Origin: Flexibacter flexilis DSM 6793
GTDB lineage: Bacteria > Bacteroidota > Bacteroidia > Cytophagales > Flexibacteraceae
Direction: 5' to 3'
DNA length: 64,000 nucleotides
NCBI RefSeq assembly: GCF_900112255.1
Contig: NZ_FOLE01000010.1
Span: forward strand, 62,001 to 126,000
In this document: positions 1 to 64,000 of the stretch, in pieces
Layout of the letters: every line of letters begins with the position of its first letter
Position numbering within the stretch: position 1 is the first letter of the stretch
The notes under the pieces: model-generated
Seen by the model: the letters and a program-made list of their open reading frames with translations, nothing else
Told to the model about the DNA's origin: nothing
Database searches by the model: none
Program-made: the position numbers and the translations under genes

Positions 1-137
1 AATCTTATGCCTATTTATTCGATAAGCTAATATAATAATACCGCATTGTAGGCGATCTTCTACCACAAGAATTACAAAAATTGAGTACATTTGAGCTATA
101 ATTTATTCCCAAAATTTTAAAGCCTTTTTGTAACGCA

Positions 138-1802
138 ATGCTTACTCATTTGCTCATCAAAAATTACGCGCTTATCAGAGAGTTGGAGCTTATGCCCAAC
201 CGCGAACTCAATGTCATTACGGGCGAAACAGGCGCAGGTAAATCCATTATGTTGGGAGCTATCGGCTTGCTGCTCGGCAACCGCGCCGACACCAAAGCCC
301 TTTTTGACCAAACTGAAAAATGTATTATAGAAGGCACTTTCGAAGTAGCGGGCTACGATATGGCCGAACTTTTCGAAGAGGCCGAAATAGATTACGATGA
401 TACTTGCCTGATTCGCAGGGAAATATCACCGTCGGGCAAGTCGCGCACCTTTATCAATGACACCCCCGTAAACCTCGACGTGCTGCGCCGCGTGGGGGCG
501 CAACTCATGGACATTCACTCCCAGCACGACACTTTGCAACTCGGTTCGGCGGCTTTCCAAATCGGAATTGTGGACAATTACGCCCAAAACAAAGCACACC
601 GACAAGCTTACACCCAGACTTTTACGGCATGGAAACAAGCAGAAACACGTCTGAAATCGCTGCGCGACCAAGCCGCGCAAGCCCAAAAAGAATCTGATTA
701 CAATCAATTTTTGTTGGATGAACTACTGGCCGCCAAACTTGCGCCCAACGAGCAGACGGAGCTGGAGCAAGAACAAAATTTGCTGGAAAACGCCGAAGAC
801 ATCAAGCTCAAATTACAGCAAGCCATCGCCTATCTCACTGAAGGTGAGGATGCTCCTGTAGTGCCGCGCCTAAAAATAGTGCAGCAGCTTCTGGACAAAC
901 TCGGCCATTTTTCGGAGAATTATCGCACACTCGCCCAACGCCTACAAGCCTGTTTTGCAGAAGCCCGCGACATTGCCGACGAAATAGAAGGCGAAGAACA
1001 AAGCATTGAGGTTGATAACGAACGTATCGCTTTCGTGCAGGAGCGTTTGGATTTGATTTATCATTTGCAGAAGAAACACGGCGCGAACAGCACCAAAGAA
1101 CTGCTGGACATTCAGGCCGAATTAGAACAAAAAGTAGGGCTGCTGTTGAGCTTAGACGAAGATATTTCCGAAGCCGAAAAGCAAACACAAACACTTCAGA
1201 AACAAGCCATTAACATCGCTCAAACGCTCACCGAAACGCGCACAGCAGCCATAGAACCCATCGAAACAGAACTTAAAAATTTGTTTAGGGAAGTGGGAAT
1301 GCCCAACGCGACTATCAAAATAAAATTGGAAGTGGCCGCCAGCCTCACGCCCAACGGCGCGGACATGGTTACGTTCTTGTTTTCAGCTAATAAAGGCGTT
1401 GCGCCACAGGAATTAAAAAATGTGGCGTCGGGCGGTGAATTTTCCCGTTTGATGCTGCTTATCAAATATATTTTGGCAGGAAAAACCGCACTACCAACCA
1501 TTATTTTTGATGAAATTGATACGGGAATTTCGGGCGAAATTGCCATTAAAGTGGGCGGAATTATGCAGCAAATGGGCAAAAAACATCAGATAATTGCCAT
1601 TACCCATTTGCCACAAATTGCGGCACGCGGCAAAGCACATTATTATGTGTATAAAGATAATTCGGGCGAAAAAACGGTAAGTAAAATCCGACAATTAAAA
1701 CCAAGTGAACAAATCGTCGAAATTGCACAAATGATTAGCGGTGAGCCGCCTTCGCCAGCGAGTTTAGACCACGCGCGCGAACTATTGGAAATGAGTCATT
1801 GA
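138..1802 (+). CDS. recN: DNA repair protein RecN
   Basis: SMC-like ATPase of recombinational double-strand-break repair, cytosolic and nucleoid-associated. The Walker A motif GETGAGKS lies at residues 29-36. Two long coiled-coil stretches with many Glu, Gln and Leu fill the middle (about 150-370). The ABC signature NVASGGEFSRL sits near residue 430, followed by Walker B TIIFDEIDTGISG. At 554 residues the length is that of full RecN. The ATG at 138 gives the canonical beginning MLTHLLIKNYALI. The gene ends 8 bp before a convergent lipoprotein gene with no clear terminator between them. The family call is secure. Confidence 0.97.
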   Translation: MLTHLLIKNYALIRELELMPNRELNVITGETGAGKSIMLGAIGLLLGNRADTKALFDQTEKCIIEGTFEVAGYDMAELFEEAEIDYDDTCLIRREISPSGKSRTFINDTPVNLDVLRRVGAQLMDIHSQHDTLQLGSAAFQIGIVDNYAQNKAHRQAYTQTFTAWKQAETRLKSLRDQAAQAQKESDYNQFLLDELLAAKLAPNEQTELEQEQNLLENAEDIKLKLQQAIAYLTEGEDAPVVPRLKIVQQLLDKLGHFSENYRTLAQRLQACFAEARDIADEIEGEEQSIEVDNERIAFVQERLDLIYHLQKKHGANSTKELLDIQAELEQKVGLLLSLDEDISEAEKQTQTLQKQAINIAQTLTETRTAAIEPIETELKNLFREVGMPNATIKIKLEVAASLTPNGADMVTFLFSANKGVAPQELKNVASGGEFSRLMLLIKYILAGKTALPTIIFDEIDTGISGEIAIKVGGIMQQMGKKHQIIAITHLPQIAARGKAHYYVYKDNSGEKTVSKIRQLKPSEQIVEIAQMISGEPPSPASLDHARELLEMSH

Positions 1803-1810
1803 TTAAGTAA

Positions 1811-2419
1811 CTAACTGTTTATCATGAAATTATAGCAAATAAAACTTTGGAAAATTTCTTTCGTTTCATTTTCAAGATTCCAGTTTTTGTCTTCCGTACC
1901 CACCCAAATCAGGCGCAAAGTTTTGGTATCAGCAGCCACAAAATATTCTCTATGAGCGTATTTTGTGGCTGTTTTTTTGTCCAAAATAATATACGAAATA
2001 CTGTAAATGGTTTGGCCTGTGGTATTATAAACAATGCTATCTTGCGTTAGGTTTGTTAGCTGCAAATCTTTATCAGAAAGCAATTCATTTTTTAACTTTT
2101 TCATTTGCAAAGGTTTAGCGTACAAAATGCCCATGCAATGAAAAAATGGTTCGACAAATGTATTAGCTCGTAAAGCGGCTTTTCCTTTATTTTTTTGCAA
2201 ATCTTTTTTCAAAAAAGCGCGATAATCGGCGGCAGTTGGCAAGTCTTTTAGTGTAAATTTATTGAATTGATAATCACCGTAAAAGTCCATTTTGAAGGCG
2301 GGTTTGTGGTGCTTATATTCGATTTTACCGCTCTCAGTTGGCTGTTGGGAGCTATTGGACAGCACGCCACACGATACTGACATTACAACCAAACATAACA
2401 ATACAAATATTTTTTGCAT
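1811..2419 (-). CDS. Unrecognised lipoprotein
   Basis: A 202-residue protein with a lipoprotein signal peptide: Met-Gln-Lys, a hydrophobic core, then a lipobox-like VMSVSC with the lipidated Cys near residue 17. The mature part is polar and mixed alpha/beta, with Tyr- and Lys-rich segments (DFYGDYQFNKF; YSISYIILDKK). I do not recognise a family. It is convergent with recN and shares almost no intergenic space with it. It is probably anchored in the inner leaflet of the outer membrane or on the surface; function unknown. Confidence 0.75.
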   Translation of the reverse strand: MQKIFVLLCLVVMSVSCGVLSNSSQQPTESGKIEYKHHKPAFKMDFYGDYQFNKFTLKDLPTAADYRAFLKKDLQKNKGKAALRANTFVEPFFHCMGILYAKPLQMKKLKNELLSDKDLQLTNLTQDSIVYNTTGQTIYSISYIILDKKTATKYAHREYFVAADTKTLRLIWVGTEDKNWNLENETKEIFQSFICYNFMINS

Positions 2420-2553
2420 AAAATAAAGATAAATTGTTTTTGGGCGAAAATATGAACAAATTTCGGATTAGTTGGGAAGAAAATCGAAGACTTTTTAGGT
2501 AAGCCCAACCTTATTTTTAGGATATAATTTTCAGTAAAATTTTGCCGTCGGCT

Positions 2554-4659
2554 ATGGCTTCACAGCATTTTTTTGATACAAAAATAGAATTTTTGAAAGG
2601 CGTTGGGGCGCAGCGTGCGGCGTTGCTCAACACCGAATTAGGCGTGTTTACGTTCGGGGATTTGTTACAAAAATATCCGTTTCGGCACGAAGACCGCACG
2701 GTTTTTCATCAAATCGGGCGCATAAACGAGGAAATGCCCGCCGTACAACTCAAAGGTATTTTGCGCAATATCAGCAAGTTAGGCGAAGGAAAAAGTGCCC
2801 GACTGACCGCCACACTCCACGACCATACGGGCATGGTGGAACTGGTTTGGTTTAAGGGTATTAGTTGGATAGAAAAAATATTGCACGAGGAACAACAATA
2901 CATCGTGTACGGGAAACCGTCGCTTTACGGGACAAAATTTAACATTCCGCACCCAGATATTGAGCCTTGGAACGAGCAACAAAACCGCCCCACGTACCTC
3001 CACCCTGTTTATAACACGACCGAAAAAATGAAAAAACGCGGCTTGGATAGCAAAATGCTTACGCGCATTATGCAAAATCTGCTCAAAGCCTGCTACCAAC
3101 ATATTCCCGAAACGTTGCCGCAATATGTCATGGAAAAACAACGGCTTTGCAGCAAGATGAAGGCCATGATTGCAATTCATTTTCCTAAAAATAATACAGA
3201 ACTTGAACAGGCCAAAGCACGTCTAAAATTTGAGGAATTATTTTATATTCAACTCAAAATTTTAAAACAAAAAACCACACAAAAAACAGTAAGCCAAGGA
3301 TTTGTGTTTGGGAAATTGGCTTCGTTGCATGAGTTTTACAAATCGCATTTGCCCTTTGATTTGACGGGTGCGCAAAAGCGCGTTATCCGCGAAATACACA
3401 AAGACATGACCAGCGGCAAGCAAATGAACCGACTGCTACAAGGCGACGTGGGAAGCGGCAAAACCATCGTGGCGTTTGTGTGTATGCTCATGGCCATCGA
3501 CAACCAAACACAGGCTGGCCTGATGGCTCCGACCGAGATTTTGGCCGAGCAGCATTACAACGGTCTCAAACCTTTTGCCGATGCGCTGGGCTTGCCAATG
3601 GCCAAACTTACAGGCTCGACCAAGAAAAAAGAACGCACGCAAATATTAGAGCAATTGGCTGCGGGCGAACTAAAAATTTTGGTGGGAACGCACGCACTCA
3701 TCGAAGACAGCGTACAATTTGAAACGTTGGGGCTGTGCGTGATAGACGAACAACACCGTTTTGGCGTGGCGCAACGTGCCAAACTTTGGCAAAAAAATAC
3801 GCATACGCCACCGCATATTTTGGTAATGACGGCCACGCCGATTCCGCGCACGCTGGCCATGACCTTGTACGGGGATTTGGATGTGTCGGTGATTGATGAG
3901 TTGCCGCCTGGCCGCAAGCCCATCAAAACCGTGCATCGCTACGACACTGATCGCCTGCGCGTGTTTGGTTTTATGAAAGAAGAAATAGCCAAAGGCCACC
4001 AAGTTTATGTCGTTTATCCGTTGATTGATGAGTCAGAAAAGCTTGATTACAAAGATCTTACAGACGGATACGAAAGTATTGCGCGGGCATTTCCTGCACC
4101 CGACTACCAAGTAAGCATCGTGCATGGCCGCATGAAAGCACCCGAACGAGATTTTGAAATGCAGCGTTTTATCAATAAAGAAACGCAAATAATGGTGGCC
4201 ACGACCGTGATTGAAGTGGGGGTAAACGTGCCGAACGCCTCGGTGATGGTGATAGAAAGTGCCGAACGCTTTGGGCTTTCGCAGTTGCACCAGTTGCGCG
4301 GACGCGTGGGGCGCGGCGCGGAGCAATCTTTTTGTATTTTGATGACGGGTTATAAGTTGAGTCAAGATAGCAAAATCCGTATCCGAACGATGGAGCAGAC
4401 CAACAACGGTTTTGAGATTGCGGACGTGGATTTGCAGCTACGCGGGCCGGGCGATTTGATGGGAACGCAGCAAAGCGGCGTGCTGGATTTGCTTATTGCC
4501 GACCTCTCGAAAGATGCCATTGTGTTACAAAATGCGCGTGTGTGTGCCGAAGAGATTTTGGAGACAGATGCAGCACTGGAGCAGCCCGAACACGAATCTA
4601 TTTTGCATCATATCAACTCTTTAAGTAAAAATACAACGCTGTGGAGCAGAATCAGTTGA
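2554..4659 (+). CDS. recG: ATP-dependent DNA helicase RecG
   Basis: Superfamily 2 helicase that remodels stalled replication forks and Holliday junctions. The order is an N-terminal wedge/OB fold (about residues 1-230), then a helicase core with Walker A GDVGSGKT near residue 297, the DEQH box of RecG near 397, motif III TATPIPRT, and the C-terminal motifs VIEVGVNVPNA and QLRGRVGRG. About 701 residues, normal for RecG. The reading frame stays open from a TTG at 2542, but the ATG at 2554 (MASQHFFDTK) is the better start because the family begins near there. It is a monocistronic plus-strand gene. Confidence 0.96.
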   Translation: MASQHFFDTKIEFLKGVGAQRAALLNTELGVFTFGDLLQKYPFRHEDRTVFHQIGRINEEMPAVQLKGILRNISKLGEGKSARLTATLHDHTGMVELVWFKGISWIEKILHEEQQYIVYGKPSLYGTKFNIPHPDIEPWNEQQNRPTYLHPVYNTTEKMKKRGLDSKMLTRIMQNLLKACYQHIPETLPQYVMEKQRLCSKMKAMIAIHFPKNNTELEQAKARLKFEELFYIQLKILKQKTTQKTVSQGFVFGKLASLHEFYKSHLPFDLTGAQKRVIREIHKDMTSGKQMNRLLQGDVGSGKTIVAFVCMLMAIDNQTQAGLMAPTEILAEQHYNGLKPFADALGLPMAKLTGSTKKKERTQILEQLAAGELKILVGTHALIEDSVQFETLGLCVIDEQHRFGVAQRAKLWQKNTHTPPHILVMTATPIPRTLAMTLYGDLDVSVIDELPPGRKPIKTVHRYDTDRLRVFGFMKEEIAKGHQVYVVYPLIDESEKLDYKDLTDGYESIARAFPAPDYQVSIVHGRMKAPERDFEMQRFINKETQIMVATTVIEVGVNVPNASVMVIESAERFGLSQLHQLRGRVGRGAEQSFCILMTGYKLSQDSKIRIRTMEQTNNGFEIADVDLQLRGPGDLMGTQQSGVLDLLIADLSKDAIVLQNARVCAEEILETDAALEQPEHESILHHINSLSKNTTLWSRIS

Positions 4660-4847
4660 TATAAAATATATAGTAAAAAACTTTGATTTTTAGAAAAAAA
4701 ATAGCAGTTTTACGATAGTATCAGGTTGCAAAATAAAAAACATGTGTTGTTTGCTTTTTTTAGTATTATTTACTGTAAAAAACAGATGATGCAAAATAAA
4801 ACACAACAAAACAAACACAGTATAGACTACGAAAAATACTTTGCACG

Positions 4848-7481
4848 ATGGTAAAAGAGCATACTGATCACCTAGAAAGGTGGCAAAAACAATTAACCCT
4901 TGTAGAGAATAAGGCCTTTATTTTTCCTCAGAAGGAGGAGGAGGCCATCATTTCGTTAGATGCGACAAACGTAACGAGCCACATAAATCCCAAATCATCT
5001 TTTGGGCGAGCATTCTATTGGTCTGATACCAATAATAATGAGGCGTTTCGTCATAACCCTTACAAATTTAAAAATACTGTTAGGCGAAAAAAACGGCTTC
5101 GTATTTTGTTGAATACAAAAGAAGTGCAAAATAATTTCAATTTTTCGAAAACCAAATATTCAGAAATAACCAATACGTACAAGAGCATTTTTGATAATAC
5201 AGCGCAGGGGCAAATTATTATTAAACCCGATATGAGCATTGAAGCCATTAATGATATGGCTTTAGAAACAATCGATAAATATTTTAATTTAAAACTAAAA
5301 AAGAAGGATGATTTAGGTGCTTTTAGGCATCACAAGGGGTACAATATATTGGCTACATGGTTTGACGATGCACTGAATGGGAATATCACTCAGAAGGAAT
5401 TACGCTTGGATTTGTCTCAATCTAAAAGAGTTTGGATTAAATTACGCGTTGCGCCTGTCTATAATCGGGTTAAGCAAATATGTGCGATTCATCTAATCGG
5501 CAGCGACATTACAACCCGTAAGGAATCGGAAAGGCGTTTGGAAGAAAATGAAGCGAAATTAAAGGCAATTTTTGAAAGTTCTTCGGACGCACTTATCATC
5601 GTAGGAGACGGATTGAAAATGATATTAGACTGCAATCAGCGAGCCACCAAAATGTTTGAAAAAAACATAAAAGGAATGTCTATTAGCGTTTTGTCGTCAG
5701 AATTTTGTTTGAAAAAAAACCAAAAAGAAATAGAAAAGGTACTGAATGAGTCGGATGTTTTTTTGCAGGAATTAGAATACGAAACAGCGTCAGGGCGAAA
5801 GTTTTGGGGAAGTACGGCGGTGAGTACCATCTCTATAGGCCACAACAAATTTAAACTGGTTCGTATTATAGATATTACGGAGCGCAAACAAATGGAAGCT
5901 GACTTGTTGGCGGCTAAAGAAAAAGCGTTGGCTTTGAGCCAAATTAAAGACCAGTTTTTGGCATCGGTAAGCCACGAGATCCGTACGCCGCTCAATGGTG
6001 TAGTTGGTGCCATCAATTTATTGGATAGTAATCATGCACTTAATCCAGAACAATATACCCGAACGGTCAAAACTTTACGCTTTTCAGCGCAACATTTGCT
6101 TACGCTGATCAATGATATATTAGATTTTAATAAGATAGAATCCAATAAAGTTACATTAGACACACACAATTTTAATTTTAATTCACTTGTAAGAGAAATT
6201 GCCCAAACATTTACATTTAGAGCACAAGAAAAAAACATTGTTTTATTTACGTCCTTTGATACGAATATTCCTAAAAATTTGCTAGGAGATAGCCTTCGTA
6301 TTGTTCAGATAATCAGTAATTTACTGAATAATGCGATAAAATTCACGCCGCATGGAAATGTGCGTATTTGTACGCGAATGCAGGCTGAGACAAAAGAAAA
6401 TGTTTGTATAAAAGTAGAAGTTGCCGATACGGGCATTGGGATTGCCTCTCAGAATTTAGACAAAATTTTTGATGTGTTTACGCAAGCCGAAAATAATACT
6501 TCGAGGCGGTTTGGTGGTACAGGGCTGGGGCTGGCTATCGTAAAAAGACTCTTAAATTTGATGGGGAGCGACATCTCTGTAACGAGCAAAGAAGGGGAAG
6601 GCTCTGTTTTTTCTTTTGATATAATATTACCTAAAAGTAATAGTAATTCAATTAGTGATAACAATATTTTTCACAATAATAAAACGAGTTTTGCGCCTTT
6701 GTCCGAAGTACGCTTGCTGGTAGCTGAAGACAATGAGATAAATCGTTATGTGATTTGTAATTTCCTCAATGAATGGTCTGTACAATATGATATTGCTATC
6801 AATGGAGAGGAGGTTCTGGATTGGCTGGATAAAGGAACGTATGATATGGTGCTGATGGATTTGCAAATGCCTGTCATGGATGGAATAGAAACGACTAAAC
6901 GTATCAGGGATAATTCGGCAATATCATCTACATTGCCAATTATAGCCCTAACCGCCGCCACTTTACCAAACACTACTGATTATTTGCACGAAAATGGAAT
7001 AGATGATTATTTAGCAAAACCATTTGATGCTCATCAACTCTATAATCTTATTTATAAATGGATTAAGAGAAAAACTACTACAACTACGAACACTACTACA
7101 ACTATGCCATCAGAAATTAAAGACATTAAAATTGACTTCAATAAAATGCTCTTTGCCTGCAAAGGTAATTTGGAGGAAGAATCAAAATGTTTGGATATGT
7201 ATTTGCATTATTTTGAGGAGCTGTCCAGTAATTTTGAACGAGCAGTAAGAGCAAACGACACCTCAAAGCTGAGCAATTGGACGCATAACATCAGACCTAT
7301 TATGGCTATTGCGGGTATTGATGATGCAAATATTTGCGTTGATTTATTAAAGAAATCGAGGGGTTTGGCTGCAGAGCCTACATTTAACGAAGCGGAATTT
7401 TCACAGCTACATCTGCAGTTTAAGCAGCTATGCGGCATTTTGTTAGAGCAACTTTATAAGCGAAAGCAACAGACTGAGTAG
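4848..7481 (+). CDS. Hybrid sensor histidine kinase, cytosolic, with PAS pair, receiver and degenerate Hpt
   Basis: An 877-residue phosphorelay kinase with no transmembrane segment, so it should sense an intracellular signal. After a basic N-terminus there are two PAS-like domains (about 105-230 and 235-350). HisKA has the phospho-acceptor His in SHEIRTPLN near residue 376. The ATPase domain shows the N box (NLLNNAIKF), G1 (DTGIGIA) and G2 (GGTGLGLAI). A receiver domain (about 620-740) has the phospho-Asp in VLMDLQMP near residue 670 and Lys in YLAKPFD. The C-terminal about 110 residues look like an Hpt four-helix bundle, but the expected HxxKG reads HNIRP. A run of Thr codons links receiver and Hpt. 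No partner response regulator lies nearby. The output is unknown. Confidence 0.93.
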   Translation: MVKEHTDHLERWQKQLTLVENKAFIFPQKEEEAIISLDATNVTSHINPKSSFGRAFYWSDTNNNEAFRHNPYKFKNTVRRKKRLRILLNTKEVQNNFNFSKTKYSEITNTYKSIFDNTAQGQIIIKPDMSIEAINDMALETIDKYFNLKLKKKDDLGAFRHHKGYNILATWFDDALNGNITQKELRLDLSQSKRVWIKLRVAPVYNRVKQICAIHLIGSDITTRKESERRLEENEAKLKAIFESSSDALIIVGDGLKMILDCNQRATKMFEKNIKGMSISVLSSEFCLKKNQKEIEKVLNESDVFLQELEYETASGRKFWGSTAVSTISIGHNKFKLVRIIDITERKQMEADLLAAKEKALALSQIKDQFLASVSHEIRTPLNGVVGAINLLDSNHALNPEQYTRTVKTLRFSAQHLLTLINDILDFNKIESNKVTLDTHNFNFNSLVREIAQTFTFRAQEKNIVLFTSFDTNIPKNLLGDSLRIVQIISNLLNNAIKFTPHGNVRICTRMQAETKENVCIKVEVADTGIGIASQNLDKIFDVFTQAENNTSRRFGGTGLGLAIVKRLLNLMGSDISVTSKEGEGSVFSFDIILPKSNSNSISDNNIFHNNKTSFAPLSEVRLLVAEDNEINRYVICNFLNEWSVQYDIAINGEEVLDWLDKGTYDMVLMDLQMPVMDGIETTKRIRDNSAISSTLPIIALTAATLPNTTDYLHENGIDDYLAKPFDAHQLYNLIYKWIKRKTTTTTNTTTTMPSEIKDIKIDFNKMLFACKGNLEEESKCLDMYLHYFEELSSNFERAVRANDTSKLSNWTHNIRPIMAIAGIDDANICVDLLKKSRGLAAEPTFNEAEFSQLHLQFKQLCGILLEQLYKRKQQTE

Positions 7482-7515
7482 AATTATATTGTTGGAATCA
7501 TTTGCTTGATGGAGG

Positions 7516-8751
7516 TTATTTCCTCACCGCACAAAGCATACTGGTACGGCCTTTTTTGCCCCACTGATAGCCCAGCGTAAAGGGGAGGGGCGAAGGCGTT
7601 TGGTTGCGGTACGCGCTGTCCAAATCTTGCTCAAAAAGGTTGGTAAACGGCGGAATTGGGATACCATAGCCGCCGTACAAGTGGATGTCCCACATGTTTT
7701 TGTCAAAAAAGCGGTAGGCAATGCCCGTATCGTCTTGCAAAATCAGCGCAGATTTATCAAAAACCGTTTGGCGAATATTGCTAAAACCGTTTTGGTGCAT
7801 CAGGTAAGAGGCTGATTTTAAGTAAGTAACAGTTTCCTGTGTGTTTAAATTATTCTTCAAATAAACATAAAGGCCGTTTGCCTCTTTGTACTTCCAGTTG
7901 GCCATGTCTTGCGAAAAATACACCAATTTGGATAGTTTCTTGCTGGCTTTATTCCAAAATTCAATTTCTACACCATAAGTTTTAACGCCTTCTTGCGCGT
8001 TGCCGTCGGGTAGCGTAATATATTGGCCATCAGCTTGTATTCCCACGAAATTAACGGATTGAATACGCTGACCTGTTCGCGCCAAGAAAATATAGAGCAA
8101 AGGCAACACGCCGTTGAGTTTTTCGGGCTTGAAATGTTCGCGCATATCGAAAGTAATGAAATAGCCGCCGCGAATAATCGTACTCAGAGCCTGAGAAGTC
8201 TGTTGCAAATAATGGTAGTTGCTGTCGGCTTCGAGTTGCGTAAGGCTTGGTTTTTGGCCAACAGGCTCAAGACCAATGAGTAAGTAGCGGTCAGCTTCAG
8301 GGAAAAACGTAAAAGCGTGCAAAAAATCGGGGCCACTGAACGGATAAAAAACCGTTTCGGGTTGCTGGCTTTGTAGCGGTTGAATGGTTTTTTCGCGCCA
8401 AACATTCACCGAGTCGAGGCGACTGGCGTGCATTTTTTGCCAAGCCGTATTGCTGCGTTGTGCGTAATTGAGCCATGCTTCGTGCTGCGAAAGGTGCGCC
8501 AACGGGCTGCTTAATGTGTCCCGTAACATTCCCGAAAGAAATTCGGCGATATAGTCATATTCCGTGAAAGCTGGAGCGGCTATCGTATCCGATTCGGGTG
8601 TCGCCTCTGGCGCAATGGTGTCGGCCAAAGTTACATGCGCCGTGTCGGTTGGGAGAGAATCGGTTTGTTGAGTAGATTCGTTTTCTGCCGAACCACAAGC
8701 ATATAAAGTACCAATAAAGGCAAGACTTAAAGCAAAAAAATATTTCTTCAT
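7516..8751 (-). CDS. Unrecognised 411-residue lipoprotein
   Basis: The signal peptide MKKYFFALSLAFIGTLYACG has a lipobox with Cys at residue 19. A low-complexity Ser/Thr/Glu/Asp linker follows (about 20-65) and then a folded domain. The sequence speaks of a globular, possibly enzyme-like, extracytoplasmic domain (FYPFSGPDFLHAFTFFPEAD; YVYLKNNLNTQETV), but I cannot assign a family. It lies downstream of the DUF5686 gene, separated by a terminator hairpin, so it may have its own promoter. It is convergent with the hybrid kinase. Confidence 0.8.
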   Translation of the reverse strand: MKKYFFALSLAFIGTLYACGSAENESTQQTDSLPTDTAHVTLADTIAPEATPESDTIAAPAFTEYDYIAEFLSGMLRDTLSSPLAHLSQHEAWLNYAQRSNTAWQKMHASRLDSVNVWREKTIQPLQSQQPETVFYPFSGPDFLHAFTFFPEADRYLLIGLEPVGQKPSLTQLEADSNYHYLQQTSQALSTIIRGGYFITFDMREHFKPEKLNGVLPLLYIFLARTGQRIQSVNFVGIQADGQYITLPDGNAQEGVKTYGVEIEFWNKASKKLSKLVYFSQDMANWKYKEANGLYVYLKNNLNTQETVTYLKSASYLMHQNGFSNIRQTVFDKSALILQDDTGIAYRFFDKNMWDIHLYGGYGIPIPPFTNLFEQDLDSAYRNQTPSPLPFTLGYQWGKKGRTSMLCAVRK

Positions 8752-8767
8752 ACAAAAAAAATCGCAA

Positions 8768-8800
8768 GAAAAAGGGCTTTTCCGTTGTCGAAAAAGCCCC
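8768..8800 (-). terminator. Rho-independent terminator of the DUF5686 gene
   Basis: On the minus strand the arms GGGCTTTT and AAAAGCCC (8-bp stem, short loop) are followed by a run of T. It sits directly after the stop codon of the DUF5686 gene and before the start of the downstream lipoprotein gene. Confidence 0.75.
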
Positions 8801-8812
8801 CAAAAGTAGCGT

Positions 8813-11341
8813 TTATAATTTGAATTGTAATGAAACTTTTACACCAAATTTGCGTACATCTGGATTGTTCAGATAAGCGATTCTGTGAATAAAGTCCACA
8901 CGTAGCAATTTGAAAATATTTTCTACCCCATAACCAAACTCTGCATAAGGTTTATGCGGCGACAAGGCTCTGAAAGACTGTATCGCCTCGCCGTTGGCCG
9001 AATCGGGGATAATGTTTTGGTTGCGTTTGCTCACACCGCCATACAATACGCTGGCATGTCCTACAAAACGCCATTTCAGCTTACGAATCAGAGGGATACT
9101 GTTCAGGAACAAGCCTTCAAACGTATGTTGGTAATTCAATGTCACGTATTTGTCGCTGGCAAACTCAAAGTAATTCATTAAGTTAAACGACGAAGCATTG
9201 AAAAACGGCGTTTGGTTGCCTAAGTGCGCACGTAAAAACGGATATGGCACAGTAGAAGGAATATAACCTGCATCGATGGCATAGCGTCCGCGCCCCAAAA
9301 GTCCTAATTTGAGGTACTGAATCACCGTAGCCGAGAATTTATGATACTCAAAATCGCTGTTCATCACACCTTTAAGCCCCAATGTATAGCGGAATGTAAA
9401 AATCGGCCATTTGTCTGCACCTAAGCTAATGCGCTCATTTTCATTTTGTAAGAAAATTTCATCGCGGGCGTAGCGCGTTTCCCAAGTGATTTCGGAAGAT
9501 GTAAACGAACGATGAATCGGAGAGTCTTTGTCGTTGGGATTTTCGTAATACGCAAATTTATACAAACGGTCTATAGGGTCGAAAGTACGATTACGGAACG
9601 TGAGTTTTTGAGAAAGTCCTTTGCGTATTTCAGTTTGGATGTACGCACTGGTTTGGCGTTGCATGAACGGGCGGCTGCGCGTCAGGTCACCAAAACGCGT
9701 GAATGCAAAAAACAAACTGTTGGTTGCCAAGCTGTTGTCTATCAAGGCCAATTGTTCCAGTTCGTAGAAATGCTCGATGCCCGTCGTTGCCCAGCGTTTG
9801 CGCGAAAGAATGTAATCCGCCGAACCGTTGTATTTGAAACGTCCGTCGCGCGTGCCGTAGGCCAAATAACCTTTCAAAATCCATTTGCGACTAAAATCTA
9901 TGTTGGTTTTCAGGCCTGCGCGGAAACGGTGACCTTCTACATTGTTGAATGCGTAAGTGTAAAGATATGGCCCAATATCGACTTTGCCCACACGTTTATA
10001 ACCGTTTACGGCGATGTTGGCAATTTCGATATAGGTTTTTACGACTGGAATGTTACGGATAGTATCTATCATTTTATAAACATTCTTTTCCTGTTGGGTC
10101 AGGGTATCGTGGCGATTGGTTTCCCAATAATTATTGTCGGTTATGCGTGCATCTTCGGCCACTTCGATGGGTTTTTCGTAGAAAAGCGGCGGTTTAGGAT
10201 TATTAACTACTATTTTTTTGTTGGAAGTATAAAACTTCACGAGCATACCCGCCCAACTGTCCGAAATTTCGGCAATGTCAATCATCACGCGGTTTTTGAT
10301 CGGCAACCAAGGCCCTGCGGCAGTTCTGCCCAATTCCTGATGTATCGTGATGCGTTCAATGTAGTTGATGTTGGCACTTTTGCTAATGGCCAAGTTTACT
10401 TGCTTGAGAGCGAAGTCTTTAGCCGTAATCCAGATAGTGCCATTAAAGGCCAAATCCTGCGGACGTTTTGGCGTAACTTCAATACGATAACACCAATCTT
10501 CACCTACAAAAGAACTGTCTTTTAGGTCGTATTCGTAATAAAATTTCCAGCCGTCGGCAATCGGTGACACGAAGTCTTTTTCTAGAATCGTGAGCCAATT
10601 TTTATAAAAATTATATTCTTGGAAAGAAGAGCCCACGATTTGCGCCACCAACGAACCGTCATCTAGACCCACGCCAGTCACTTTTGTTTTCAGGATTTCC
10701 TCGCGGTTTACGCTTGGGTTGTTGCGGTGATAAAAATTAGAAATGGATTCGGAAATAAAAAATGGTAAAACGGGTTTGCCGTCTTCGCCTGCAATTTGTT
10801 CGAGGCTGTCGAGTACGGTCAAAATTTTACGCATTACTCTTTTTTTACGGAATTTTTCCGAAATATTGTCAATATCAACTTCTGTTTTGTTGTAGCTTTC
10901 GTATTCGTAGGCCGTCAGGTTGCGCTTGTCGTTGGCATCTTTGTGGGCGATTACTTGACGCATAATTGGCCAAGCGGGGTTTTCGCCAGGTCTTACCACC
11001 ACTTCTTGCAAGCTAATGGCTGCCGTCATCAACTGAAAGTTAATGGTTTGTGTAATGCCTTTCTGGATTTTCTTTGCACGTGGATTATAACCAATATACG
11101 AAACGTGCAGCGAGTCCAGTGGCTTTTCGGTGCTAATACTGTAATAGCCTTCAAAATCCGTATTCACCCCGACGGTCGTTCCTTTAAAATAGACACTCAC
11201 AAACGGAAGCGGGTCTCCTGAGGTGGCATCGGTTACGCGGCCATTGATAACGGTTTTTTGTGCCCAGCTCGGCAAAGCAGCCACCAGCAGGAACAGCCCA
11301 AGACCAAATAAAAATTTAATAAGTAAGATTTTTCTTTGCAT
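8813..11341 (-). CDS. DUF5686 family outer-membrane protein with N-terminal CarboxypepD_reg-like domain
   Basis: An 842-residue Bacteroidota envelope protein. Residues 1-27 are a signal peptide ending SWAQ. Residues about 30-115 form a carboxypeptidase-regulatory-like beta-sandwich (INGRVTDATSGDPLPFVSV), the same module found at the N-terminus of SusC-type receptors. The DUF5686 region follows (EVVVRPGENPAWPIMRQVI), and the last about 400 residues alternate like a transmembrane beta barrel, ending in KVSLQFKL. There is no TonB plug, so it is not a standard TonB receptor. Substrate unknown. It is followed by its own terminator. Confidence 0.88.
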   Translation of the reverse strand: MQRKILLIKFLFGLGLFLLVAALPSWAQKTVINGRVTDATSGDPLPFVSVYFKGTTVGVNTDFEGYYSISTEKPLDSLHVSYIGYNPRAKKIQKGITQTINFQLMTAAISLQEVVVRPGENPAWPIMRQVIAHKDANDKRNLTAYEYESYNKTEVDIDNISEKFRKKRVMRKILTVLDSLEQIAGEDGKPVLPFFISESISNFYHRNNPSVNREEILKTKVTGVGLDDGSLVAQIVGSSFQEYNFYKNWLTILEKDFVSPIADGWKFYYEYDLKDSSFVGEDWCYRIEVTPKRPQDLAFNGTIWITAKDFALKQVNLAISKSANINYIERITIHQELGRTAAGPWLPIKNRVMIDIAEISDSWAGMLVKFYTSNKKIVVNNPKPPLFYEKPIEVAEDARITDNNYWETNRHDTLTQQEKNVYKMIDTIRNIPVVKTYIEIANIAVNGYKRVGKVDIGPYLYTYAFNNVEGHRFRAGLKTNIDFSRKWILKGYLAYGTRDGRFKYNGSADYILSRKRWATTGIEHFYELEQLALIDNSLATNSLFFAFTRFGDLTRSRPFMQRQTSAYIQTEIRKGLSQKLTFRNRTFDPIDRLYKFAYYENPNDKDSPIHRSFTSSEITWETRYARDEIFLQNENERISLGADKWPIFTFRYTLGLKGVMNSDFEYHKFSATVIQYLKLGLLGRGRYAIDAGYIPSTVPYPFLRAHLGNQTPFFNASSFNLMNYFEFASDKYVTLNYQHTFEGLFLNSIPLIRKLKWRFVGHASVLYGGVSKRNQNIIPDSANGEAIQSFRALSPHKPYAEFGYGVENIFKLLRVDFIHRIAYLNNPDVRKFGVKVSLQFKL

Positions 11342-11546
11342 TGACGATGTAAATTTATAATTCTTGGGGTTTTTGTTGCAAAAATCAGGCCGAGAATTAT
11401 GTTTGTATAGTTAGAGTTAATTTTTATTAAATAGAAAATAAACGCCAACATAAGCAGAACTGTATTTATATACAATATTTTTTTGCTGAATTGCAAAAAA
11501 ATACCTCTTAAATGTGAGATTTTGATATACAAACATCCGAAAAAAT

Positions 11547-11573
11547 AAAAAAGCCTCCGTGTTTTGGAGGCTT
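11547..11573 (-). terminator. Terminator of menF
   Basis: Inverted repeat AAGCCTCC / GGAGGCTT with a 7-base loop. On the minus strand it is followed by T-rich sequence. It lies just beyond the menF stop codon, ahead of the 5' region of the DUF5686 gene. Confidence 0.75.
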
Positions 11574-11581
11574 GGGGCTTA

Positions 11582-12778
11582 TCAGAAGGTTTTTTCTATC
11601 ACTTTGCCTAAAGTTTGGCACTTTAGTTCCGTTTCTTGCCATTCGCGCTCTGGGTCGGAGTCGGCTGTAACGCCGCCACCTGCGTACAAAACGGCTTTTT
11701 GTTCAAATAATTGCATACATCGCAAATGCACAAAAATTTCACTTTGACCTTCAAAATTTACAGGTCCTAAAAAGCCGCTATAAAAGCCGCGATTGTAGCC
11801 TTCGTTTTCCAAAATAAAAGCTGTGGCGGGGATTTTGGGCATTCCGCAAACCGCTGAAGTCGGGTGCAGCAGTTCGAGCATGGTAGTACCTAATGTCGGG
11901 AAATTCGTGTCGAGCATATCTACCTCAAAATCACTGCGCAAATGCAGCAAATTGCCCGCAGGAACCGTGCGAGGCCCTGTTTCGGTGTATTCGCGCAGGC
12001 GTATTTTTTTGAAACAACCCACAATATACCGACAAACCAAAGCCTGTTCTTCTATTTCTTTTTGTGTCCAAGAAGTTTGGCTCAAGGGTTTGTCGTGGCG
12101 CGCTTGCGTGCCTGCTAAGGCTACCGTGCGGAACGTATGCGTGTTTTCGTTGGTGCTAATGAGTGTTTCTGGCGTTGCACTGAGCCAAACACCCACCGAC
12201 GGCAGCGAAAATAACGAAATAAACGCGTTCGGGTAGGCTTGCGAAAGTTCCTCGAACAAGGTCAACACATCATAGTTTTCGGGTAAATCAATGAATTTTT
12301 GCCGCGATAAAACCACTTTTTCAAATGCGCCTGCTTGTATGGCTTGCACGCCTTTGGTTACCAAATCAAGATGTTTTTGTCGGCAATTCTTGTTGCTAAA
12401 ATCTTGATTTTCTGTGAATTGTGGAAGAAGTGCACCACTGGTGTCGGTGCTGTTTATTTCCGAAATCCAAGCCTCTAACAGTGCCTCACCCTGCAAGCAA
12501 CCGCGCAACGAGGAAAGATGTATTTGCGATTCAATAAAATAAGTCTGTTGTAGCTCAGGATTATGAAACGGACTCACCACAAAGCCGCTTTTCAGTTCGG
12601 CCAAATTCGGATAACATTGCTTGGTTGCTCCCGTTCGTTGGGCAATAAAATGTTTTTCGGTGCTGTTGGGCAAACGCCACAGTGCCACAGGAATTTGCAT
12701 ATAAAGGCTTGATTGCCAAAGCGATTGCCAATCGCGCGTCAGATGTTGGGGTAGGTTGGAAGGGGGCGAAGATTTCAT
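11582..12778 (-). CDS. menF: Isochorismate synthase (chorismate-binding family)
   Basis: Converts chorismate to isochorismate for menaquinone. About 398 residues. The C-terminal chorismate-binding domain shows KVVLSRQ near mid-protein, HPTSAVCGMPK, the SGFLGPV stretch and the hallmark GGGVTADSDPEREWQE near the end, which binds Mg2+ and chorismate. The N-terminus is divergent, as is usual for MenF/DhbC. A TTG would extend the frame to 12826, but the ATG at 12778 (MKSSPPSNL) is a more natural start. It follows the CoA-binding gene by 50 bp on the same strand and may be cotranscribed. Entry into other menaquinone steps is not encoded in this window. EntC-type siderophore synthesis cannot be excluded by sequence alone. 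Confidence 0.9.
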   Translation of the reverse strand: MKSSPPSNLPQHLTRDWQSLWQSSLYMQIPVALWRLPNSTEKHFIAQRTGATKQCYPNLAELKSGFVVSPFHNPELQQTYFIESQIHLSSLRGCLQGEALLEAWISEINSTDTSGALLPQFTENQDFSNKNCRQKHLDLVTKGVQAIQAGAFEKVVLSRQKFIDLPENYDVLTLFEELSQAYPNAFISLFSLPSVGVWLSATPETLISTNENTHTFRTVALAGTQARHDKPLSQTSWTQKEIEEQALVCRYIVGCFKKIRLREYTETGPRTVPAGNLLHLRSDFEVDMLDTNFPTLGTTMLELLHPTSAVCGMPKIPATAFILENEGYNRGFYSGFLGPVNFEGQSEIFVHLRCMQLFEQKAVLYAGGGVTADSDPEREWQETELKCQTLGKVIEKTF

Positions 12779-12828
12779 GTAATGCCAAACAATGTGTTGA
12801 GTAAAAACGGAACAATTTCGCTGCAAAG

Positions 12829-13188
12829 TTAATACTGATGCGTAGAAAGCAATACAAGTGTACAGGCTTCTGCCGCCTCAATGCCTTGTGCTTCTAATTT
12901 TTGTTCAAAATCTGGGTTTTCGGTGCCAGGGTTAAAAATCACGCGTTTGGGCTTGAGTGCCGCGATAGCATCGTAATATTCGGGTTGGCGTTTTGGCGAA
13001 ATGTAAAGCGTAACCGTGTCTATTTCAGTATCTGTTGGAATTGCATTTTGGATAGGCTCGCCCAGTAACTCGCCCGTGTCTCTGCCCACCAAAGTAAGCG
13101 CATGGCCATGTGAATGAAGCATTTGGGCGGCTTTGTAGGCGTATTTGTCGGGGCTGGTGCTTGCGCCAATGATAAGTGTCGTTTTCAT
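12829..13188 (-). CDS. CoA-binding (Rossmann) domain protein, YccU type
   Basis: A single-domain 119-residue protein of the CoA-binding family: LIIGASTSPDKYAYKAA gives the nucleotide-binding loop, followed by GHALTLVGRD and a C-terminal Rossmann strand (PKRVIFNPGTEN). The length fits stand-alone YccU-like proteins. Their cellular role is unsettled; they share the CoA-ligase alpha-subunit fold but have no catalytic His domain. It is immediately upstream of menF. That adjacency may simply be an operon of convenience. Confidence 0.87.
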   Translation of the reverse strand: MKTTLIIGASTSPDKYAYKAAQMLHSHGHALTLVGRDTGELLGEPIQNAIPTDTEIDTVTLYISPKRQPEYYDAIAALKPKRVIFNPGTENPDFEQKLEAQGIEAAEACTLVLLSTHQY

Positions 13189-13417
13189 ATAGCTATTTAA
13201 TTTTTGGTGATGGCTTTATAACATTTTATATATAAAAAAATTCAAAATAGCGATTATTTGTTGTATTTTCTTCTTCTATTTATAAAAAATGTTTGATTTT
13301 TTAATTAAAACTTTCTTTTTCTTTATAAATTGCGCTATAATATAGGCTCTTATCTATTTTTCTCGCATATAAAAAAGAACAATATATAAGATTTTGATTG
13401 TTTTAAGCGTAATATTT

Positions 13418-16400
13418 ATGTTCAAAAGAATTTTACTACTAATTGGTTGGGGTGTATTGACACAAGTGGCGGTGGCACAAGTAGGGATAGGTACTACAAC
13501 GCCTAATGATAAAGCGATTCTGGAGCTTGTTTCCAATAATAAAGGTTTGCTCATGCCACGCTTGACCACTGCCCAACGCGATGCGATGGGGCTTGGTGCG
13601 GCAGAAGAAGGGATGGTTATCTATAATAGTACACTGGCTAAAATGCAGTATTGGAACGGGGCTAATTGGTCGGATGTTGGCGCGGGAGGTGCTGGTATCC
13701 AGAATCAATTTGCTTCGGCACAATCGGCTGATTTCTGGATTTCGGGCAATGGTCGTGTGGGCAACAATTTGGCCGTTGATGGTATTATGATTAATAACTA
13801 TGGCCTTTTAGAGATGGGAGGTAGCTTTTCTAATCGCATTATGTATAATGATAATGGTATAGCTCCACCTACGTTCAATACAAGAAGTGCAGGTACAAAA
13901 ATTGTATTTTTTGATGCTTTAAGTGCTACTGCTACCGATATTGCGCTAGGGGTTGGTTCTGGTGAATTTTGGCTGACTATTCCAGACAACTCTAAACAGT
14001 TTCGTTTTTACGCAGGTACAAGTCCATTGTTTACACTAAAAGGCAATGGTAGTGTGGAATTAGATAATGCTATTATTAACCGAAAATTAGTATTGTATAA
14101 TTATAATACTAATGACCATGAATACTCTGGTTTTGGTATTAATTCGGGCGTGTTGCGCTATCAAGTGCCAGCCATGAGCAACAGCCATGTATTTTATGCG
14201 GCACAAGATGCGACTTCTAGTTTTGAGCTAATGCGCATACGTGGCGATGGCCGCGTGGGGATTGGGTCGTCTTCGCCCGCCTCTATGTTGTCGGTTGGTT
14301 TTAATGGCTTTCAGGTCGATGATGCAGGCAATATCTTGGCTATCAGAGGCGTAACGACAAGTTTTCCGAACGTGCAAGGCGGAGCAGGAACATTTTTGCA
14401 AAATGATGGCAGCGGCAATTTGTCGTGGGCAACGGCTGGAACTGGTAGCGGTTGGAGCCTGACTGGTAATGCAGGTACGACGGCGTCTGATTTTTTGGGT
14501 ACAACAGACAATGTTGCTTTGAGATTTAAAATAGGCGGGAAACAAGCTGGGTATATTGCAGATTCTTTAAGTAATAATAATGTATTTTGGGGGATTGATG
14601 CGGGTAAGTCACAAACGACAGGTTTTAATAACACGGGTATTGGCTTTCATACTTTAAAAAACACAACGTCTGGTATAAATAATACCGCACAAGGTTTTGA
14701 AGCAATGTATGGGAATCAAAACGGTACGAGCAATACGGCGGTTGGTACGGTGGCTTTGTATTCAAATATATCGGGTAATTCAAACACTGCGGTTGGGGCA
14801 TTCTCTCTATATAGTAATGATTACGGCGAATCAAATACAGCCAGTGGTTATTATGCCCTTTATTCCAATACAAATGGTACAAACAATAGTGCATACGGTG
14901 CCGATGCGTTGGAGTACAATACTTTTGGTATTAATAATACCGCTATGGGTAGTATGGCTTTATTTCAAAATACCAGTAATTATAATACGGCGATAGGTAC
15001 TCAGGCCATGTTTAATAATACAACAGGTACAAACTCTGTGGCTATTGGTAATCAAGCATTACTTAATAATACAACAGGCCGCCAAAATGTAGTAGTAGGG
15101 GCATCGTCGATGACCAATGGGAATCATAATAGAGTTACAGCGATTGGCACTGAAATAGATATTAGCACCAATAGGTCAAATATTATTGCCATTGGTTATG
15201 GGATTAATGATGGTCATATTACCTCAGATAATATGACGCGAATTGGTAATAGCAGTATCTCTCAAACAGATATAGCGGGCAGACTTACTTATAATGCTCA
15301 AAGTGCTGTGTCTAATACTTTTCCCGCGGATAGAGGTTCTAATGGTCAAGTACTTGCCACTGATGGAGATGGTTTGTTGTATTGGACAAATGCGGGAGCT
15401 GGTAGCGGCTGGGGACTTTCGGGTAATGCGGGGACTACGGCTTCCGATTTTATTGGTACAACGGATGATGTTTCTCTGACGTTTAAAATTAATGGTAACC
15501 AGTCAGGTTTTATCGCCAACTCTTCTACAAACAATAGTGTATTTTTGGGCTATAGAGCAGGAAAAGCTCAAACTACAGGCTTAAATAATACGGGGATTGG
15601 GCATCAGACCTTAGAAAATACAACGTCTGGTAACAATAATACGGCGTATGGTTTTAATACAATGTATGGAAATGATGGCGGTAATCATAACACTGCTGTT
15701 GGTTCTGTTGCTTTATTTGGAAATACATCTGGTAGCAGCAATACGTCTTTGGGTGCTAATACATTATATAATAATACAACGGGTTCGTCCAATACGGTAG
15801 CAGGTGAATCTGCGATGTACTTGAATACTACTGGTAAAAATAATACGGCTTATGGCTACCAAACGCTGATGTATAATACTGGTACATCTTATAATACGGC
15901 AGTGGGTAACCGAGCATTATATCAAAGCACTGCGAGTTATAATACGGCTGTCGGTAATCAAGCATTGTTTAATAATACTACGGGTACCTATAACACCGCT
16001 CTAGGTAATCAAGCCTTGATGACGAATTCTACGGGTACATATAATACTGTTGTGGGTAGCTCCGCTTTATTTGCTAACACGACAGGTTCTCAAAATGTAG
16101 TGGTGGGCGAGTCTGCTCTGATAAATGGAAATCATAGTAGGGTGGTTGCGCTTGGTAGTCAAATCACTATTAGTACGGATAGGTCTAATGTTATTGCCAT
16201 TGGTTATGGAATTGGTGATGCCAATATTACTTCCAACGACATGACACGAATTGGTAACAATGCTACAATCAAAACTGATATAGCAGGTACACTTAGCTAT
16301 AATGTGCAAGACGGCTCAGCTTCTAATACTTTTCCTGCGAATAGGGGCACAAACGGCCAATTTTTAAAAACAGATGGTACAGGTACACTTTCTTGGGCTA

Positions 16401-17602
16401 ATATTTCGGGTGATAATTTGGGTAACCATTTAATGACCAGCAATTTGATTACCGATAATCATTGGATTACGGGAGATAATGACCCCGAAGGTATCTTTGT
16501 GAATTATAGCGGCAAAGTAGGGATTGGAATTTCTACCCCTACGGCCTTTTTGCATATCAATGATCCTGGTAGCTCGCAAGGAGATTTGCGGCTAACAGCG
16601 GGTACGGTTACTGGCACTTCTGGTGCTGATGGTTTGGCCATTAGTATCAATGGTGCAGCTGCCAATATTATATCATATGAAAATTTACCAATGTATTTTG
16701 GAACAAATGGTGCGAATAGAGTAACTATTTCTGGCGCAGGGAATTTGGGTGTTGGTACAACTAGCCCTATTTGTCCATTAGATGTGAGCGGCACCACTGC
16801 TTTTGGACCATTATCTGCACTTTATTTTAATTCGAGTACAAGTAATACTTCTACATTAACAGGAGCCTCTTCTGTTTCGGCTGCTGTTTCAGTACGTGCG
16901 ACAGGTGCATTTCTTTCTTTGGGTGCGGGTTCTAATGGTGGATTTTATACAACTTCAGATCGCCGCATCAAAGATGTGGTAGGGCTAAGTAATACGGCAC
17001 AAGATTTGGCAACGCTTCGTAACATTCGCATTACGGATTATCGCTTCAAAGACTCGCTGAATGCTGGAAACATGGCTGTTAAAGGTGTGATTGCCCAAGA
17101 GTTAGAAGCTGTTTATCCGCAAGCTGTTTCTAAGCAAACCAACACTATTCCAAATGTTTATGCTTTGTCTAAAACCGTGCAATACGACCCACAGACACGC
17201 CGCCTAACAGTTACTTTGGCCAAAACACCAGAACTTAACGCAGGCGATAAAGTAAAACTTATCACGCAAGAAGGTGGCGAGCAAATGGCAACGGTGGCAG
17301 AAGTAAACGGCAATTCGTTTGTGGTGAAAGATTGGGAAAAAGCTGTAAATCAGATTTTTGTGTACGGAAAAGAAGTGAACGATTTTCGTATCGTGGATTA
17401 CGACCGTTTGTCGGTGCTGAATGTGGCCGCCGTGCAGGAGTTGGCCAAAGTGAAAGACCAACAGGCCGCCAAAATACAGGAACTGGAAATGCGTTTGCAA
17501 GAAAGTCAGCAAACGATTCAGTCGCTCCGCAATGATTTTGAAGTGCGTTTACGCAACGTAGAAGCCAAGTTGCAACCAAAAGTAGCGGCTATCGGCAAAT
17601 AA
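13418..17602 (+). CDS. Giant repetitive surface/fibre protein with C-terminal S74 intramolecular chaperone
   Basis: About 1394 residues. Signal peptide MFKRILLLIGWGVLTQVAVAQ (the longer frame from a TTG at 13394 is rejected). An N-terminal collar-like motif VGIGTTTPNDKAILEL is typical of Bacteroidota tail-fibre-domain proteins. The middle is built of YadA-head-like 14-16-residue repeats of the form NTAxGxxALxxNTTGxx. These fall in two long blocks that are copies of each other (see repeat entries). The C-terminal region begins TTSDRRIKDVVGLS with Ser near residue 1180, the signature of the endosialidase/peptidase S74 chaperone that trimerises fibres and may cut itself off at Ser-Asp. A final coiled coil spans about 1340-1390. 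No T9SS sorting domain is visible. Likely a trimeric adhesin or filament. Confidence 0.88.
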   Translation: MFKRILLLIGWGVLTQVAVAQVGIGTTTPNDKAILELVSNNKGLLMPRLTTAQRDAMGLGAAEEGMVIYNSTLAKMQYWNGANWSDVGAGGAGIQNQFASAQSADFWISGNGRVGNNLAVDGIMINNYGLLEMGGSFSNRIMYNDNGIAPPTFNTRSAGTKIVFFDALSATATDIALGVGSGEFWLTIPDNSKQFRFYAGTSPLFTLKGNGSVELDNAIINRKLVLYNYNTNDHEYSGFGINSGVLRYQVPAMSNSHVFYAAQDATSSFELMRIRGDGRVGIGSSSPASMLSVGFNGFQVDDAGNILAIRGVTTSFPNVQGGAGTFLQNDGSGNLSWATAGTGSGWSLTGNAGTTASDFLGTTDNVALRFKIGGKQAGYIADSLSNNNVFWGIDAGKSQTTGFNNTGIGFHTLKNTTSGINNTAQGFEAMYGNQNGTSNTAVGTVALYSNISGNSNTAVGAFSLYSNDYGESNTASGYYALYSNTNGTNNSAYGADALEYNTFGINNTAMGSMALFQNTSNYNTAIGTQAMFNNTTGTNSVAIGNQALLNNTTGRQNVVVGASSMTNGNHNRVTAIGTEIDISTNRSNIIAIGYGINDGHITSDNMTRIGNSSISQTDIAGRLTYNAQSAVSNTFPADRGSNGQVLATDGDGLLYWTNAGAGSGWGLSGNAGTTASDFIGTTDDVSLTFKINGNQSGFIANSSTNNSVFLGYRAGKAQTTGLNNTGIGHQTLENTTSGNNNTAYGFNTMYGNDGGNHNTAVGSVALFGNTSGSSNTSLGANTLYNNTTGSSNTVAGESAMYLNTTGKNNTAYGYQTLMYNTGTSYNTAVGNRALYQSTASYNTAVGNQALFNNTTGTYNTALGNQALMTNSTGTYNTVVGSSALFANTTGSQNVVVGESALINGNHSRVVALGSQITISTDRSNVIAIGYGIGDANITSNDMTRIGNNATIKTDIAGTLSYNVQDGSASNTFPANRGTNGQFLKTDGTGTLSWANISGDNLGNHLMTSNLITDNHWITGDNDPEGIFVNYSGKVGIGISTPTAFLHINDPGSSQGDLRLTAGTVTGTSGADGLAISINGAAANIISYENLPMYFGTNGANRVTISGAGNLGVGTTSPICPLDVSGTTAFGPLSALYFNSSTSNTSTLTGASSVSAAVSVRATGAFLSLGAGSNGGFYTTSDRRIKDVVGLSNTAQDLATLRNIRITDYRFKDSLNAGNMAVKGVIAQELEAVYPQAVSKQTNTIPNVYALSKTVQYDPQTRRLTVTLAKTPELNAGDKVKLITQEGGEQMATVAEVNGNSFVVKDWEKAVNQIFVYGKEVNDFRIVDYDRLSVLNVAAVQELAKVKDQQAAKIQELEMRLQESQQTIQSLRNDFEVRLRNVEAKLQPKVAAIGK
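14444..15400 (+). repeat. Long internal repeat, copy 1 (957 bp, in frame)
   Basis: Begins with the codons for GSGWSLTGNAGTTASDF and runs through a NT-repeat block to SNTFPADRGSNGQ and the next GSGW. Copy 2 starts exactly 957 bp (319 codons) later, so the reading frame is preserved. Similar positions carry the same order of motifs (GKSQTTGFNNTGIG, NTTSGINNTA, NVVVGASS, ITSDNMTRIGN). Confidence 0.85.
15401..16400 (+). repeat. Long internal repeat, copy 2
   Basis: Restarts with GSGWGLSGNAGTTASDF and repeats the copy 1 order: GKAQTTGLNNTGIG, NTTSGNNNTAYG, NVVVGESA, ITSNDMTRIGN, SNTFPANRGTNGQ. The copies differ at many synonymous and some amino-acid positions, so the duplication is not recent, and copy 2 has a slightly different number of short NT repeats. 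Confidence 0.82.
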
Positions 17603-17620
17603 AAACAATGCTTTATTGGG

Positions 17621-17655
17621 CTGCCGTGTGGGAAACTGCACGGCAGTTTTATTTT
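17621..17655 (+). terminator. Terminator after the fibre gene
   Basis: Arms CTGCCGTG and CACGGCAG with a 10-base loop, followed by TTTTATTTTA. It lies 18 bp after the stop codon of the giant surface protein. Confidence 0.75.
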
Positions 17656-17845
17656 ACTCAAAATTTGTTGTATAAACATTTTAATTATGTAAAATAAAAT
17701 CGTTTCTTCATGCAAAATAAAACAGCAACCAAGCGGCAGGAGCGAGGCGCATTGCTTGCGGCGGCGCGGATTTTCTCCGTAATGTTTTTTTCTATAAGTT
17801 AGCAGAAATTTTACTACCATTTTTTTAACCTCATTTTTCAAAAGA

Positions 17846-19126
17846 ATGTCTTCGAATAGCGTTTCCGCCCCCAACAAAAACTACTTATTGCCGCTGGCGA
17901 TGATTTGTGTTTTGTTCTTCATTTTTGGTTTTGTTACGTGGGCGAATAGCACATGGATTCAGTTTTTCCAGCTAAGTTTTAGCCTCTCGGACACACAGGC
18001 CTATTTGGTGGCGACGGCCTCGTACATTGCATATTTCTTTTTAGCAATTCCCTCGTCTTATATTCTCAAAAAAACAGGCTTCAAAAATGGCTTGGTCGTG
18101 GGTTTGTTCGTGTTGGCTTTGGGTTCGTTGGTGTTTATTCCTGCGGCTACTTCCCAATCGTACAGCATCTTTTTGTTAGGAATTTTTATACAAGGTTCGG
18201 CTTTGGCCTTGTTGCAAACTGCTGCCAATCCGTATTTGGCGATTATTGGACCTATCGAAAGTGCCGCGCAACGCATCAGTATTGCGGGCATTTGCAACAA
18301 GTTTGCGGGCATACTCGTCCCGATTGTCATGGGCGGAATTTTTCTTAAAAATGCCAAAGAAATAGAAACGAGCATTGGCCAAAGTGAAGGCGCAGCCAAA
18401 CAAGCCCTAATTGCGGATTTGTTGGGGCGCGTGGTAACGCCTTCGGTGGTGTTGGCGGTGCTATTTTCGTTGTTGGCGGTGGTGTTTATGCTCGTGAAAT
18501 TGCCGCAAGTAGAAGAAGATGACGAAACGCCAGAAGCTGACAATCAGGCAACTAACAAGACCAGTATTTGGCAATTTCCGCATTTGTTTTTGGGTGCGTT
18601 TTGTATTTTCGTGTACGTGGCGGCCGAAGTAATGGCCGCCGATACGATTGCGGGCTATGGCAAACAAATCGGCTTGGACGCGGACGCGAGTAAATATTTG
18701 GCTTCTGTTACGTTGGGTTGTATGTTGGTGGGCTATTTGGTGGGCATCGTGGCCATTCCGCGTTTTTTCTCCCAACAAAAAGCCTTGAAAGTTTGCGCCA
18801 TTTTGGGTATTGTGTTTAGTGCGGTGGCATTGGTAACCAGTGGCTTTACGTCGGTGTTGTTTATTGCGTTGTTGGGCTTGGCTAACTCGCTGATGTGGCC
18901 AGCTATTTTCCCGTTGGGGATTCAGGGCTTAGGCAAATTTACCAAAATAGGCTCGGCCATTATGATTATGGGCATTGTGGGCGGCGCGATTTGGCCTTTG
19001 TTTTTCGGGTTGTTGCGCGATAGCGGCGTGAATATCCAGTTGTCGTATTTTATTGCGGTGTTGCCATGTTATTTGTATATTCTGTATTTCGCGATGGCTG
19101 GCCACAAGGTCGGTTTGGGAAAATAG
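17846..19126 (+). CDS. FucP/GluP-type sugar:H+ symporter (major facilitator superfamily)
   Basis: A 426-residue inner-membrane transporter with about 12 hydrophobic segments. The N-terminal half shows the family hallmarks GFVTWANSTWIQFFQ (first helix) and ALLQTAANPYLAIIGP with AQRISIAGICNKFAG in the central helices. These match the fucose permease / glucose-galactose transporter group. The exact sugar cannot be read from sequence; fucose, glucose, galactose and N-acetylglucosamine transporters all sit here. No sugar catabolic gene is adjacent. The next gene starts 8 bp after its stop. Confidence 0.92.
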   Translation: MSSNSVSAPNKNYLLPLAMICVLFFIFGFVTWANSTWIQFFQLSFSLSDTQAYLVATASYIAYFFLAIPSSYILKKTGFKNGLVVGLFVLALGSLVFIPAATSQSYSIFLLGIFIQGSALALLQTAANPYLAIIGPIESAAQRISIAGICNKFAGILVPIVMGGIFLKNAKEIETSIGQSEGAAKQALIADLLGRVVTPSVVLAVLFSLLAVVFMLVKLPQVEEDDETPEADNQATNKTSIWQFPHLFLGAFCIFVYVAAEVMAADTIAGYGKQIGLDADASKYLASVTLGCMLVGYLVGIVAIPRFFSQQKALKVCAILGIVFSAVALVTSGFTSVLFIALLGLANSLMWPAIFPLGIQGLGKFTKIGSAIMIMGIVGGAIWPLFFGLLRDSGVNIQLSYFIAVLPCYLYILYFAMAGHKVGLGK

Positions 19127-19134
19127 TTTTGAAA

Positions 19135-20112
19135 ATGGAAAAAGATTTTGTTGACATAATTCACCTAATCAAGCAGTCAAGAGCTAATGCCATAAAGACG
19201 GTTAATGCGGAATTAATCAACCTTTATTGGAATATCGGCGCATATATTGCTCGTAAATTAGAGCAGTCGGAGTGGGGGAATGCGGTTGTGTTTGAGTTAG
19301 CCCAATATATTCAGCAAAAAGAACCAGAAATAAAAGGTTTTTCTGATAAAAACTTATGGAGAATGAAACAGTTTTATGAAACCTATAAAGATTTTCCAAA
19401 ACTCTCAACAGCGTTGAGAGAAATTAGTTGGTCTCATAATCTGACAATTTTTTCAAGATGTAAAACCATTGAGGAGCAAACTTTTTACATAAAACTATCA
19501 AAACAAGAAAATTATAGTTGCCGAGAACTTGACAGGCAAATTTCTGCCAGCTTATTTGAACGTACTATGATTGGAAATGCTCATTCTTCGCCGATATTGA
19601 AAAATAATACTGCAAAAGATTTGGTAGGAGCATTTAAAGACAGTTATATTTTTGAGTTTCTTAATTTACCAGAATTTTATAGCGAAAGTGAACTGCAACG
19701 AGGGTTAATAAAGGAAATGAAAGCCTTTATTTTAGAACTTGGACGGGATTTTTTGTTTATTGGTGAGGAATATAAACTACAAGTTGGCAATAGTGACTTT
19801 TATATTGATTTGTTGTTTTATCATAGAGGCTTACAGTGTTTAGTTGCTTTTGAACTCAAGACGGATAAATTTAGGCCTGATCATTTGGGGCAGCTAAATT
19901 TTTATTTAGAGGCATTAGACCGTGATGTTAAGAAGCCAAATGAAAATCCGAGTATTGGGATTTTGTTATGTAAGGATAAAGATAGCGAAGTGGTTGAATA
20001 TGCTTTGAGCAGGAGTTTATCGCCCACAATGGTTGCTGAGTATAAAACACAACTGCCTGATAAACAGTTGTTACAGCAGAAGTTGCATGAACTGTTTGAT
20101 AGTCAATCGTAA
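19135..20112 (+). CDS. YhcG-family (DUF1016) PDDEXK nuclease-domain protein
   Basis: About 325 residues. The N-terminal DUF1016 region starts MEKDFVDIIHLIKQSRANA and contains NLYWNIGAYIA. The C-terminal nuclease fold shows GNSDFYIDLLFYH with the Asp, then VAFELKTDKFRPDHLGQLNFYL with the E-x-K pair, then IGILLCKDKDSEVVEYAL. The catalytic residues look intact. The frame could extend upstream to 19066 inside the transporter gene, but the ATG at 19135 matches family starts. The region reads as more AT-rich than the transporter before it, which fits recent acquisition. No restriction-modification or toxin-antitoxin gene adjoins it, so its role (defence or DNA repair) is open. Confidence 0.9.
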   Translation: MEKDFVDIIHLIKQSRANAIKTVNAELINLYWNIGAYIARKLEQSEWGNAVVFELAQYIQQKEPEIKGFSDKNLWRMKQFYETYKDFPKLSTALREISWSHNLTIFSRCKTIEEQTFYIKLSKQENYSCRELDRQISASLFERTMIGNAHSSPILKNNTAKDLVGAFKDSYIFEFLNLPEFYSESELQRGLIKEMKAFILELGRDFLFIGEEYKLQVGNSDFYIDLLFYHRGLQCLVAFELKTDKFRPDHLGQLNFYLEALDRDVKKPNENPSIGILLCKDKDSEVVEYALSRSLSPTMVAEYKTQLPDKQLLQQKLHELFDSQS

Positions 20113-20134
20113 TAATCATAAAGCTTATTAAACA

Positions 20135-20174
20135 AAAAAACCTCTCGTAACTACTTAATTACGAGAGGTTTTTT
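20135..20174. terminator. Bidirectional terminator between the YhcG gene and the HiPIP gene
   Basis: Perfect inverted repeat with arms AAAAAACCTCTCGTAA and TTACGAGAGGTTTTTT and an 8-base loop. A-tract and T-tract on either side allow it to stop both converging transcripts. Confidence 0.9.
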
Positions 20175-20199
20175 CCTTTATAAATATTGGTTGTTTCGC

Positions 20200-20517
20200 T
20201 TAAACGATGGCTAGCCACGAAATGCAATAACCTTCTGGATGAACGGGGCCTTCGAATAGTTCACAGCCGCCGCAATCGCCTTTTTTCGCAGGTTTTTTGT
20301 AAATTTTGCAGTTGGCGCAGTTTTTGCCAGCTTCAGGCGACTTGCCTACATATTGCAGGCCTTTGCGTTTGCCTTGTTCTTCTTCCGACAAATTTTGCGG
20401 GGTGCAAGCGTCTGCCGCAGGGTTTTTGCTGCCGCAGCTTTCTAATAGTACAGGACTAACCACGGCCAAGCCCATTACGCCTGCCGCTTTGAGGAGGAAA
20501 TCTTTACGTGAAATCAT
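20200..20517 (-). CDS. High-potential iron-sulfur protein (HiPIP), probable lipoprotein
   Basis: A 105-residue soluble electron carrier with a [4Fe-4S] cluster. Four cysteines follow the HiPIP pattern: CANC, then C in DCGGC (a fifth Cys lies beside it), and the C-terminal GYCISW in place of the usual GWCxSW. The N-terminus MISRKDFLLKAAGVMG resembles a Tat signal but has Arg-Lys where twin Arg is expected. It continues into a lipobox-like LLESC (Cys near residue 28), so the protein is probably exported and lipid-anchored. Likely partner: a membrane cytochrome complex, none of which is in the window. Convergent with the YhcG gene across a strong terminator. Confidence 0.87.
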   Translation of the reverse strand: MISRKDFLLKAAGVMGLAVVSPVLLESCGSKNPAADACTPQNLSEEEQGKRKGLQYVGKSPEAGKNCANCKIYKKPAKKGDCGGCELFEGPVHPEGYCISWLAIV

Positions 20518-20604
20518 TGCTTAGAATTGTTTAAACCTATAAAATGAAAATGCAGGTTTCTGATTGCTCTAATAAAGTCTTTCTACGTTCTGATAATGAT
20601 TGCT

Positions 20605-20715
20605 TTAACTATATATCATTGCTAATACTAGCAAACTAATTCCTGTCAGAAAGCCAATGCCAATGGCCGCAGCTATACGAATCAGGATTTTGTTGTCTTC
20701 TTGAAAATCTTCCAT
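20605..20715 (-). CDS. Possible 36-residue single-span membrane microprotein
   Basis: An ATG frame encodes an acidic N-terminus (MEDFQEDNK) followed by one hydrophobic helix of about 22 residues (ILIRIAAAIGIGFLTGI and on) and ends in TAA at 20605. It lies 88 bp upstream of the HiPIP gene on the same strand. The residue pattern (charged head, clean single helix) looks like a real small membrane protein, but there is no family match I know and the frame is short, so chance remains possible. Overlapping micro-ORFs upstream are described in the findings. Confidence 0.42.
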   Translation of the reverse strand: MEDFQEDNKILIRIAAAIGIGFLTGISLLVLAMIYS

Positions 20716-20956
20716 TTGCGCCAACTAATAAACATTCCGATGAGGCAAATGTAACACTCCAACAATAATTTCCTAATGAGATTCATGCTTTTGCGCTAAT
20801 CAAGAAAGAATCTGAATAATGGCTGCAATTCCTACGAGTATTTTCTGCTGCATTTTGCTTGCCATTATATCCGACAAGTAAGAAATTTTCTGCTGTAAAT
20901 TATTTAAAACCAGTTGATTGTGTTTTTATTGTAAAAATTTTTGCCGAAAAACTTTT

Positions 20957-20984
20957 TTGTAAAATATACTTTTTAGTATATTTG
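20957..20984 (+). promoter_or_regulatory. Bacteroidota-type promoter of the tetR gene
   Basis: TTG at 20957-20959, 17 bases, then TATATTTG at 20977-20984, which fits the TTG / TAnnTTTG consensus. The start codon lies 22 bp further on. Operator O1 covers the spacer and the first half of the -7 element. Confidence 0.65.
20964..20981. promoter_or_regulatory. Operator O1 for the adjacent TetR regulator
   Basis: Perfect 7-4-7 palindrome ATATACT-TTTT-AGTATAT. It overlaps the predicted -7 element of the tetR promoter, the position expected for autorepression. Two related palindromes lie downstream of tetR. Confidence 0.7.
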
Positions 20985-21005
20985 TATCGTAGTTAATCAA
21001 ACGCC

Positions 21006-21596
21006 ATGACAACTAAAGCCGAACGTACCAAACAGTTTATACTGGATACTGCCGCACCGATATACAACGAAAAAGGAATATCGGGCGTGAGTGTGGACGA
21101 TGTGCTGGCTGCTACCAAACTGACTAAAGGTTGTCTGTACAGTCATTTTGAAAACAAAGATGACCTCACCGAGCAAGTGGTTGATATTTTGTTGCAAAAA
21201 ATTACGGAAAAAATAAAACAGGAGGTTGCCAAAGGCAAGACCGTCAAATCTAAATTATTTCATTTCCTTGATTTTTACAAAGACCCCATTCAGACATTTA
21301 TTCCAGGTGGCTGTCCTATTTTCAACACGGCAGTTGATGCCGACGACAATTATCCGCACATCAAAGAAAAAGTAGCGGCGGTGTTTCGGGCAGGGCAGGA
21401 AGATTTGGCCAATTTGTTCCGACAAGGCATCGAAAATGGCGAGTTTACACAGGCGTTAGACCCTACGGTTATGGCTTTCAAGATAGTGGCTTGCGTGGAA
21501 GGCGGGTTGGTGATGTGCCGCGCAATGAATTCTGCCAAACCCATGTCCCTGCTCATCAAAAGCCTTAAAGCCGAATTGGAGCAATATTGTGTATAA
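21006..21596 (+). CDS. TetR/AcrR family transcriptional regulator
   Basis: A 196-residue one-component repressor. The N-terminal helix-turn-helix is clear: KQFILDTAAPIYNEKGISGVSVDDVLAATKLTKGCLYSHFENKDDL. The C-terminal ligand domain (about 70-196) resembles the TetR_C subgroup that often controls SDR and quinone-reductase genes (GGCPIFNTAVDADDNYP). It is flanked by three copies of one palindrome. The first covers its own promoter and the other two lie between it and the SDR gene, so it very likely represses itself and the downstream genes until an electrophile or similar inducer binds. Confidence 0.92.
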   Translation: MTTKAERTKQFILDTAAPIYNEKGISGVSVDDVLAATKLTKGCLYSHFENKDDLTEQVVDILLQKITEKIKQEVAKGKTVKSKLFHFLDFYKDPIQTFIPGGCPIFNTAVDADDNYPHIKEKVAAVFRAGQEDLANLFRQGIENGEFTQALDPTVMAFKIVACVEGGLVMCRAMNSAKPMSLLIKSLKAELEQYCV

Positions 21597-21603
21597 TTTT
21601 TTT

Positions 21604-21637
21604 CTCCAAAAATAGACCAAAAGGTATATTTTTGGAG
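21604..21637. promoter_or_regulatory. Operator O2 within a 15-bp-arm inverted repeat
   Basis: Core ATAGACC-AAAA-GGTATAT (21612-21629) matches O1 and O3 in arm length and spacing with one mismatch. The symmetry continues outward to 15-base arms (CTCCAAAAATAGACC / GGTATATTTTTGGAG, one mismatch). It starts 8 bp after the tetR stop codon, so it may serve both as operator and as transcript end. Confidence 0.6.
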
Positions 21638-21691
21638 TGGAATTTATCAAATGCAGATAAAATGTATTGCTGCGTATTTTTTTAAATAAAA

Positions 21692-21709
21692 ATATACCAA
21701 AAAGTATAA
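21692..21709. promoter_or_regulatory. Operator O3 upstream of the SDR gene
   Basis: ATATACC-AAAA-AGTATAA, 7-4-7, two mismatched positions between the arms. It lies 83 bp before the SDR start codon, suitable for control of that promoter. Confidence 0.62.
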
Positions 21710-21792
21710 TAATGTTATTCAACTTTTTGATTATGAGTTGAATGATTTTTATAGATAAGTTTAATTACATTGATTTTTAACATTTAATTAAA

Positions 21793-22518
21793 ATGAAAAC
21801 AACAGGAAATACCGTGTTTGTGAGCGGCGGAAGCGCAGGAATTGGTTTGGCGATTGCCAAAAAATTGAGTGCCGCAGGAAATAAAGTAATTATCAATGGC
21901 CGTAGCCAAGAGCGTTTGCAGAAGGCTTTGCGTATTTTGGACAATGCAGTGGCCATTCAGGGCGATTTGTCGGTGGAAGCCGACAGAGTGCGTATCGCCG
22001 ACGAACTGAAACGCAATTACCCTAATCTAAATATTGTGGTGAACAATGCGGGGGCTGCTTTCGCGTATTTGTTGAGCGACACAACCAACGCACACGAAAA
22101 AGCCATTGCCGAAATGAATACCAATTATTTTGCTATTATTCATTTTACGGAATTGCTTTTGCCGCATTTGTTGCAACAACAGGAAGCGGCAGTGGCGAAT
22201 GTTTCGTCTATTGCAGTCTTTGGCAGTCATAAATTTTTGCCGACTTACGGAGCGTCCAAAGCGGCATTGCATAGCTACACGACGGCTTTGCGAATGACTT
22301 ACGAAGGCGCGAAAAATCTGCAAATTTATGAAATATACCCGCCCTTGGTGAATACGGAATTTTCGGCAGAGATAGGCGGTGCGAATGGAATTGCCCCTGA
22401 AGAAGTAGCCGATGATTTTCTGGAAGCATTAAAAATCAATCAGTTAGAAGTGCCTGTTGGCGAAACTAAAAAATACGCGGCTGCCGTGCACGAAGCCATG
22501 TCCAAGCTAAAAGCATAA
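21793..22518 (+). CDS. Short-chain dehydrogenase/reductase, DltE-like
   Basis: A 241-residue classical SDR. The NAD(P) loop GGSAGIGLAIAKK is at residues about 11-23, the NNAG motif near 80, and the active site is Ser in NVSSIAVFG and Tyr-x3-Lys in YGASK. The sequence resembles DltE-type oxidoreductases, whose substrates are mostly unknown. It is the first gene after operator O3 and is followed by a quinone-reductase-like gene, so it probably belongs to a small TetR-controlled reductase module. The SDR call is firm; the substrate is not. Confidence 0.93.
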   Translation: MKTTGNTVFVSGGSAGIGLAIAKKLSAAGNKVIINGRSQERLQKALRILDNAVAIQGDLSVEADRVRIADELKRNYPNLNIVVNNAGAAFAYLLSDTTNAHEKAIAEMNTNYFAIIHFTELLLPHLLQQQEAAVANVSSIAVFGSHKFLPTYGASKAALHSYTTALRMTYEGAKNLQIYEIYPPLVNTEFSAEIGGANGIAPEEVADDFLEALKINQLEVPVGETKKYAAAVHEAMSKLKA

Positions 22519-22527
22519 AATAACTGC

Positions 22528-22590
22528 GCCTTGATTCCGTAAGTAGTTACACCCATTGGTTTGGCTGCTTACGGAATCAAGGCCGTTTTT
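22528..22590 (+). terminator. Long hairpin between the SDR and MDR genes
   Basis: Perfect 16-bp arms GCCTTGATTCCGTAAG and CTTACGGAATCAAGGC around a 24-base loop, followed by CGTTTTTTG. It starts 10 bp after the SDR stop codon and ends 17 bp before the next start. It can act as terminator or as processing/attenuation signal within the module. Confidence 0.7.
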
Positions 22591-22606
22591 TGATATAAAA
22601 AATACC

Positions 22607-23608
22607 ATGAAAGCATATACCATTTCTCGATATAGCAAAACAGCCAAACTTCAATGCTCCGAATTGCCGCAACCTACTGTAGGTGAGCATGATGTATTGA
22701 TAGAAGTACACGCCGCTGCCGTTAATTTGCTGGATGCTAAAATAAAAAGCGGTGAGTTCAAACTACTTTTGCCCTACAAATTTCCACTTGTTTTGGGGCA
22801 TGATGTGGCGGGAGTAATTGTGAAAATTGGGGCAAGCGTGAAAAATTTTAAAATTGGCGACGCTGTTTATGCGCGTCCTGCGGATTTTCGTATCGGAACA
22901 TTTGCCGAATTTATTGTGGTAAATGAGGCAGATGTTGCACCCAAGCCACATAATATTTCGATGGAAGAAGCTGCTTCCTTACCTTTGGTCGCACTGACGG
23001 CTTGGCAGGCTTTGGTGGAGTTGGCCAATGTGCAACAAGGCCAAAAGGTCTTTATTCAGGCAGGTTCAGGCGGCGTTGGTACTATTGCCATTCAGTTGGC
23101 AAAATATTTGGGGGCAACGGTAGCCACTACGGCCAGCACCCAAAATTTTGAGTGGTTGCGAAAGCTCGGCGCAGATGTACTTATTGATTACAGAACCCAA
23201 GATTTTGTCCAAATTCTAAAGGATTATGATGTGGCATTGAATAGCCAAGACTCCGAAACATTGCAAAAATCGTTGAGTGTATTAAAAAAAGGTGGCAAGT
23301 TGGTTTCTATTTCGGGGCCTCCTACACCCGCATTTGCAAGGCAGCGTGGCGCAACGTGGATTGTAAAAATGATTATTTGGTTGATTAGTAGAAGCGTTTG
23401 CCAAAAAGCTAAAGCAGGAAATATTGATTATCAATTTTTGTTTATGAAAGCCAGCGGCAGCCAGTTGCGCGAGATTAAGGCACTTATAGAAGCGGGTGTA
23501 ATTCGGCCTGTGATAGATAAAGTTTTTTCGTTTGAGCAAACCAACGAGGCGTTAAGTTATGTGGAAAGCGGTAGATCAAAAGGAAAAGTAGTAATTAAAC
23601 TGAAATAA
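22607..23608 (+). CDS. NADP-dependent quinone oxidoreductase-like MDR protein
   Basis: A 333-residue zinc-free medium-chain dehydrogenase. N-terminal GroES-like domain: VLIEVHAAAVNLLDAKIKSG, PLVLGHDVAGVIVKIG. Rossmann domain: FIQAGSGGVGTIAIQLAKYLG near residue 150. It has no catalytic zinc Cys/His set, which points to the quinone oxidoreductase / enone reductase branch. The open frame begins at 22556 but the ATG at 22607 (MKAYTISRYSK) matches relatives. It lies downstream of the SDR and tetR genes and probably helps detoxify quinones or enals. Confidence 0.92.
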   Translation: MKAYTISRYSKTAKLQCSELPQPTVGEHDVLIEVHAAAVNLLDAKIKSGEFKLLLPYKFPLVLGHDVAGVIVKIGASVKNFKIGDAVYARPADFRIGTFAEFIVVNEADVAPKPHNISMEEAASLPLVALTAWQALVELANVQQGQKVFIQAGSGGVGTIAIQLAKYLGATVATTASTQNFEWLRKLGADVLIDYRTQDFVQILKDYDVALNSQDSETLQKSLSVLKKGGKLVSISGPPTPAFARQRGATWIVKMIIWLISRSVCQKAKAGNIDYQFLFMKASGSQLREIKALIEAGVIRPVIDKVFSFEQTNEALSYVESGRSKGKVVIKLK

Positions 23609-23779
23609 CCAGAAGCGAAGTGTTTTTAGTGTGGATTTTTGCGTAAAAAAGCTTTGAAATGAAGCATAGCTTATTTTGAAAGTGTTTTTTAGAAATTAAA
23701 TTCTACAAGTTAAATTTATTGTTTTTTCCTTTAAATTTGGCTCTTTGGATACAAACATCAAACACTAAAAAATTATAGT

Positions 23780-24970
23780 ATGGCTGGTATTTTTTTTACA
23801 CTATTCTATGGTATTATGGCCGTTATTTTGGGCGTGCTCATTAGCGGTTCTTTTAAGAAATTCTCTCAAAATCAGGGTTTTGCAAAGAGCTTTGCTCCTG
23901 TATTAGTGGCGTTGCCTGTGCTGGCTATTATCGGTTCGGTGGGTTGGTTTATTCGTTCCGAGCACCTGAAAGAGGCCAAGCGTTCGTTTGAGGCAAAAAA
24001 TACGCGTTGGGGCTTGATGGACAAAACGGGCAAATATACCATTGCGCCTACTTATTTGTGGCCTTTGGAGGAAGTAAACGCGCAGGGTATAACTTTTGCT
24101 ACTGTTTACGAACAAACAGAAAGCAGTTATGATACGCTTGTTTTTGAGGCAACGGGCAAGTCGTTACCCAAGCAGAAATTTGAAAAAATACCAGCCGTTT
24201 GGGAAGCCAAAGTGTCAGAACGAGCCATGAGTTTTTTTAAAAACGTGTACAACGAAATCGGTACTATTCGCGTAGAGCGTTACGCAGGCGAAGGGTTTGT
24301 GGAATGTTGGTACACGGCCAGAGGCAAAAAAAATGATAGCCGTTATAAGTATTATTTTTATGTGGATACGCTTGGTATTCAGGTGATTGACAATAAAAGT
24401 AAAGGGGTGCGTGGAGGCTGGCGCATCGGCTCGCCGTTTAGCAATGGGTTTGCGTTGGTCTATGACACCGACACGAACTTTGCTTTTATAGACACTAATG
24501 GAAAATATCGCGCCAATTACGACAAAGCTACGCCGTTTGGGAGTGGTTATGCTTCGGTTTTTACTTACAAAAATGGCTGGCAAATCATTGATACGACATT
24601 TAAGGTAGTGGCCATTTTGGGCGAAAAATATTCGGAAGTGGAGCAAGTGGCCGAAGGCAAAGCTGCATTTGTGTTGGGAGAAAAACCATTATTTTTTGGA
24701 GAAGACAATACGCTGATGGGTGTGCTGGATGCGGCCACAGGCAAAGAAATCATTGCCCCCAAATTCAAACAAATTAAGCCTTTTTCAGAAGGTTTGGCGG
24801 CGGCGCAAGATGCCCAAACGCTGCTTTGGGGCTATATAGACGCTTCAGGAAATTGGGTTTTACATGCCAAATGGGTACAAGCCGAGTCGTTCAAAAATGG
24901 CTATGCTACTACGGCCATTGCGCTACCAGATGAGCGTTCGGGTTTAAGCAAAACACTGGGTATTTATTAG
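23780..24970 (+). CDS. WG-repeat protein with two N-terminal membrane segments
   Basis: A 396-residue protein. Two hydrophobic segments (about residues 4-26 and 40-58) anchor it; the rest is a series of WG-type repeats: TRWGLMDKTGKYTIAPTYLWPL, NGFALVYDTDTNFAFIDTNGKYRANYDKATPF, LWGYIDASGNWVLHAKW. WG repeats form beta-rich scaffolds with unknown ligands and are common in Bacteroidota. Start ATG 23780. Convergent with ispF over an exceptionally strong terminator. Function unknown. Confidence 0.85.
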   Translation: MAGIFFTLFYGIMAVILGVLISGSFKKFSQNQGFAKSFAPVLVALPVLAIIGSVGWFIRSEHLKEAKRSFEAKNTRWGLMDKTGKYTIAPTYLWPLEEVNAQGITFATVYEQTESSYDTLVFEATGKSLPKQKFEKIPAVWEAKVSERAMSFFKNVYNEIGTIRVERYAGEGFVECWYTARGKKNDSRYKYYFYVDTLGIQVIDNKSKGVRGGWRIGSPFSNGFALVYDTDTNFAFIDTNGKYRANYDKATPFGSGYASVFTYKNGWQIIDTTFKVVAILGEKYSEVEQVAEGKAAFVLGEKPLFFGEDNTLMGVLDAATGKEIIAPKFKQIKPFSEGLAAAQDAQTLLWGYIDASGNWVLHAKWVQAESFKNGYATTAIALPDERSGLSKTLGIY

Positions 24971-24988
24971 TTTTTTAAGATATTCAAA

Positions 24989-25033
24989 AAGGGCGGGGGT
25001 CAGCCACCAATTTGGTGGCTGACCCCCGCCCTT
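24989..25033. terminator. Very strong bidirectional terminator
   Basis: A perfect 21-bp stem (AAGGGCGGGGGTCAGCCACCA paired with its complement) and a 3-base loop, between the convergent WG-repeat gene and ispF. It stands out by its high GC content against the AT-rich surroundings. Confidence 0.9.
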
Positions 25034-25055
25034 GTGATGAAATAATATATTTTGC

Positions 25056-25538
25056 TTAGTCCTTGTAAATCAAGGCCACTGCTTCGGCTACTACGCCTTC
25101 TTTGCGTCCCACAAATCCCATTTTTTCGGTGGTGGTGGCTTTGATGGAAACATCTTCTACGCCTATGCCCATTACGCCCGCCAAGCAGCTTTTCATCTCG
25201 TCGATGTATGGCGCGATTTTAGGAGCTTGGAGCAGCAATGTTGTATCCACATTACCGATTTTGTAGCCCGCTTCCGTAATTTTGGATACCACGTCTTTGA
25301 GCAAAATCTTGCTGTCAATGCCCTTAAACTTCGCGTCTTGGTCAGAATAATGATACCCGATGTCGCGCATATTGGCCGCACCGAGCAGCGAATCACAAAT
25401 CGCGTGAATGAGTACGTCTGCGTCCGAATGGCCTACAGCTCCGTGCGTGTGTGGAATTTTGATGCCGCCGAGCCAAAAATCGCGGCCTTCTTGTAGTTGA
25501 TGTACGTCGTACCCTTGTCCGACTCTAATTTTTATCAT
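25056..25538 (-). CDS. ispF: 2-C-methyl-D-erythritol 2,4-cyclodiphosphate synthase
   Basis: Fifth enzyme of the MEP isoprenoid pathway; makes the cyclic diphosphate MEcPP. 160 residues, normal length. The metal site is Asp and His in GQGYDVHQL (residues about 8-14) with the later His in DADVLIHAICDSLLGA. KATTTEKMGFVGRKEG near the C-terminus is the family signature for CDP binding. It follows a Gfo/Idh/MocA gene by 31 bp on the same strand. No other MEP genes are here. Confidence 0.97.
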   Translation of the reverse strand: MIKIRVGQGYDVHQLQEGRDFWLGGIKIPHTHGAVGHSDADVLIHAICDSLLGAANMRDIGYHYSDQDAKFKGIDSKILLKDVVSKITEAGYKIGNVDTTLLLQAPKIAPYIDEMKSCLAGVMGIGVEDVSIKATTTEKMGFVGRKEGVVAEAVALIYKD

Positions 25539-25569
25539 GATTATTTGTTATAAATTGTAAATCAGTTGC

Positions 25570-26610
25570 TTATAAAGCTGATTTGTGTTGTTTTTGTTCG
25601 TAAATTCTTTCTATAATTTCCACCACTTTCAGGCCTTCTAAGGCGTTGGTAGTGGCTACGTTGCGGCCTTGCAGTGTGTCTATCACATTTTCTATAATGA
25701 AATGATGATTGGCCGCACTGCCTTTATAATTGCCGTAGTCGTTGGGCGGACTGGCGGGAGGCAGTTCGGGCATTTGATAGTCCTTGATGTGGCAATATTC
25801 CACTTCGTTCATGTACTGGCCGCCAATTTTTACGCTGCCGTTTTCGGCGATAATCGTAATGCTACTTTCGAGATTTTTATCCCAAACGGAGGTAGAATAA
25901 TGAATACAGCCCGCGCCACCTTTTTTAAAGTCAAAAGTTACCGTTCCTGAGTCTTCAAATTCTGTAAGATGCTGGTGGTTAAAGTCATAGAAACGCGCTT
26001 GAATGTTTTTGATGTCGCCGAAAAGCCAAAACATAATATCCACGAAATGGCTAAACTGCGTAAAAAGTGTGCCGCCGTCCGAGACTTGCAAACCTTTCCA
26101 ATTGCCTTGTCCGTGTTTGTAATAGCGGCCATCTCTGTTCCAGTAGCAATTGATTTGCACCATAAAAATTTTACCCAAAATACCTTTGCTCACCAATTCT
26201 TTAAGCCACACCGATGGCGGACTGTAGCGGTTTTGCATCACACAAAACACGAGTTTGGACATTTGCAGCGATTTGTAAATCACATCTTCGCAATCGGCTT
26301 TGGTCAGCGCCATCGGTTTTTCGCAAACCACATGACAGCCAGCCTCTAAAGCCAACAGCGATTGGGGCGCGTGCAAGTGATTTGGCGTACAAATATTGAT
26401 GACATCTGGGCGAAGGCCAGAGGCTAAGAGCGATTCCAAAGAATCAAAAAATGGGGTATTGTGCTCATTTTCAATATTCTGCTGCAACGTTGTATTCGTG
26501 TCGGCCATGCCCACTAATTGCGCTTCGGGATTTTGCTGTATAAGAAAGGCGTGCCGCTTGCCTATGTGTCCGCAGCCTACCACCGCAAAAGTGATCTTTT
26601 TTTGTGGCAT
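25570..26610 (-). CDS. Gfo/Idh/MocA oxidoreductase, WbpB/WlbA-like
   Basis: A 346-residue NAD(P)-dependent sugar dehydrogenase. Rossmann start FAVVGCGHIGKRHAFLI (residues about 8-24), the catalytic Lys in VVCEKPMAL near residue 97, and the C-terminal substrate domain with NCYWNRDGRYY and GGTLFTQFSHFVDIMFWLFGD. The pattern resembles UDP-GlcNAcA 3-dehydrogenases of O-antigen sugar synthesis (WbpB/WlbA). The usual aminotransferase and acetyltransferase partners are not adjacent, so the substrate is uncertain. It lies between a small secreted protein and ispF on one strand, probably one transcript. Confidence 0.9.
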   Translation of the reverse strand: MPQKKITFAVVGCGHIGKRHAFLIQQNPEAQLVGMADTNTTLQQNIENEHNTPFFDSLESLLASGLRPDVINICTPNHLHAPQSLLALEAGCHVVCEKPMALTKADCEDVIYKSLQMSKLVFCVMQNRYSPPSVWLKELVSKGILGKIFMVQINCYWNRDGRYYKHGQGNWKGLQVSDGGTLFTQFSHFVDIMFWLFGDIKNIQARFYDFNHQHLTEFEDSGTVTFDFKKGGAGCIHYSTSVWDKNLESSITIIAENGSVKIGGQYMNEVEYCHIKDYQMPELPPASPPNDYGNYKGSAANHHFIIENVIDTLQGRNVATTNALEGLKVVEIIERIYEQKQHKSAL

Positions 26611-26631
26611 GAAAAATCTAAAATTAGTTAT

Positions 26632-27159
26632 TTATTTATTATTCATTTTTTGGGCTTTAATCGGTAGTTCGCCCACCGTAAAAGCTTGATTATAAAATAC
26701 ATAATTTCTTTGCAATTCTACTTCCTCACCTTTTACAAAAAAACCATACACGACCCCGATACCCGTTACGGCACAAAGCAAGGCCGATATGCCACAGGCA
26801 TTTGCATAATCGTTTTGGCCAGTTCTCATGTACGAACCTGTGAGCGGAATGATTTGATTATCAACACTTCGTGTATTGATAAAACTCAACATTAGTTTGC
26901 CAGGCCTGCCCCAGATTCCAGCTTTGCGGCGCAAGGTGGTTACTTGGACGGGTGTGCCACCTTTAATTATTACGAGGCTGTCGTCCACGATTACGTCCGA
27001 ATCCACGACGGCCAGCACCGTATCGCGCGTGTTGGAAACGGCCTCTGTTACCAATCGCACAGGAATAATAGTGCCTGTTGGGAGTAATTTTTGAGCTTGT
27101 GTGTTGAGTGTTAAAATTTCCAACAGCAAGGCAAAGAATACGAATTTTAGGTTTTTCAT
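26632..27159 (-). CDS. Unrecognised small secreted/membrane protein
   Basis: About 175 residues from the ATG at 27159 (MKNLKFVFFALLLEILTLNTQAQ, a signal peptide). The mature part begins KLLPTGTIIPVRLVTEAVSNTRD, a beta-rich segment that recalls the gate domain of TrbI/VirB10-like proteins, and has one hydrophobic helix near residue 120 (CGISALLCAVTGIGVVYGFF). I do not assign a family. It ends 21 bp before the Gfo/Idh/MocA gene and is probably cotranscribed. Confidence 0.72.
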   Translation of the reverse strand: MKNLKFVFFALLLEILTLNTQAQKLLPTGTIIPVRLVTEAVSNTRDTVLAVVDSDVIVDDSLVIIKGGTPVQVTTLRRKAGIWGRPGKLMLSFINTRSVDNQIIPLTGSYMRTGQNDYANACGISALLCAVTGIGVVYGFFVKGEEVELQRNYVFYNQAFTVGELPIKAQKMNNK

Positions 27160-27689
27160 AATTATTGGGATTGAGAATTTACAAATGTAAAGCATATCGC
27201 TGTACAGAAAAAATGATGCCAACTATTTTACAAAACGCTTGCTGCCTCTTTTCAGTGTCTTATTTTTGATGATTTTAAGAATATTTTTTGTTTTAAATGT
27301 ATGGATATTATTGTCAGATTGTCCAATGTGTGTAACATTGCATCTAAAAGCAATGCAATATTTTGATTTTTCAGCAATCATTTTCTAAAACTATTTTTAT
27401 TAAAATGCAATAATTCATATTCAAATGAATGTCTATGTCTAGTATGTTTGTGCTAGAATACAACTGTAATAATTGTCTGATTGATTAGGGAAACTCCATG
27501 AAAATTAGGATCACAATTTTTTATATTTTTCGAAAGAATCATTATTTATAAATATTTTCTAATCAGATATTTATAAGTGAATGGTCTGTTATTTTTTTAT
27601 GATTTTTTTAAAAATACTTGACTGTTGTTATAGTTTTTATACTTTTGTTACAAGTAAATCTTTTTTCACATTATAAACACATTTGTTTT
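27160..27689. other. 530-bp AT-rich intergenic region
   Basis: No coding sequence of convincing quality on either strand. It holds an inverted repeat TTATAAATAT / ATATTTATAA (27546-27576) and a predicted promoter (27618-27647) that reads into the TM2-domain gene, plus a weak hairpin ATTGCAT / ATGCAAT near 27338-27360. It is the longest gene-free stretch in the window. Confidence 0.6.
27618..27647 (+). promoter_or_regulatory. Bacteroidota-type promoter for the TM2-domain gene
   Basis: TTG at 27618-27620, 19 bases, then TACTTTTG at 27640-27647, matching TTG / TAnnTTTG. The ATG follows 42 bp later. Confidence 0.6.
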
Positions 27690-28121
27690 ATGAAAAAACT
27701 ATTGTTTTTAGCGATTGCCTTCATTTTGTCTTTCGCCGTAACTCCAAACACTGCAAAAGCTTCTAATGCTTACACTGTAAACGACGAAGCAGTTGAAACA
27801 TTATTCCAAAGTGGCGTGCAGGTATTGTCTTTGGCTGATGAAAGTGCTACAATGCTTGATATTGCTGGCGTGAGCAATGCCGAAACAGTAAAAGCAAGCG
27901 GCAAAAACCCATTGGTAGCGTTCTTACTTTCTTGGTTTTTGGGTTATTTGGGTATTCACCGTGCGTACTTGGGTACTGCAACAGGCGTAGTTATTGGCTA
28001 TATCCTTACTTGTGGTGGCTTGGGGATTGTGGCTACTATTGACTGGATTGTATTGCTTATCGGCGTGATAGACGACGACATTAGCAAGTACGAAAACAAC
28101 AAAAAATTCTTTATGTGGTAA
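27690..28121 (+). CDS. TM2-domain protein with signal peptide
   Basis: 143 residues. Signal peptide MKKLLFLAIAFILSFAVTPN, then a polar stretch (about 25-75). A TM2 domain follows: KNPLVAFLLSWFLGYLGIHRAYLGT is the first helix and turn, and GGLGIVATIDWIVLLIGVIDDD the second. TM2 domains occur as membrane pairs of unknown function, common in Bacteroidota. The short paralogous C-terminus ends in KKFFMW. A good promoter lies upstream and a strong terminator 16 bp downstream, so it is a single-gene unit. Confidence 0.85.
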   Translation: MKKLLFLAIAFILSFAVTPNTAKASNAYTVNDEAVETLFQSGVQVLSLADESATMLDIAGVSNAETVKASGKNPLVAFLLSWFLGYLGIHRAYLGTATGVVIGYILTCGGLGIVATIDWIVLLIGVIDDDISKYENNKKFFMW

Positions 28122-28137
28122 TTCACCCTAGAGTTAT

Positions 28138-28186
28138 AAAAAAGAGTGGGGCGATGTTGAGAATCAACATCGCCCCACTCTTTTTT
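28138..28186. terminator. Bidirectional terminator between TM2 gene and TPR operon
   Basis: Perfect stem of about 23 bp: arms AAAAAAGAGTGGGGCGATG... and complement, 3-base loop GAA. It sits between convergent genes and overlaps the last codon of the minus-strand gene by 2 bp. Confidence 0.9.
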
Positions 28187-29045
28187 ATTTCCGTTGTTCG
28201 GTTTGGATAATGGTTTGTTTGATGGGGTCGTTGTAGCGGCGTGTCAGTTGTTTGTTTTTTTCTTGGGCTAAATAATGAGCATATCTGCCGCCTCCCTGAT
28301 AAAACATATTGAAAAGTCCCGCACCCGTAAAAAAACCTGAAAAGTAATATTTGTGCCAAAAACTATATACGCCAAATCCTAAACTAAGTGTCTGAATGGC
28401 CAGCGACGTGATTCCTTTGTTCGGATAACCAGCGTACCATTGCCCAGCCCCTGGAAAAATCATTGAAAGTAAATGCGCTTTGTCAGGATTGCGTAACTTG
28501 GGGTTTCGGATAAAATGGTACAAACTATCAGTTTTGCTGGCCGCAATACCGTTTTGGGTGGCGTATTGCTCGAACTTGGCTTTTCCTTCGTCCCAACGCC
28601 TGAGTTCATTGAGCGACAAAATTTCTAAAGGAAATAAGTTGGTTGTCAGTGTACTATCTTTTATAAAATGCCTGCCCTGTAATACAAAATGCAAACTTTC
28701 GTTGTAATGCTCGGCCAAATACGCGCATAGAGCCAACTCATAGTAAATAGCCGCTTGCGCCGTGTCGGTAGCAAGTGTTTGCAAGGCCATGCGCTCGGCG
28801 GTTTTCTGGGCTTTGTCAAATTGCTTTAAGGCTTTATAGCACCACGTTTTTTTCAAAAGTGCCTCGTTGCGTTTGAGGTCTGTGTTTGCTGTAAAATACT
28901 GATATTCAAAAGATAAAGCAGCATTTTGGTAGTCTTTAGCCAACCATAAACTATCTGCATAGCTGCGTGTTTGGGCTTTAGTAATTAAACACATTCCGCA
29001 AAGGAATGCGCATATCAAAAAGCAGTTGGTTGTCAATTTTGTCAT
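28185..29045 (-). CDS. Secreted TPR protein with C-terminal DUF5683-like membrane domain (paralogue 2)
   Basis: 286 residues. Signal peptide about 1-24 (ending TKAQ). TPR-like helices follow (YADSLWLAKDYQNAALSFEY; YKALKQFDKAQKTAER). The C-terminal about 90 residues read LSMIFPGAGQWYAGYPNKGITSLAIQ and then two hydrophobic helices, like DUF5683-type C-termini. It overlaps the preceding gene by 68 bp. Paralogue 1 just upstream has the same architecture and the same PG-G--YAG----GI-SL pattern, so the pair arose by duplication. Last gene of the envelope operon; function unknown. Confidence 0.8.
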   Translation of the reverse strand: MTKLTTNCFLICAFLCGMCLITKAQTRSYADSLWLAKDYQNAALSFEYQYFTANTDLKRNEALLKKTWCYKALKQFDKAQKTAERMALQTLATDTAQAAIYYELALCAYLAEHYNESLHFVLQGRHFIKDSTLTTNLFPLEILSLNELRRWDEGKAKFEQYATQNGIAASKTDSLYHFIRNPKLRNPDKAHLLSMIFPGAGQWYAGYPNKGITSLAIQTLSLGFGVYSFWHKYYFSGFFTGAGLFNMFYQGGGRYAHYLAQEKNKQLTRRYNDPIKQTIIQTEQRK

Positions 29046-29865
29046 ACATTTCTTGTTGTTTTATCTGTACGCTCAGGCTGCTGCCCCAAATATTGCCAAT
29101 GTAAACGGCAGTAAATAAGCTGCCGTAAATGATAAATCTGGCACTTTTTACGCCAGCTTTCCGATAACTCTCATAGGTCGGCAACCCCAACGCCACGCAT
29201 TGTAGCAGCGATGAAATTCCTTGCCCGCGTTTGCCCGCGTATATTTTGCCGCTACCAGGTATAATTGCCGACATCAGCCCCGCCACCAACGGCGAACGTT
29301 TTTTAACTTTTTGTAAGGCTAATTTACTCTTTTCCAGCGATTCGTGCGGCTCTGAAGTGGCATAAAATTGCCCAGCCCACGAATTTTGTTGCAACGAATC
29401 ATATTTTTTGAAATCACGTTGAAGCAGCGCAACTCCTGATTTTTCGACTTGTGCCAGTGCCAAAACCAAACTGTCTGTACTGTGTTTTTCCACTTCCCTA
29501 ATCGTGGCGGTGGCTTGGGTGTGTTGGTTTTGATAGGCAAAATCCACGCCAGCCAGTAAGTGAGCTTGTGCATATAGCGGGTTTTCGGGTTGTATTTTTT
29601 GTAAATAAAAGGCCGAAGAATCCAGTATTTTTTGATTGAAAAAAGCCAAACCCAAACCCCAAAAAAGGCTGTCTTGTTGCGCTTCAGAATATCCTTTTTG
29701 CTTGGTAAGGTGCTGATAATGAAGGATAAGTTCTTCGTACTGCGCCGTATTTTGCAAATGCTCAGCAAATTGGAGTTGTTCCCGAAAGCTGCTCGGCTGC
29801 CCGTATTGCGCATGGCTCAGGTGCGCCACCAAAATCAAAATTAATGCAGTGAAATATCGTATCAT
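28978..29865 (-). CDS. Secreted TPR protein with C-terminal DUF5683-like membrane domain (paralogue 1)
   Basis: About 295 residues from the ATG at 29865. Signal peptide MIRYFTALILILVAHLSHAQ, TPR-type helical hairpins to about residue 190, then SAIIPGSGKIYAGKRGQGISSLLQ and hydrophobic helices, the same ending as paralogue 2. Its ATG overlaps the yidD stop codon by the 4 bases ATGA, so translation is probably coupled. The role is unknown; the operon context suggests envelope assembly. An upstream frame extension reaching 29958 runs inside yidD and is not needed. Confidence 0.8.
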   Translation of the reverse strand: MIRYFTALILILVAHLSHAQYGQPSSFREQLQFAEHLQNTAQYEELILHYQHLTKQKGYSEAQQDSLFWGLGLAFFNQKILDSSAFYLQKIQPENPLYAQAHLLAGVDFAYQNQHTQATATIREVEKHSTDSLVLALAQVEKSGVALLQRDFKKYDSLQQNSWAGQFYATSEPHESLEKSKLALQKVKKRSPLVAGLMSAIIPGSGKIYAGKRGQGISSLLQCVALGLPTYESYRKAGVKSARFIIYGSLFTAVYIGNIWGSSLSVQIKQQEMYDKIDNQLLFDMRIPLRNVFNY

Positions 29866-30299
29866 TTTTTGAGGCGGTACATATAGGGTTCGTCTTCTAC
29901 TAAACCGTCCGCCCCAATGCGCACGGGCCGAATGTCGGTGGCTGCAATGCGATTGCAACGCCCTAAACGGTCGGTGGTCAGGGCAATGCCCTTCAAGATG
30001 CCAAATTCTTGCAGTGCCTTGCGGCTAAAACGCGAACAAGACGTATGGTACAAACAGCTCGCCGAGATTTGACGTGAAATAACATTTTGATAAAATGACA
30101 AACTGCCATGCAATGCCCATTTGAGTGGATTGTATCCTTTGTAGTGGGTGGTGGCAACAGGTTTGGTTAGTGTGTCGGCGTGGGAGAGGAGCTGTAAATC
30201 TTGTAGGCGGTTTTGGCTTATGCCTTTCTGGGGGAATAATACCAAAAATACAACCCCAAGCAGCCACTTATTTTTTAGCAGATTTGATAACTTTGGCAT
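29862..30299 (-). CDS. yidD: YidD-domain protein with secreted N-terminal extension
   Basis: YidD (membrane protein insertion efficiency factor) is normally about 70-85 residues. Here the domain covers residues about 65-140: GSLSFYQNVISRQISASCLYHTSCSRFSRKALQEFG, with the conserved Cys pair and the phenylalanine-rich start, then TDRLGRCN. It is preceded by about 60 residues: a hydrophobic segment LLKNKWLLGVVFLVLFPQKGISQ that resembles a signal peptide, plus a linker. Start ATG 30299, inside the 3' end of the LolA-like gene (32-bp overlap). A TTG at 30320 is an alternative. The extension puts the domain outside the cytoplasm if the signal works, unlike classical YidD beside YidC. Confidence 0.85.
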   Translation of the reverse strand: MPKLSNLLKNKWLLGVVFLVLFPQKGISQNRLQDLQLLSHADTLTKPVATTHYKGYNPLKWALHGSLSFYQNVISRQISASCLYHTSCSRFSRKALQEFGILKGIALTTDRLGRCNRIAATDIRPVRIGADGLVEDEPYMYRLKK

Positions 30300-30987
30300 T
30301 GCGCGGAACAGTAAAATCAAAAAGACCTGAAGTAGCTTGTGCGTTGATTTTTAAATCACTATAAGCATTTTTGCTTACAATTGAGTCTCCTGCAAACGGA
30401 TAATCTATTTGCGTGATGGCTTGCGGAAAATCTACGCCCGAAATGTTGGTATAATTATAAAAGTACATTTTTTTTACAATGCGACTTTTTGCATCTGTAT
30501 AGCTCATATAAATTGGCAAATAACCCTGATGCACTAATTCTACTTCTTTCAGTACGTTGCTGGCCTGTATGGGCGGTTGCCATTGCGTAATCACCAAATC
30601 TTTGTCGTAGCGCGTGTTTTTGAGCGTAAAGCCCATATTTTTTAGCCCCAAATCATTTTTTTTGTTTTGAAGGAAAAAATATAATTGGCTGTTTTCGGTG
30701 CTGTATTGTGTATTTTGGAGAGTATAGACTTCTTTCGTTTTGGGCGTGTAAATGCTTACTTCGCCTTTGGCCGTGTTGATGGTGTATCCCTCTTGTGGTG
30801 AACGTAAATGCGTAATCATTTTGCCCGCACCCGTGTAAGCGACTTCGCCCGTAGAAGTCAAGGTTTTTCCGTTATGGAAGTTTTTGGTAACTAATTGCGC
30901 CTGAAATTTTTGGAAAGATTGAGATACCGCCAGTTGTGAGGTAATGGCCAATACCATTACCGTCAGAAATGATTTATGTAAGGTCAT
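30268..30987 (-). CDS. LolA-like outer-membrane lipoprotein carrier
   Basis: 239 residues. Signal peptide ending AVSQ (about residue 23). The body is the LolA-like curved beta sheet: GKMITHLRSPQEGYTINTAKGEVSIYTPKTKEVYTL and QIDYPFAGDSIVSKN. Expected to move or bind lipid or lipoproteins in the periplasm. It overlaps yidD and follows the glycosyltransferase gene by 40 bp, in a five-gene minus-strand run. Bacteroidota LolA homologues are divergent, so the function within this family is inferred only. Confidence 0.8.
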   Translation of the reverse strand: MTLHKSFLTVMVLAITSQLAVSQSFQKFQAQLVTKNFHNGKTLTSTGEVAYTGAGKMITHLRSPQEGYTINTAKGEVSIYTPKTKEVYTLQNTQYSTENSQLYFFLQNKKNDLGLKNMGFTLKNTRYDKDLVITQWQPPIQASNVLKEVELVHQGYLPIYMSYTDAKSRIVKKMYFYNYTNISGVDFPQAITQIDYPFAGDSIVSKNAYSDLKINAQATSGLFDFTVPRNAKVIKSAKK

Positions 30988-31027
30988 AAAAATTACAAAG
31001 TGTGTCGTGTGTGGTTTGTTTAGATTT

Positions 31028-31777
31028 TTAGGGTTCGATGCGGTAGGTTTTGAACAAACTACTAATTTTCATTTGCAAAACCCCAAAAACCGCTTCTTTG
31101 AAAATGCCTTTAGACATTTTGGACTGGCCTTTGGTGCGGTCGGTGAAAATAATCGGCACTTCTTTTATCTTAAACCCAAACTTCCAAGCCGTGAATTTCA
31201 TTTCTATTTGGAAGGCGTAACCAATGAATTTTACTTTATCTAAATTGATGGTTTCCAGAACTTTGCGGCGATAACATTTGAAGCCCGCCGTCGTGTCCTG
31301 AATGTCCATGCCCGTAACGAAACGCACATAATAACTGGCAAAATACGACATCAGCACGCGACTCATTGGCCAGTTTACGACATTGACCCCCACCACATAG
31401 CGCGAGCCAATAGCCATGTCATAGCCTTCATCGGCGCAGGCGGCGCGTAGGCGCACGAGGTCTTCGGGGTTGTGCGAAAAATCTGCGTCCATTTCAAAAA
31501 TATATTCGTAACCGTGACGCAACGCGTATTTGAAGCCGTGTATGTAGGCTGTGCCAAGTCCAAGTTTGCCTTTGCGTTGTTCCAAATGCAATCTTCCTAC
31601 AAACTCAAATTGCAGTTTTCGGACTATTTCGGCGGTGCCGTCGGGCGAGCCGTCATCAATGATGAGTACGTCGAAAGGCTGCGCTAAGGAAAATACCTTC
31701 CGTATAATGGCCTCTACGTTTTCGCATTCGTTGTAGGTCGGTATAATCACTATCGAATCTTTCAAACTTCTATCCAA
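31028..31777 (-). CDS. Polyprenol monophosphomannose synthase-type GT2 glycosyltransferase
   Basis: 249-residue family-2 glycosyltransferase of the dolichol-phosphate-mannose synthase type. SIVIIPTYNECENVEAII is the nucleotide-sugar site, LIIDDGSPDGTAEIVR the first Asp motif, YIFEMDADFSHNPEDL the DxD-type motif, and GSRYVVGVNVVNWP is characteristic. No membrane segment at the C-terminus, as in the short form. No ATG is available: an in-frame stop codon lies just upstream and the frame begins with TTG at 31777 (a second TTG is four codons on). Probably starts the envelope operon; a thioesterase gene lies 26 bp upstream. Confidence 0.93.
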   Translation of the reverse strand: MDRSLKDSIVIIPTYNECENVEAIIRKVFSLAQPFDVLIIDDGSPDGTAEIVRKLQFEFVGRLHLEQRKGKLGLGTAYIHGFKYALRHGYEYIFEMDADFSHNPEDLVRLRAACADEGYDMAIGSRYVVGVNVVNWPMSRVLMSYFASYYVRFVTGMDIQDTTAGFKCYRRKVLETINLDKVKFIGYAFQIEMKFTAWKFGFKIKEVPIIFTDRTKGQSKMSKGIFKEAVFGVLQMKISSLFKTYRIEP

Positions 31778-31803
31778 GGGAGCTTATTGTTTAGTAAAAT
31801 AAA

Positions 31804-32241
31804 TTATTGACTGTCAGTTATTTGTAGCTTTTCGAGTGCTTCCGTAGGCAAGGCCGCCACTTTGCGAATTTGGTAATCAAAACACACAATGCCTGTTTTG
31901 GCTTCGGCTACGGTTTTGCCTGTTGCCTTGTTGCTGAGTTTGTAGTAAAGGTCAAAGCCATATTTACTAAACTCGGCGGCGGCCACTTCTATGCGCAACG
32001 TATCCCCATGAAACGATTCGCTTTTATATACTATTGCGCTGTCGGCCATAATGACACCCACTCCCGCCAAAGAGAGTTCCGTATAACCCAATGAGTTGAA
32101 GTATTGCACCCGTGCTTCATGCACAATAGACAAAATCGTGTCGTTGCCTACGTGTCCGCCATAGTTAAGGTCGGTTACCCGAATGGGAACTTCGGTACTA
32201 AAACTAAAAACACTGGGCAAGTCAAGTTTGATACGCGCCAT
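31804..32241 (-). CDS. Hotdog-fold acyl-CoA thioesterase (4HBT)
   Basis: About 145 residues from ATG 32241 (MARIKLDLP). The hotdog core shows VRVTDLNYGGHVGNDTILSIVHEAR, with the Asp/Asn and the His of the 4-hydroxybenzoyl-CoA thioesterase family, and a central helix. It hydrolyses acyl-CoA; chain preference is unknown. It is transcribed toward the glycosyltransferase gene with a 26-bp gap, so it may be the first gene of the envelope operon. Confidence 0.87.
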   Translation of the reverse strand: MARIKLDLPSVFSFSTEVPIRVTDLNYGGHVGNDTILSIVHEARVQYFNSLGYTELSLAGVGVIMADSAIVYKSESFHGDTLRIEVAAAEFSKYGFDLYYKLSNKATGKTVAEAKTGIVCFDYQIRKVAALPTEALEKLQITDSQ

Positions 32242-32314
32242 AAAATAAAATAACATTAGAATTGAACTGCCAAAAATAATGATTTTTGGCAGAATCGGCG
32301 CATTTTGACCAAAC

Positions 32315-33511
32315 TTAATGCGGTGTTTTTGACGCGTTTTGTTTGAGTGTTTGGCTTAAATAAATGAGTCCCAACACGCCCGACATCACCGAGCCAATCA
32401 GGATAGCAATTTTGGAAATGTCTTGCCGATGCGCATCGCTAAAGGCCAGAAACGAAACGAACAAGGACATCGTAAAGCCAATCCCCGCCAAAATAGCTGT
32501 TCCGAACAAAAGTTTCCAACTCACTTGGTTGGGCAATTCTGTGAGTTTTATTTTGGTAGAAATAAAAGCTATAAGCATGATACCCAGCGGTTTGCCGACG
32601 ATAAGCCCCGCCATAATGCCCAAACTAATCCCCGATAATAATTCGCCCATTACGCCCGCATTCAGTACAATGGCCGTATTAGCGATGGCAAAAAGTGGTA
32701 CAATAAATTTGTTTACGGGTTGGTGTAGCAAATGAGCCAACTCTTCCAAAGGTTCAGAATTTTTGTTGCGAATCGGCGTAACTGCCGCAATCAGTACCCC
32801 CGCAATAGTGGCATGAATGCCCGAATAATGCAGCAAATACCACACCACCGCGCCCACGACAGCCCACAGGCTTATGTGGTAAAATTTGGTGTAGCGTTCC
32901 AGTAGCCACAAGCCCAGCGGTAATAAAATGGCACCCATAACATAATAAAAATCAATGCTTTGGCTGTAAAATAAGGCAATGACTACGACCGCGCCCAAAT
33001 CGTCGATGATGGCCAAAGCCGTCAGAAAAACTTTGAGGCTGCGCGGAATACTGCTTCCGAGTAGTGCCAAAATCCCAATAGAAAAAGCAATGTCGGTGGC
33101 CGTCGGGATAGCCCAACCCGTTATGTTTTCAGTTTGGTAGTTGAGTGCCGCGTAAATAAGTGCAGGGGCAATAATGCCGCCAATGGCGCAAAGGAATGGC
33201 AATAGGGCTTTTCTGAAATTGGAAAGTTCGCCCACCACCATTTCTTTTTTTATTTCCAAGCCCACCACCGCAAAAAAAATGGTCATGAGGCCATCATTCA
33301 CCAAATGCAAGACTGTAAACTCACCCGTTACGGTTTTATTCCAAAAATTAACATACACACTGCTCCACGCTGAGTTTGCCAAAGCCAAAGACCCCATGAC
33401 GCACAAAATCAAAATCAGTCCGCTTTTTGCATCGCCTTCGGGCAGATTTTTGAACAAATTATTAGGAGAAAGTTTTCGTAATCTACGCTTTATTATAATG
33501 CTTCTGCTCAT
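32315..33511 (-). CDS. nhaA: Na+/H+ antiporter NhaA
   Basis: 398-residue inner-membrane antiporter with about 12 helices. It has the NhaA signature GLEIKKEMVVGEL and the two functional aspartates in TALAIIDDLGAVVVI (the transport pair Asp-Asp). The C-terminus has GFTMSLFVSFLAF. It exchanges Na+ for H+ for pH and sodium homeostasis. It stands alone: the upstream palindrome at 33548-33569 is a candidate control element. Confidence 0.97.
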   Translation of the reverse strand: MSRSIIIKRRLRKLSPNNLFKNLPEGDAKSGLILILCVMGSLALANSAWSSVYVNFWNKTVTGEFTVLHLVNDGLMTIFFAVVGLEIKKEMVVGELSNFRKALLPFLCAIGGIIAPALIYAALNYQTENITGWAIPTATDIAFSIGILALLGSSIPRSLKVFLTALAIIDDLGAVVVIALFYSQSIDFYYVMGAILLPLGLWLLERYTKFYHISLWAVVGAVVWYLLHYSGIHATIAGVLIAAVTPIRNKNSEPLEELAHLLHQPVNKFIVPLFAIANTAIVLNAGVMGELLSGISLGIMAGLIVGKPLGIMLIAFISTKIKLTELPNQVSWKLLFGTAILAGIGFTMSLFVSFLAFSDAHRQDISKIAILIGSVMSGVLGLIYLSQTLKQNASKTPH

Positions 33512-33547
33512 AATTAGACTGTTATGGAGTTTTAATAATAAAAAAAA

Positions 33548-33569
33548 TAACTTTGTCTCTGCAAAGTTA
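33548..33569. promoter_or_regulatory. Perfect palindrome upstream of nhaA
   Basis: TAACTTTG-tctctg-CAAAGTTA, 8-bp arms, centred about 47 bp before the nhaA start. Each arm itself reads as the -7 promoter element TAnnTTTG, in opposite directions. The minus-strand copy could be the nhaA promoter, although no good -33 TTG is visible. Confidence 0.4.
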
Positions 33570-33617
33570 AAGGCGTTTGGGAAAAGTATATGCTTTTGGA
33601 CGTTTAAATTTACCCTA

Positions 33618-33666
33618 AAACAAAAAGCGAGCAGCTTCTTGTACAGAAAACTACTCGCTTTATTAT
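33618..33666 (-). terminator. Terminator of the SDR gene (wobble-paired)
   Basis: On the minus strand GCGAGTAGTTTTCT is followed by AGAAGCTGCTCGC, which pairs over about 12 positions using G-U wobbles, and is followed by TTTTTG. The wobbles only work in the minus-strand RNA, so the hairpin belongs to the SDR transcript. It shares its sequence with the hairpin at 34711-34756. Confidence 0.7.
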
Positions 33667-33700
33667 AAACACAGATTTCCTTTTTTTAAGGACAGAATAA

Positions 33701-34492
33701 TTAAACAATGCCGTAGCTGTTCGATTCTCCACCGTCGATGGCGATCGTTTGGCCGCTCACATAGCTACAATCTTCGCTCAATAAGAATGCGACAACTTTA
33801 GCCACTTCCGAAGGTTGTCCCAGACGCTTGGTAGGGTTAGCTTGTGCATAACCGTCTTCGGCTGCTTTCGGGTCGGCTGGGTTCACTTGGCGGAATGCTT
33901 CGGCCACCATTGGCGTAAGGATAGCCCCTGGCGCAATGGCGTTGGTCGTAATACCGTCGCGGCCATATTCGAGGGCGGCGTTTTTGGTCATACCTGATAC
34001 GGCGTGCTTGCTGGCCACATAAGGCGTTTGGTTCATTACGCCTCTGATACCGCCCACTGATGCCACGTTTACGATACGTCCGTATTTTTGTTTTTGCATC
34101 ACAGGAATTACATGGCGCATACCAAAATAAACACCTGTCAAGTTAATGTCTATTACTTTTTTGAAAACATCTACATCGTAGCTTGTAAGAGGGGCTTGGC
34201 GACCTTCGATACCTGCATTGTTATAAAACCCGTCGATCCGTCCGAATACTTTTACAGTTTCGGCTACATAGTTTGCGGCAGCTTCTTCTTTAGAAACGTC
34301 TGCTACGATGGTCAAAACGTTGGCTTTTGGAAATTTGGTTGCTAAATCGGCTTTTGCTTCTGCCAATGCCTTTTCGTTGAAATCTACTAAAGTAAGATTC
34401 GCGCCTTGTGCGGCACATTCTTGCGCTGTGGCAAGTCCTAGTCCCATCGCTGCACCAGTGATGATGATTGTTTTTCCTTGTAAGGTACTCAT
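33701..34492 (-). CDS. Short-chain dehydrogenase (classical, FabG-like)
   Basis: 263 residues from ATG 34492 (MSTLQGKTIIITG). NAD(P) loop TGAAMGLGLATAQ, NNAG motif, active Ser in VNVASVGGIRG, YVASK for Tyr-x3-Lys, and the C-terminal VSGQTIAIDGGES. It matches SDRs that oxidise or reduce small alcohols or ketones; the substrate is unknown. An open frame 105 bp further upstream is not needed. It stands alone between two related terminators. Confidence 0.93.
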   Translation of the reverse strand: MSTLQGKTIIITGAAMGLGLATAQECAAQGANLTLVDFNEKALAEAKADLATKFPKANVLTIVADVSKEEAAANYVAETVKVFGRIDGFYNNAGIEGRQAPLTSYDVDVFKKVIDINLTGVYFGMRHVIPVMQKQKYGRIVNVASVGGIRGVMNQTPYVASKHAVSGMTKNAALEYGRDGITTNAIAPGAILTPMVAEAFRQVNPADPKAAEDGYAQANPTKRLGQPSEVAKVVAFLLSEDCSYVSGQTIAIDGGESNSYGIV

Positions 34493-34710
34493 AATTGAAA
34501 GATTGGTTAATTGAATATTGGCCTCTCTTAAGGCCTTGCGTTTGCGAAAGGTTGGAAGAATTATACTGATTGTCAAGTGTTTTTTTGTGTAATACAATAA
34601 ATGTATTTTGTTGTATTTATATTCTTCTTATTGTAAGTTGCTGATTTGCATATAAATAAAGTGTTTTTAAAGTGTTAAAATAAAGCAATGAAAAATCAGT
34701 TACTACAAAA

Positions 34711-34756
34711 AAATAAAAAAGCGAGTAGTTTTCTGTAATGAAAACTACTCGCTTTT
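34711..34756 (-). terminator. Terminator of the 427-residue secreted protein gene
   Basis: Perfect 17-bp stem AAAAGCGAGTAGTTTTC / GAAAACTACTCGCTTTT, 6-base loop, with A and T tracts on both sides. It lies 25 bp beyond the stop codon of the minus-strand gene at 34781. Confidence 0.85.
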
Positions 34757-34780
34757 AGGCTTTGCGACTGCCCGATTTTG

Positions 34781-36064
34781 TTAGAAAATAGAACCAAAGG
34801 TTTTACCCGCCTTGATGATGCCTGAACCCGCGTTATAGATACTCTGGCCAGCTTTTACCCCGCGTTTGATGGCGTTAATGTTGTTGCCGATTTTAACAAC
34901 TTTTCGGGCGGCTTTGTCCGCGCCGCTTGGTACGTGGTAGAGCAATGTTCCCAAATTCAAGATGTCTTCTATGTTTTGGAGTCGCATTGGAGTCGCTGCG
35001 TTGCCCATCACATAATATTGGCCGTTGGCTTGAGCGACAGCCTGCATTTTCTCGACGATGTCGGCGTGTTGCTGCGGCGTAAAAAACAGGTGATTGTCTT
35101 GGCTGCACGTAATCAGCAGTTTTTCGGCTTGCGCTACGTTCTTTTTGCCGCCTTTTTTGAGTAAAGCGTTTACGTTGGTCAAAATGGCTTCCGTTTCTTG
35201 GCGTTTTTGCCTGCGCAACTCCGCGAGCATATTTTGTACGGCACTTTGGTATTTGTTGGAAAGTAGATTTGGATAATTGCCCTGCAATTTCGTCCAGTTT
35301 TTGTATATCCACGCCGCCACGTTTAGGGTGTCCGTCTCCATAAATAAAAAACTACTCGTGTCTTTTAAGGCTACAAGCAACTCTTTTGTGTGATTGTTTT
35401 GGTATAAAAGCAGTAAATTTTCGGCTTTTTTATCATTCTGTTGGGCGATATTTTGCAGATATAAATAAAGACTTTTGTAGTAAATATTTTTGTCTTTTTT
35501 GTAAATATCCCAAGCCAAATATTTGTTACGTTTGTGGTACTCAATCGCCTTAAAATATTTTGCATTGGTAGCCGAATCAAGTGTATTTCTGTTTTTATAA
35601 AAATAAGCAATAAGGCTCATGCTTTCGCTTATTTTTTCGTGCGCCTCTGCCGTATCTTTTGCGTAAAAATAATAACTCTTTATTGTTTCGTAATACGCAT
35701 TACTTTCATTCAGATTTAAACGCAAAAATGCCTTATATTCTTTCCTTGTTTTGGAGCTATCCAGACTAATTTTAGCGAAATTGACTGCTTTTTTATTTTC
35801 TTCAAAAATTGCTTTTTTGGCGGGAAGTGTTGTATCCAAATAGGCAAGTTTTTTAGCTAATTTTGAAGATAAATTATCTCGATTCAGTTGCTCATAAAAA
35901 TCATAATTAAATAAAGCATCTTCGTACTGCTGATGCTTCATTTTTTTGTACAATAATTTGATAGCTTTTTTGCTTTGCGTCTCCGAAAGTTGTGTTTGAG
36001 CATAACTATACGAGGAAATGAAGCAGGCAAGCAAAAACGAAAATAGAATAATTATTTTTTTCAT
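34781..36064 (-). CDS. Unrecognised secreted helical protein
   Basis: 427 residues. Signal peptide MKKIIILFSFLLACFISSYSYAQ. The rest is Lys-, Tyr- and Asn-rich and helical (TPR-like periodicity; YKKMKHQQYEDALFNYDFYEQLN), with a glycine-containing C-terminus (AGSGIIKAGKTFGSIF). No family recognised. It lies 12 bp downstream of a beta-barrel-like gene, so the pair is probably one transcript. AT-rich in codon use. Confidence 0.78.
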   Translation of the reverse strand: MKKIIILFSFLLACFISSYSYAQTQLSETQSKKAIKLLYKKMKHQQYEDALFNYDFYEQLNRDNLSSKLAKKLAYLDTTLPAKKAIFEENKKAVNFAKISLDSSKTRKEYKAFLRLNLNESNAYYETIKSYYFYAKDTAEAHEKISESMSLIAYFYKNRNTLDSATNAKYFKAIEYHKRNKYLAWDIYKKDKNIYYKSLYLYLQNIAQQNDKKAENLLLLYQNNHTKELLVALKDTSSFLFMETDTLNVAAWIYKNWTKLQGNYPNLLSNKYQSAVQNMLAELRRQKRQETEAILTNVNALLKKGGKKNVAQAEKLLITCSQDNHLFFTPQQHADIVEKMQAVAQANGQYYVMGNAATPMRLQNIEDILNLGTLLYHVPSGADKAARKVVKIGNNINAIKRGVKAGQSIYNAGSGIIKAGKTFGSIF

Positions 36065-36076
36065 ATCCGTAGATTG

Positions 36077-36889
36077 TTAGCGAAACCAAGACATAGGAAT
36101 TTGTACTGCCCAGCCCGTTTTGAACGGATTGGTTTTGATAGCCGATTTGCTTGGCGCAAACTGCGCGATAGGTTCCCAACTGGCATAAATACTCACAAAT
36201 TCGCCCAAAGAAAAGCCCGTTTGTAGGTTGATGCGTAGCTTATTCATGTATTTAGAAATATCTTTTCTTTCTTCCGTACTAATGCTGCCAGCTTTGTATT
36301 TGTTTTTGTAAATGGTTTGAAAATTCCAGCCAACAGACACTATATTTTCCCAAAAAAAGTTGTCAGAACCGATTCTTCTATTGATTTGTAGCGGTATTTC
36401 CAAATAACGATGCGATATTCTATTCTGAACATAATCTTTATTAATTGTGTCCATTTCATACACTAATTCATTATCACTTTTTTTAATAAAATTTACTTGA
36501 TTTCGGAAATTATATTTCGTAAAACCAACGCCTAAACCTACTAAAATATGCCAAGATTGGTCTTTACCAAGCGGATTACCAAAATAAAATTGTAGGTCTA
36601 TAGCTGGAAAATTGGAAGCAAAATCTTTGTCCGTATTTTTAGTAAAAATTTTCTTGGTTTTGATGGCTGTCGGCGCATTTCCCCAAAAACAATAATTGTA
36701 TTGGAATCTGATTGTTTGTAGCTTGAAATTATGCCAATAATCGGATACTTTTTCTTTGTTATTTCTTAAATCCAAACGTTCTTTCGTTGGTTCGGTTTGT
36801 CCATAACAAAGTTGTGCGGGTAATAATACGCTCCAGCCAATGAATAGCCCCAATAATACGCGGTAAATCTGTTGTAGTTGTATATTCAT
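36077..36889 (-). CDS. Probable outer-membrane beta-barrel protein
   Basis: 270 residues. Signal segment ending LCYGQ, then alternating amphipathic strands: FPAIDLQFYFGNPL, HILVGLGVGFTKYNFRN, RYLEIPLQINRRIG, LRINLQTGFSLGEFVSIYASWEP, ending VQIPMSWFR with an aromatic near the C-terminus. It fits an eight-stranded barrel. Function unknown. First gene of a two-gene unit with the secreted helical protein 12 bp downstream. Divergent from the gene at 37017. Confidence 0.72.
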   Translation of the reverse strand: MNIQLQQIYRVLLGLFIGWSVLLPAQLCYGQTEPTKERLDLRNNKEKVSDYWHNFKLQTIRFQYNYCFWGNAPTAIKTKKIFTKNTDKDFASNFPAIDLQFYFGNPLGKDQSWHILVGLGVGFTKYNFRNQVNFIKKSDNELVYEMDTINKDYVQNRISHRYLEIPLQINRRIGSDNFFWENIVSVGWNFQTIYKNKYKAGSISTEERKDISKYMNKLRINLQTGFSLGEFVSIYASWEPIAQFAPSKSAIKTNPFKTGWAVQIPMSWFR

Positions 36890-37016
36890 TTACAAAAATA
36901 TTAGGAAACAAAGTTAAAATTGATGCGCTGCTTAAACAATAGTATAAATGTACTAATATAAATTAAATTTATTGGATTTAACTTTGTAATACACTTTTAA
37001 AATGTTAATCCAGTCT

Positions 37017-38000
37017 ATGAAAAAAATTATATTGTACTTATTGGTGTCGGCCTGTCTGCCAGCCTACGCTCAGAAAAAGAAGACCAAAGCCGCCAAGCCC
37101 GTTACGGTGCTGGATTATTTTATTCGCAAAGACAAAACCCATTCGGAATACATGACCGAAGGCAATGTGGCATACTATATAATTGAGGCTAATGCCGCAA
37201 AGCGTACCTTTACCGAAAAGGTTCAATGGAGTGATTGCTGCGAAGGCGGTGAGTATGAGAATGGTAACAATCATTTTCGCTATGACAAGGCTGCCAATAA
37301 ATTGATTCTTTTTCAGGAAGATATTGGTATTAAAGTGCTGCGTGTTCCCAAAATGAAATCCAGAAAGAAAAAGACCGCAAGCACTTCGCCTACTACTCAA
37401 GAGCAAACACCGTCCCCGATAGTTGCTATTCATGGTTCGGAGTTAATCAGAAAGTATGTTTATACGGATAAAAATGTAGCGTTGCTGCTGCCGCCTCCCG
37501 ACCAAAAAATTACTATCCAGACCTACCAACAACAATACGATATGGTTTTTCGTCAGTGGCTCAATGGTAAAGTAAAAGACGTGGATACAAGCGGGGGTGC
37601 TGTACAGGAAGATGGCTATTATTTTATCAATAAAAACACCAATAGCCTTGAGTATTTGTGTATGGACGGGCAAATTTCTGAGGCCGAGTGCGAACGTAGA
37701 AAACAGGAATTAGCCGAAAAAAATAAACAAGATTCTATCTCCATTCAGTATTTCATTAGAAAAATACCTATCCGCCGCACGTTTTCTTTGCAGCAAATCT
37801 ACATAGACTCGTTGGATAACAGAGTTTTGCGCGATTGTATTCTTGTGGAAGACCAATCAGATACGGAGGTGGTGAAAAAATATTATGCCTATCAGCTCGG
37901 CTTGGTGCGCATAACCCACATGAATCCACAATATGAAAGCGAGGACAGCGAAAGTTTTTCAATGAGCTTTACGCAAGAAGTCAAAATTGATGAAGAATGA
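37017..38000 (+). CDS. Unrecognised secreted 327-residue protein
   Basis: Signal peptide MKKIILYLLVSACLPAYAQ from ATG 37017 (a second ATG is at 37002). Lys-rich segment KKKTKAAKPVTVLDYFIRKDKTH, then alternating polar and beta-rich parts, including a repeated YFIRK motif (DYFIRKDKTH and QYFIRKIPIRRTF). It has a Ser/Thr/Pro linker about residue 125. No family recognised. It is the divergent partner of the beta-barrel gene and ends at a bidirectional terminator. Confidence 0.75.
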   Translation: MKKIILYLLVSACLPAYAQKKKTKAAKPVTVLDYFIRKDKTHSEYMTEGNVAYYIIEANAAKRTFTEKVQWSDCCEGGEYENGNNHFRYDKAANKLILFQEDIGIKVLRVPKMKSRKKKTASTSPTTQEQTPSPIVAIHGSELIRKYVYTDKNVALLLPPPDQKITIQTYQQQYDMVFRQWLNGKVKDVDTSGGAVQEDGYYFINKNTNSLEYLCMDGQISEAECERRKQELAEKNKQDSISIQYFIRKIPIRRTFSLQQIYIDSLDNRVLRDCILVEDQSDTEVVKKYYAYQLGLVRITHMNPQYESEDSESFSMSFTQEVKIDEE

Positions 38001-38010
38001 TTGCTCGAAA

Positions 38011-38060
38011 ACAAAAAGCGCATTAAGTGTTGATAATAAATCACTTAACGCGCTTTTTGT
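38011..38060. terminator. Bidirectional terminator
   Basis: Arms ACAAAAAGCGCATTAAGTG and CACTTAACGCGCTTTTTGT (19 bp, one mismatch), 12-base loop. It lies between convergent genes ending at 38000 and 38067. Confidence 0.85.
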
Positions 38061-38066
38061 TTGTGG

Positions 38067-38645
38067 TTATAAAACCGATGTAGGTTGTTTGTTTTCATCC
38101 AGAGCCACAAAGGTAAACAGGCCTTGAATGGCTTTTTCGCGGTTGTCGGTGTTGTACATTTCTTCTTTGTAAATCTCCACCTCAATTTCCAAACTCGTAT
38201 GCCCAATTTTGCTTACGCGCCCGATTACTTCTACAATCGTATCGGCGGGAATGGGCTTTTTAAAATCTATTTTGCTTGTCGAGACGGTTACCATGCGTTT
38301 GCGCGAAAAACGTGTAGCCGTAATAAAGGCCACTTCGTCCATAAATTGCATGGCCGTACCGCCAAAAAGGGTGTCGTAATGGTTGGTGGTGTTGGGAAAC
38401 ACTACCTTAAAAATGCGTGTTTCAGCATTTTTAACTCGTTGTTCGTATTCGCTCATTCTTATAAGTTGGTTTTTGATTTCTAGTAAACACGCGTTACACA
38501 GACAATCTGCATAACGTTCTGAAATATAAGCTCTTTCGGCGGCATCAAGCGGCACAGCGTAGCAATGACAAAGCGTAATACTTCCTGCTTTGCACTCAAA
38601 AGCATTGCGGCAAGCCGTACAATATTTTGTTTCGTGTGAGGCCAT
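38067..38645 (-). CDS. CWC-type cysteine-rich domain fused to acyl-CoA thioesterase
   Basis: 192 residues, two parts. Residues 1-64: eight or so cysteines in YCTACRNAFECKAGSITLCHCYAVPL and ISERYADCLCNACLLEI, matching the small cysteine-rich CWC proteins, probably zinc-binding (the family Trp of CWC is replaced by His). From about residue 65: a hotdog acyl-CoA thioesterase of YciA type with FPNTTNHYDTLFGGTAMQFMDEVAFI (conserved Asn/Asp) and STSKIDFKKPI. The frame is continuous, so this is a true fusion. It starts 4 bp after the stop codon of the BtuG-like gene and may be read from the B12 operon transcript. Confidence 0.85.
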   Translation of the reverse strand: MASHETKYCTACRNAFECKAGSITLCHCYAVPLDAAERAYISERYADCLCNACLLEIKNQLIRMSEYEQRVKNAETRIFKVVFPNTTNHYDTLFGGTAMQFMDEVAFITATRFSRKRMVTVSTSKIDFKKPIPADTIVEVIGRVSKIGHTSLEIEVEIYKEEMYNTDNREKAIQGLFTFVALDENKQPTSVL

Positions 38646-38649
38646 TTTT

Positions 38650-39693
38650 TTAGCGCGTAAAAGTAAACGAACTCGGAATTTTCCCGACCCTAAACGAATC
38701 TAATTTCGCGCCTTCGGGCGAATAGCGGAACACATAGCCTTGTTGCTGATAATCGATGGCATCCGACACATAAATTTTTCCGTCGGTGGGGCTTACGCCT
38801 AAGCCATAAAAAAGGTATTTTTTTTGTGAGATAAAATCCTGAACAGCAATATTTTGTGTATTGGTTTTGTACACACCATTTTTACCCAAAAAATACAGCG
38901 AATTGTCTTTGATGGTCAGCACCGTCGGGGCGGCATCGCTGGCCAAACTTGTTTGCGAAAGCAGTTGCAACGGCTGTGTTTTCAGGCAGAGCAGGGCAGG
39001 GGCTGTATTTCCGTTTTTTAGCGAAAAAGTCCAAAGCCTGTTTTGTGCATCAGCCACCAACTCGCCCGACCCTTTGCCAATGCTCAGGCTGTCGGTTACT
39101 GTGTCGGTGTTGGGGTTTATTTCCAAAATCAGGTTGCCGCCCGTGCGCGTGTCGAAGTCCGTGCGGCGCGAAGCAACATATACTTTCCCGTTCACAAGGG
39201 CGAGTTTTTCCGTCCAACCGCTTACGGGTATGTTTTTGATTATCTGTAAGTTATCTAGATTTACTACCCAAATTTTATCGGCATACAAATCCGAAACATA
39301 AGCCTTTTGCCCAACCGTAACCATGTAGCGCGGCGAAGCAAAACCCTGTATCACGCCTTCAGACACGCCCGTTAGCGCATTGATTACCTCTATTTTCTTG
39401 GAATTATTTACCACAATATAGCCTTTGCCCGCGTCCGTGAGGGTCATGGATTGCACCACATCGCCCAAATGTCGCCCATTTACGGCGTTAAATACTTCAT
39501 TTTCAATGCGATTGCTGTCCGTATGAAAAAATGAAACGCTGCCATCGCCCGACAAAAAATTTCCTTCGTTGGTAATCCAAACGCCTGTTTGGTAGCGACC
39601 ACTTGCTTTCGGGCTGCTGGGCGTGCTTTCTTCGCAGCTCCAAAATGAAGCGGCTAATATTGAAAAAATATAAATCCAAGACGATTTTTGCAT
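38650..39693 (-). CDS. BtuG-like surface beta-propeller lipoprotein (YncE/DUF5074 family)
   Basis: 347 residues with lipoprotein signal MQKSSWIYIFSILAASFWSC (Cys at residue 20). The body repeats a beta-propeller blade pattern: WITNEGNFLSGDGSVSFFH, YIVVNNSKKIEVINALTG, AYVSDLYADKIWVVNLDN, KVYVASRRTDF, LYFLGKNGVYKTN, IYVSDAIDYQ. In Bacteroides, BtuG is a surface propeller lipoprotein that binds cobalamin and caps BtuB. This gene directly follows a BtuB-like receptor, 12 bp away, in a riboswitch-linked operon, so a BtuG role is likely though the family name rests on fold and context. Confidence 0.83.
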   Translation of the reverse strand: MQKSSWIYIFSILAASFWSCEESTPSSPKASGRYQTGVWITNEGNFLSGDGSVSFFHTDSNRIENEVFNAVNGRHLGDVVQSMTLTDAGKGYIVVNNSKKIEVINALTGVSEGVIQGFASPRYMVTVGQKAYVSDLYADKIWVVNLDNLQIIKNIPVSGWTEKLALVNGKVYVASRRTDFDTRTGGNLILEINPNTDTVTDSLSIGKGSGELVADAQNRLWTFSLKNGNTAPALLCLKTQPLQLLSQTSLASDAAPTVLTIKDNSLYFLGKNGVYKTNTQNIAVQDFISQKKYLFYGLGVSPTDGKIYVSDAIDYQQQGYVFRYSPEGAKLDSFRVGKIPSSFTFTR

Positions 39694-39705
39694 AACAAAA
39701 AAAGA

Positions 39706-41622
39706 TTAATGCCATTGATAACATACACTTACCTGCCCGTTGCGCAAAGGCATTGGGTAATAGGCCACCGACTGATAAGTTTCGTTTAGTATGTTGTTGA
39801 TTTTCAGTGTAAAAAATAAATTATTGCGTCCGTGCGCCAGTTCATAACCTACCGAAACATTGGTGAGTTGGTAAGGTGTCAGGAAATTTTGGTTGTCGGT
39901 ATCGGTATAGCGGCGGCTATTATAACAATTTTCAACCGAAAGACTAAAATCTTTGTAAAATACATTTATGCTCCATTGTGCGCTGTGGCGCGGCATATAA
40001 ATCATTTGTTTGCCAACAGAAGCATCTAAGCCGCTGTACGCCTGCAAATTGCGCGATAAAACCAAGTTGTAAGCCGCTCGCGCCGCCACGCGCCAAGCCC
40101 GTAGGCGGTATTGCTGAAATGTACTTACTTCCACGCCGCGCACCTGTACTTTTTTGAGATTTTCGGGACGGCTCAACCCGCTGCGTCCTTGCCTTTGCCA
40201 AACTATCCAATCGTTTGTAACTGACTCATAAGCAGTAATTTCTGCGTTTTGTTCGGCTTTGTTGGTGGCTCTACTCCAATGTGCGCCAACTTCCGCGATT
40301 TGGTGTTTTTCGGGCAAAAGTGCCGTTTGGCCTTGCACCCTAAAACGTTCGTTAAGGGTGGGTTGTCGGTAGTTGCGTGCAATATTTCCTTTGAATAAAA
40401 ATTGCTGATGCGCATTGCTCCAAACGCGCCATTGCGCCCCCAACGATGGCAAAAAAGGCGAAAAAATATGGTCGGTTAGTTCTTGCCGTGCCGTGAGGCT
40501 GGTTTTGATATTTTGGTTGAAATTGAAAATAAAATCGGTGTAAATTCCTGTACGCCATTGGGTTACGGCCTCTTTTTGCGAAGCATAAAAGCCTTTTTCG
40601 TATTGCGTATTGCCGCCGATTTTCAGTTGCCAACGCGTATTTTGCCATTGTTGCGCGGCATTGGCCAGCCAAATATGGCTTTGGCTGTGGTCGGTGAGTG
40701 TAATCGGGCTTTGGGTAATGTGGCGGCTGTAATCATAATTTTCCCGAAAATAACCTACCCGAACCTGACTTTCTTGGCTTTCGGACGTGTTGCGCCATTC
40801 CACTAATCCTCTGACCGACAGGTCTTTTTGTAGTTGCTCGTCGCCGTCGGCAAGCATCGGAGAGCCTAACTCGCGCCGCGCCCACTGATACCAGCCATGC
40901 GCCGAAAGGCTTTGTTTTGGGCTGATTTGATAAAAAATATCCTGCATCATGCCGTGCTGCCGTTGGCCTGCATTGCTAAATTTTTCGGTTGGGCTGCCGT
41001 ATTTTTCGGTATTGGTAAAACTAAAATCGTTGTCGGCGCGGCTGATTTGGCTTTTGTTGGACAAATAAAAACGCCCGACCCTTGCGCCGATGCGTTGCCT
41101 GTAGCCCAACTGCCCATAACTTCCTGCGTACAAGGTGTTTTGCAGAGAAAAAGTATCTGGCCAATACGCTATGTTATTGAGTAAAACCGCGCCACCCAAA
41201 CCGCCGCTACTTTGCGAAAGCGTAGAACCGCCGCCGAAAGCCACCCCGATTTCTTCCACAAAATCCACTGGCAACAGCGACAAATCCACTGAGCCGAGCA
41301 AAGGCGAGTTGATGGGCAACCCGTTCCAGAGTAGTTGTGTGTGATGCGAGGCCGTCCCGCGAAACGAAGGCGATGCGAGGCCGCCAATCCCGTAATTTTT
41401 GATAAAAACGGGTGTTTTGTAGGTGAGCAAATCCGCTAAAGTTTGGGTGCGATATTGCGCCAAATCGGCACTATCAATATTTTGCACCTTAAAGCCAACG
41501 GGTTTGAGTAATTTAGAAGTTTCTACTTGCACCGACGGAAGCACACGCTCGTTTTGGGCGGCGGCTTGTATGTGCCACGCCAACGCCCAAAATAGCAGAG
41601 TCGAGTGTTTCCTGTATTTCAT
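39706..41622 (-). CDS. btuB: TonB-dependent receptor, BtuB-like (probable cobalamin transporter)
   Basis: 638-residue outer-membrane receptor. Signal peptide ending IQAAAQ. Plug domain about 45-160: ADLLTYKTPVFIKNYGIGGLASPSFRGTASHHTQLLWNGLPINSP and the SGGLGGAVLL stretch. The barrel then runs to the C-terminus QVSVCYQWH. Short N-terminus, without the CarboxypepD_reg domain of SusC-type receptors, as in BtuB. Directly upstream is a tiny T9SS protein (2 bp) and downstream a BtuG-like propeller. The riboswitch at the head of the operon makes cobalamin the best substrate guess; other corrinoids are possible. Confidence 0.87.
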   Translation of the reverse strand: MKYRKHSTLLFWALAWHIQAAAQNERVLPSVQVETSKLLKPVGFKVQNIDSADLAQYRTQTLADLLTYKTPVFIKNYGIGGLASPSFRGTASHHTQLLWNGLPINSPLLGSVDLSLLPVDFVEEIGVAFGGGSTLSQSSGGLGGAVLLNNIAYWPDTFSLQNTLYAGSYGQLGYRQRIGARVGRFYLSNKSQISRADNDFSFTNTEKYGSPTEKFSNAGQRQHGMMQDIFYQISPKQSLSAHGWYQWARRELGSPMLADGDEQLQKDLSVRGLVEWRNTSESQESQVRVGYFRENYDYSRHITQSPITLTDHSQSHIWLANAAQQWQNTRWQLKIGGNTQYEKGFYASQKEAVTQWRTGIYTDFIFNFNQNIKTSLTARQELTDHIFSPFLPSLGAQWRVWSNAHQQFLFKGNIARNYRQPTLNERFRVQGQTALLPEKHQIAEVGAHWSRATNKAEQNAEITAYESVTNDWIVWQRQGRSGLSRPENLKKVQVRGVEVSTFQQYRLRAWRVAARAAYNLVLSRNLQAYSGLDASVGKQMIYMPRHSAQWSINVFYKDFSLSVENCYNSRRYTDTDNQNFLTPYQLTNVSVGYELAHGRNNLFFTLKINNILNETYQSVAYYPMPLRNGQVSVCYQWH

Positions 41623-41624
41623 TT

Positions 41625-42056
41625 TTATTTGATAATCAATGTTTTAGAAGATTGCTTTTGCCCGATTTGCAGTCGCAACAAATAAGTACCTGCGGCCAAA
41701 TTTTCTAACCCAAAACCTTGTTGCAGTTGCTCAATATTTAAGTTTTTATCCCAAATTTTTTGCCCGTTGGCTTGCCACAGAGCCAAAGAAACGGATTTTG
41801 TATTTGCTTGTAATGCGCTGGTTTCTAATGTAATGCGTACATTTTGGGTGCTGCTGGCGGGGATTGGAGAAACCGAAAGCTCAAAATCATTATTCAGGCT
41901 GGGGCGCGAACTTGCAGGACTGATGGTAATTTGCATTTCTGCGGCGGCGTATCCGTCGCCCAAGCCGCCTTTGTACGCGCCTTGTGCTTGTGCTTTTTGC
42001 GCTGACAAACAGATGATTAACCCCAAAAATAAAAATGCGTAAGGTAGTTTTTGCAT
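41625..42056 (-). CDS. Small T9SS type A sorted protein
   Basis: 143 residues: signal peptide (to about AQAQ, residue 25), a short linker with GAYKGGLGDGYAAAEM, then an 80-residue T9SS type A sorting domain (SVSPIPASSTQNVRI ... LAAGTYLLRLQIGQKQSSKTLIIK). Almost nothing but a sorting domain is present, so the cargo is about 15-20 residues. GLGDGYA recurs before sorting domains in Bacteroidota. It lies 2 bp before the receptor gene and 3 bp after the SUMF1 gene. Role unknown; it may be a peptide ligand or a surface tether. Confidence 0.83.
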   Translation of the reverse strand: MQKLPYAFLFLGLIICLSAQKAQAQGAYKGGLGDGYAAAEMQITISPASSRPSLNNDFELSVSPIPASSTQNVRITLETSALQANTKSVSLALWQANGQKIWDKNLNIEQLQQGFGLENLAAGTYLLRLQIGQKQSSKTLIIK

Positions 42057-42059
42057 GGC

Positions 42060-43598
42060 TTAAAAGGTTCTGACTCCGCGTCCGCCCGAAGTGTTGCGGC
42101 GTGCGCTGGGTGCTGTGTTGGCGTAAAATCTATCCGAAACGGCAAGGTCACGGAACTGATAAGTTAAAGTGTTGTAAACGAGGCTATTCCAGCCACCACC
42201 TCTATTGATAGCACCGTTTGGTGTTGGCCAAGTGTTGGCGTTGGCTTCGCCCGCTTCCGAGAGTGCGCCGTCGCCGTGCGTGCCTTCAAACAAAAGTCCT
42301 TCGGTTTTGCTCACGCTCACGCAGGTTTCCCAAACATTGCCGCTCAACTCCATTAGGCCGTATTGCGAAGCTCCCGCGCTAAGTCGGTTGCTGGCGGCCG
42401 TAGCCCCAAAACCCACGCGCAAAACGCCCCAAAGATAGGTTTGCCCGAAAGCTAAAGCGTGATTGCTCAAGCCATAATCGCCTGTTACTGTTTCGGTTAC
42501 GGATTCGGCGGCGGTGCCGTCTTGTGCGGTGGTATTGGCATCGGTTACTAAATTTGTTCCCCAAGCCATGTCGCGCGGCGCGGGATAGGTGGTGCCGCGT
42601 GCGGCTTTTTCAAATTCTAATTCGGTCATGGGGCGCAGGGCTGCCCAGTCCAAATATGCGGCCAAATCGTTCCAATTCAGCCAATTGCAAGCGCGGTTTT
42701 GTCCGTCGTCTGCTTCGTTGTAAACAGTGTTATTGTTCGCATTGCAAGCATAAATGGCGGCCTGTGTGCTGGTGGCAGGTGTGGCGATTATAAGCCCATT
42801 TCGAGCCATATTGCCTGAGCCTAAAGCGTTTGTTCCTGCTGAAAGTGAAGGGCTTACGGCAGTGCGTGCGGTTTGTTGCATGCTGGTCAGGCTGTTGAGA
42901 AAATCGGCGTATTGTTCTTGTGTGATTTCGTATTTCATGGCATAAAATCCCGCAAAACCTTTGGGGAAGGTGGCGGCAATGGCCTCGCCTTGCGGTTGGT
43001 TGTCTGTGTTGCCGTAGAGTGATTGGGCGGTGCTGCCGATGCTAATCGCGTTTTCGGAACTGATTTGAAAAGGCGTGTTTTTTGCGCCACTTCGTAACGT
43101 ATTGTTGCTGAGCGTGTCGCCGACCCAAAAGGCCGATTGCGGCACGTAGGCCATTTCTATCCCAAATATTTTGAGTTGGTAATTGCCTGCGGTGAGTTGA
43201 TTATCAGCTATTTGCAAAGAAATTGAGCCTTGCGAAAGTCCTTCGCCTGCTGCGTTGCGGCGCACGAAAATGCCTTTGTGGTCGCTTACGTTTTGGATTT
43301 GCAAATTGCCTGTAACCAAATGATTTTGAGCAAGGTCAAGATGTCGCCAAATGCCGTCCGTGCCTTTTACTTTCACAAAAACCCAAACTGCGTCGTGATT
43401 GTCAGGCGTTTGCCCGACAGCCGACAGCCAGCTATTTTCCCAACTAATTTGGCACTGAACCAATTGGTTTTGTGTGAAAGATAAATTGCTTATAGATAGA
43501 TTGTTAGCCCAAATATTTTGATTGAAACCCAAACAAAATACAAGGCTTGCGGCACAGCGAAATAAACAAGTAAAATACTTCATTTGGCGGCTGTTCAT
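42060..43598 (-). CDS. SUMF1/FGE-fold protein with N-terminal beta-sandwich
   Basis: 512 residues. Signal peptide MKYFTCLFRCAASLVFCLGF from ATG 43583 (ATG 43598 is an alternative). Residues about 30-160 form an N-terminal beta-sandwich (ISWENSWLSAVGQTP; WVFVKVKG). Residues about 165-512 are the SUMF1 fold with MAYVPQSAFWVGD, FYAMKYEITQEQYADFLNSL, RPMTELEFEKAAR, GLMELSGNVWET and RGGGWN. The C-terminus reads SARRNTSGGRGVRTF: the catalytic cysteines of formylglycine-generating enzyme are not there, so it is a non-canonical, perhaps binding-only, member. Second gene of the B12-linked operon. Confidence 0.86.
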   Translation of the reverse strand: MNSRQMKYFTCLFRCAASLVFCLGFNQNIWANNLSISNLSFTQNQLVQCQISWENSWLSAVGQTPDNHDAVWVFVKVKGTDGIWRHLDLAQNHLVTGNLQIQNVSDHKGIFVRRNAAGEGLSQGSISLQIADNQLTAGNYQLKIFGIEMAYVPQSAFWVGDTLSNNTLRSGAKNTPFQISSENAISIGSTAQSLYGNTDNQPQGEAIAATFPKGFAGFYAMKYEITQEQYADFLNSLTSMQQTARTAVSPSLSAGTNALGSGNMARNGLIIATPATSTQAAIYACNANNNTVYNEADDGQNRACNWLNWNDLAAYLDWAALRPMTELEFEKAARGTTYPAPRDMAWGTNLVTDANTTAQDGTAAESVTETVTGDYGLSNHALAFGQTYLWGVLRVGFGATAASNRLSAGASQYGLMELSGNVWETCVSVSKTEGLLFEGTHGDGALSEAGEANANTWPTPNGAINRGGGWNSLVYNTLTYQFRDLAVSDRFYANTAPSARRNTSGGRGVRTF

Positions 43599-43610
43599 TT
43601 GGTTTTGAAA

Positions 43611-43646
43611 GAAAAAAGCCCAACCTACAAAAAGCGTAGGTCAGGC
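43611..43646 (-). terminator. Internal hairpin between first and second gene of the B12-linked operon
   Basis: On the minus strand GCCTGACCTAC pairs with GTAGGTTGGGC (two G-U pairs) around a 7-base loop, followed by TTTTTTC. It sits between the stop codon at 43665 and the SUMF1 start. It could lower expression of the distal genes relative to the first propeller gene. Confidence 0.65.
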
Positions 43647-43664
43647 CAACTAGAGAGATATGTA

Positions 43665-44927
43665 TTATTGTTTAATAAATTTAGTACGGAAAATAGTGTT
43701 ATTGTGTTCTATTTCCATAATGTACATTCCTTGCGGCAATTGCTCAATGCTTACTGGCGTGTTGGCGGCAACCGTTTCGGTGCGTAACACGCGGCCTGTC
43801 ATGTCCGAAATGCTTACTTGCAACCCTTCAAAATCAACTTGGCCATCTATCCAAATAGCTTTGCTGCTTGGGTTCGGGTAAACCGTTAAGTTTTTGTTTT
43901 TTAGATTGTTGCGAACTGAAACGCTTGTTCTGTAATCTATGCCAATGGCTTCTGGCGATTTGCCCACAGGAAGTGTTGCTACTTTCGCGCCTGTAAGGTT
44001 ATAAACGCCTCCTGTTACAAAGCTGAAAAAATCGGTTTGTGTAACATAGAAACGGCTGCCGTTTACATCAAAAGTAGAGGCTACAATTTCCAACGTATCT
44101 ACAATAACAGTATCCGTAATGGTTTGATTAGCAATATTATAGCTACCAATTCCTCTGCTAAAGTTAGCGTAAAGCGTGTTGCCGACTAAAGCCGTACCGC
44201 CACTTAACACGCCAATAGAATCGGAAGTAAGGCTGCCGTTGGCTGTCGAATATTGGTGCAAAAAGTGGCTTTTGCCTGCAATGCCAATTACTTTTTTGCC
44301 ATACACAAACAAGCGGCTCAAACCTGCGCCGTGTGCGCCTAAGTCAATGTTTTGGATAAATTCGCCTGTTGAGATTTTAACTACACCGATATAACCCACA
44401 GAATCTGCGTAAGCTGAACTTACAAGGTTGTGCGCCACGTAAGCCGTATCGCCCACTACGGCGATGTCGCGTACTTCGTTGGTGATTTGGCTGATTGTAT
44501 CTAATGGCTGCAAAGTTGCTTTGTCATAAATGAAGAAAAAAGCACCGCCACCATAGTACTTGCCTACCAAAAGGCGGTCGCCAGCCACACGAAGTTTGCG
44601 CACGGGACTGAACGCTGCTTTGCCTGTAACTTGGTAGTTGTCAAGGTTATAACGAACAATAGAATCTTGCGCTGCTACGAACAATTCGCCGTTATTGATT
44701 TCTACGTCTTGTACCGATTGCGTCTGGATAGTGGCAAATGTGTTACTTTGTCCGTTGGCTGGGTTGTAAGAGGTAAGGGTTAAATAATCCTCGAAAGGTG
44801 GCATGTATTCGTATTTGCCGCCGTTGGCGATGATGATTTGTTTGGTAGTAGTTTGTGCAAAAACGCTGCTGCTCAAAGTAACGAAAGCTGCACAAGCTAA
44901 TGTTTTGATTTTGTTGAAGTTACTCAT
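43665..44927 (-). CDS. T9SS type A sorted beta-propeller protein (YncE/DUF5074-like)
   Basis: 420 residues. Signal peptide MSNFNKIKTLACAAFVTLSSSVFAQ. Six to seven blade-like repeats follow: VQDVEINNGELFVAAQDSIVRYNLDN, VRKLRVAGDRLLVGKYYGG, VRDIAVVGDTAYVAHNL, SRLFVYGKKVIGIAGKSH, STFDVNGSRFYVTQTDFF. After residue about 340 comes a T9SS type A sorting domain (VYPNPSSKAIWIDG ... LPQGMYIMEIEHNNTIFRTKFIKQ). It is the first gene after the cobalamin riboswitch. It looks like a secreted counterpart of the BtuG-like lipoprotein at the operon end. Ligand not provable by sequence alone. Confidence 0.85.
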   Translation of the reverse strand: MSNFNKIKTLACAAFVTLSSSVFAQTTTKQIIIANGGKYEYMPPFEDYLTLTSYNPANGQSNTFATIQTQSVQDVEINNGELFVAAQDSIVRYNLDNYQVTGKAAFSPVRKLRVAGDRLLVGKYYGGGAFFFIYDKATLQPLDTISQITNEVRDIAVVGDTAYVAHNLVSSAYADSVGYIGVVKISTGEFIQNIDLGAHGAGLSRLFVYGKKVIGIAGKSHFLHQYSTANGSLTSDSIGVLSGGTALVGNTLYANFSRGIGSYNIANQTITDTVIVDTLEIVASTFDVNGSRFYVTQTDFFSFVTGGVYNLTGAKVATLPVGKSPEAIGIDYRTSVSVRNNLKNKNLTVYPNPSSKAIWIDGQVDFEGLQVSISDMTGRVLRTETVAANTPVSIEQLPQGMYIMEIEHNNTIFRTKFIKQ

Positions 44928-45061
44928 AGAATTTTGTTAGAAAGAAAACAAACACTATGAGCCAAACGAGCAAGGAAGAAATAAAAAGCAACTCTCAAGG
45001 CTCGTGCGCACCAAGCCCCAGACCGTCAATTTATCCTATACCTTTCTACCCGAAGGCTCGG
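44928..45061 (-). promoter_or_regulatory. Leader between cobalamin riboswitch and first gene, possible expression platform
   Basis: On the minus strand the leader contains the segment GAGCC paired potentially with GGCTC further downstream around a long loop, close to the start codon of the propeller gene. It contains no gene. The pairing is weak evidence for translational control and no terminator-like poly-U run follows it. Confidence 0.35.
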
Positions 45062-45236
45062 AAAATATGTGTGCGCTGGCAGGTCTCCTGACTTCTCTAC
45101 TGTCGTTGCCTTCCCAGAAAATTCCAGTGGCTCAAACGAACGACAGCTTTTTGTAGATTTACAGTTGCGGGGACAGCTTTCGATTTGCACGAAATTCCCT
45201 TTTAAGTCACTAAGCTCTGAACTAAAGATAGTGACA
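45062..45236 (-). promoter_or_regulatory. Cobalamin (vitamin B12) riboswitch
   Basis: Minus-strand leader. In transcript order: a short hairpin (GTCACTA / TAGTGAC), AAAAGGGAATTTCGTGCAAATC, the B12-box region AGCTGTCCCCGCAACTGTAAATC, AGCCACTGG, GGGAAGGC, and the closing AAGTCAGGAGACCTGCC. These conserved blocks in this order define the adenosylcobalamin-class aptamer. The helices CTGTCGTT / AACGACAG also pair. It lies 135 bp upstream of the first operon gene. Genes downstream should be repressed when cobalamin is plentiful. Confidence 0.95.
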
Positions 45237-45422
45237 CCAAACACGCCGCGAAATAACAGTATTATCCGAAATAGTCCAAACAAAATGTGAATTTTAGCTT
45301 GTAATAAAGCTCTTTAATTGTATTTTTAGGTATAATATTGTTTTTATTTTGTATAAAATTTATTTAATACTTGTATTTGAGAAAATATTATACGTTCTTC
45401 GCTGCCTCAAAATGCGTAGAGA

Positions 45423-46007
45423 ATGAAGGTTGCGATAGTAGAATATAATGCGGGCAATGTGCAGTCTGTGAAATATGCCCTCGAAAGATTGGGCGTTGAG
45501 CCTGTGCTTACCAGCGACGTGACGGAGTTGCGAAGTGCGGATAAAGTCATTTTCCCTGGAGTGGGAGAAGCGTCATCGGCCATGCGATTTCTGAAAAATA
45601 AGAATTTGGATAAAATCATCCCGACGCTCACGCAGCCTGTTTTGGGAATTTGTTTGGGTTTGCAATTGCTTTGTCGTCATTCGCAGGAAGGCGATGCGGA
45701 TTGTTTGGGGGTGTTTGATGTGGAGGTTTGCCGTTTTCCGCAAGCCACTGAAAAAGTGCCGCATGTGGGTTGGAATACTTTGCAGCTCACAGATAATGTG
45801 TTGCTCAAAGATTTGCCGCCGCTGCCACACGTATATTATGTGCATAGTTATTATGCGCAACTGAGTCCTTACACGATTGCTACTACGGATTATATCGTGC
45901 CGTTTAGTGCCATGCTGCACCGCGATAATTTTTATGCAGCGCAGTTTCACCCCGAAAAAAGCAGCGAAGTAGGAGAGAAGATTATTGCTAATTTTTTGAA
46001 TTTATAA
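45423..46007 (+). CDS. hisH: Imidazole glycerol phosphate synthase, glutaminase subunit
   Basis: 194-residue class I glutamine amidotransferase that supplies ammonia to HisF in histidine synthesis. YNAGNVQSVKYAL at the N-terminus; catalytic Cys in GICLGLQLLCRHS near residue 77; catalytic His and Glu in QFHPEKSSEVG near residue 180. It needs a HisF partner not seen here. It precedes truB by 15 bp. The other his genes must lie elsewhere. Confidence 0.96.
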   Translation: MKVAIVEYNAGNVQSVKYALERLGVEPVLTSDVTELRSADKVIFPGVGEASSAMRFLKNKNLDKIIPTLTQPVLGICLGLQLLCRHSQEGDADCLGVFDVEVCRFPQATEKVPHVGWNTLQLTDNVLLKDLPPLPHVYYVHSYYAQLSPYTIATTDYIVPFSAMLHRDNFYAAQFHPEKSSEVGEKIIANFLNL

Positions 46008-46022
46008 AATAAAGGAAATAGA

Positions 46023-46733
46023 ATGACAGACCGCCCATTTAACTTTGAAGAAGGCGAAATATTGCTGATAGACAAACCGTTGCGTTGGACATCTTTTGAC
46101 ATCGTCAAGAAAGTACGCAATACCATTCGCATCAAAAAAGTAGGCCATGCGGGAACGCTCGACCCATTGGCGACGGGTTTGCTCATTGTTTGCACGGGCA
46201 AAAAAACCAAGCAAATCGACGCGGTTCAGGCCGAAGAAAAGGAATATACAGGTACGTTTACGCTTGGCGCGACTACGCCTTCTTATGACTTGGAAACTGA
46301 ACCCGAAAATCAAAAAGATATTTCAGGCCTTACGCCCGAACAAATACGCGCAGCTACGGTGGCGTTCGTGGGCGATATTGAGCAGTTGCCGCCGATGTAT
46401 TCGGCTGTTAGTGTGGGTGGCGAACGATTGTACCAAAAAGCCCGCAGAGGCGAGGAAATCGAACGTGCGCCGCGCCCTGTTACGATTATGACTTTTGAGG
46501 TTACGGATATCGCATTGCCTGTGGTTTCGTTTCGGGTAGTTTGTTCCAAAGGCACATACATTCGTAGTTTAGCACATGATTTTGGGCAAGCTTTGGGTGT
46601 GGGAGCGTATTTGTCGGAATTGCGCCGCACACGTAGCGGAGCTTTTCGGGTAGAAGATGCTTGGCAAATCACGGATTTGATAGAGGTCGTAAAGCTGCAG
46701 AGAGCGCAAGAGGAACAAAGCGACTCTAATTAA
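46023..46733 (+). CDS. truB: tRNA pseudouridine(55) synthase TruB
   Basis: Forms pseudouridine at position 55 in the T-arm of tRNAs. 236 residues. KPLRWTSFDIVKKVRN, the catalytic Asp in KVGHAGTLDPLATGLLIVC near residue 49, and RSLAHDFGQALGVGAYLSELRRTRSG in the C-terminal part. Slightly short, but complete, with the usual C-terminal domain of short Bacteroidota enzymes. It follows hisH closely and precedes a peptidyl-prolyl isomerase by 40 bp. Confidence 0.96.
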   Translation: MTDRPFNFEEGEILLIDKPLRWTSFDIVKKVRNTIRIKKVGHAGTLDPLATGLLIVCTGKKTKQIDAVQAEEKEYTGTFTLGATTPSYDLETEPENQKDISGLTPEQIRAATVAFVGDIEQLPPMYSAVSVGGERLYQKARRGEEIERAPRPVTIMTFEVTDIALPVVSFRVVCSKGTYIRSLAHDFGQALGVGAYLSELRRTRSGAFRVEDAWQITDLIEVVKLQRAQEEQSDSN

Positions 46734-46773
46734 TGTTTAGTATTCAATTATTTCCAAATAATATTTTTTACAA

Positions 46774-47232
46774 ATGAAAACCGCAGAAATCCACACCGCT
46801 AAAGGTGTAATGAAGGTAGAATTTTTTGAGCAAGACGCTCCAAACACCGTCAAAAACTTTGTTGATTTGGCTAATCAAGGCTTTTATGATGGTCTTGCCT
46901 TTCACCGTGTAATCCCTAATTTCGTAATTCAAGGCGGCTGTCCAAACTCACGCGAAGGCGCGAAAGGTATGCCAGGTACTGGCGGCCCAGGCTATAAAAT
47001 CAAGTGTGAATTGACGGGTGGCAACCAATTCCACGACCGCGGCGTTCTTTCGATGGCGCATGCTGGCCGCGATACAGGCGGTTCACAATTCTTTATTTGC
47101 CACACGCGCGACACCACAAAGCACCTCGACCGCAACCATACGGTATTCGGTAAGGTGGTAGATGGTTTGGACATAATCGACCAAATCAAAGCTGGCGACC
47201 GCATCGAAAAAATAGTAGTAAGCGAAGCTTAA
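46774..47232 (+). CDS. Cyclophilin-type peptidyl-prolyl cis-trans isomerase
   Basis: 152-residue cytosolic cyclophilin without signal peptide. [13 protein letters not shown] carries the catalytic Arg, [16 protein letters not shown] the conserved Gln-Phe-Phe core, and [14 protein letters not shown] the closing strand. It catalyses proline isomerisation during folding. A strong terminator follows 22 bp after its stop codon. Confidence 0.95.
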
Positions 47233-47254
47233 TTGTAGGCAAAAAACTAATTTT

Positions 47255-47290
47255 AAAGACATTTTCTGTAAAAAGAAAATGTCTTTTTTT
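47255..47290 (+). terminator. Terminator after the cyclophilin gene
   Basis: Arms AAAGACATTTTCT and AGAAAATGTCTTT, perfect 13 bp, 6-base loop, then TTTTA. Confidence 0.88.
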
Positions 47291-47325
47291 ATATTTACTT
47301 TTAATAACACTAAATATCAGAGAAA

Positions 47326-47718
47326 ATGCAAAAAACTTCAGGTGCTTTTGTGGCTGCTTCGTGGGCTGCCTTGTTGATTGGAATGGTCGGTTATTTGGCT
47401 GGCCTTTGGCGTTCGGATATGCTGCTCAATGAGAAAGGTTATTATTTTACGCTCATCATGTTTGGCCTTTTTGCGGTGGTTTCGCTTCAGAAAAGCGTTC
47501 GCGACAAACTCGAAGGCGTGGCCGTAACCGATATATATTACGGCATTTGTTGGGTAGCAACAGTGCTTTCTATTTTGTTGTTGGCTATCGGACTTTGGAA
47601 TGCTACGATGCTACCAAGTGAAAAAGGTTTTTATGCGTTTTCGTTTTTGCTGGCACTTTTTGGCGCGATAGCTGTGCAAAAAAATACTCGCGATAATGCA
47701 CCCACAAACAACAACTAA
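47326..47718 (+). CDS. YiaA/YiaB-family inner-membrane protein
   Basis: 130 residues, four hydrophobic segments arranged as two tandem YiaAB-type units: GMVGYLAGLWRSDMLLNEKGYYFTLIMFGLFAVVSLQKSVRDKLEG, and AIGLWNATMLPSEKGFYAFSFLLALFGAIAVQKNTRDN. Repeated features are LW, LxxEKGFY/EKGYY, FGLFA/ALFGAIA, and QKxxRD. The function of this family is not known. It lies upstream of the Crp-type regulator, divided from it by a terminator hairpin. Confidence 0.9.
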   Translation: MQKTSGAFVAASWAALLIGMVGYLAGLWRSDMLLNEKGYYFTLIMFGLFAVVSLQKSVRDKLEGVAVTDIYYGICWVATVLSILLLAIGLWNATMLPSEKGFYAFSFLLALFGAIAVQKNTRDNAPTNNN

Positions 47719-47727
47719 AACGTAAAT

Positions 47728-47764
47728 AAAAAGGTGTTTTCTATGCAAAGAAAATGCCTTTTTT
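47728..47764 (+). terminator. Terminator after the YiaAB gene
   Basis: Arms AAAAAGGTGTTTTCT and AGAAAATGCCTTTTT (15 bp with one G-T pair), 6-base loop, followed by TTTTG. It ends 33 bp before the regulator gene. Confidence 0.8.
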
Positions 47765-47796
47765 GTTTTAATAAAACACTAAATTATTTCGAATTT

Positions 47797-48384
47797 ATGC
47801 AAGAATCTTTGCAAAATATTCGTACGCTTATTGCCTCACTTATTGACATAAACGACGAAGAATGGGCGTATTATTCGGCCATGTTTGAGCTGAAAAAGTT
47901 TAAGAAAAAAGAAATTATTCTTCAGGTAGGAGAGGTGGCCAAATCTGTTTTTTTTGTAAATAGAGGGCTTTTGAGGATTTATTTTTTAGATAAAAATCAA
48001 AAAGAATGCACCTTTCATTTTGCCCAAGAACTGAGCTTTGCTACTGATTATGAGAGTTTTTTGCGCAAAACGCCTTCTAAATATTCGATTCAGGCAATGG
48101 AAGATACGGAAGTGGTCATTATGTCGCATTTTATGGTACACGACGGCTACAAAGGCTTGCGTTATGGTGAAAAATTAGGGCGCGTATTAGCCGAAACGCA
48201 TTTCTTTTTATTTAGTAATAAATTATTGGAACTTTATACACAAACGCCGCTGGAACGTTACGAACAAATGAATAAATTATTTCCGAAAATTTTGCAACGC
48301 GTTCCGCAACATTATATCGCTTCTTATTTGAATATTTCGTCGGTACATTTGAGCCGTATCATCAACGAACAGCCCCGAAACTAA
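47797..48384 (+). CDS. Crp/Fnr family transcriptional regulator
   Basis: 195 residues. cAMP-type nucleotide-binding fold (KKKEIILQVGEVAKSVFFVNRGLLRIYFLD) followed by a helix-turn-helix (VPQHYIASYLNISSVHLSRIIN). ATG 47797 (MQESLQNIR) is preferred over an upstream frame start. No Cys cluster for iron-sulfur sensing is seen. It sits 75 bp before an SDR and ALDH pair on the same strand and may control them. Its effector is unknown. Confidence 0.9.
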   Translation: MQESLQNIRTLIASLIDINDEEWAYYSAMFELKKFKKKEIILQVGEVAKSVFFVNRGLLRIYFLDKNQKECTFHFAQELSFATDYESFLRKTPSKYSIQAMEDTEVVIMSHFMVHDGYKGLRYGEKLGRVLAETHFFLFSNKLLELYTQTPLERYEQMNKLFPKILQRVPQHYIASYLNISSVHLSRIINEQPRN

Positions 48385-48459
48385 TAACAAATGTTATTGC
48401 TTACGCCGCCGCCAATTTTTATTTTTGTTGCACACTGAAATTAACTAAAACGATTGATT

Positions 48460-49263
48460 ATGAGTACGATAAAAGGCCAAAAAGTGCTGATTACGGGCGG
48501 TGGGTCGGGTATCGGCAAGCTAATGGGAGAGTTGGTGTTGCGTAAAGGTGCTACGCAATTGGTGATTTGGGACATTAGCCCCGCTAATATCGAAACGACA
48601 CTAAAAGAATTGCAGCCGTTTGGCAATGTTACAGCGTATCAAGTTGATATTTCTGACCTTACACAAATTCAAAATGCAGCCGAAAAAGTAAAAAAAGAAA
48701 TTGGAAAAATTGATATTTTGATTAATAATGCGGGCATTATTGTAGGAAAACTTTTTCACGAACATAGTACCGAAGAAATTACGCGTACTATGAATATTAA
48801 TGCCAATGCACCAATGTACATTACACAACAATTTTTGAGTGATATGTTGGCGCAAAATCGCGGTCATATCTGCAATATTGCGTCATCAGCAGGCTTAATT
48901 TCTAATCCAAAAATGTCGGTGTATGTGTCGAGCAAATGGGCAATTTTGGGTTGGTCTGATAGCTTGCGTATTGAGATGCAGCAACAGAAATTAAATGTGC
49001 ATGTTACCACCGTAACGCCGTATTATATTAGCACAGGAATGTTTGATGGAGTTCGCTCTATCGTCCCGATTCTGAAACCCGAAAAAGTTGCCAAAAAGGT
49101 AATAGAAGGCATCGAGAAAAATAAAATATTTGTGAGTATGCCTTGGAGTGTTCGTTTTGTTCGTTTTGGCCAAGCACTGATGCCTATTTGGTTGTTTGAT
49201 TGGTTTATAGGAGATGTCATGGGAATTTATAAAACCATGCAACATTTTAAAGGAAGAAAATAA
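48460..49263 (+). CDS. Short-chain dehydrogenase, retinol-dehydrogenase-like
   Basis: 267 residues from ATG 48460 (a TTG-initiated frame begins two codons earlier). NAD(P) loop GGGSGIGKLMGEL, INNAG near residue 90, active Ser in CNIASSAGLI, and Tyr-x3-Lys as YVSSK. C-terminus has hydrophobic stretch FVRFGQALMPIWLFDWFIGDVMGI, common in membrane-associated SDRs acting on lipid or retinoid-like alcohols. The next gene is an aldehyde dehydrogenase 37 bp later, so the two may run alcohol to acid. Confidence 0.92.
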   Translation: MSTIKGQKVLITGGGSGIGKLMGELVLRKGATQLVIWDISPANIETTLKELQPFGNVTAYQVDISDLTQIQNAAEKVKKEIGKIDILINNAGIIVGKLFHEHSTEEITRTMNINANAPMYITQQFLSDMLAQNRGHICNIASSAGLISNPKMSVYVSSKWAILGWSDSLRIEMQQQKLNVHVTTVTPYYISTGMFDGVRSIVPILKPEKVAKKVIEGIEKNKIFVSMPWSVRFVRFGQALMPIWLFDWFIGDVMGIYKTMQHFKGRK

Positions 49264-49300
49264 TTGATTTACTACTGTTTTCATTCAAAAAATAAAGCCT

Positions 49301-50671
49301 ATGACACCCGAAAATATTGTAAATATTATCGCGGCGCAACGCCATTTTTTTGCCTCACATCAGACAAAAAGCACAGATTTTAGAATAAAAAACCTGCAAA
49401 AACTCAAAGCTGCTGTTTTGCGCAATGAAGCCAAAATTGCGGCAGCTTTGTGGCAAGATTTGCATAAATCTGCCGAGGAAGCCTATCTCACGGAGACTAG
49501 TATTGTATTGCAAGAGATTGATAATCATATTAAAAATTTAAAAAAATGGACAAAACCCAAGCGAGTACCTACGCCGCTGCACGTGCTGCCATCGCGGAGT
49601 TATTTGTATGCCGAACCGCTGGGCGTGGCTCTAATTATTGCGCCTTGGAATTATCCATTTCAATTGTTAATAAATCCGTTGATTGGCGCAATTTCGGCGG
49701 GTTGTTGCGTTATCTTGAAACCTTCGCCATTTGCGCCACATATTGCGGAAGTAATGGAGCAAATTATTCACGAAATTTTTAGCGCAGAATATGTTGAAAT
49801 ATTGCTGGGTGGAAAAGAAATAAATGATATTTTATTGCAAAATAAATTTGACATAATTTTCTTTACAGGAAGCCCCACTACAGGCAAAATTATAGCCAAA
49901 GCAGCCGCCGAATTTATGACTCCTGTGGTACTGGAATTAGGGGGAAAAAGTCCGTGTATTGTGGCCGAAGATGCTAATTTGGACGTAGCAGCAAAGCGCA
50001 TTGCTTGGGGAAAAATTATTAATGCAGGACAGACTTGTATTGCACCAGATTATTTATTTGTGCACCATACAGTTAAAGAAAAATTATTGCAAAAAATCGT
50101 CGATAATTTCAAAGAAATGTTGGGCGAAAATATCAAACAAAGCCAGTATTTCGGACGAATTATTCATGCCACTGCTTTTGAACGATTAAATAAATATTTA
50201 CAAGGACAAAATATTGTATTTGGTGGTGAAACTGATGCGCAAGAACGATACATTTCTCCTACATTATTGGATAATATTTTACCCGAAAATCCGATTATGC
50301 AAGAAGAAATATTTGGCCCTATTTTGCCAATTATGACTTACACGCAACTCTCGGAAGTCATTGATTTTGTGAATAAAAATGAAAAACCATTGGCACTGTA
50401 TTTCTTTTCGGAGGACGATGCCAAAATCAATGAAATATTGACCAAAACCAGCAGCGGCGGCGCGTGTGTGAATGATACGCTCATGCACATTGCCAACCAT
50501 CATTTGCCGTTTGGTGGCGTGGGCAATAGCGGCATGGGCGCGTATCATGGGCATTTTAGTTTTGAGATTTTTAGCCACAAAAAAGCCGTAGTACGTACGC
50601 CTACGTGGGTGGATTTGCCCCTGAAATATACGCCATTCAAGTATTTTGATTGGATTAAGAAAATTTTGTAG
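49301..50671 (+). CDS. Aldehyde dehydrogenase, ALDH3 (fatty aldehyde) type
   Basis: 456 residues, short like the class 3 enzymes. APWNYPFQLLINPLIGAI, FFTGSPTTGKIIAKAAAE (coenzyme site), catalytic Glu in LELGGKSPCIV near residue 212 and catalytic Cys in NAGQTCIAPDY near residue 246. The C-terminus runs to KYTPFKYFDWIKKIL, a basic-hydrophobic tail. Fatty aldehyde oxidation is the likeliest job. Convergent with nuoN, only 6 bp between stop codons. Confidence 0.94.
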   Translation: MTPENIVNIIAAQRHFFASHQTKSTDFRIKNLQKLKAAVLRNEAKIAAALWQDLHKSAEEAYLTETSIVLQEIDNHIKNLKKWTKPKRVPTPLHVLPSRSYLYAEPLGVALIIAPWNYPFQLLINPLIGAISAGCCVILKPSPFAPHIAEVMEQIIHEIFSAEYVEILLGGKEINDILLQNKFDIIFFTGSPTTGKIIAKAAAEFMTPVVLELGGKSPCIVAEDANLDVAAKRIAWGKIINAGQTCIAPDYLFVHHTVKEKLLQKIVDNFKEMLGENIKQSQYFGRIIHATAFERLNKYLQGQNIVFGGETDAQERYISPTLLDNILPENPIMQEEIFGPILPIMTYTQLSEVIDFVNKNEKPLALYFFSEDDAKINEILTKTSSGGACVNDTLMHIANHHLPFGGVGNSGMGAYHGHFSFEIFSHKKAVVRTPTWVDLPLKYTPFKYFDWIKKIL

Positions 50672-50677
50672 TCGGTG

Positions 50678-52072
50678 TTAAACTACAAAAAATACCACTA
50701 ATAACATTGCCAAAAACAACAAAATCCAGCGGGTGAGGTTGGCGGGAATCGTGTCGTGTGTGTTGTGTTCGGTGGTTTGATGCTCGGCACGGAAATACAT
50801 AAAAAACGGCACGCGCAAGTAAAAAAACAGCGAAATAGCGGTTCCCGCCACTGCCACCAGCAAGCCGTAAAGCAGCCAAACATGGTTGTTTTGCTCGTAG
50901 CTGCGCCACACATCCAGAAACAAATTGAGCTTGGCCGTAAACCCAGCCGTTGGCGGAAGTCCCGTGAGGCTCACGAACGCCAGCACCAACGCCAGTGGGC
51001 TTACGGCATCGTGTTGCGCAAAACCGCTTAGTTGCTTGATGTGCAGGTGGCCGTGTTCGCCTTCTGTGTTTTGGATAAAAATAAATACTAAGGCACTGGC
51101 TAACAGATAAATAAAAAGATAAAAAGCCAAGTTTTCGCCCGAAGCGTTGGCCGCGACTGCCAACAACAAAACGCCAGTGTGCGCCACCGACGAATAACCC
51201 ATTAGGCGGCGAATATTGCTTTGCCACAGCGCAGAAAAATTACCGACCAAAATAGAGGCAATGGCTGCGATACTTAGGAAATCCGTCCAAGCAAAAAGCG
51301 ATTCGTAACGGCCTATAATATTGATAACCGCCTGTAAAGCCGCTACTTTTGGCGCAATAGAAAGGAAAAAAGCCACCGAACTCGGCGCAGCGTCGTAAGT
51401 ATCAGCTACCCACCAATGCAGCGGCGCACCCGCTAATTTAAAAAGCATTCCGCCCATTACCATGCCCAGTGCGGCGGTCAGAATGGCGTAATTATAACCA
51501 CCACTGGCCAAATTTGCATTTTGCCAAGCAAGCCCATAGAGCCACGAAATTCCGTAGAGCATCATGGCGGAAATGGCCGCACCAAAAAGCAAATATTTTA
51601 ATCCTGCTTCTGCACTATTTTTATTGAACCGAAAACCTACGAGCAAATAAGATGCAATTGAGATTAATTCGACCGAAACAAAGAATAGTAGCCAGTCTTG
51701 GGCCGAGATAAGCAGGTTACAGCCCAGCGCGAGGCCTATTACAATAGTACAAAATTCGGTATAATGATTTTTGTCTGGGTTGTTTTGTTCCGTATGCCAT
51801 TGCATAGCCAATGCGGCGGCAGCACTTATTAGTACTATAGCCTTGAAATACAGTGAATCGCCCGAAACAGTATTGCTATTGGCTAGCAGCATTCCTGCAA
51901 TAAATAAACTGCTCAAACTGGCCAAAAGTAGCCAAATAGGTAAATTTTTTAAGCGAAACAATCCCAGAATAATGACAACTGGCACGGCGGCGGCCAAAGC
52001 GATTTCGGCATACCAAGCGGGCAGATTCTGGATTGTTTGTTCAAAAAGGCGAATGACGGATGTTGTATTCAT
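50678..52072 (-). CDS. nuoN: NADH-quinone oxidoreductase subunit N
   Basis: 464 residues, about 14 hydrophobic segments, antiporter-like subunit of complex I. It has GFRFNKNSAEAGLKYLLFGAAISA, the central KLAGAPLHWWVADTYDAAPS with the conserved Lys and Pro, NIRRLMGYSSVAHTG and LTGLPPTAGFTAKLNLF. ATG 52072 (MNTTSVIRL) is preferred over a frame start at 52114. No other nuo gene is in the window, so this subunit is separated from the rest. It is divergent from the gene at 52207. Confidence 0.92.
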   Translation of the reverse strand: MNTTSVIRLFEQTIQNLPAWYAEIALAAAVPVVIILGLFRLKNLPIWLLLASLSSLFIAGMLLANSNTVSGDSLYFKAIVLISAAAALAMQWHTEQNNPDKNHYTEFCTIVIGLALGCNLLISAQDWLLFFVSVELISIASYLLVGFRFNKNSAEAGLKYLLFGAAISAMMLYGISWLYGLAWQNANLASGGYNYAILTAALGMVMGGMLFKLAGAPLHWWVADTYDAAPSSVAFFLSIAPKVAALQAVINIIGRYESLFAWTDFLSIAAIASILVGNFSALWQSNIRRLMGYSSVAHTGVLLLAVAANASGENLAFYLFIYLLASALVFIFIQNTEGEHGHLHIKQLSGFAQHDAVSPLALVLAFVSLTGLPPTAGFTAKLNLFLDVWRSYEQNNHVWLLYGLLVAVAGTAISLFFYLRVPFFMYFRAEHQTTEHNTHDTIPANLTRWILLFLAMLLVVFFVV

Positions 52073-52206
52073 AAAAAAAAATATCGGCTCAAAACTATGA
52101 AAAAATCTAATCAAATTGCACTTATATTTGCGCTTGATGTGCCGTTTAACCGCTTTTTGTTATATCTTCGTTGCGGATATTACGAGCATTCAACCTAATA
52201 TATATT

Positions 52207-52656
52207 ATGATACAAAATAATATTTCGATTCGACTCACTCCTGAAGAGTTTGATGCCGTTCAGAAGGCATTGGAGGTGATAAACAATACGTTATCTCCTT
52301 ATTTAATACAACTTACGCCCGAACAACGCAGACAATTGCCCAAAATGAGCGATAAAACGACTCCATTTGTAGAAAAATCTTTAGAATTGGCAAAGCAATA
52401 TCCGCAGTTTGTGCCAGAAATTATGGACGTAAATGAGTTGAAAGTTGATTTTGATTCGGTGCAAACCTTACGTTCATTGCACAAGCCTTTAGAAAAACTT
52501 TACGACCAATTATCAGATACAATTTTGTTGGCTGGTAGCGAGGCTTATACGGCTTCTTTGGCGTATTTTAATAACGTCAAATCGGCGGTAGCGATCGCAG
52601 AGCAAACCACAGCTGAGGCACAACAGGTATTTGATGAGTTAAACAAACGATTTTAG
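52207..52656 (+). CDS. Unrecognised 149-residue helical cytosolic protein
   Basis: Helical and polar throughout, no signal peptide: MIQNNISIRLTPEEFDAVQKALEVINN, then LTPEQRRQLPKMSDK, and a long helix FNNVKSAVAIAEQTTAEAQQVFDELNKRF. It has the look of a four-helix bundle of unknown function. It precedes tpiA by 49 bp on the same strand. I do not recognise the family. Confidence 0.78.
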   Translation: MIQNNISIRLTPEEFDAVQKALEVINNTLSPYLIQLTPEQRRQLPKMSDKTTPFVEKSLELAKQYPQFVPEIMDVNELKVDFDSVQTLRSLHKPLEKLYDQLSDTILLAGSEAYTASLAYFNNVKSAVAIAEQTTAEAQQVFDELNKRF

Positions 52657-52705
52657 TGTTAAATTTTTTATTGAAATATTTATAAATTTTTATTAACTAA
52701 ATAAT

Positions 52706-53467
52706 ATGCGCCAAAAAATTGTAGCGGGCAACTGGAAAATGAACAAAGACCTTGAAAGAGGCCTTGAATTAGTTTCGGAAGTAGTGAATATGGTAAAAGA
52801 TGAGGTAACTTCTTCGGTTACTGTGGTACTTTGCCCGCCATTCGTACACCTGACAAGCGTAAACAAATTGATTGCTGGCCAATCGAACATCAAATTAGGT
52901 GCGCAAAATTGCCACCAAAAAGCCTCTGGTGCTTATACTGGCGAAGTTTCGGCTGAAATGTTGAAATCCGTAGGTACTGAATATGTGATTTTGGGACACA
53001 GCGAACGCCGTGAATATTTCCAAGAAAGCAACGAACAATTGGCCGAAAAAGTAAATATTTCGTTGGCAAATGGCTTGTTACCGATTTTCTGCTGTGGCGA
53101 ATCTTTGGATTTGCGTCAGAATGGTGATTTCGTAGGTTTTGTTACGAATCAATTGACAGAAAGTTTATTTCATTTGTCTGCGGAAGACTTTGGTAAAATT
53201 GTGATTGCTTACGAACCGATTTGGGCGATAGGTACAGGCCTGACGGCTACGGCGCAACAGGCACAAGATATGCATGCGGCGATTCGCAAGCATCTTGCTG
53301 GCAAATACGGACAAGCGGTGGCAGATGCTACGCCGATTTTGTACGGTGGCAGTGCCAAGCCTTCTAATGCAGTGGAACTTTTCTCGTGCCCAGACGTGGA
53401 CGGTGGCTTGATTGGCGGTGCTTCGCTTGCTTCTCGCGACTTTACGGACGTTGTAAAGGCTATCTAA
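52706..53467 (+). CDS. tpiA: Triosephosphate isomerase
   Basis: Interconverts DHAP and glyceraldehyde 3-phosphate. 253 residues, full TIM barrel. GNWKMN with the substrate Lys near the N-terminus, catalytic His in VILGHSERREYF near residue 98, catalytic Glu in AYEPIWAIGTG near residue 170, and GGSAKPSNAVEL near the phosphate site. It follows an unrecognised gene by 49 bp and precedes cdaA by 104 bp. Confidence 0.97.
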   Translation: MRQKIVAGNWKMNKDLERGLELVSEVVNMVKDEVTSSVTVVLCPPFVHLTSVNKLIAGQSNIKLGAQNCHQKASGAYTGEVSAEMLKSVGTEYVILGHSERREYFQESNEQLAEKVNISLANGLLPIFCCGESLDLRQNGDFVGFVTNQLTESLFHLSAEDFGKIVIAYEPIWAIGTGLTATAQQAQDMHAAIRKHLAGKYGQAVADATPILYGGSAKPSNAVELFSCPDVDGGLIGGASLASRDFTDVVKAI

Positions 53468-53571
53468 TTTTTTGTAACTTATTATTATAGAACCATTTGC
53501 GCTACTAATTTTGGCGCAAATGGTTTGATTTTTACTATACGCTCTGTTCCAAATTTATAAGGTAAATTGTT

Positions 53572-54351
53572 TTGATTCGGATTGGATTTTTAGAAATATC
53601 GTGGATAGATGTAGTGGATGTTTTGTTGGTCAGCTACCTGATTTATAGGTTCTATAAACTTATTCGTGGCAGTGTGGCTGTGCGAATTTTTACGGGAATT
53701 ATATCCATATATCTATTGTATCTGATTGTAAAATCAGTGGGCATGGAATTGCTCACGGCGATTTTGGGGCAATTTATTGGTTTGGGAATGGTGGCGGCCT
53801 TGATTCTGTTTCAGCCCGAAATCCGTAAATTTTTGTTGTCGGTGGGACGAACTTCTTTTTTTAAATCAGGAATATTAAACGGCTCGTTGCTTTCGCCCGA
53901 CCCATTGGGAACGGATTTGAACATCGAGGCGATTGTTACGGCAGTTTCCGAAATGTCGGCTACGCGCACAGGTGCTTTATTGGTATTGGGCAAACGCTCC
54001 GAACTTCAACAATACATGGATACGGGCAATACGTTAGACGCGACTATTTCGGCGCGTCTGATTTTGTCTATTTTCTATAAAAATAGCCCTATGCACGATG
54101 GTGCAGCCATTATTACTAGCAATAAACTGCGATCTGCGGGCTGTATTCTGCCACTAACCGATAATATGGATTTGCCTCCACATTTGGGTTTGCGCCACAG
54201 GGCAGGAATTGGCGTAACAGAGCTTACCGATAGCTTAGTGATCATTGTTTCGGAAGAAACTGGCATCGTGTCTATTGCCCGTAGCGGCAAACTTTCTGCA
54301 CTTTCGGGGCCTAACACTTTACGCGAGAAATTGCAGGAATATGCAATGTAG
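53572..54351 (+). CDS. cdaA: Diadenylate cyclase CdaA
   Basis: Makes the second messenger c-di-AMP. 259 residues: three N-terminal membrane helices (about 9-90), then the DAC domain with MHDGAAIIT (DGA motif) and LRHRAGIGV (RHR motif), both intact. The frame begins with TTG at 53572 (MIRIGFLEISWID, matching relatives); no ATG sits in frame before the membrane helices, so the start is almost surely TTG. The gene follows tpiA. Control of potassium and cell-wall balance is the known role in other phyla. Confidence 0.94.
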   Translation: MIRIGFLEISWIDVVDVLLVSYLIYRFYKLIRGSVAVRIFTGIISIYLLYLIVKSVGMELLTAILGQFIGLGMVAALILFQPEIRKFLLSVGRTSFFKSGILNGSLLSPDPLGTDLNIEAIVTAVSEMSATRTGALLVLGKRSELQQYMDTGNTLDATISARLILSIFYKNSPMHDGAAIITSNKLRSAGCILPLTDNMDLPPHLGLRHRAGIGVTELTDSLVIIVSEETGIVSIARSGKLSALSGPNTLREKLQEYAM

Positions 54352-54639
54352 TAGTGTTATTGATTTGCGTTGCATTATTTTTTTTTAGAATTTTGAAAAA
54401 AAATAAAATTTTGTAAAGCAGAACTTCTGCCAATGAAAAGACTTTTTAGGCACTTTTTTTGTAGCCTAAAAGCCGAAAAATTACAATTTATACAAACGAA
54501 AAGCAGGTTTATTGTTAAAAAGAAAAATATAACTTTTTGAAGTTTGTATGGCTTTGATGCAGAAATTTCGCAACATGATTTTTATTTTAAAAATATTTTT
54601 AACTTTGATTATTCAATTACAAAAACCCTTTTTTTCACA
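54352..54639. other. 288-bp intergenic region between cdaA and the FadL-like gene
   Basis: AT-rich. An inverted repeat TTTTAGGC / GCCTAAAA (54447-54474, 12-base loop) may end the cdaA transcript; it lacks a clear T-tract. No gene or firm promoter is visible. Confidence 0.5.
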
Positions 54640-55914
54640 ATGACCAAAAAAATACTAACACTCCTCTCTGCCTCTGTGTTAGGTAGCACAGTGGCGTTGG
54701 CTGGTGGCTACCAAGTGGCCATCCAGAGCCAAAGACAAATCGGTATGGGACATACTGGTACAGGTTTGGCAAATGATGCTTCAAGCATTTTCTTTAATCC
54801 TGGTGCGTTGAGCTTTACTAAAAAGAACAATGTAATATTAGGTGCAAGTTTCATTAACTCTGGTGTTGCTTTTCGTGCACCATCGACAAGTACCACGACA
54901 GCCAAAACAGAAAACCCAGTAAGTACACCATTCAATGTGTATGCTTCGTTTGCAGCTAAAGAAGATAGCAAACTAAAGTTTGGTTTGGGGGTGTTTACAC
55001 CTTATGGTAGTACCGTAAAATGGGGCGACGATTGGAAAGGTAAATACGTTCTGACGCAACTTGAGTTGCGTGCTATTTACGTACAACCAACCGTAAGCTA
55101 TAAAATCAATGATAAATTGGGCATTGGCGTAGGTTTGGATTATGTGAACGGCTACGTGAATTTGCAAAAAAATATCCCATTAAATACTTCTGACGGAGAC
55201 GCGAAAGCGGAATTAGACGGCAAAACCAATAATTTTGGTTTCAATGTTGGGGTTTATTACAAACCAACCGACAAATTGTCTGTGGGCTTGAACTACCGTT
55301 CGAAAGTAGATGCTAAAGTAGAAGGGGGCGATGCTAAATTTACGAATGTTAGTTCGTATTTGCAAAATGGTGTTACTTTCCCGAAAGGCGGCGCAACGAA
55401 GTTTGACGCAACATTGCCTTTGCCACAAGTAGCAACATTGGGTATTGGTTACCAAGCTACAGAGAAATTATTGCTTGCTTTTGATGTAAACTGGACTGGC
55501 TGGAGTGCTTACAAAGAGTTGCGTTTTGATTATGAAGCTCCTGTAGGCGGTTCTACTTCTACTGTTTCGCAACGTAAATACAAAGATTCATTTGCTTTCC
55601 GTGTAGGCGGCGAATATAAAGTAACAGACGCTTTTACAGCTCGTGCAGGTGCTTATTATGACCTCTCGCCTGTAAAAGAAGGTTACATGACACCAGAAAC
55701 ACCAGACCAAGACCGTTTGGGCTTGACAGCAGGTGTTAGCTATACATTCAACGATAAATTTGGTGTAGATGCTTCTTTCTTGTTCATTGAGGGCATGGAG
55801 CGCGAACAAAAACAGTCGGTAGTTGATTCGGAAGGCATGAGCAAAGATGTGTTGGCTGGTACTTACAAATTGCGTGCTGCTATCCCTGGTATCGGTCTTC
55901 ACTACAAGTTCTAA
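54640..55914 (+). CDS. FadL/OmpP1-family outer-membrane lipid transporter
   Basis: 424 residues from ATG 54640; signal peptide MTKKILTLLSASVLGSTVALA. The FadL N-terminal region begins GGYQVAIQSQRQIGMGHTGTGLANDASSIFFNPGALSF, which is diagnostic, followed by a 14-stranded barrel ending GIGLHYKF. It takes up hydrophobic molecules such as long-chain fatty acids. An SGNH lipoprotein gene follows by 48 bp, so uptake and ester cleavage may be coupled. The frame extends upstream to 54544 but those residues are not conserved in the family. Confidence 0.93.
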   Translation: MTKKILTLLSASVLGSTVALAGGYQVAIQSQRQIGMGHTGTGLANDASSIFFNPGALSFTKKNNVILGASFINSGVAFRAPSTSTTTAKTENPVSTPFNVYASFAAKEDSKLKFGLGVFTPYGSTVKWGDDWKGKYVLTQLELRAIYVQPTVSYKINDKLGIGVGLDYVNGYVNLQKNIPLNTSDGDAKAELDGKTNNFGFNVGVYYKPTDKLSVGLNYRSKVDAKVEGGDAKFTNVSSYLQNGVTFPKGGATKFDATLPLPQVATLGIGYQATEKLLLAFDVNWTGWSAYKELRFDYEAPVGGSTSTVSQRKYKDSFAFRVGGEYKVTDAFTARAGAYYDLSPVKEGYMTPETPDQDRLGLTAGVSYTFNDKFGVDASFLFIEGMEREQKQSVVDSEGMSKDVLAGTYKLRAAIPGIGLHYKF

Positions 55915-55962
55915 TTCTTGTAAGTTAGTTAAATGTCTGACTATTAAAATTTTAGCTGAAAA

Positions 55963-57390
55963 ATGAAATCAAACAAAATATATAATCTTTCGCTTGCGGC
56001 TGCTGTGGCAATGGCTGCTGTGGCTTGCGAACCAAAATTAGATGCCCCAACGCCAAGCAAAGGTGATGCAGATTTTTCGCATTACGTAGCATTAGGCAAC
56101 TCACTTACTGCGGGTTATGCTGATGGTGCTTTGTACAAATCTGGTCAAGTGGCTGGCTATGCCAATATGATCGCTACGCAAATGAAAGCTGCGGGCGGTG
56201 GAGAATTTAAAATCCCTTACATCAAAGACGAAAATGGGATTGGTAGTTTTAGTACGACTTATCCTTATGGTATGCCACGTTTGGCTTTAGCAGCTAAAGC
56301 TGACTGTAAAGGTGTTACCTCACTGTCTCCGTCTCCAGTTGGCTATCCATACAACGCAACGCAGTTCAGCGAATATTTGAGTCTAAACGGACAAACTGGT
56401 CCTTTCAATAACTTGGGCGTTCCTGGTGCTAAATCTTATCATTTGGGCGTGAGCGGTTACGGTAATGCAGCGGGTATCGCAGTAGGTACAGCCAATCCAT
56501 TTTATGCGCGTTTTGCTACGTCTTCTACGTCTTCTGTAATTCAAGATGCGTTAGCGCAATCACCTACGTTCTTTACTTTGTGGATTGGTAACAACGACAT
56601 CTTAGGTTATGCGACTTCTGGTGGTCAAGGTAATGCTAATCCAGGTATGAACCCTGCTACTTATGGCTCTAACGACATTACGCCGACGGCGGTTGTTAAA
56701 GCCTCTATTGAAGGATATGTTCAGGCATTGAAAGCGAGTGCTAAAGCTCCTAAAGGTGTTTTGGCTGGTGTGCCTGATGTGCTTTCTACGCCATATTTCA
56801 ATACCGTAAAATGGAATGGCTTGGCTCTTACAGATGCTAATACTGTAGCAGCTCTTAACACAGCTTATGCGAGCCTTATCTCTGCTGGTATCGTTACTAA
56901 ATTTGTGGTGGGTAATAACCCTTTTATTATTGCTGATGTAAGTTCGCCTGCTGGATTCCGTTCGATCAAAAGCACTGAATATCTTATCCTAACTACACCT
57001 TCAGATAGTATTAAGTGTAAAGGTTGGGGTTCACAGAAACCAATTCCTGCTAGCTATGTGCTTGATGCAACGGAAGTTAGTAATGTTTCTACTACAATTA
57101 CAAGCTATAATGATGCCATTAAAGGTTTGGCTACTACTTATGGCTTGGCTTATGTAGATGCTTATACTTTGGTAAAAAATATTGCTGTGAAGGGTTATAC
57201 CGCTGATGGTGTAACTACTACGACTACGTTTGCAAGCGGTGGCGCATTTAGCTTAGATGGCGTACACCTTACACCTCGTGGCAATGCCATTATTGCCAAT
57301 GCATTTATTGAGGCCATTAACGCTAAATATGGTAGCACATTATCGCCTGTAGATGCTGCAAAATACAATGGTGTTGTTTTCCCTAAATAA
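55963..57390 (+). CDS. SGNH/GDSL-family esterase lipoprotein
   Basis: 475 residues. Lipoprotein signal with Cys near residue 22 (AMAAVACEPK). Block I LGNSLTAGYADG contains the nucleophilic Ser, WIGNNDILGY is block III, and DGVHLTPRGNAIIANAF is block V with Asp and His. It hydrolyses ester bonds at the cell surface or periplasm. It lies 48 bp downstream of the FadL-like porin, a common pairing in this phylum, so it probably releases fatty acids for that porin. Confidence 0.92.
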   Translation: MKSNKIYNLSLAAAVAMAAVACEPKLDAPTPSKGDADFSHYVALGNSLTAGYADGALYKSGQVAGYANMIATQMKAAGGGEFKIPYIKDENGIGSFSTTYPYGMPRLALAAKADCKGVTSLSPSPVGYPYNATQFSEYLSLNGQTGPFNNLGVPGAKSYHLGVSGYGNAAGIAVGTANPFYARFATSSTSSVIQDALAQSPTFFTLWIGNNDILGYATSGGQGNANPGMNPATYGSNDITPTAVVKASIEGYVQALKASAKAPKGVLAGVPDVLSTPYFNTVKWNGLALTDANTVAALNTAYASLISAGIVTKFVVGNNPFIIADVSSPAGFRSIKSTEYLILTTPSDSIKCKGWGSQKPIPASYVLDATEVSNVSTTITSYNDAIKGLATTYGLAYVDAYTLVKNIAVKGYTADGVTTTTTFASGGAFSLDGVHLTPRGNAIIANAFIEAINAKYGSTLSPVDAAKYNGVVFPK

Positions 57391-57423
57391 TTTGTAGGAA
57401 GAAAAATATAAGTATTTTGAAAT

Positions 57424-57458
57424 AAAAAGTCCCTTGTGATAGCGCAAGGGACTTTTTC
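57424..57458 (+). terminator. Terminator after the SGNH gene
   Basis: Arms AAAAAGTCCCTTG and CAAGGGACTTTTT, perfect 13 bp, 8-base loop, then T-rich sequence. Confidence 0.87.
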
Positions 57459-57561
57459 TGTTTTTAGTGAAAATAAAATTTCACTTTTTTTGGTTTTTAT
57501 TTTTATTTCTGAAATAAAGACTTACATTTGTATCAGTTAATTAATTCATTTCTTTTATTTT

Positions 57562-57753
57562 ATGAAAACTGGTACAGTAAAATTTTTCAACGAGAGCAAA
57601 GGCTTCGGTTTCATCGTTACAGATGATTCTAAACAAGATGTATTTGTTCACGTAAGTGGCCTTATCCACCAAATCCGTGAGAACGATCGCGTTTCTTTCG
57701 AGATTAAGGAAGGTAAAAAAGGACCAAACGCTATCAATGTATCAAGAATCTAA
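57562..57753 (+). CDS. Cold-shock protein, CspA family
   Basis: 63-residue OB-fold RNA chaperone: GTVKFFNESKGFGFIV carries RNP1-like residues and DVFVHVSGL RNP2. It binds single-stranded RNA or DNA. A -7 element TACATTTG lies at 57523-57530, 31 bp before the start, without a clear -33 TTG. A single-gene unit with a strong terminator 127 bp after its stop. Confidence 0.96.
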   Translation: MKTGTVKFFNESKGFGFIVTDDSKQDVFVHVSGLIHQIRENDRVSFEIKEGKKGPNAINVSRI

Positions 57754-57880
57754 TTTGTTGCCTTGATTGCCTCTATTGATTTAATTTTTATTGATTACCT
57801 GTTTTCAGTTCTTCAAGCGAGTTAAATTTTTAAAGTCAATATTATAGTGCCAATTAGTTCCACTACATTTTTTAAGGAAC

Positions 57881-57920
57881 AAAAAAAACAGACCGTACTT
57901 ATTACGGTCTGTTTTTTTTT
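57881..57920 (+). terminator. Hairpin terminator downstream of the cold-shock gene
   Basis: Arms AAAAAAAACAGACCGTA and TACGGTCTGTTTTTTTT around a 5-base loop, flanked by A and T tracts. It lies in the 295-bp space before the patatin gene; I see nothing else firm in that stretch. Confidence 0.87.
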
Positions 57921-58048
57921 CGTATAATCCTTTGTATTTCAATCGGTGTGCATTGTTTTTGAAATATAGCTATTTGTTTGAACGAAATTTGGCAAACGTT
58001 TGTTATATTAGAACGGCCTTTGGCTTAGTATGTTATTAGATTGATAGA

Positions 58049-59158
58049 ATGGAAGAGTATCACAACAATAGTTACGCGGACAGCTTAGCTGCTGTGTACG
58101 AAGAAGAAGTATTGGCTGCACATCAAAAAGCCTTTAAAGTAGGTAATCTCACAAAAAAAATTAGTTTGGCTCTGCAAGGAGGAGGTGCACACGGTGCATT
58201 TACGTGGGGCGTTTTGGAGAAAATCTTAGAAGATGGCCGCATTGAAATAGAAGCCCTTTGCGGGACGAGTGCAGGTGCAATGAACGCCGTGGTGGTGGCT
58301 TATGGCCTCCAATCTGGCGGACGACAAGGGGCAATAGATTTGCTGGAAAAATTTTGGCGAAAAATATCCAGACATCAGCATTTCAGCTTGTTGCAACCCA
58401 GTTTTATAGACAAACGCTTGGCAAATGGCCGCTTAGATTATTCGCCGATTTACCAAATGTTTGATTTTTACTCGATGCTGTTTTCTCCGTACCAATTCAA
58501 TCCGATGGATTATAATCCACTGAGAAACACGCTTTTAGAACTAATAGATTTCGATAAGCTCAAAGAATTTAAGGCACTGAAATTGTTTGTTTGTGCTACG
58601 AATGTCCGCACGAGTCGCGCCAAAGTGTTTGATATTTCAGAAATGAGCGTGGACGCGGTGCTGGCTTCGGCTTGTTTGCCGTTTTTGTTCAAAGCCGTAG
58701 AGATAGATGGCGAACATTATTGGGACGGTGGCTATATGGGCAATCCGCCAATTTTTCCGTTGATTGACGGGGCGGAGTCTGCCGATATTTTGCTCATACA
58801 AATCAATCCTATCAAAATAGACAAAGTGCCACAAAGTGCGGAAGAAATTCGCGATCGCGTTAATACGTTGAGTTTCAATTCGAGCCTGATGCATGAAATG
58901 CGCCGCGTGAATTTTGTACAAAAAATGCTCGCCGATGGTTACAATATGCACGGAATATTGCGTAATTTGCGCATTCATAATATTAACCCTGAAGCGGCTT
59001 TGGGCCGTTTGAGTGTAGCTACTAAAATGAATGCGGATTGGACGTTTTTACAAAAACTCCGCCGCTTGGGTCATGCAATGGCCGAAGATTGGTTGAGAGA
59101 CCATTTCCAAGATATTGGCGTTACCTCTTCTTGCGACGTGAAAGAGATTTTTTTGTAA
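58049..59158 (+). CDS. Patatin-like phospholipase
   Basis: 369 residues, cytosolic by sequence (no signal peptide). Oxyanion loop LQGGGAHGAFTWGVL near residue 40, nucleophile Ser in GTSAGAMNAVV near residue 74, and catalytic Asp in WDGGYMGNPPIF. These form the patatin Ser-Asp dyad. It cleaves acyl chains from phospholipids. It ends 17 bp before a multihaem cytochrome gene on the same strand. Confidence 0.94.
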   Translation: MEEYHNNSYADSLAAVYEEEVLAAHQKAFKVGNLTKKISLALQGGGAHGAFTWGVLEKILEDGRIEIEALCGTSAGAMNAVVVAYGLQSGGRQGAIDLLEKFWRKISRHQHFSLLQPSFIDKRLANGRLDYSPIYQMFDFYSMLFSPYQFNPMDYNPLRNTLLELIDFDKLKEFKALKLFVCATNVRTSRAKVFDISEMSVDAVLASACLPFLFKAVEIDGEHYWDGGYMGNPPIFPLIDGAESADILLIQINPIKIDKVPQSAEEIRDRVNTLSFNSSLMHEMRRVNFVQKMLADGYNMHGILRNLRIHNINPEAALGRLSVATKMNADWTFLQKLRRLGHAMAEDWLRDHFQDIGVTSSCDVKEIFL

Positions 59159-59175
59159 AAAAACGAAAATATATT

Positions 59176-61101
59176 TTGACTAAGTTTTCTAAAATTGGAT
59201 TGGCCGCAGCAATGTTATTGTTTGTGGCCACTTTTGCTATGTACTGCACGCACGCGCCAGAAAGCAAAGAAAAGGCCGTAGCCACAACAGACACAGTGGC
59301 GCGTCAGGCTCATTTTGTCGGGAAACAAACCTGCATTTCTTGTCATCAGGACATTTATAACTCTTTTCAACATACGGGAAAAGGCAAGGCTTTTCATCGG
59401 CCTTCGCGGAATAATGTGATAGAAGTATTTGATAATCAGGCAGTTTTTGATAAATATAAAAACCTGCGCTATGTAGCGTTTTGGCGTGACACCAATATGC
59501 TGATGGCTGAATTTCGACTCGCCACCAATGGCAAAGACACGACGCATTACAGAGAACAAAAAGTTGATTTTGTGATTGGCTCAGGCAATCAGGCGCGTTC
59601 TTATCTATATCAAACCCCTGATAATTATTTTTATGAAATGCCATTAACATGGTATTCTCACAAAAAAATATGGGATTTGAGTCCTGGTTATCAAAATGGA
59701 AATAACACGCGTTTTGATCGCTCTATTGCGCAGGAGTGCATGAATTGCCATAACAGTGATTTTACGTTTGTACCCGAATCGGTCAATAAATTTACGGCTG
59801 TGGGCACGGGCATAGGTTGCGAAAAATGCCATGGAGCGGGTTCGGAGCATGTGGCTTTTCGCCAAAAATCTGATAATAAATTAGCCAAAGGCCATGCTGA
59901 CCACACGATTGTCAATCCTGCACGGCTTTCGGTGCAATTGCAGTTAGATGTTTGCCGCCAATGTCATTTGGAAGGGACGATTGTTCCCAAAAAAGGCAAA
60001 AAAATGACGGATTTCAGGGCAGGTGAACCGCTCAATAAATATTGGGACGTTCTAATTCCTGTAAGCAATGAAAAAGAGCAATATGGTTTTGCTTCGCATG
60101 CAGAGCGTTTGCAACAAAGCCAATGTTTTATACAATCGGCGGGAAAACTAAATTGTACGAGTTGCCATAATCCACACAATCCATTGTCCGACAACTCTTT
60201 AGTATCTTATAATGCGCAGTGCAAGTCTTGCCACAGCAGTTCGAGTGAGGCACATTTGCCTTTGTGCGGACGTGTGGCCAAAACCACTGACCACAATAAC
60301 TGCGTAGGTTGTCATTTGGCAAAAAGCGGGACTACGGACATTCCGCACGTGCGTTCTACCGACCATTTTATTAGGGTTTTGGATAAAGACAAAAAAACGA
60401 AAAAGGCTAAAGCTCCAAGCCTCAAAGGACAAGTGATATTCAAAAACTTTTCGGATACTACGATTTCGCCGCGCACGCTGGCCATCGCCTACATGGATTA
60501 TTATGAACTTACAGAAGCTAACCCGCTGTATTTGAAGAAAATAGCTGGTTTTATTGATTCGTTAGAACCCCAACAACAATTGCGGTATTATAGCTTAAGC
60601 AAAAAGGCTTTGCCTCAAAATTATTTGCAAATACAGCCTCAAAATTTGAGCGATGGCCTGGAAGCGGTCTATTTGGCCGAACTTCGGCAGCGTAGCGGCC
60701 TTTCGGCTTTACCGTATTTTGATAAGGCGTTTGAACTTTTGCCCGACAATTTGAATTTACTTTTTTCGGCGGCGAGTGCTTATACAGAGGCTGGAAATCA
60801 TGCCAAAGCCATTGCGTTATATGACCAAATTTTAAAACGCAAGCCATATCACGCTGATGCTCTGACCAATAAAGGATTTTTGCTGATGACGCTTGGCCAA
60901 AATGAACAGGCTTTGAAACTAACGGAACAGGCAATGGTAGCAGACCCCAATTATACGCTTGCTTACGAGAATCGGATTAATATTTTGTTGCAAGTAGGGG
61001 AGTTGGCGAAGGCAAAAATGTATTTGGAGGATTTGATTAAACAAAATCCTAAAAATCAGGATTACAAGGACTTGAGAAAGAAAATAGTAGAAAATATGTG
61101 A
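59176..61101 (+). CDS. Seven-haem cytochrome c with C-terminal TPR domain
   Basis: About 641 residues. The start is set by TTG 59176 (MTKFSKIGLAAAMLLFVATF), a membrane anchor or signal; the frame runs upstream into the patatin gene without a family match. Seven CxxCH motifs, each with both Cys and His: CISCH, CMNCH, CEKCH, CRQCH, CTSCH, CKSCH and CVGCH, spaced over about residues 55-390. Then about 200 residues of TPR helices (LFSAASAYTEAGNHAKAIALYDQILKRKPYHADAL, NKGFLLMTLGQNEQAL). It belongs with the multihaem plus TPR proteins of Bacteroidota. Redox partner unknown. Confidence 0.9.
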   Translation: MTKFSKIGLAAAMLLFVATFAMYCTHAPESKEKAVATTDTVARQAHFVGKQTCISCHQDIYNSFQHTGKGKAFHRPSRNNVIEVFDNQAVFDKYKNLRYVAFWRDTNMLMAEFRLATNGKDTTHYREQKVDFVIGSGNQARSYLYQTPDNYFYEMPLTWYSHKKIWDLSPGYQNGNNTRFDRSIAQECMNCHNSDFTFVPESVNKFTAVGTGIGCEKCHGAGSEHVAFRQKSDNKLAKGHADHTIVNPARLSVQLQLDVCRQCHLEGTIVPKKGKKMTDFRAGEPLNKYWDVLIPVSNEKEQYGFASHAERLQQSQCFIQSAGKLNCTSCHNPHNPLSDNSLVSYNAQCKSCHSSSSEAHLPLCGRVAKTTDHNNCVGCHLAKSGTTDIPHVRSTDHFIRVLDKDKKTKKAKAPSLKGQVIFKNFSDTTISPRTLAIAYMDYYELTEANPLYLKKIAGFIDSLEPQQQLRYYSLSKKALPQNYLQIQPQNLSDGLEAVYLAELRQRSGLSALPYFDKAFELLPDNLNLLFSAASAYTEAGNHAKAIALYDQILKRKPYHADALTNKGFLLMTLGQNEQALKLTEQAMVADPNYTLAYENRINILLQVGELAKAKMYLEDLIKQNPKNQDYKDLRKKIVENM

Positions 61102-61209
61102 GTCTTTTTTCGTTGAGAAAAAGATAGATTTTGGTAAAATGCGGTGTATCGTTGTACCTTTGCGCCCTTAGAGGCGAGGCGGCGACCCGCGAACATTTAT
61201 TCCAACAAA

Positions 61210-62520
61210 ATGAAAACTAAAGGATTAGTAAAAAATAAAGTAAACATTGTTACTTTAGGTTGTTCCAAAAACTTAGTAGATTCTGAGCAAATTTATACTC
61301 AACTCAAAGCCAATGCTTTTGAAGTGGAGCATGAAGCCAAAAAAGATAATGCTAACATCGTGATTATCAATACGTGCGGCTTTATTGACAACGCCAAACA
61401 AGAATCCATTGACACGATTTTGCGCTATGCGGATGCCAAAAACGAAGGTAAAATAGATAAATTATATGTAACGGGTTGTCTTTCACATCGTTATAAAGAT
61501 GATTTGGAAAGAGAAATCCCGACGGTAGATGCGTACTTTGGGTCAAATGAATTGCCGCGTTTGCTCAAAACCCTGAAAGCTGACTACAAGCATGAACTGA
61601 TTGGGGAGCGACTCATCACGACACCTTCGCATTATGCGTACCTGAAAATTGCCGAGGGCTGCGACCGTCCGTGTTCATTTTGTGCAATTCCGCTCATGCG
61701 CGGCAAGCACGAATCGCAACCCATGGAAGTGCTGGTGCAACAAACCAAAAATTTGGCCAAAAATGGCACAAAAGAAATTATTCTGATTGCCCAAGACCTC
61801 ACGTATTACGGTTTGGATTTGTACAAAAAACGTAATTTGGCGGATTTGTTGGCGCAACTATCTGATGTAGAGGGGATTGAATGGATTCGTTTGCAATATG
61901 CTTATCCGTCGGGCTTCCCGTTGGATGTGTTGGATATTATGCGCGAACGCCCCAATATTTGCAATTATTTGGATATGCCTTTGCAACATGGCTCAAATAA
62001 TATGCTAAAACTTATGCGTAGAGGTATTACGCGCGAAAAAACGGAAGAATTGGTAGCGACGATTCGCGAAAAAGTACCAAATATTGCGCTGCGTACTACC
62101 TTGATTTCGGGGCACCCGAACGAAACAGATGCCGACTTCCAAGAAATGTACGAGTTTGTGGAAAAAATGCGATTTGACCGTTTAGGTATTTTCAATTATT
62201 CGCACGAAGAAAATACACATTCGTACTCGATGCCCGACAACGTGCCCGCCGAGGTGAAGCAAGAGCGTTCGGATGCCATCATGGAATTGCAACAAGGTAT
62301 TTCGATGGATTTGAACGAAGCTAAAATCGGCCAAACTTTCAAAGTGCTATTCGATCGCAAAGAAGGCGGCTATTTCATTGGTCGCACGGAATTTGATTCG
62401 CCAGAGGTTGATAATGAGGTGCTTGTAAGTGCAGATAAATATTATGTACGCAAAGGAGACTTTGCTCAAGTGCGCATTACGGATGCTACGGAATTTGATT
62501 TGTACGGAGAAGTACTATAA
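61210..62520 (+). CDS. rimO: Ribosomal protein S12 methylthiotransferase RimO
   Basis: Radical-SAM enzyme that methylthiolates Asp of ribosomal protein S12. 436 residues from ATG 61210. N-terminal UPF0004 domain with NIVTLGCSKNLVDSE (first Cys), NTCGFI and VTGCLSHRY; radical-SAM cluster CDRPCSFC; TRAM domain at the C-terminus. The second iron-sulfur cluster ligands are all present. Upstream frame to 61144 is not family-like. A single-gene unit followed by an unknown 73-residue protein. Confidence 0.96.
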   Translation: MKTKGLVKNKVNIVTLGCSKNLVDSEQIYTQLKANAFEVEHEAKKDNANIVIINTCGFIDNAKQESIDTILRYADAKNEGKIDKLYVTGCLSHRYKDDLEREIPTVDAYFGSNELPRLLKTLKADYKHELIGERLITTPSHYAYLKIAEGCDRPCSFCAIPLMRGKHESQPMEVLVQQTKNLAKNGTKEIILIAQDLTYYGLDLYKKRNLADLLAQLSDVEGIEWIRLQYAYPSGFPLDVLDIMRERPNICNYLDMPLQHGSNNMLKLMRRGITREKTEELVATIREKVPNIALRTTLISGHPNETDADFQEMYEFVEKMRFDRLGIFNYSHEENTHSYSMPDNVPAEVKQERSDAIMELQQGISMDLNEAKIGQTFKVLFDRKEGGYFIGRTEFDSPEVDNEVLVSADKYYVRKGDFAQVRITDATEFDLYGEVL

Positions 62521-62620
62521 TGTAAGTTTTGCGTGCTAAAACTTAGATGGCTTAGTTGCGTGTTTTAGTTTTTTGGTGGAAATTGAGCCATTATTAATCT
62601 AAAACACCATCATTATAACC

Positions 62621-62842
62621 ATGAAGACTTTAATATATAATCCAAGCGAGATAGAAACCTCGTTTTGTAACGCTTTTGCGCAAAATCAGGCTGATATACA
62701 AAAATGGTTGCCTGATTATAAAATAGAACAAGTAACGACTCGCCTCAATCAAGACAACCCTCAGTTGCTTATCAAAATGACCGACAAAGACGGCGATATG
62801 CACGAGTTAGTATTAAGTTTTATACAGAAAATAGATTTGTAA
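62621..62842 (+). CDS. Unrecognised 73-residue protein
   Basis: Short acidic protein: MKTLIYNPSEIETSFCNAFAQNQADIQKW, then LLIKMTDKDGDMHELVLSFIQKIDL. It has no signal peptide or membrane segment, and appears to be alpha/beta. It lies 100 bp after rimO and ends before a terminator. The composition and codon use look like a real gene, but I cannot name the family. Confidence 0.68.
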   Translation: MKTLIYNPSEIETSFCNAFAQNQADIQKWLPDYKIEQVTTRLNQDNPQLLIKMTDKDGDMHELVLSFIQKIDL

Positions 62843-62860
62843 ATCATTCATTATAAAAAT

Positions 62861-62895
62861 AAAAAAGCCCTGATTTATCAAATCGGGGCTTTTTT
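62861..62895. terminator. Bidirectional terminator
   Basis: Arms AAAAAAGCCCTGATTT and AAATCGGGGCTTTTTT with one G-T pair and a 3-base loop, between the 73-residue gene and the convergent lipoprotein gene. Confidence 0.85.
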
Positions 62896-62915
62896 ATTGA
62901 AGATATAAAATTTTC

Positions 62916-63677
62916 TTAGCGGCAGTTATAGGTAATTTCGTATGTTACTTTGGTAAGCGGATCATAGAACTTTACAGGATAACGCGTTTCATTTGGAGCG
63001 TAAGCATAAGTGTATCTTGCACCTTTGATTACTTTTCCCATAGCATCGTAGCGTTCCATAAATAATAGATTATTTTTATCTCCTCTTAGTGGAGCTGGAA
63101 ATGCCGATTTAGTACCTTTGTTATCGTCATATAAATATCTCTCTGCGTAGTATTCGCCAGCTGTACCTACTTTTAGGTACATTTTAGTTTTATTATTTTG
63201 TACGTCATACTCGTAAGTACGTTGTTCTTTCAAATCCGACGAAGTTCCATCAAAAGTTGTTTCGCGGAATAAGTTACCTTTTATGTCGTAATTGAATGTT
63301 TTATAGCCTGTTTGCAAATAAGTAATAGTGTCAGCTTGTAAAACAAAATTTGTTGCTTTTGCCAGTTTTTCGCCACTATTATACTCGTACTCAGAATAGC
63401 TTGTTGGCTTATTTTTACCCGTAGGAGTTGTGGCTGCTTTTACTAATAATTTATTTTCGTAAGTGTAATCTATTGTAGAAATAATAGAATCATTTTCTAG
63501 AGAAACATATTCAGCACGTTGTAATGTTACACCAGTATAATAATATTTGTAAGCCGTTTTGCTATTCATTTTGATAACCGACGGCATACATGTAGCACTA
63601 ACATAAGGGTCATCGTAACGAGAACAACCCATTAATCCTGCCACTAACATACTTGCTGCCAATAATATTTTTTTCAT
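62916..63677 (-). CDS. Lipoprotein with YD/RHS-like repetitive strands
   Basis: 253 residues. Lipoprotein signal with Cys near residue 18 (LVAGLMGC). The body has a rhythmic pattern of beta turns (IDYTYENKLLVKAAT, SEYEYNSGEKLAKATN, FNYDIKGNLFRETT, RTYEYDVQNNKTKMY) typical of short YD-type or DUF4595-like repeats. No function can be given. Convergent with the 73-residue gene across a terminator. Confidence 0.78.
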   Translation of the reverse strand: MKKILLAASMLVAGLMGCSRYDDPYVSATCMPSVIKMNSKTAYKYYYTGVTLQRAEYVSLENDSIISTIDYTYENKLLVKAATTPTGKNKPTSYSEYEYNSGEKLAKATNFVLQADTITYLQTGYKTFNYDIKGNLFRETTFDGTSSDLKEQRTYEYDVQNNKTKMYLKVGTAGEYYAERYLYDDNKGTKSAFPAPLRGDKNNLLFMERYDAMGKVIKGARYTYAYAPNETRYPVKFYDPLTKVTYEITYNCR

Positions 63678-63823
63678 AAAAGCTAATTTTTAGTTTTCCA
63701 AACCAGTGTTTCAATAGACAAAGATACTACTATATGCAAACATACGATTTAAGTCAAAACTTTGCAAAAAATTAGCAGATTCCTTGCAAAATTTTGACAT
63801 TTTATTTCATTAAAAAAGCCAAG

Positions 63824-64000
63824 CTATTTGGTTTTCTGTACGTAATCCTTAGAAGAAACTTTGTTGCCGCGTCGGTATTGCTCTATCCTGTAAATCTTGC
63901 CTTCTTCGGTCGTGTACAGCCATTTTCCGTGCTGTGTGTCGGCCAAATATTGTCCCGTAATATGTACTTTTCCACTTTCATGCCACGCCTTAAATTCTCC
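63824..64000 (-). CDS. MORN-variant repeat protein, 3' part only
   Basis: 59 codons at the window edge, reading in from the right to a TAG at 63824: GEFKAWHESGKVHITGQY, then DTQHGKWLYTTEEGKIYRIEQYRRGNK. The G-x-W-x-x-Y-x-x-x-G rhythm is that of MORN-type repeats of YwqK-like proteins, common in Bacteroidota. The start and the remaining repeats lie outside the window. Confidence 0.72.
   Translation of the reverse strand, partial: GEFKAWHESGKVHITGQYLADTQHGKWLYTTEEGKIYRIEQYRRGNKVSSKDYVQKTK

Follow-up and report, generated by a model that had tools for sequence, protein, structure and literature searches.

Organization of the locus

The window analyzed here, a stretch of 64,000 nucleotides from the Flexibacter flexilis DSM 6793 genome, carries six minus-strand genes behind a cobalamin riboswitch, the run spanning positions 45257 to 38067 (Table 1). 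An earlier note made from the DNA letters had placed a B12 riboswitch at the head of this run, which was confirmed by the covariance-model score of the RF00174 match, covering the full model (1-189). This riboswitch is the only one of the cobalamin type in the whole genome. The five genes listed in the note were all found, in the order given; the list omitted a sixth, the thioesterase gene that closes the run, although it lies within the stretch that the note described. Relatives of this 4HBT protein recur in other riboswitch-headed runs.

Table 1. Features of the riboswitch-headed run, in order of transcription
Feature	Position	Strand	Supporting match or property
Cobalamin riboswitch aptamer, RF00174	45061..45257	-	103.8 bits, cut-off 31.5, E 7e-25
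T9SS-tailed BtuG-like beta-propeller, 420 aa, slot 1	43665..44927	-	TIGR04183 50.7 bits, cut-off 23
Terminator-like hairpin and T run, in the propeller-FGE gap	43617..43647	-	13-bp stem
FGE/SUMF1-fold protein, 512 aa	42060..43598	-	PF03781 57.6 bits, cut-off 23.3
Mini T9SS cargo, 143 aa	41625..42056	-	TIGR04183 27.8 bits, cut-off 23
BtuB-like TonB-dependent receptor, 638 aa	39706..41622	-	PF07715 plug
BtuG-like lipoprotein propeller, DUF5074, 347 aa	38650..39693	-	PF16819 59.3 bits, cut-off 27.2
Hotdog thioesterase, 4HBT and CWC domains, last gene	38067..38645	-	PF03061 66.6 bits, PF14375 42.2 bits

The riboswitch is separated from the propeller gene by 133 bp and the propeller gene from the FGE gene by 66 bp, after which the gaps measure 3, 2, 12 and 4 bp, in agreement with the 2-12 bp reported earlier for the part of the run behind the first gene. 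The 66-bp gap holds the terminator-like hairpin, and the 81-nt stretch around it has a fold energy of -18.9 kcal/mol; a stop at this point could reduce the expression of the later genes. In two relatives of the same family with the same gene order (L105 and L062) the propeller-FGE gap is only 2 and 10 bp, evidence in favor of a single operon.

The propeller of slot 1 and the mini protein combine the TIGR04183 sorting domain with a signal peptide (assessed by eye), and the genome encodes the translocon SprA (2518 bits), as expected of T9SS type A cargo. The B12-dependent methionine synthase MetH is also present in the genome (1748 bits).

The BtuB/BtuG importer core

The proposal that the run contains a BtuB/BtuG-like pair held up well. 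The receptor matched Bacteroides BtuB (8p97_A) with a phmmer E-value of 2.2e-58 and the lipoprotein matched BtuG (8bmx_D) with 2.4e-48, with similar values for other Bacteroides BtuG chains, and the homology of both to the solved proteins extends over most of their length. The lipoprotein is called BtuG-like by its DUF5074 domain together with this homology, and the receptor BtuB-like by its homology to the solved Bacteroides receptor and the adjoining BtuG-like gene. Against the BtuB equivalog model TIGR01779 the receptor scored 88 bits, under the cut-off of 599.7, indicating that it is a Bacteroides-type BtuB relative outside that equivalog.

The exported propeller

A sequence search of the PDB with the exported propeller matched its T9SS tail alone, and fold and profile comparisons were therefore used. 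BtuG structures ranked first when the predicted model, which is of middling confidence (pLDDT 78.5), was submitted to Foldseek, and VIA-align gave Z scores of 31.5-29.0 for BtuG1, BtuG2, BtuG3 and 3dsm, the highest being those of BtuG1, BtuG2 and 3dsm at 31.5-30.6. An archaeal surface-layer YVTN propeller reached Z 29.1 against 31.5 for BtuG, and since propellers share folds widely the predicted fold is by itself no proof of cobamide binding. Profile-profile comparison with the BtuG family gave 99.1% (E 1.2e-18), and no PF16819 (DUF5074) match was obtained up to E 0.1. Because the relationship to BtuG is one of fold and profile only, we call the protein BtuG-like and not BtuG.

In sister operons slot 1 is occupied by a T9SS propeller or by a DUF4465 protein with or without a T9SS tail; in the run analyzed here no protein matched DUF4465/BtuJ (PF14717). 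B12 binding by DUF4465 proteins has been shown experimentally (PMC12751083, PMC13398666), and their exchange with the propeller in this slot is the best indirect evidence suggesting that the propeller binds cobamides. The earlier note could name no role in B12 capture for the propeller, the SUMF1-fold protein and the mini protein. The literature found gives none for these three exported extras, and on that point the note stands, whereas for the propeller the BtuG-like predicted fold and the exchange with a B12-binding family now point to a putative one.

The FGE-fold protein lacks the catalytic residues of true FGE

The FGE-fold protein consists of a signal peptide, a beta-sandwich at about residues 30-150 and an FGE-fold domain, with neither a T9SS tail nor a lipobox. 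Its predicted model (pLDDT 92.8) aligned with FGE 5nxl at Z 20.9 and with PorK at Z 19.5, and the first of these, together with the PF03781 match, places the protein in the FGE fold. The N-terminal beta-sandwich showed a weak likeness to carbohydrate-binding modules (Z 7.3).

In true FGE the catalytic cysteine pair lies near the C-terminus. No cysteine occurs in residues 466-512 of the protein, and in an alignment of 59 FGE proteins no column after position 426 has cysteine in more than 40% of the rows. The catalytic pair is thus missing, which rules out a formylglycine enzyme. Identity with the T9SS ring protein PorK/GldK was likewise rejected, the TIGR03525 score of 12.6 bits being far under the cut-off of 350. 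The riboswitch-linked FGE set conserves R483, D484 and A486, positions that are gapped or different in other FGE proteins. A T9SS tail was found in 0 of 81 FGE proteins.

The FGE-fold and mini proteins form a conserved pair

The mini protein is made up of a signal peptide, the motif YKGGLGDGYAAAEM, a short linker and a T9SS sorting domain, and the same layout was found in operon relatives. Reading the minis singly gave the consensus xGGxGxG[YFHD] soon after the predicted cleavage site, with GGQNDG in L141 as an exception.

The two genes belong to a wider Bacteroidota pair, in which an FGE-like gene stands with a gene for an exported protein that has GGxGxG directly after its signal peptide. 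Among 78 loci, 60 have a signal peptide with the GG motif on the downstream side of FGE, a few of them seemingly spurious by eye (e.g. L117 and L176), compared with 3 of 75 upstream controls, and T9SS tails were found in the FGE partners sampled. Outside B12 operons the partner has a median length of 719 aa and a median of 5 motifs; in B12 operons the median is 138.5 aa with one motif. As a DNA pattern the GG motif gave no more matches in the F. flexilis genome than in the reversed control. The earlier note had treated the SUMF1-fold and mini proteins as separate additions to a B12 operon, a view that did not survive: they are one conserved pair, present also where no riboswitch is found, including another pair elsewhere in the same genome (L116). 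Since the pair exists without a riboswitch, its underlying function need not involve B12.

Wherever a riboswitch-linked locus has FGE and BtuB in one run, the mini gene stands between the two. It was read directly in that position in the operon described here and in L105, L062, L118, L119, L121, L122, L126 and L130, and at L134 and L136 the position is taken by a gene of similar size, from which the script extracted no motif. In L132 and L135 the mini gene starts a divergent mini-BtuB-BtuG run. No mini was seen downstream of the riboswitch-linked FGE genes L120 and L125; some other such loci without a mini reach the contig edge.

The open-licence PMC literature yielded nothing that links SUMF1 or mini T9SS proteins with B12 uptake, and the literature searched no description of a gene pair of FGE-like and GG-motif T9SS proteins. 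The terms T9SS, type IX, sorting and SUMF1 do not occur in the text of PMC13398666, nor SUMF1 and T9SS in that of PMC8941943.

Occurrence across Bacteroidota

A search for the same five genes in order behind cobalamin riboswitches, as the earlier note had suggested, recovered the arrangement in several Bacteroidota lineages, namely in L122 as well as in L105 and L062, and close variants in L118, L119, L121, L126, L130, L134, L136 and L137. From a contig scan with the FGE alignment the best 80 loci were kept. When 24 of 82 FGE loci were analyzed with Rfam, a riboswitch was present in 18, and an nhmmer profile run over all 82 recovered the same 18 with no further convincing match. These two methods supply the counts, a strict regular expression having missed most riboswitches.

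Among the 59 genomes searched as relatives (that of F. flexilis included), 51 have a cobalamin riboswitch and four (G000, G001, G004 and G027) have an FGE gene behind it; in G001 the mini gene was also located. Of 148 Bacteroidota genomes sampled, 145 have a riboswitch and 10 an FGE match at 1e-40. The riboswitch positions were compared in eight of these 10 (G148 and G191 fell outside the comparison), and among the eight FGE and riboswitch lay together only in the F. flexilis genome. The arrangement is scattered and uncommon.

An IQ-TREE tree of 80 FGE proteins contains a branch with 100/100 support that has on one side 29 rows, including all 21 that are riboswitch-linked, and on the other 51 unlinked rows, among them the F. 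flexilis paralog L116. The riboswitch-linked label required 7 changes on the tree compared with 18.8 when shuffled, and 0 of 500 shuffles gave a number as low, indicating that the linked rows are clustered, yet do not form one strict clade. Of the 8 unlinked rows on the linked side, L124 and L141 lie in BtuB-linked runs; on short contigs some riboswitches counted as absent may be cut off. Recurrence and the tree together rule out a chance gene order. The earlier note had counted it against its own reading if riboswitch-linked relatives lacked the three extra genes while these occurred in unrelated contexts. The extras are indeed missing from most riboswitch operons, and FGE-like/GG pairs are also encoded in other places, yet this goes against the reading in appearance only, as the 100/100 branch separates the 51 unlinked rows from every riboswitch-linked one.

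A proposed role in cobamide capture

Riboswitches of the cobalamin family allow expression of the genes behind them when B12 is low. The B12 role of the operon is well supported, and on the observed gene content, order, recurrence, tree, fold predictions and absent catalytic residues we slightly favor a riboswitch-controlled outer-membrane operon for cobamide capture and import, with a T9SS-exported BtuG-like catcher and an FGE/mini docking module. Under B12 scarcity the riboswitch would permit expression of the run, and the BtuB-like receptor and BtuG-like lipoprotein, whose homology is observed, would act as importer and lid. The second BtuG-like propeller, sent out by T9SS, would catch cobamide at the cell surface or beyond it, passing it on to BtuB/BtuG; in other lineages its slot is taken by a DUF4465 protein. 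Most likely the FGE fold binds the mini protein's GGxGxG peptide, which T9SS would display on the surface, and the two together may serve as a module that docks or assembles the capture complex; the mechanism of the pair and the location of the FGE-fold protein are given here as we infer them.

Other roles of the pair were considered. The FGE-fold protein might be a periplasmic modifying enzyme or chaperone whose target, before T9SS export, is the GG-motif peptide or the propeller, so that the two genes would encode an enzyme and its substrate. Peptide-acting enzymes are known among FGE-fold proteins, this one carries a Sec signal but no export tail, the partner's motif comes directly after the signal peptide, where a substrate site could lie, and R483, D484 and S472 are conserved in or near the segment that carries the catalytic cysteines in true FGE. 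However, the protein has neither of these cysteines, no active site of another known kind was recognised in it, and the several motif repeats of the partner in other lineages suit binding as well as modification, so that we consider an enzyme unlikely. We are equally doubtful of an export-adaptor role for the mini protein, whose tail would carry the tail-less FGE-fold protein in trans through the T9SS pore and make it a surface binder of B12 or glycans. The mini protein is little beyond a signal, a motif and a tail, T9SS moves folded proteins (PMC9251779), and the tail missing from all 81 FGE proteins is encoded by the neighboring gene in the cases scanned. On the other hand, no precedent for in-trans T9SS export was found in the literature searched, and the long repeat protein that is the partner in other settings exceeds an adaptor's needs.

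Less probable still is that the two proteins make up a general module for surface adhesion, which stands in the operon by chance and has no part in B12 capture. Most such pairs, including that at L116, do occur without a riboswitch, but the riboswitch-linked FGE proteins are parted from the unlinked ones by the fully supported branch, differ from them in residue signature and partner size, and in several lineages the pair stays before BtuB.

A further reading, in which the FGE-fold and mini proteins would be a dedicated receptor-ligand pair, the T9SS tail of the mini protein would bring its tail-less partner to the surface and the B12 lineage would have turned a pair widespread in Bacteroidota into a cobamide-capture scaffold, is put forward as speculation of low probability. 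If the proposed capture operon is correct, T9SS-exported cobamide catchers would be added to the lipoprotein-based B12 uptake systems of Bacteroidota. The operon also offers a first functional context for the recurring pair of FGE-like and GG-motif T9SS proteins, and its version, the smallest form of the pair with a single motif, would be a convenient test case.

Comparison with known systems

The operon shares with the Bacteroides BtuB-BtuG complexes (PMC10404256, PMC6143338) a riboswitch-linked TonB receptor and a DUF5074 lipoprotein propeller. It differs from them in a second, BtuG-like propeller, predicted to leave by T9SS and not as a lipoprotein, and in the additional FGE-fold and mini T9SS proteins. 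Extra exported proteins encoded in a riboswitch-headed operon are also a feature of Bacteroides thetaiotaomicron, namely BtuJ/DUF4465 (IPR027828), BtuH, BtuK and BtuL (PMC12751083, PMC13398666, PMC8941943), and BtuJ/DUF4465 takes the slot of the propeller in related operons. The accessory proteins of B. thetaiotaomicron are lipoproteins (PMC12751083) and not T9SS cargo. With the FGE/SUMF1 family, including PorK/GldK, the FGE-fold protein has its predicted fold in common, but it lacks the catalytic cysteine pair, has an extra N-terminal beta-sandwich and is paired with a GG-motif T9SS protein.

Organization of the riboswitch-headed run and related loci

The gene order of the operon was compared with that of loci (L numbers) from other genomes and from elsewhere in the F. 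flexilis genome. The hairpin that follows slot 1, the gene of the T9SS-tailed BtuG-like propeller, may allow excess production of the slot 1 product. The slot 1-FGE gap of five further loci (L117, L118, L130, L134 and L125) also folds into hairpins, and in L105, L062, L122 and L141 this gap is just 2-10 bp. In L132 and L135 one riboswitch region is common to two divergent runs, with propeller-FGE on one strand and mini-BtuB-BtuG on the opposite strand.

Features located in the F. flexilis genome
Feature	Coordinates	Position
Terminator-like hairpin	window 43617-43647	between slot 1 and FGE gene
4HBT hotdog thioesterase	window 38067-38645	last gene of run
L116, second FGE-like/GG-repeat T9SS pair	G000:C3:65107-66540	same genome as window

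We know of no role for 4HBT thioesterases in B12 uptake; 4HBT genes also occur in other cobalamin-riboswitch runs (L086, L096, L097, L114, L036, L034, L059 and L121).

The partner protein of the L116 pair has 325 aa and five motifs, and a search of this locus for a riboswitch found none. A Bacteroidota-type FGE/GG pair was also present in L146, whose sequence record (CP034120.1) bears the name Glaciecola amylolytica (Pseudomonadota). Its FGE protein groups with Taishania in the FGE tree, and the pair reflects either gene transfer or a mislabelled assembly.

Proteins of the B12-binding family DUF4465 (BtuJ) were observed inside riboswitch-headed runs of relatives. Pfam confirmed that those of L091, L094 and L100 combine DUF4465 and a T9SS sorting domain, whereas the DUF4465 calls in L093, L110 and L061 come from profiles built in this analysis.
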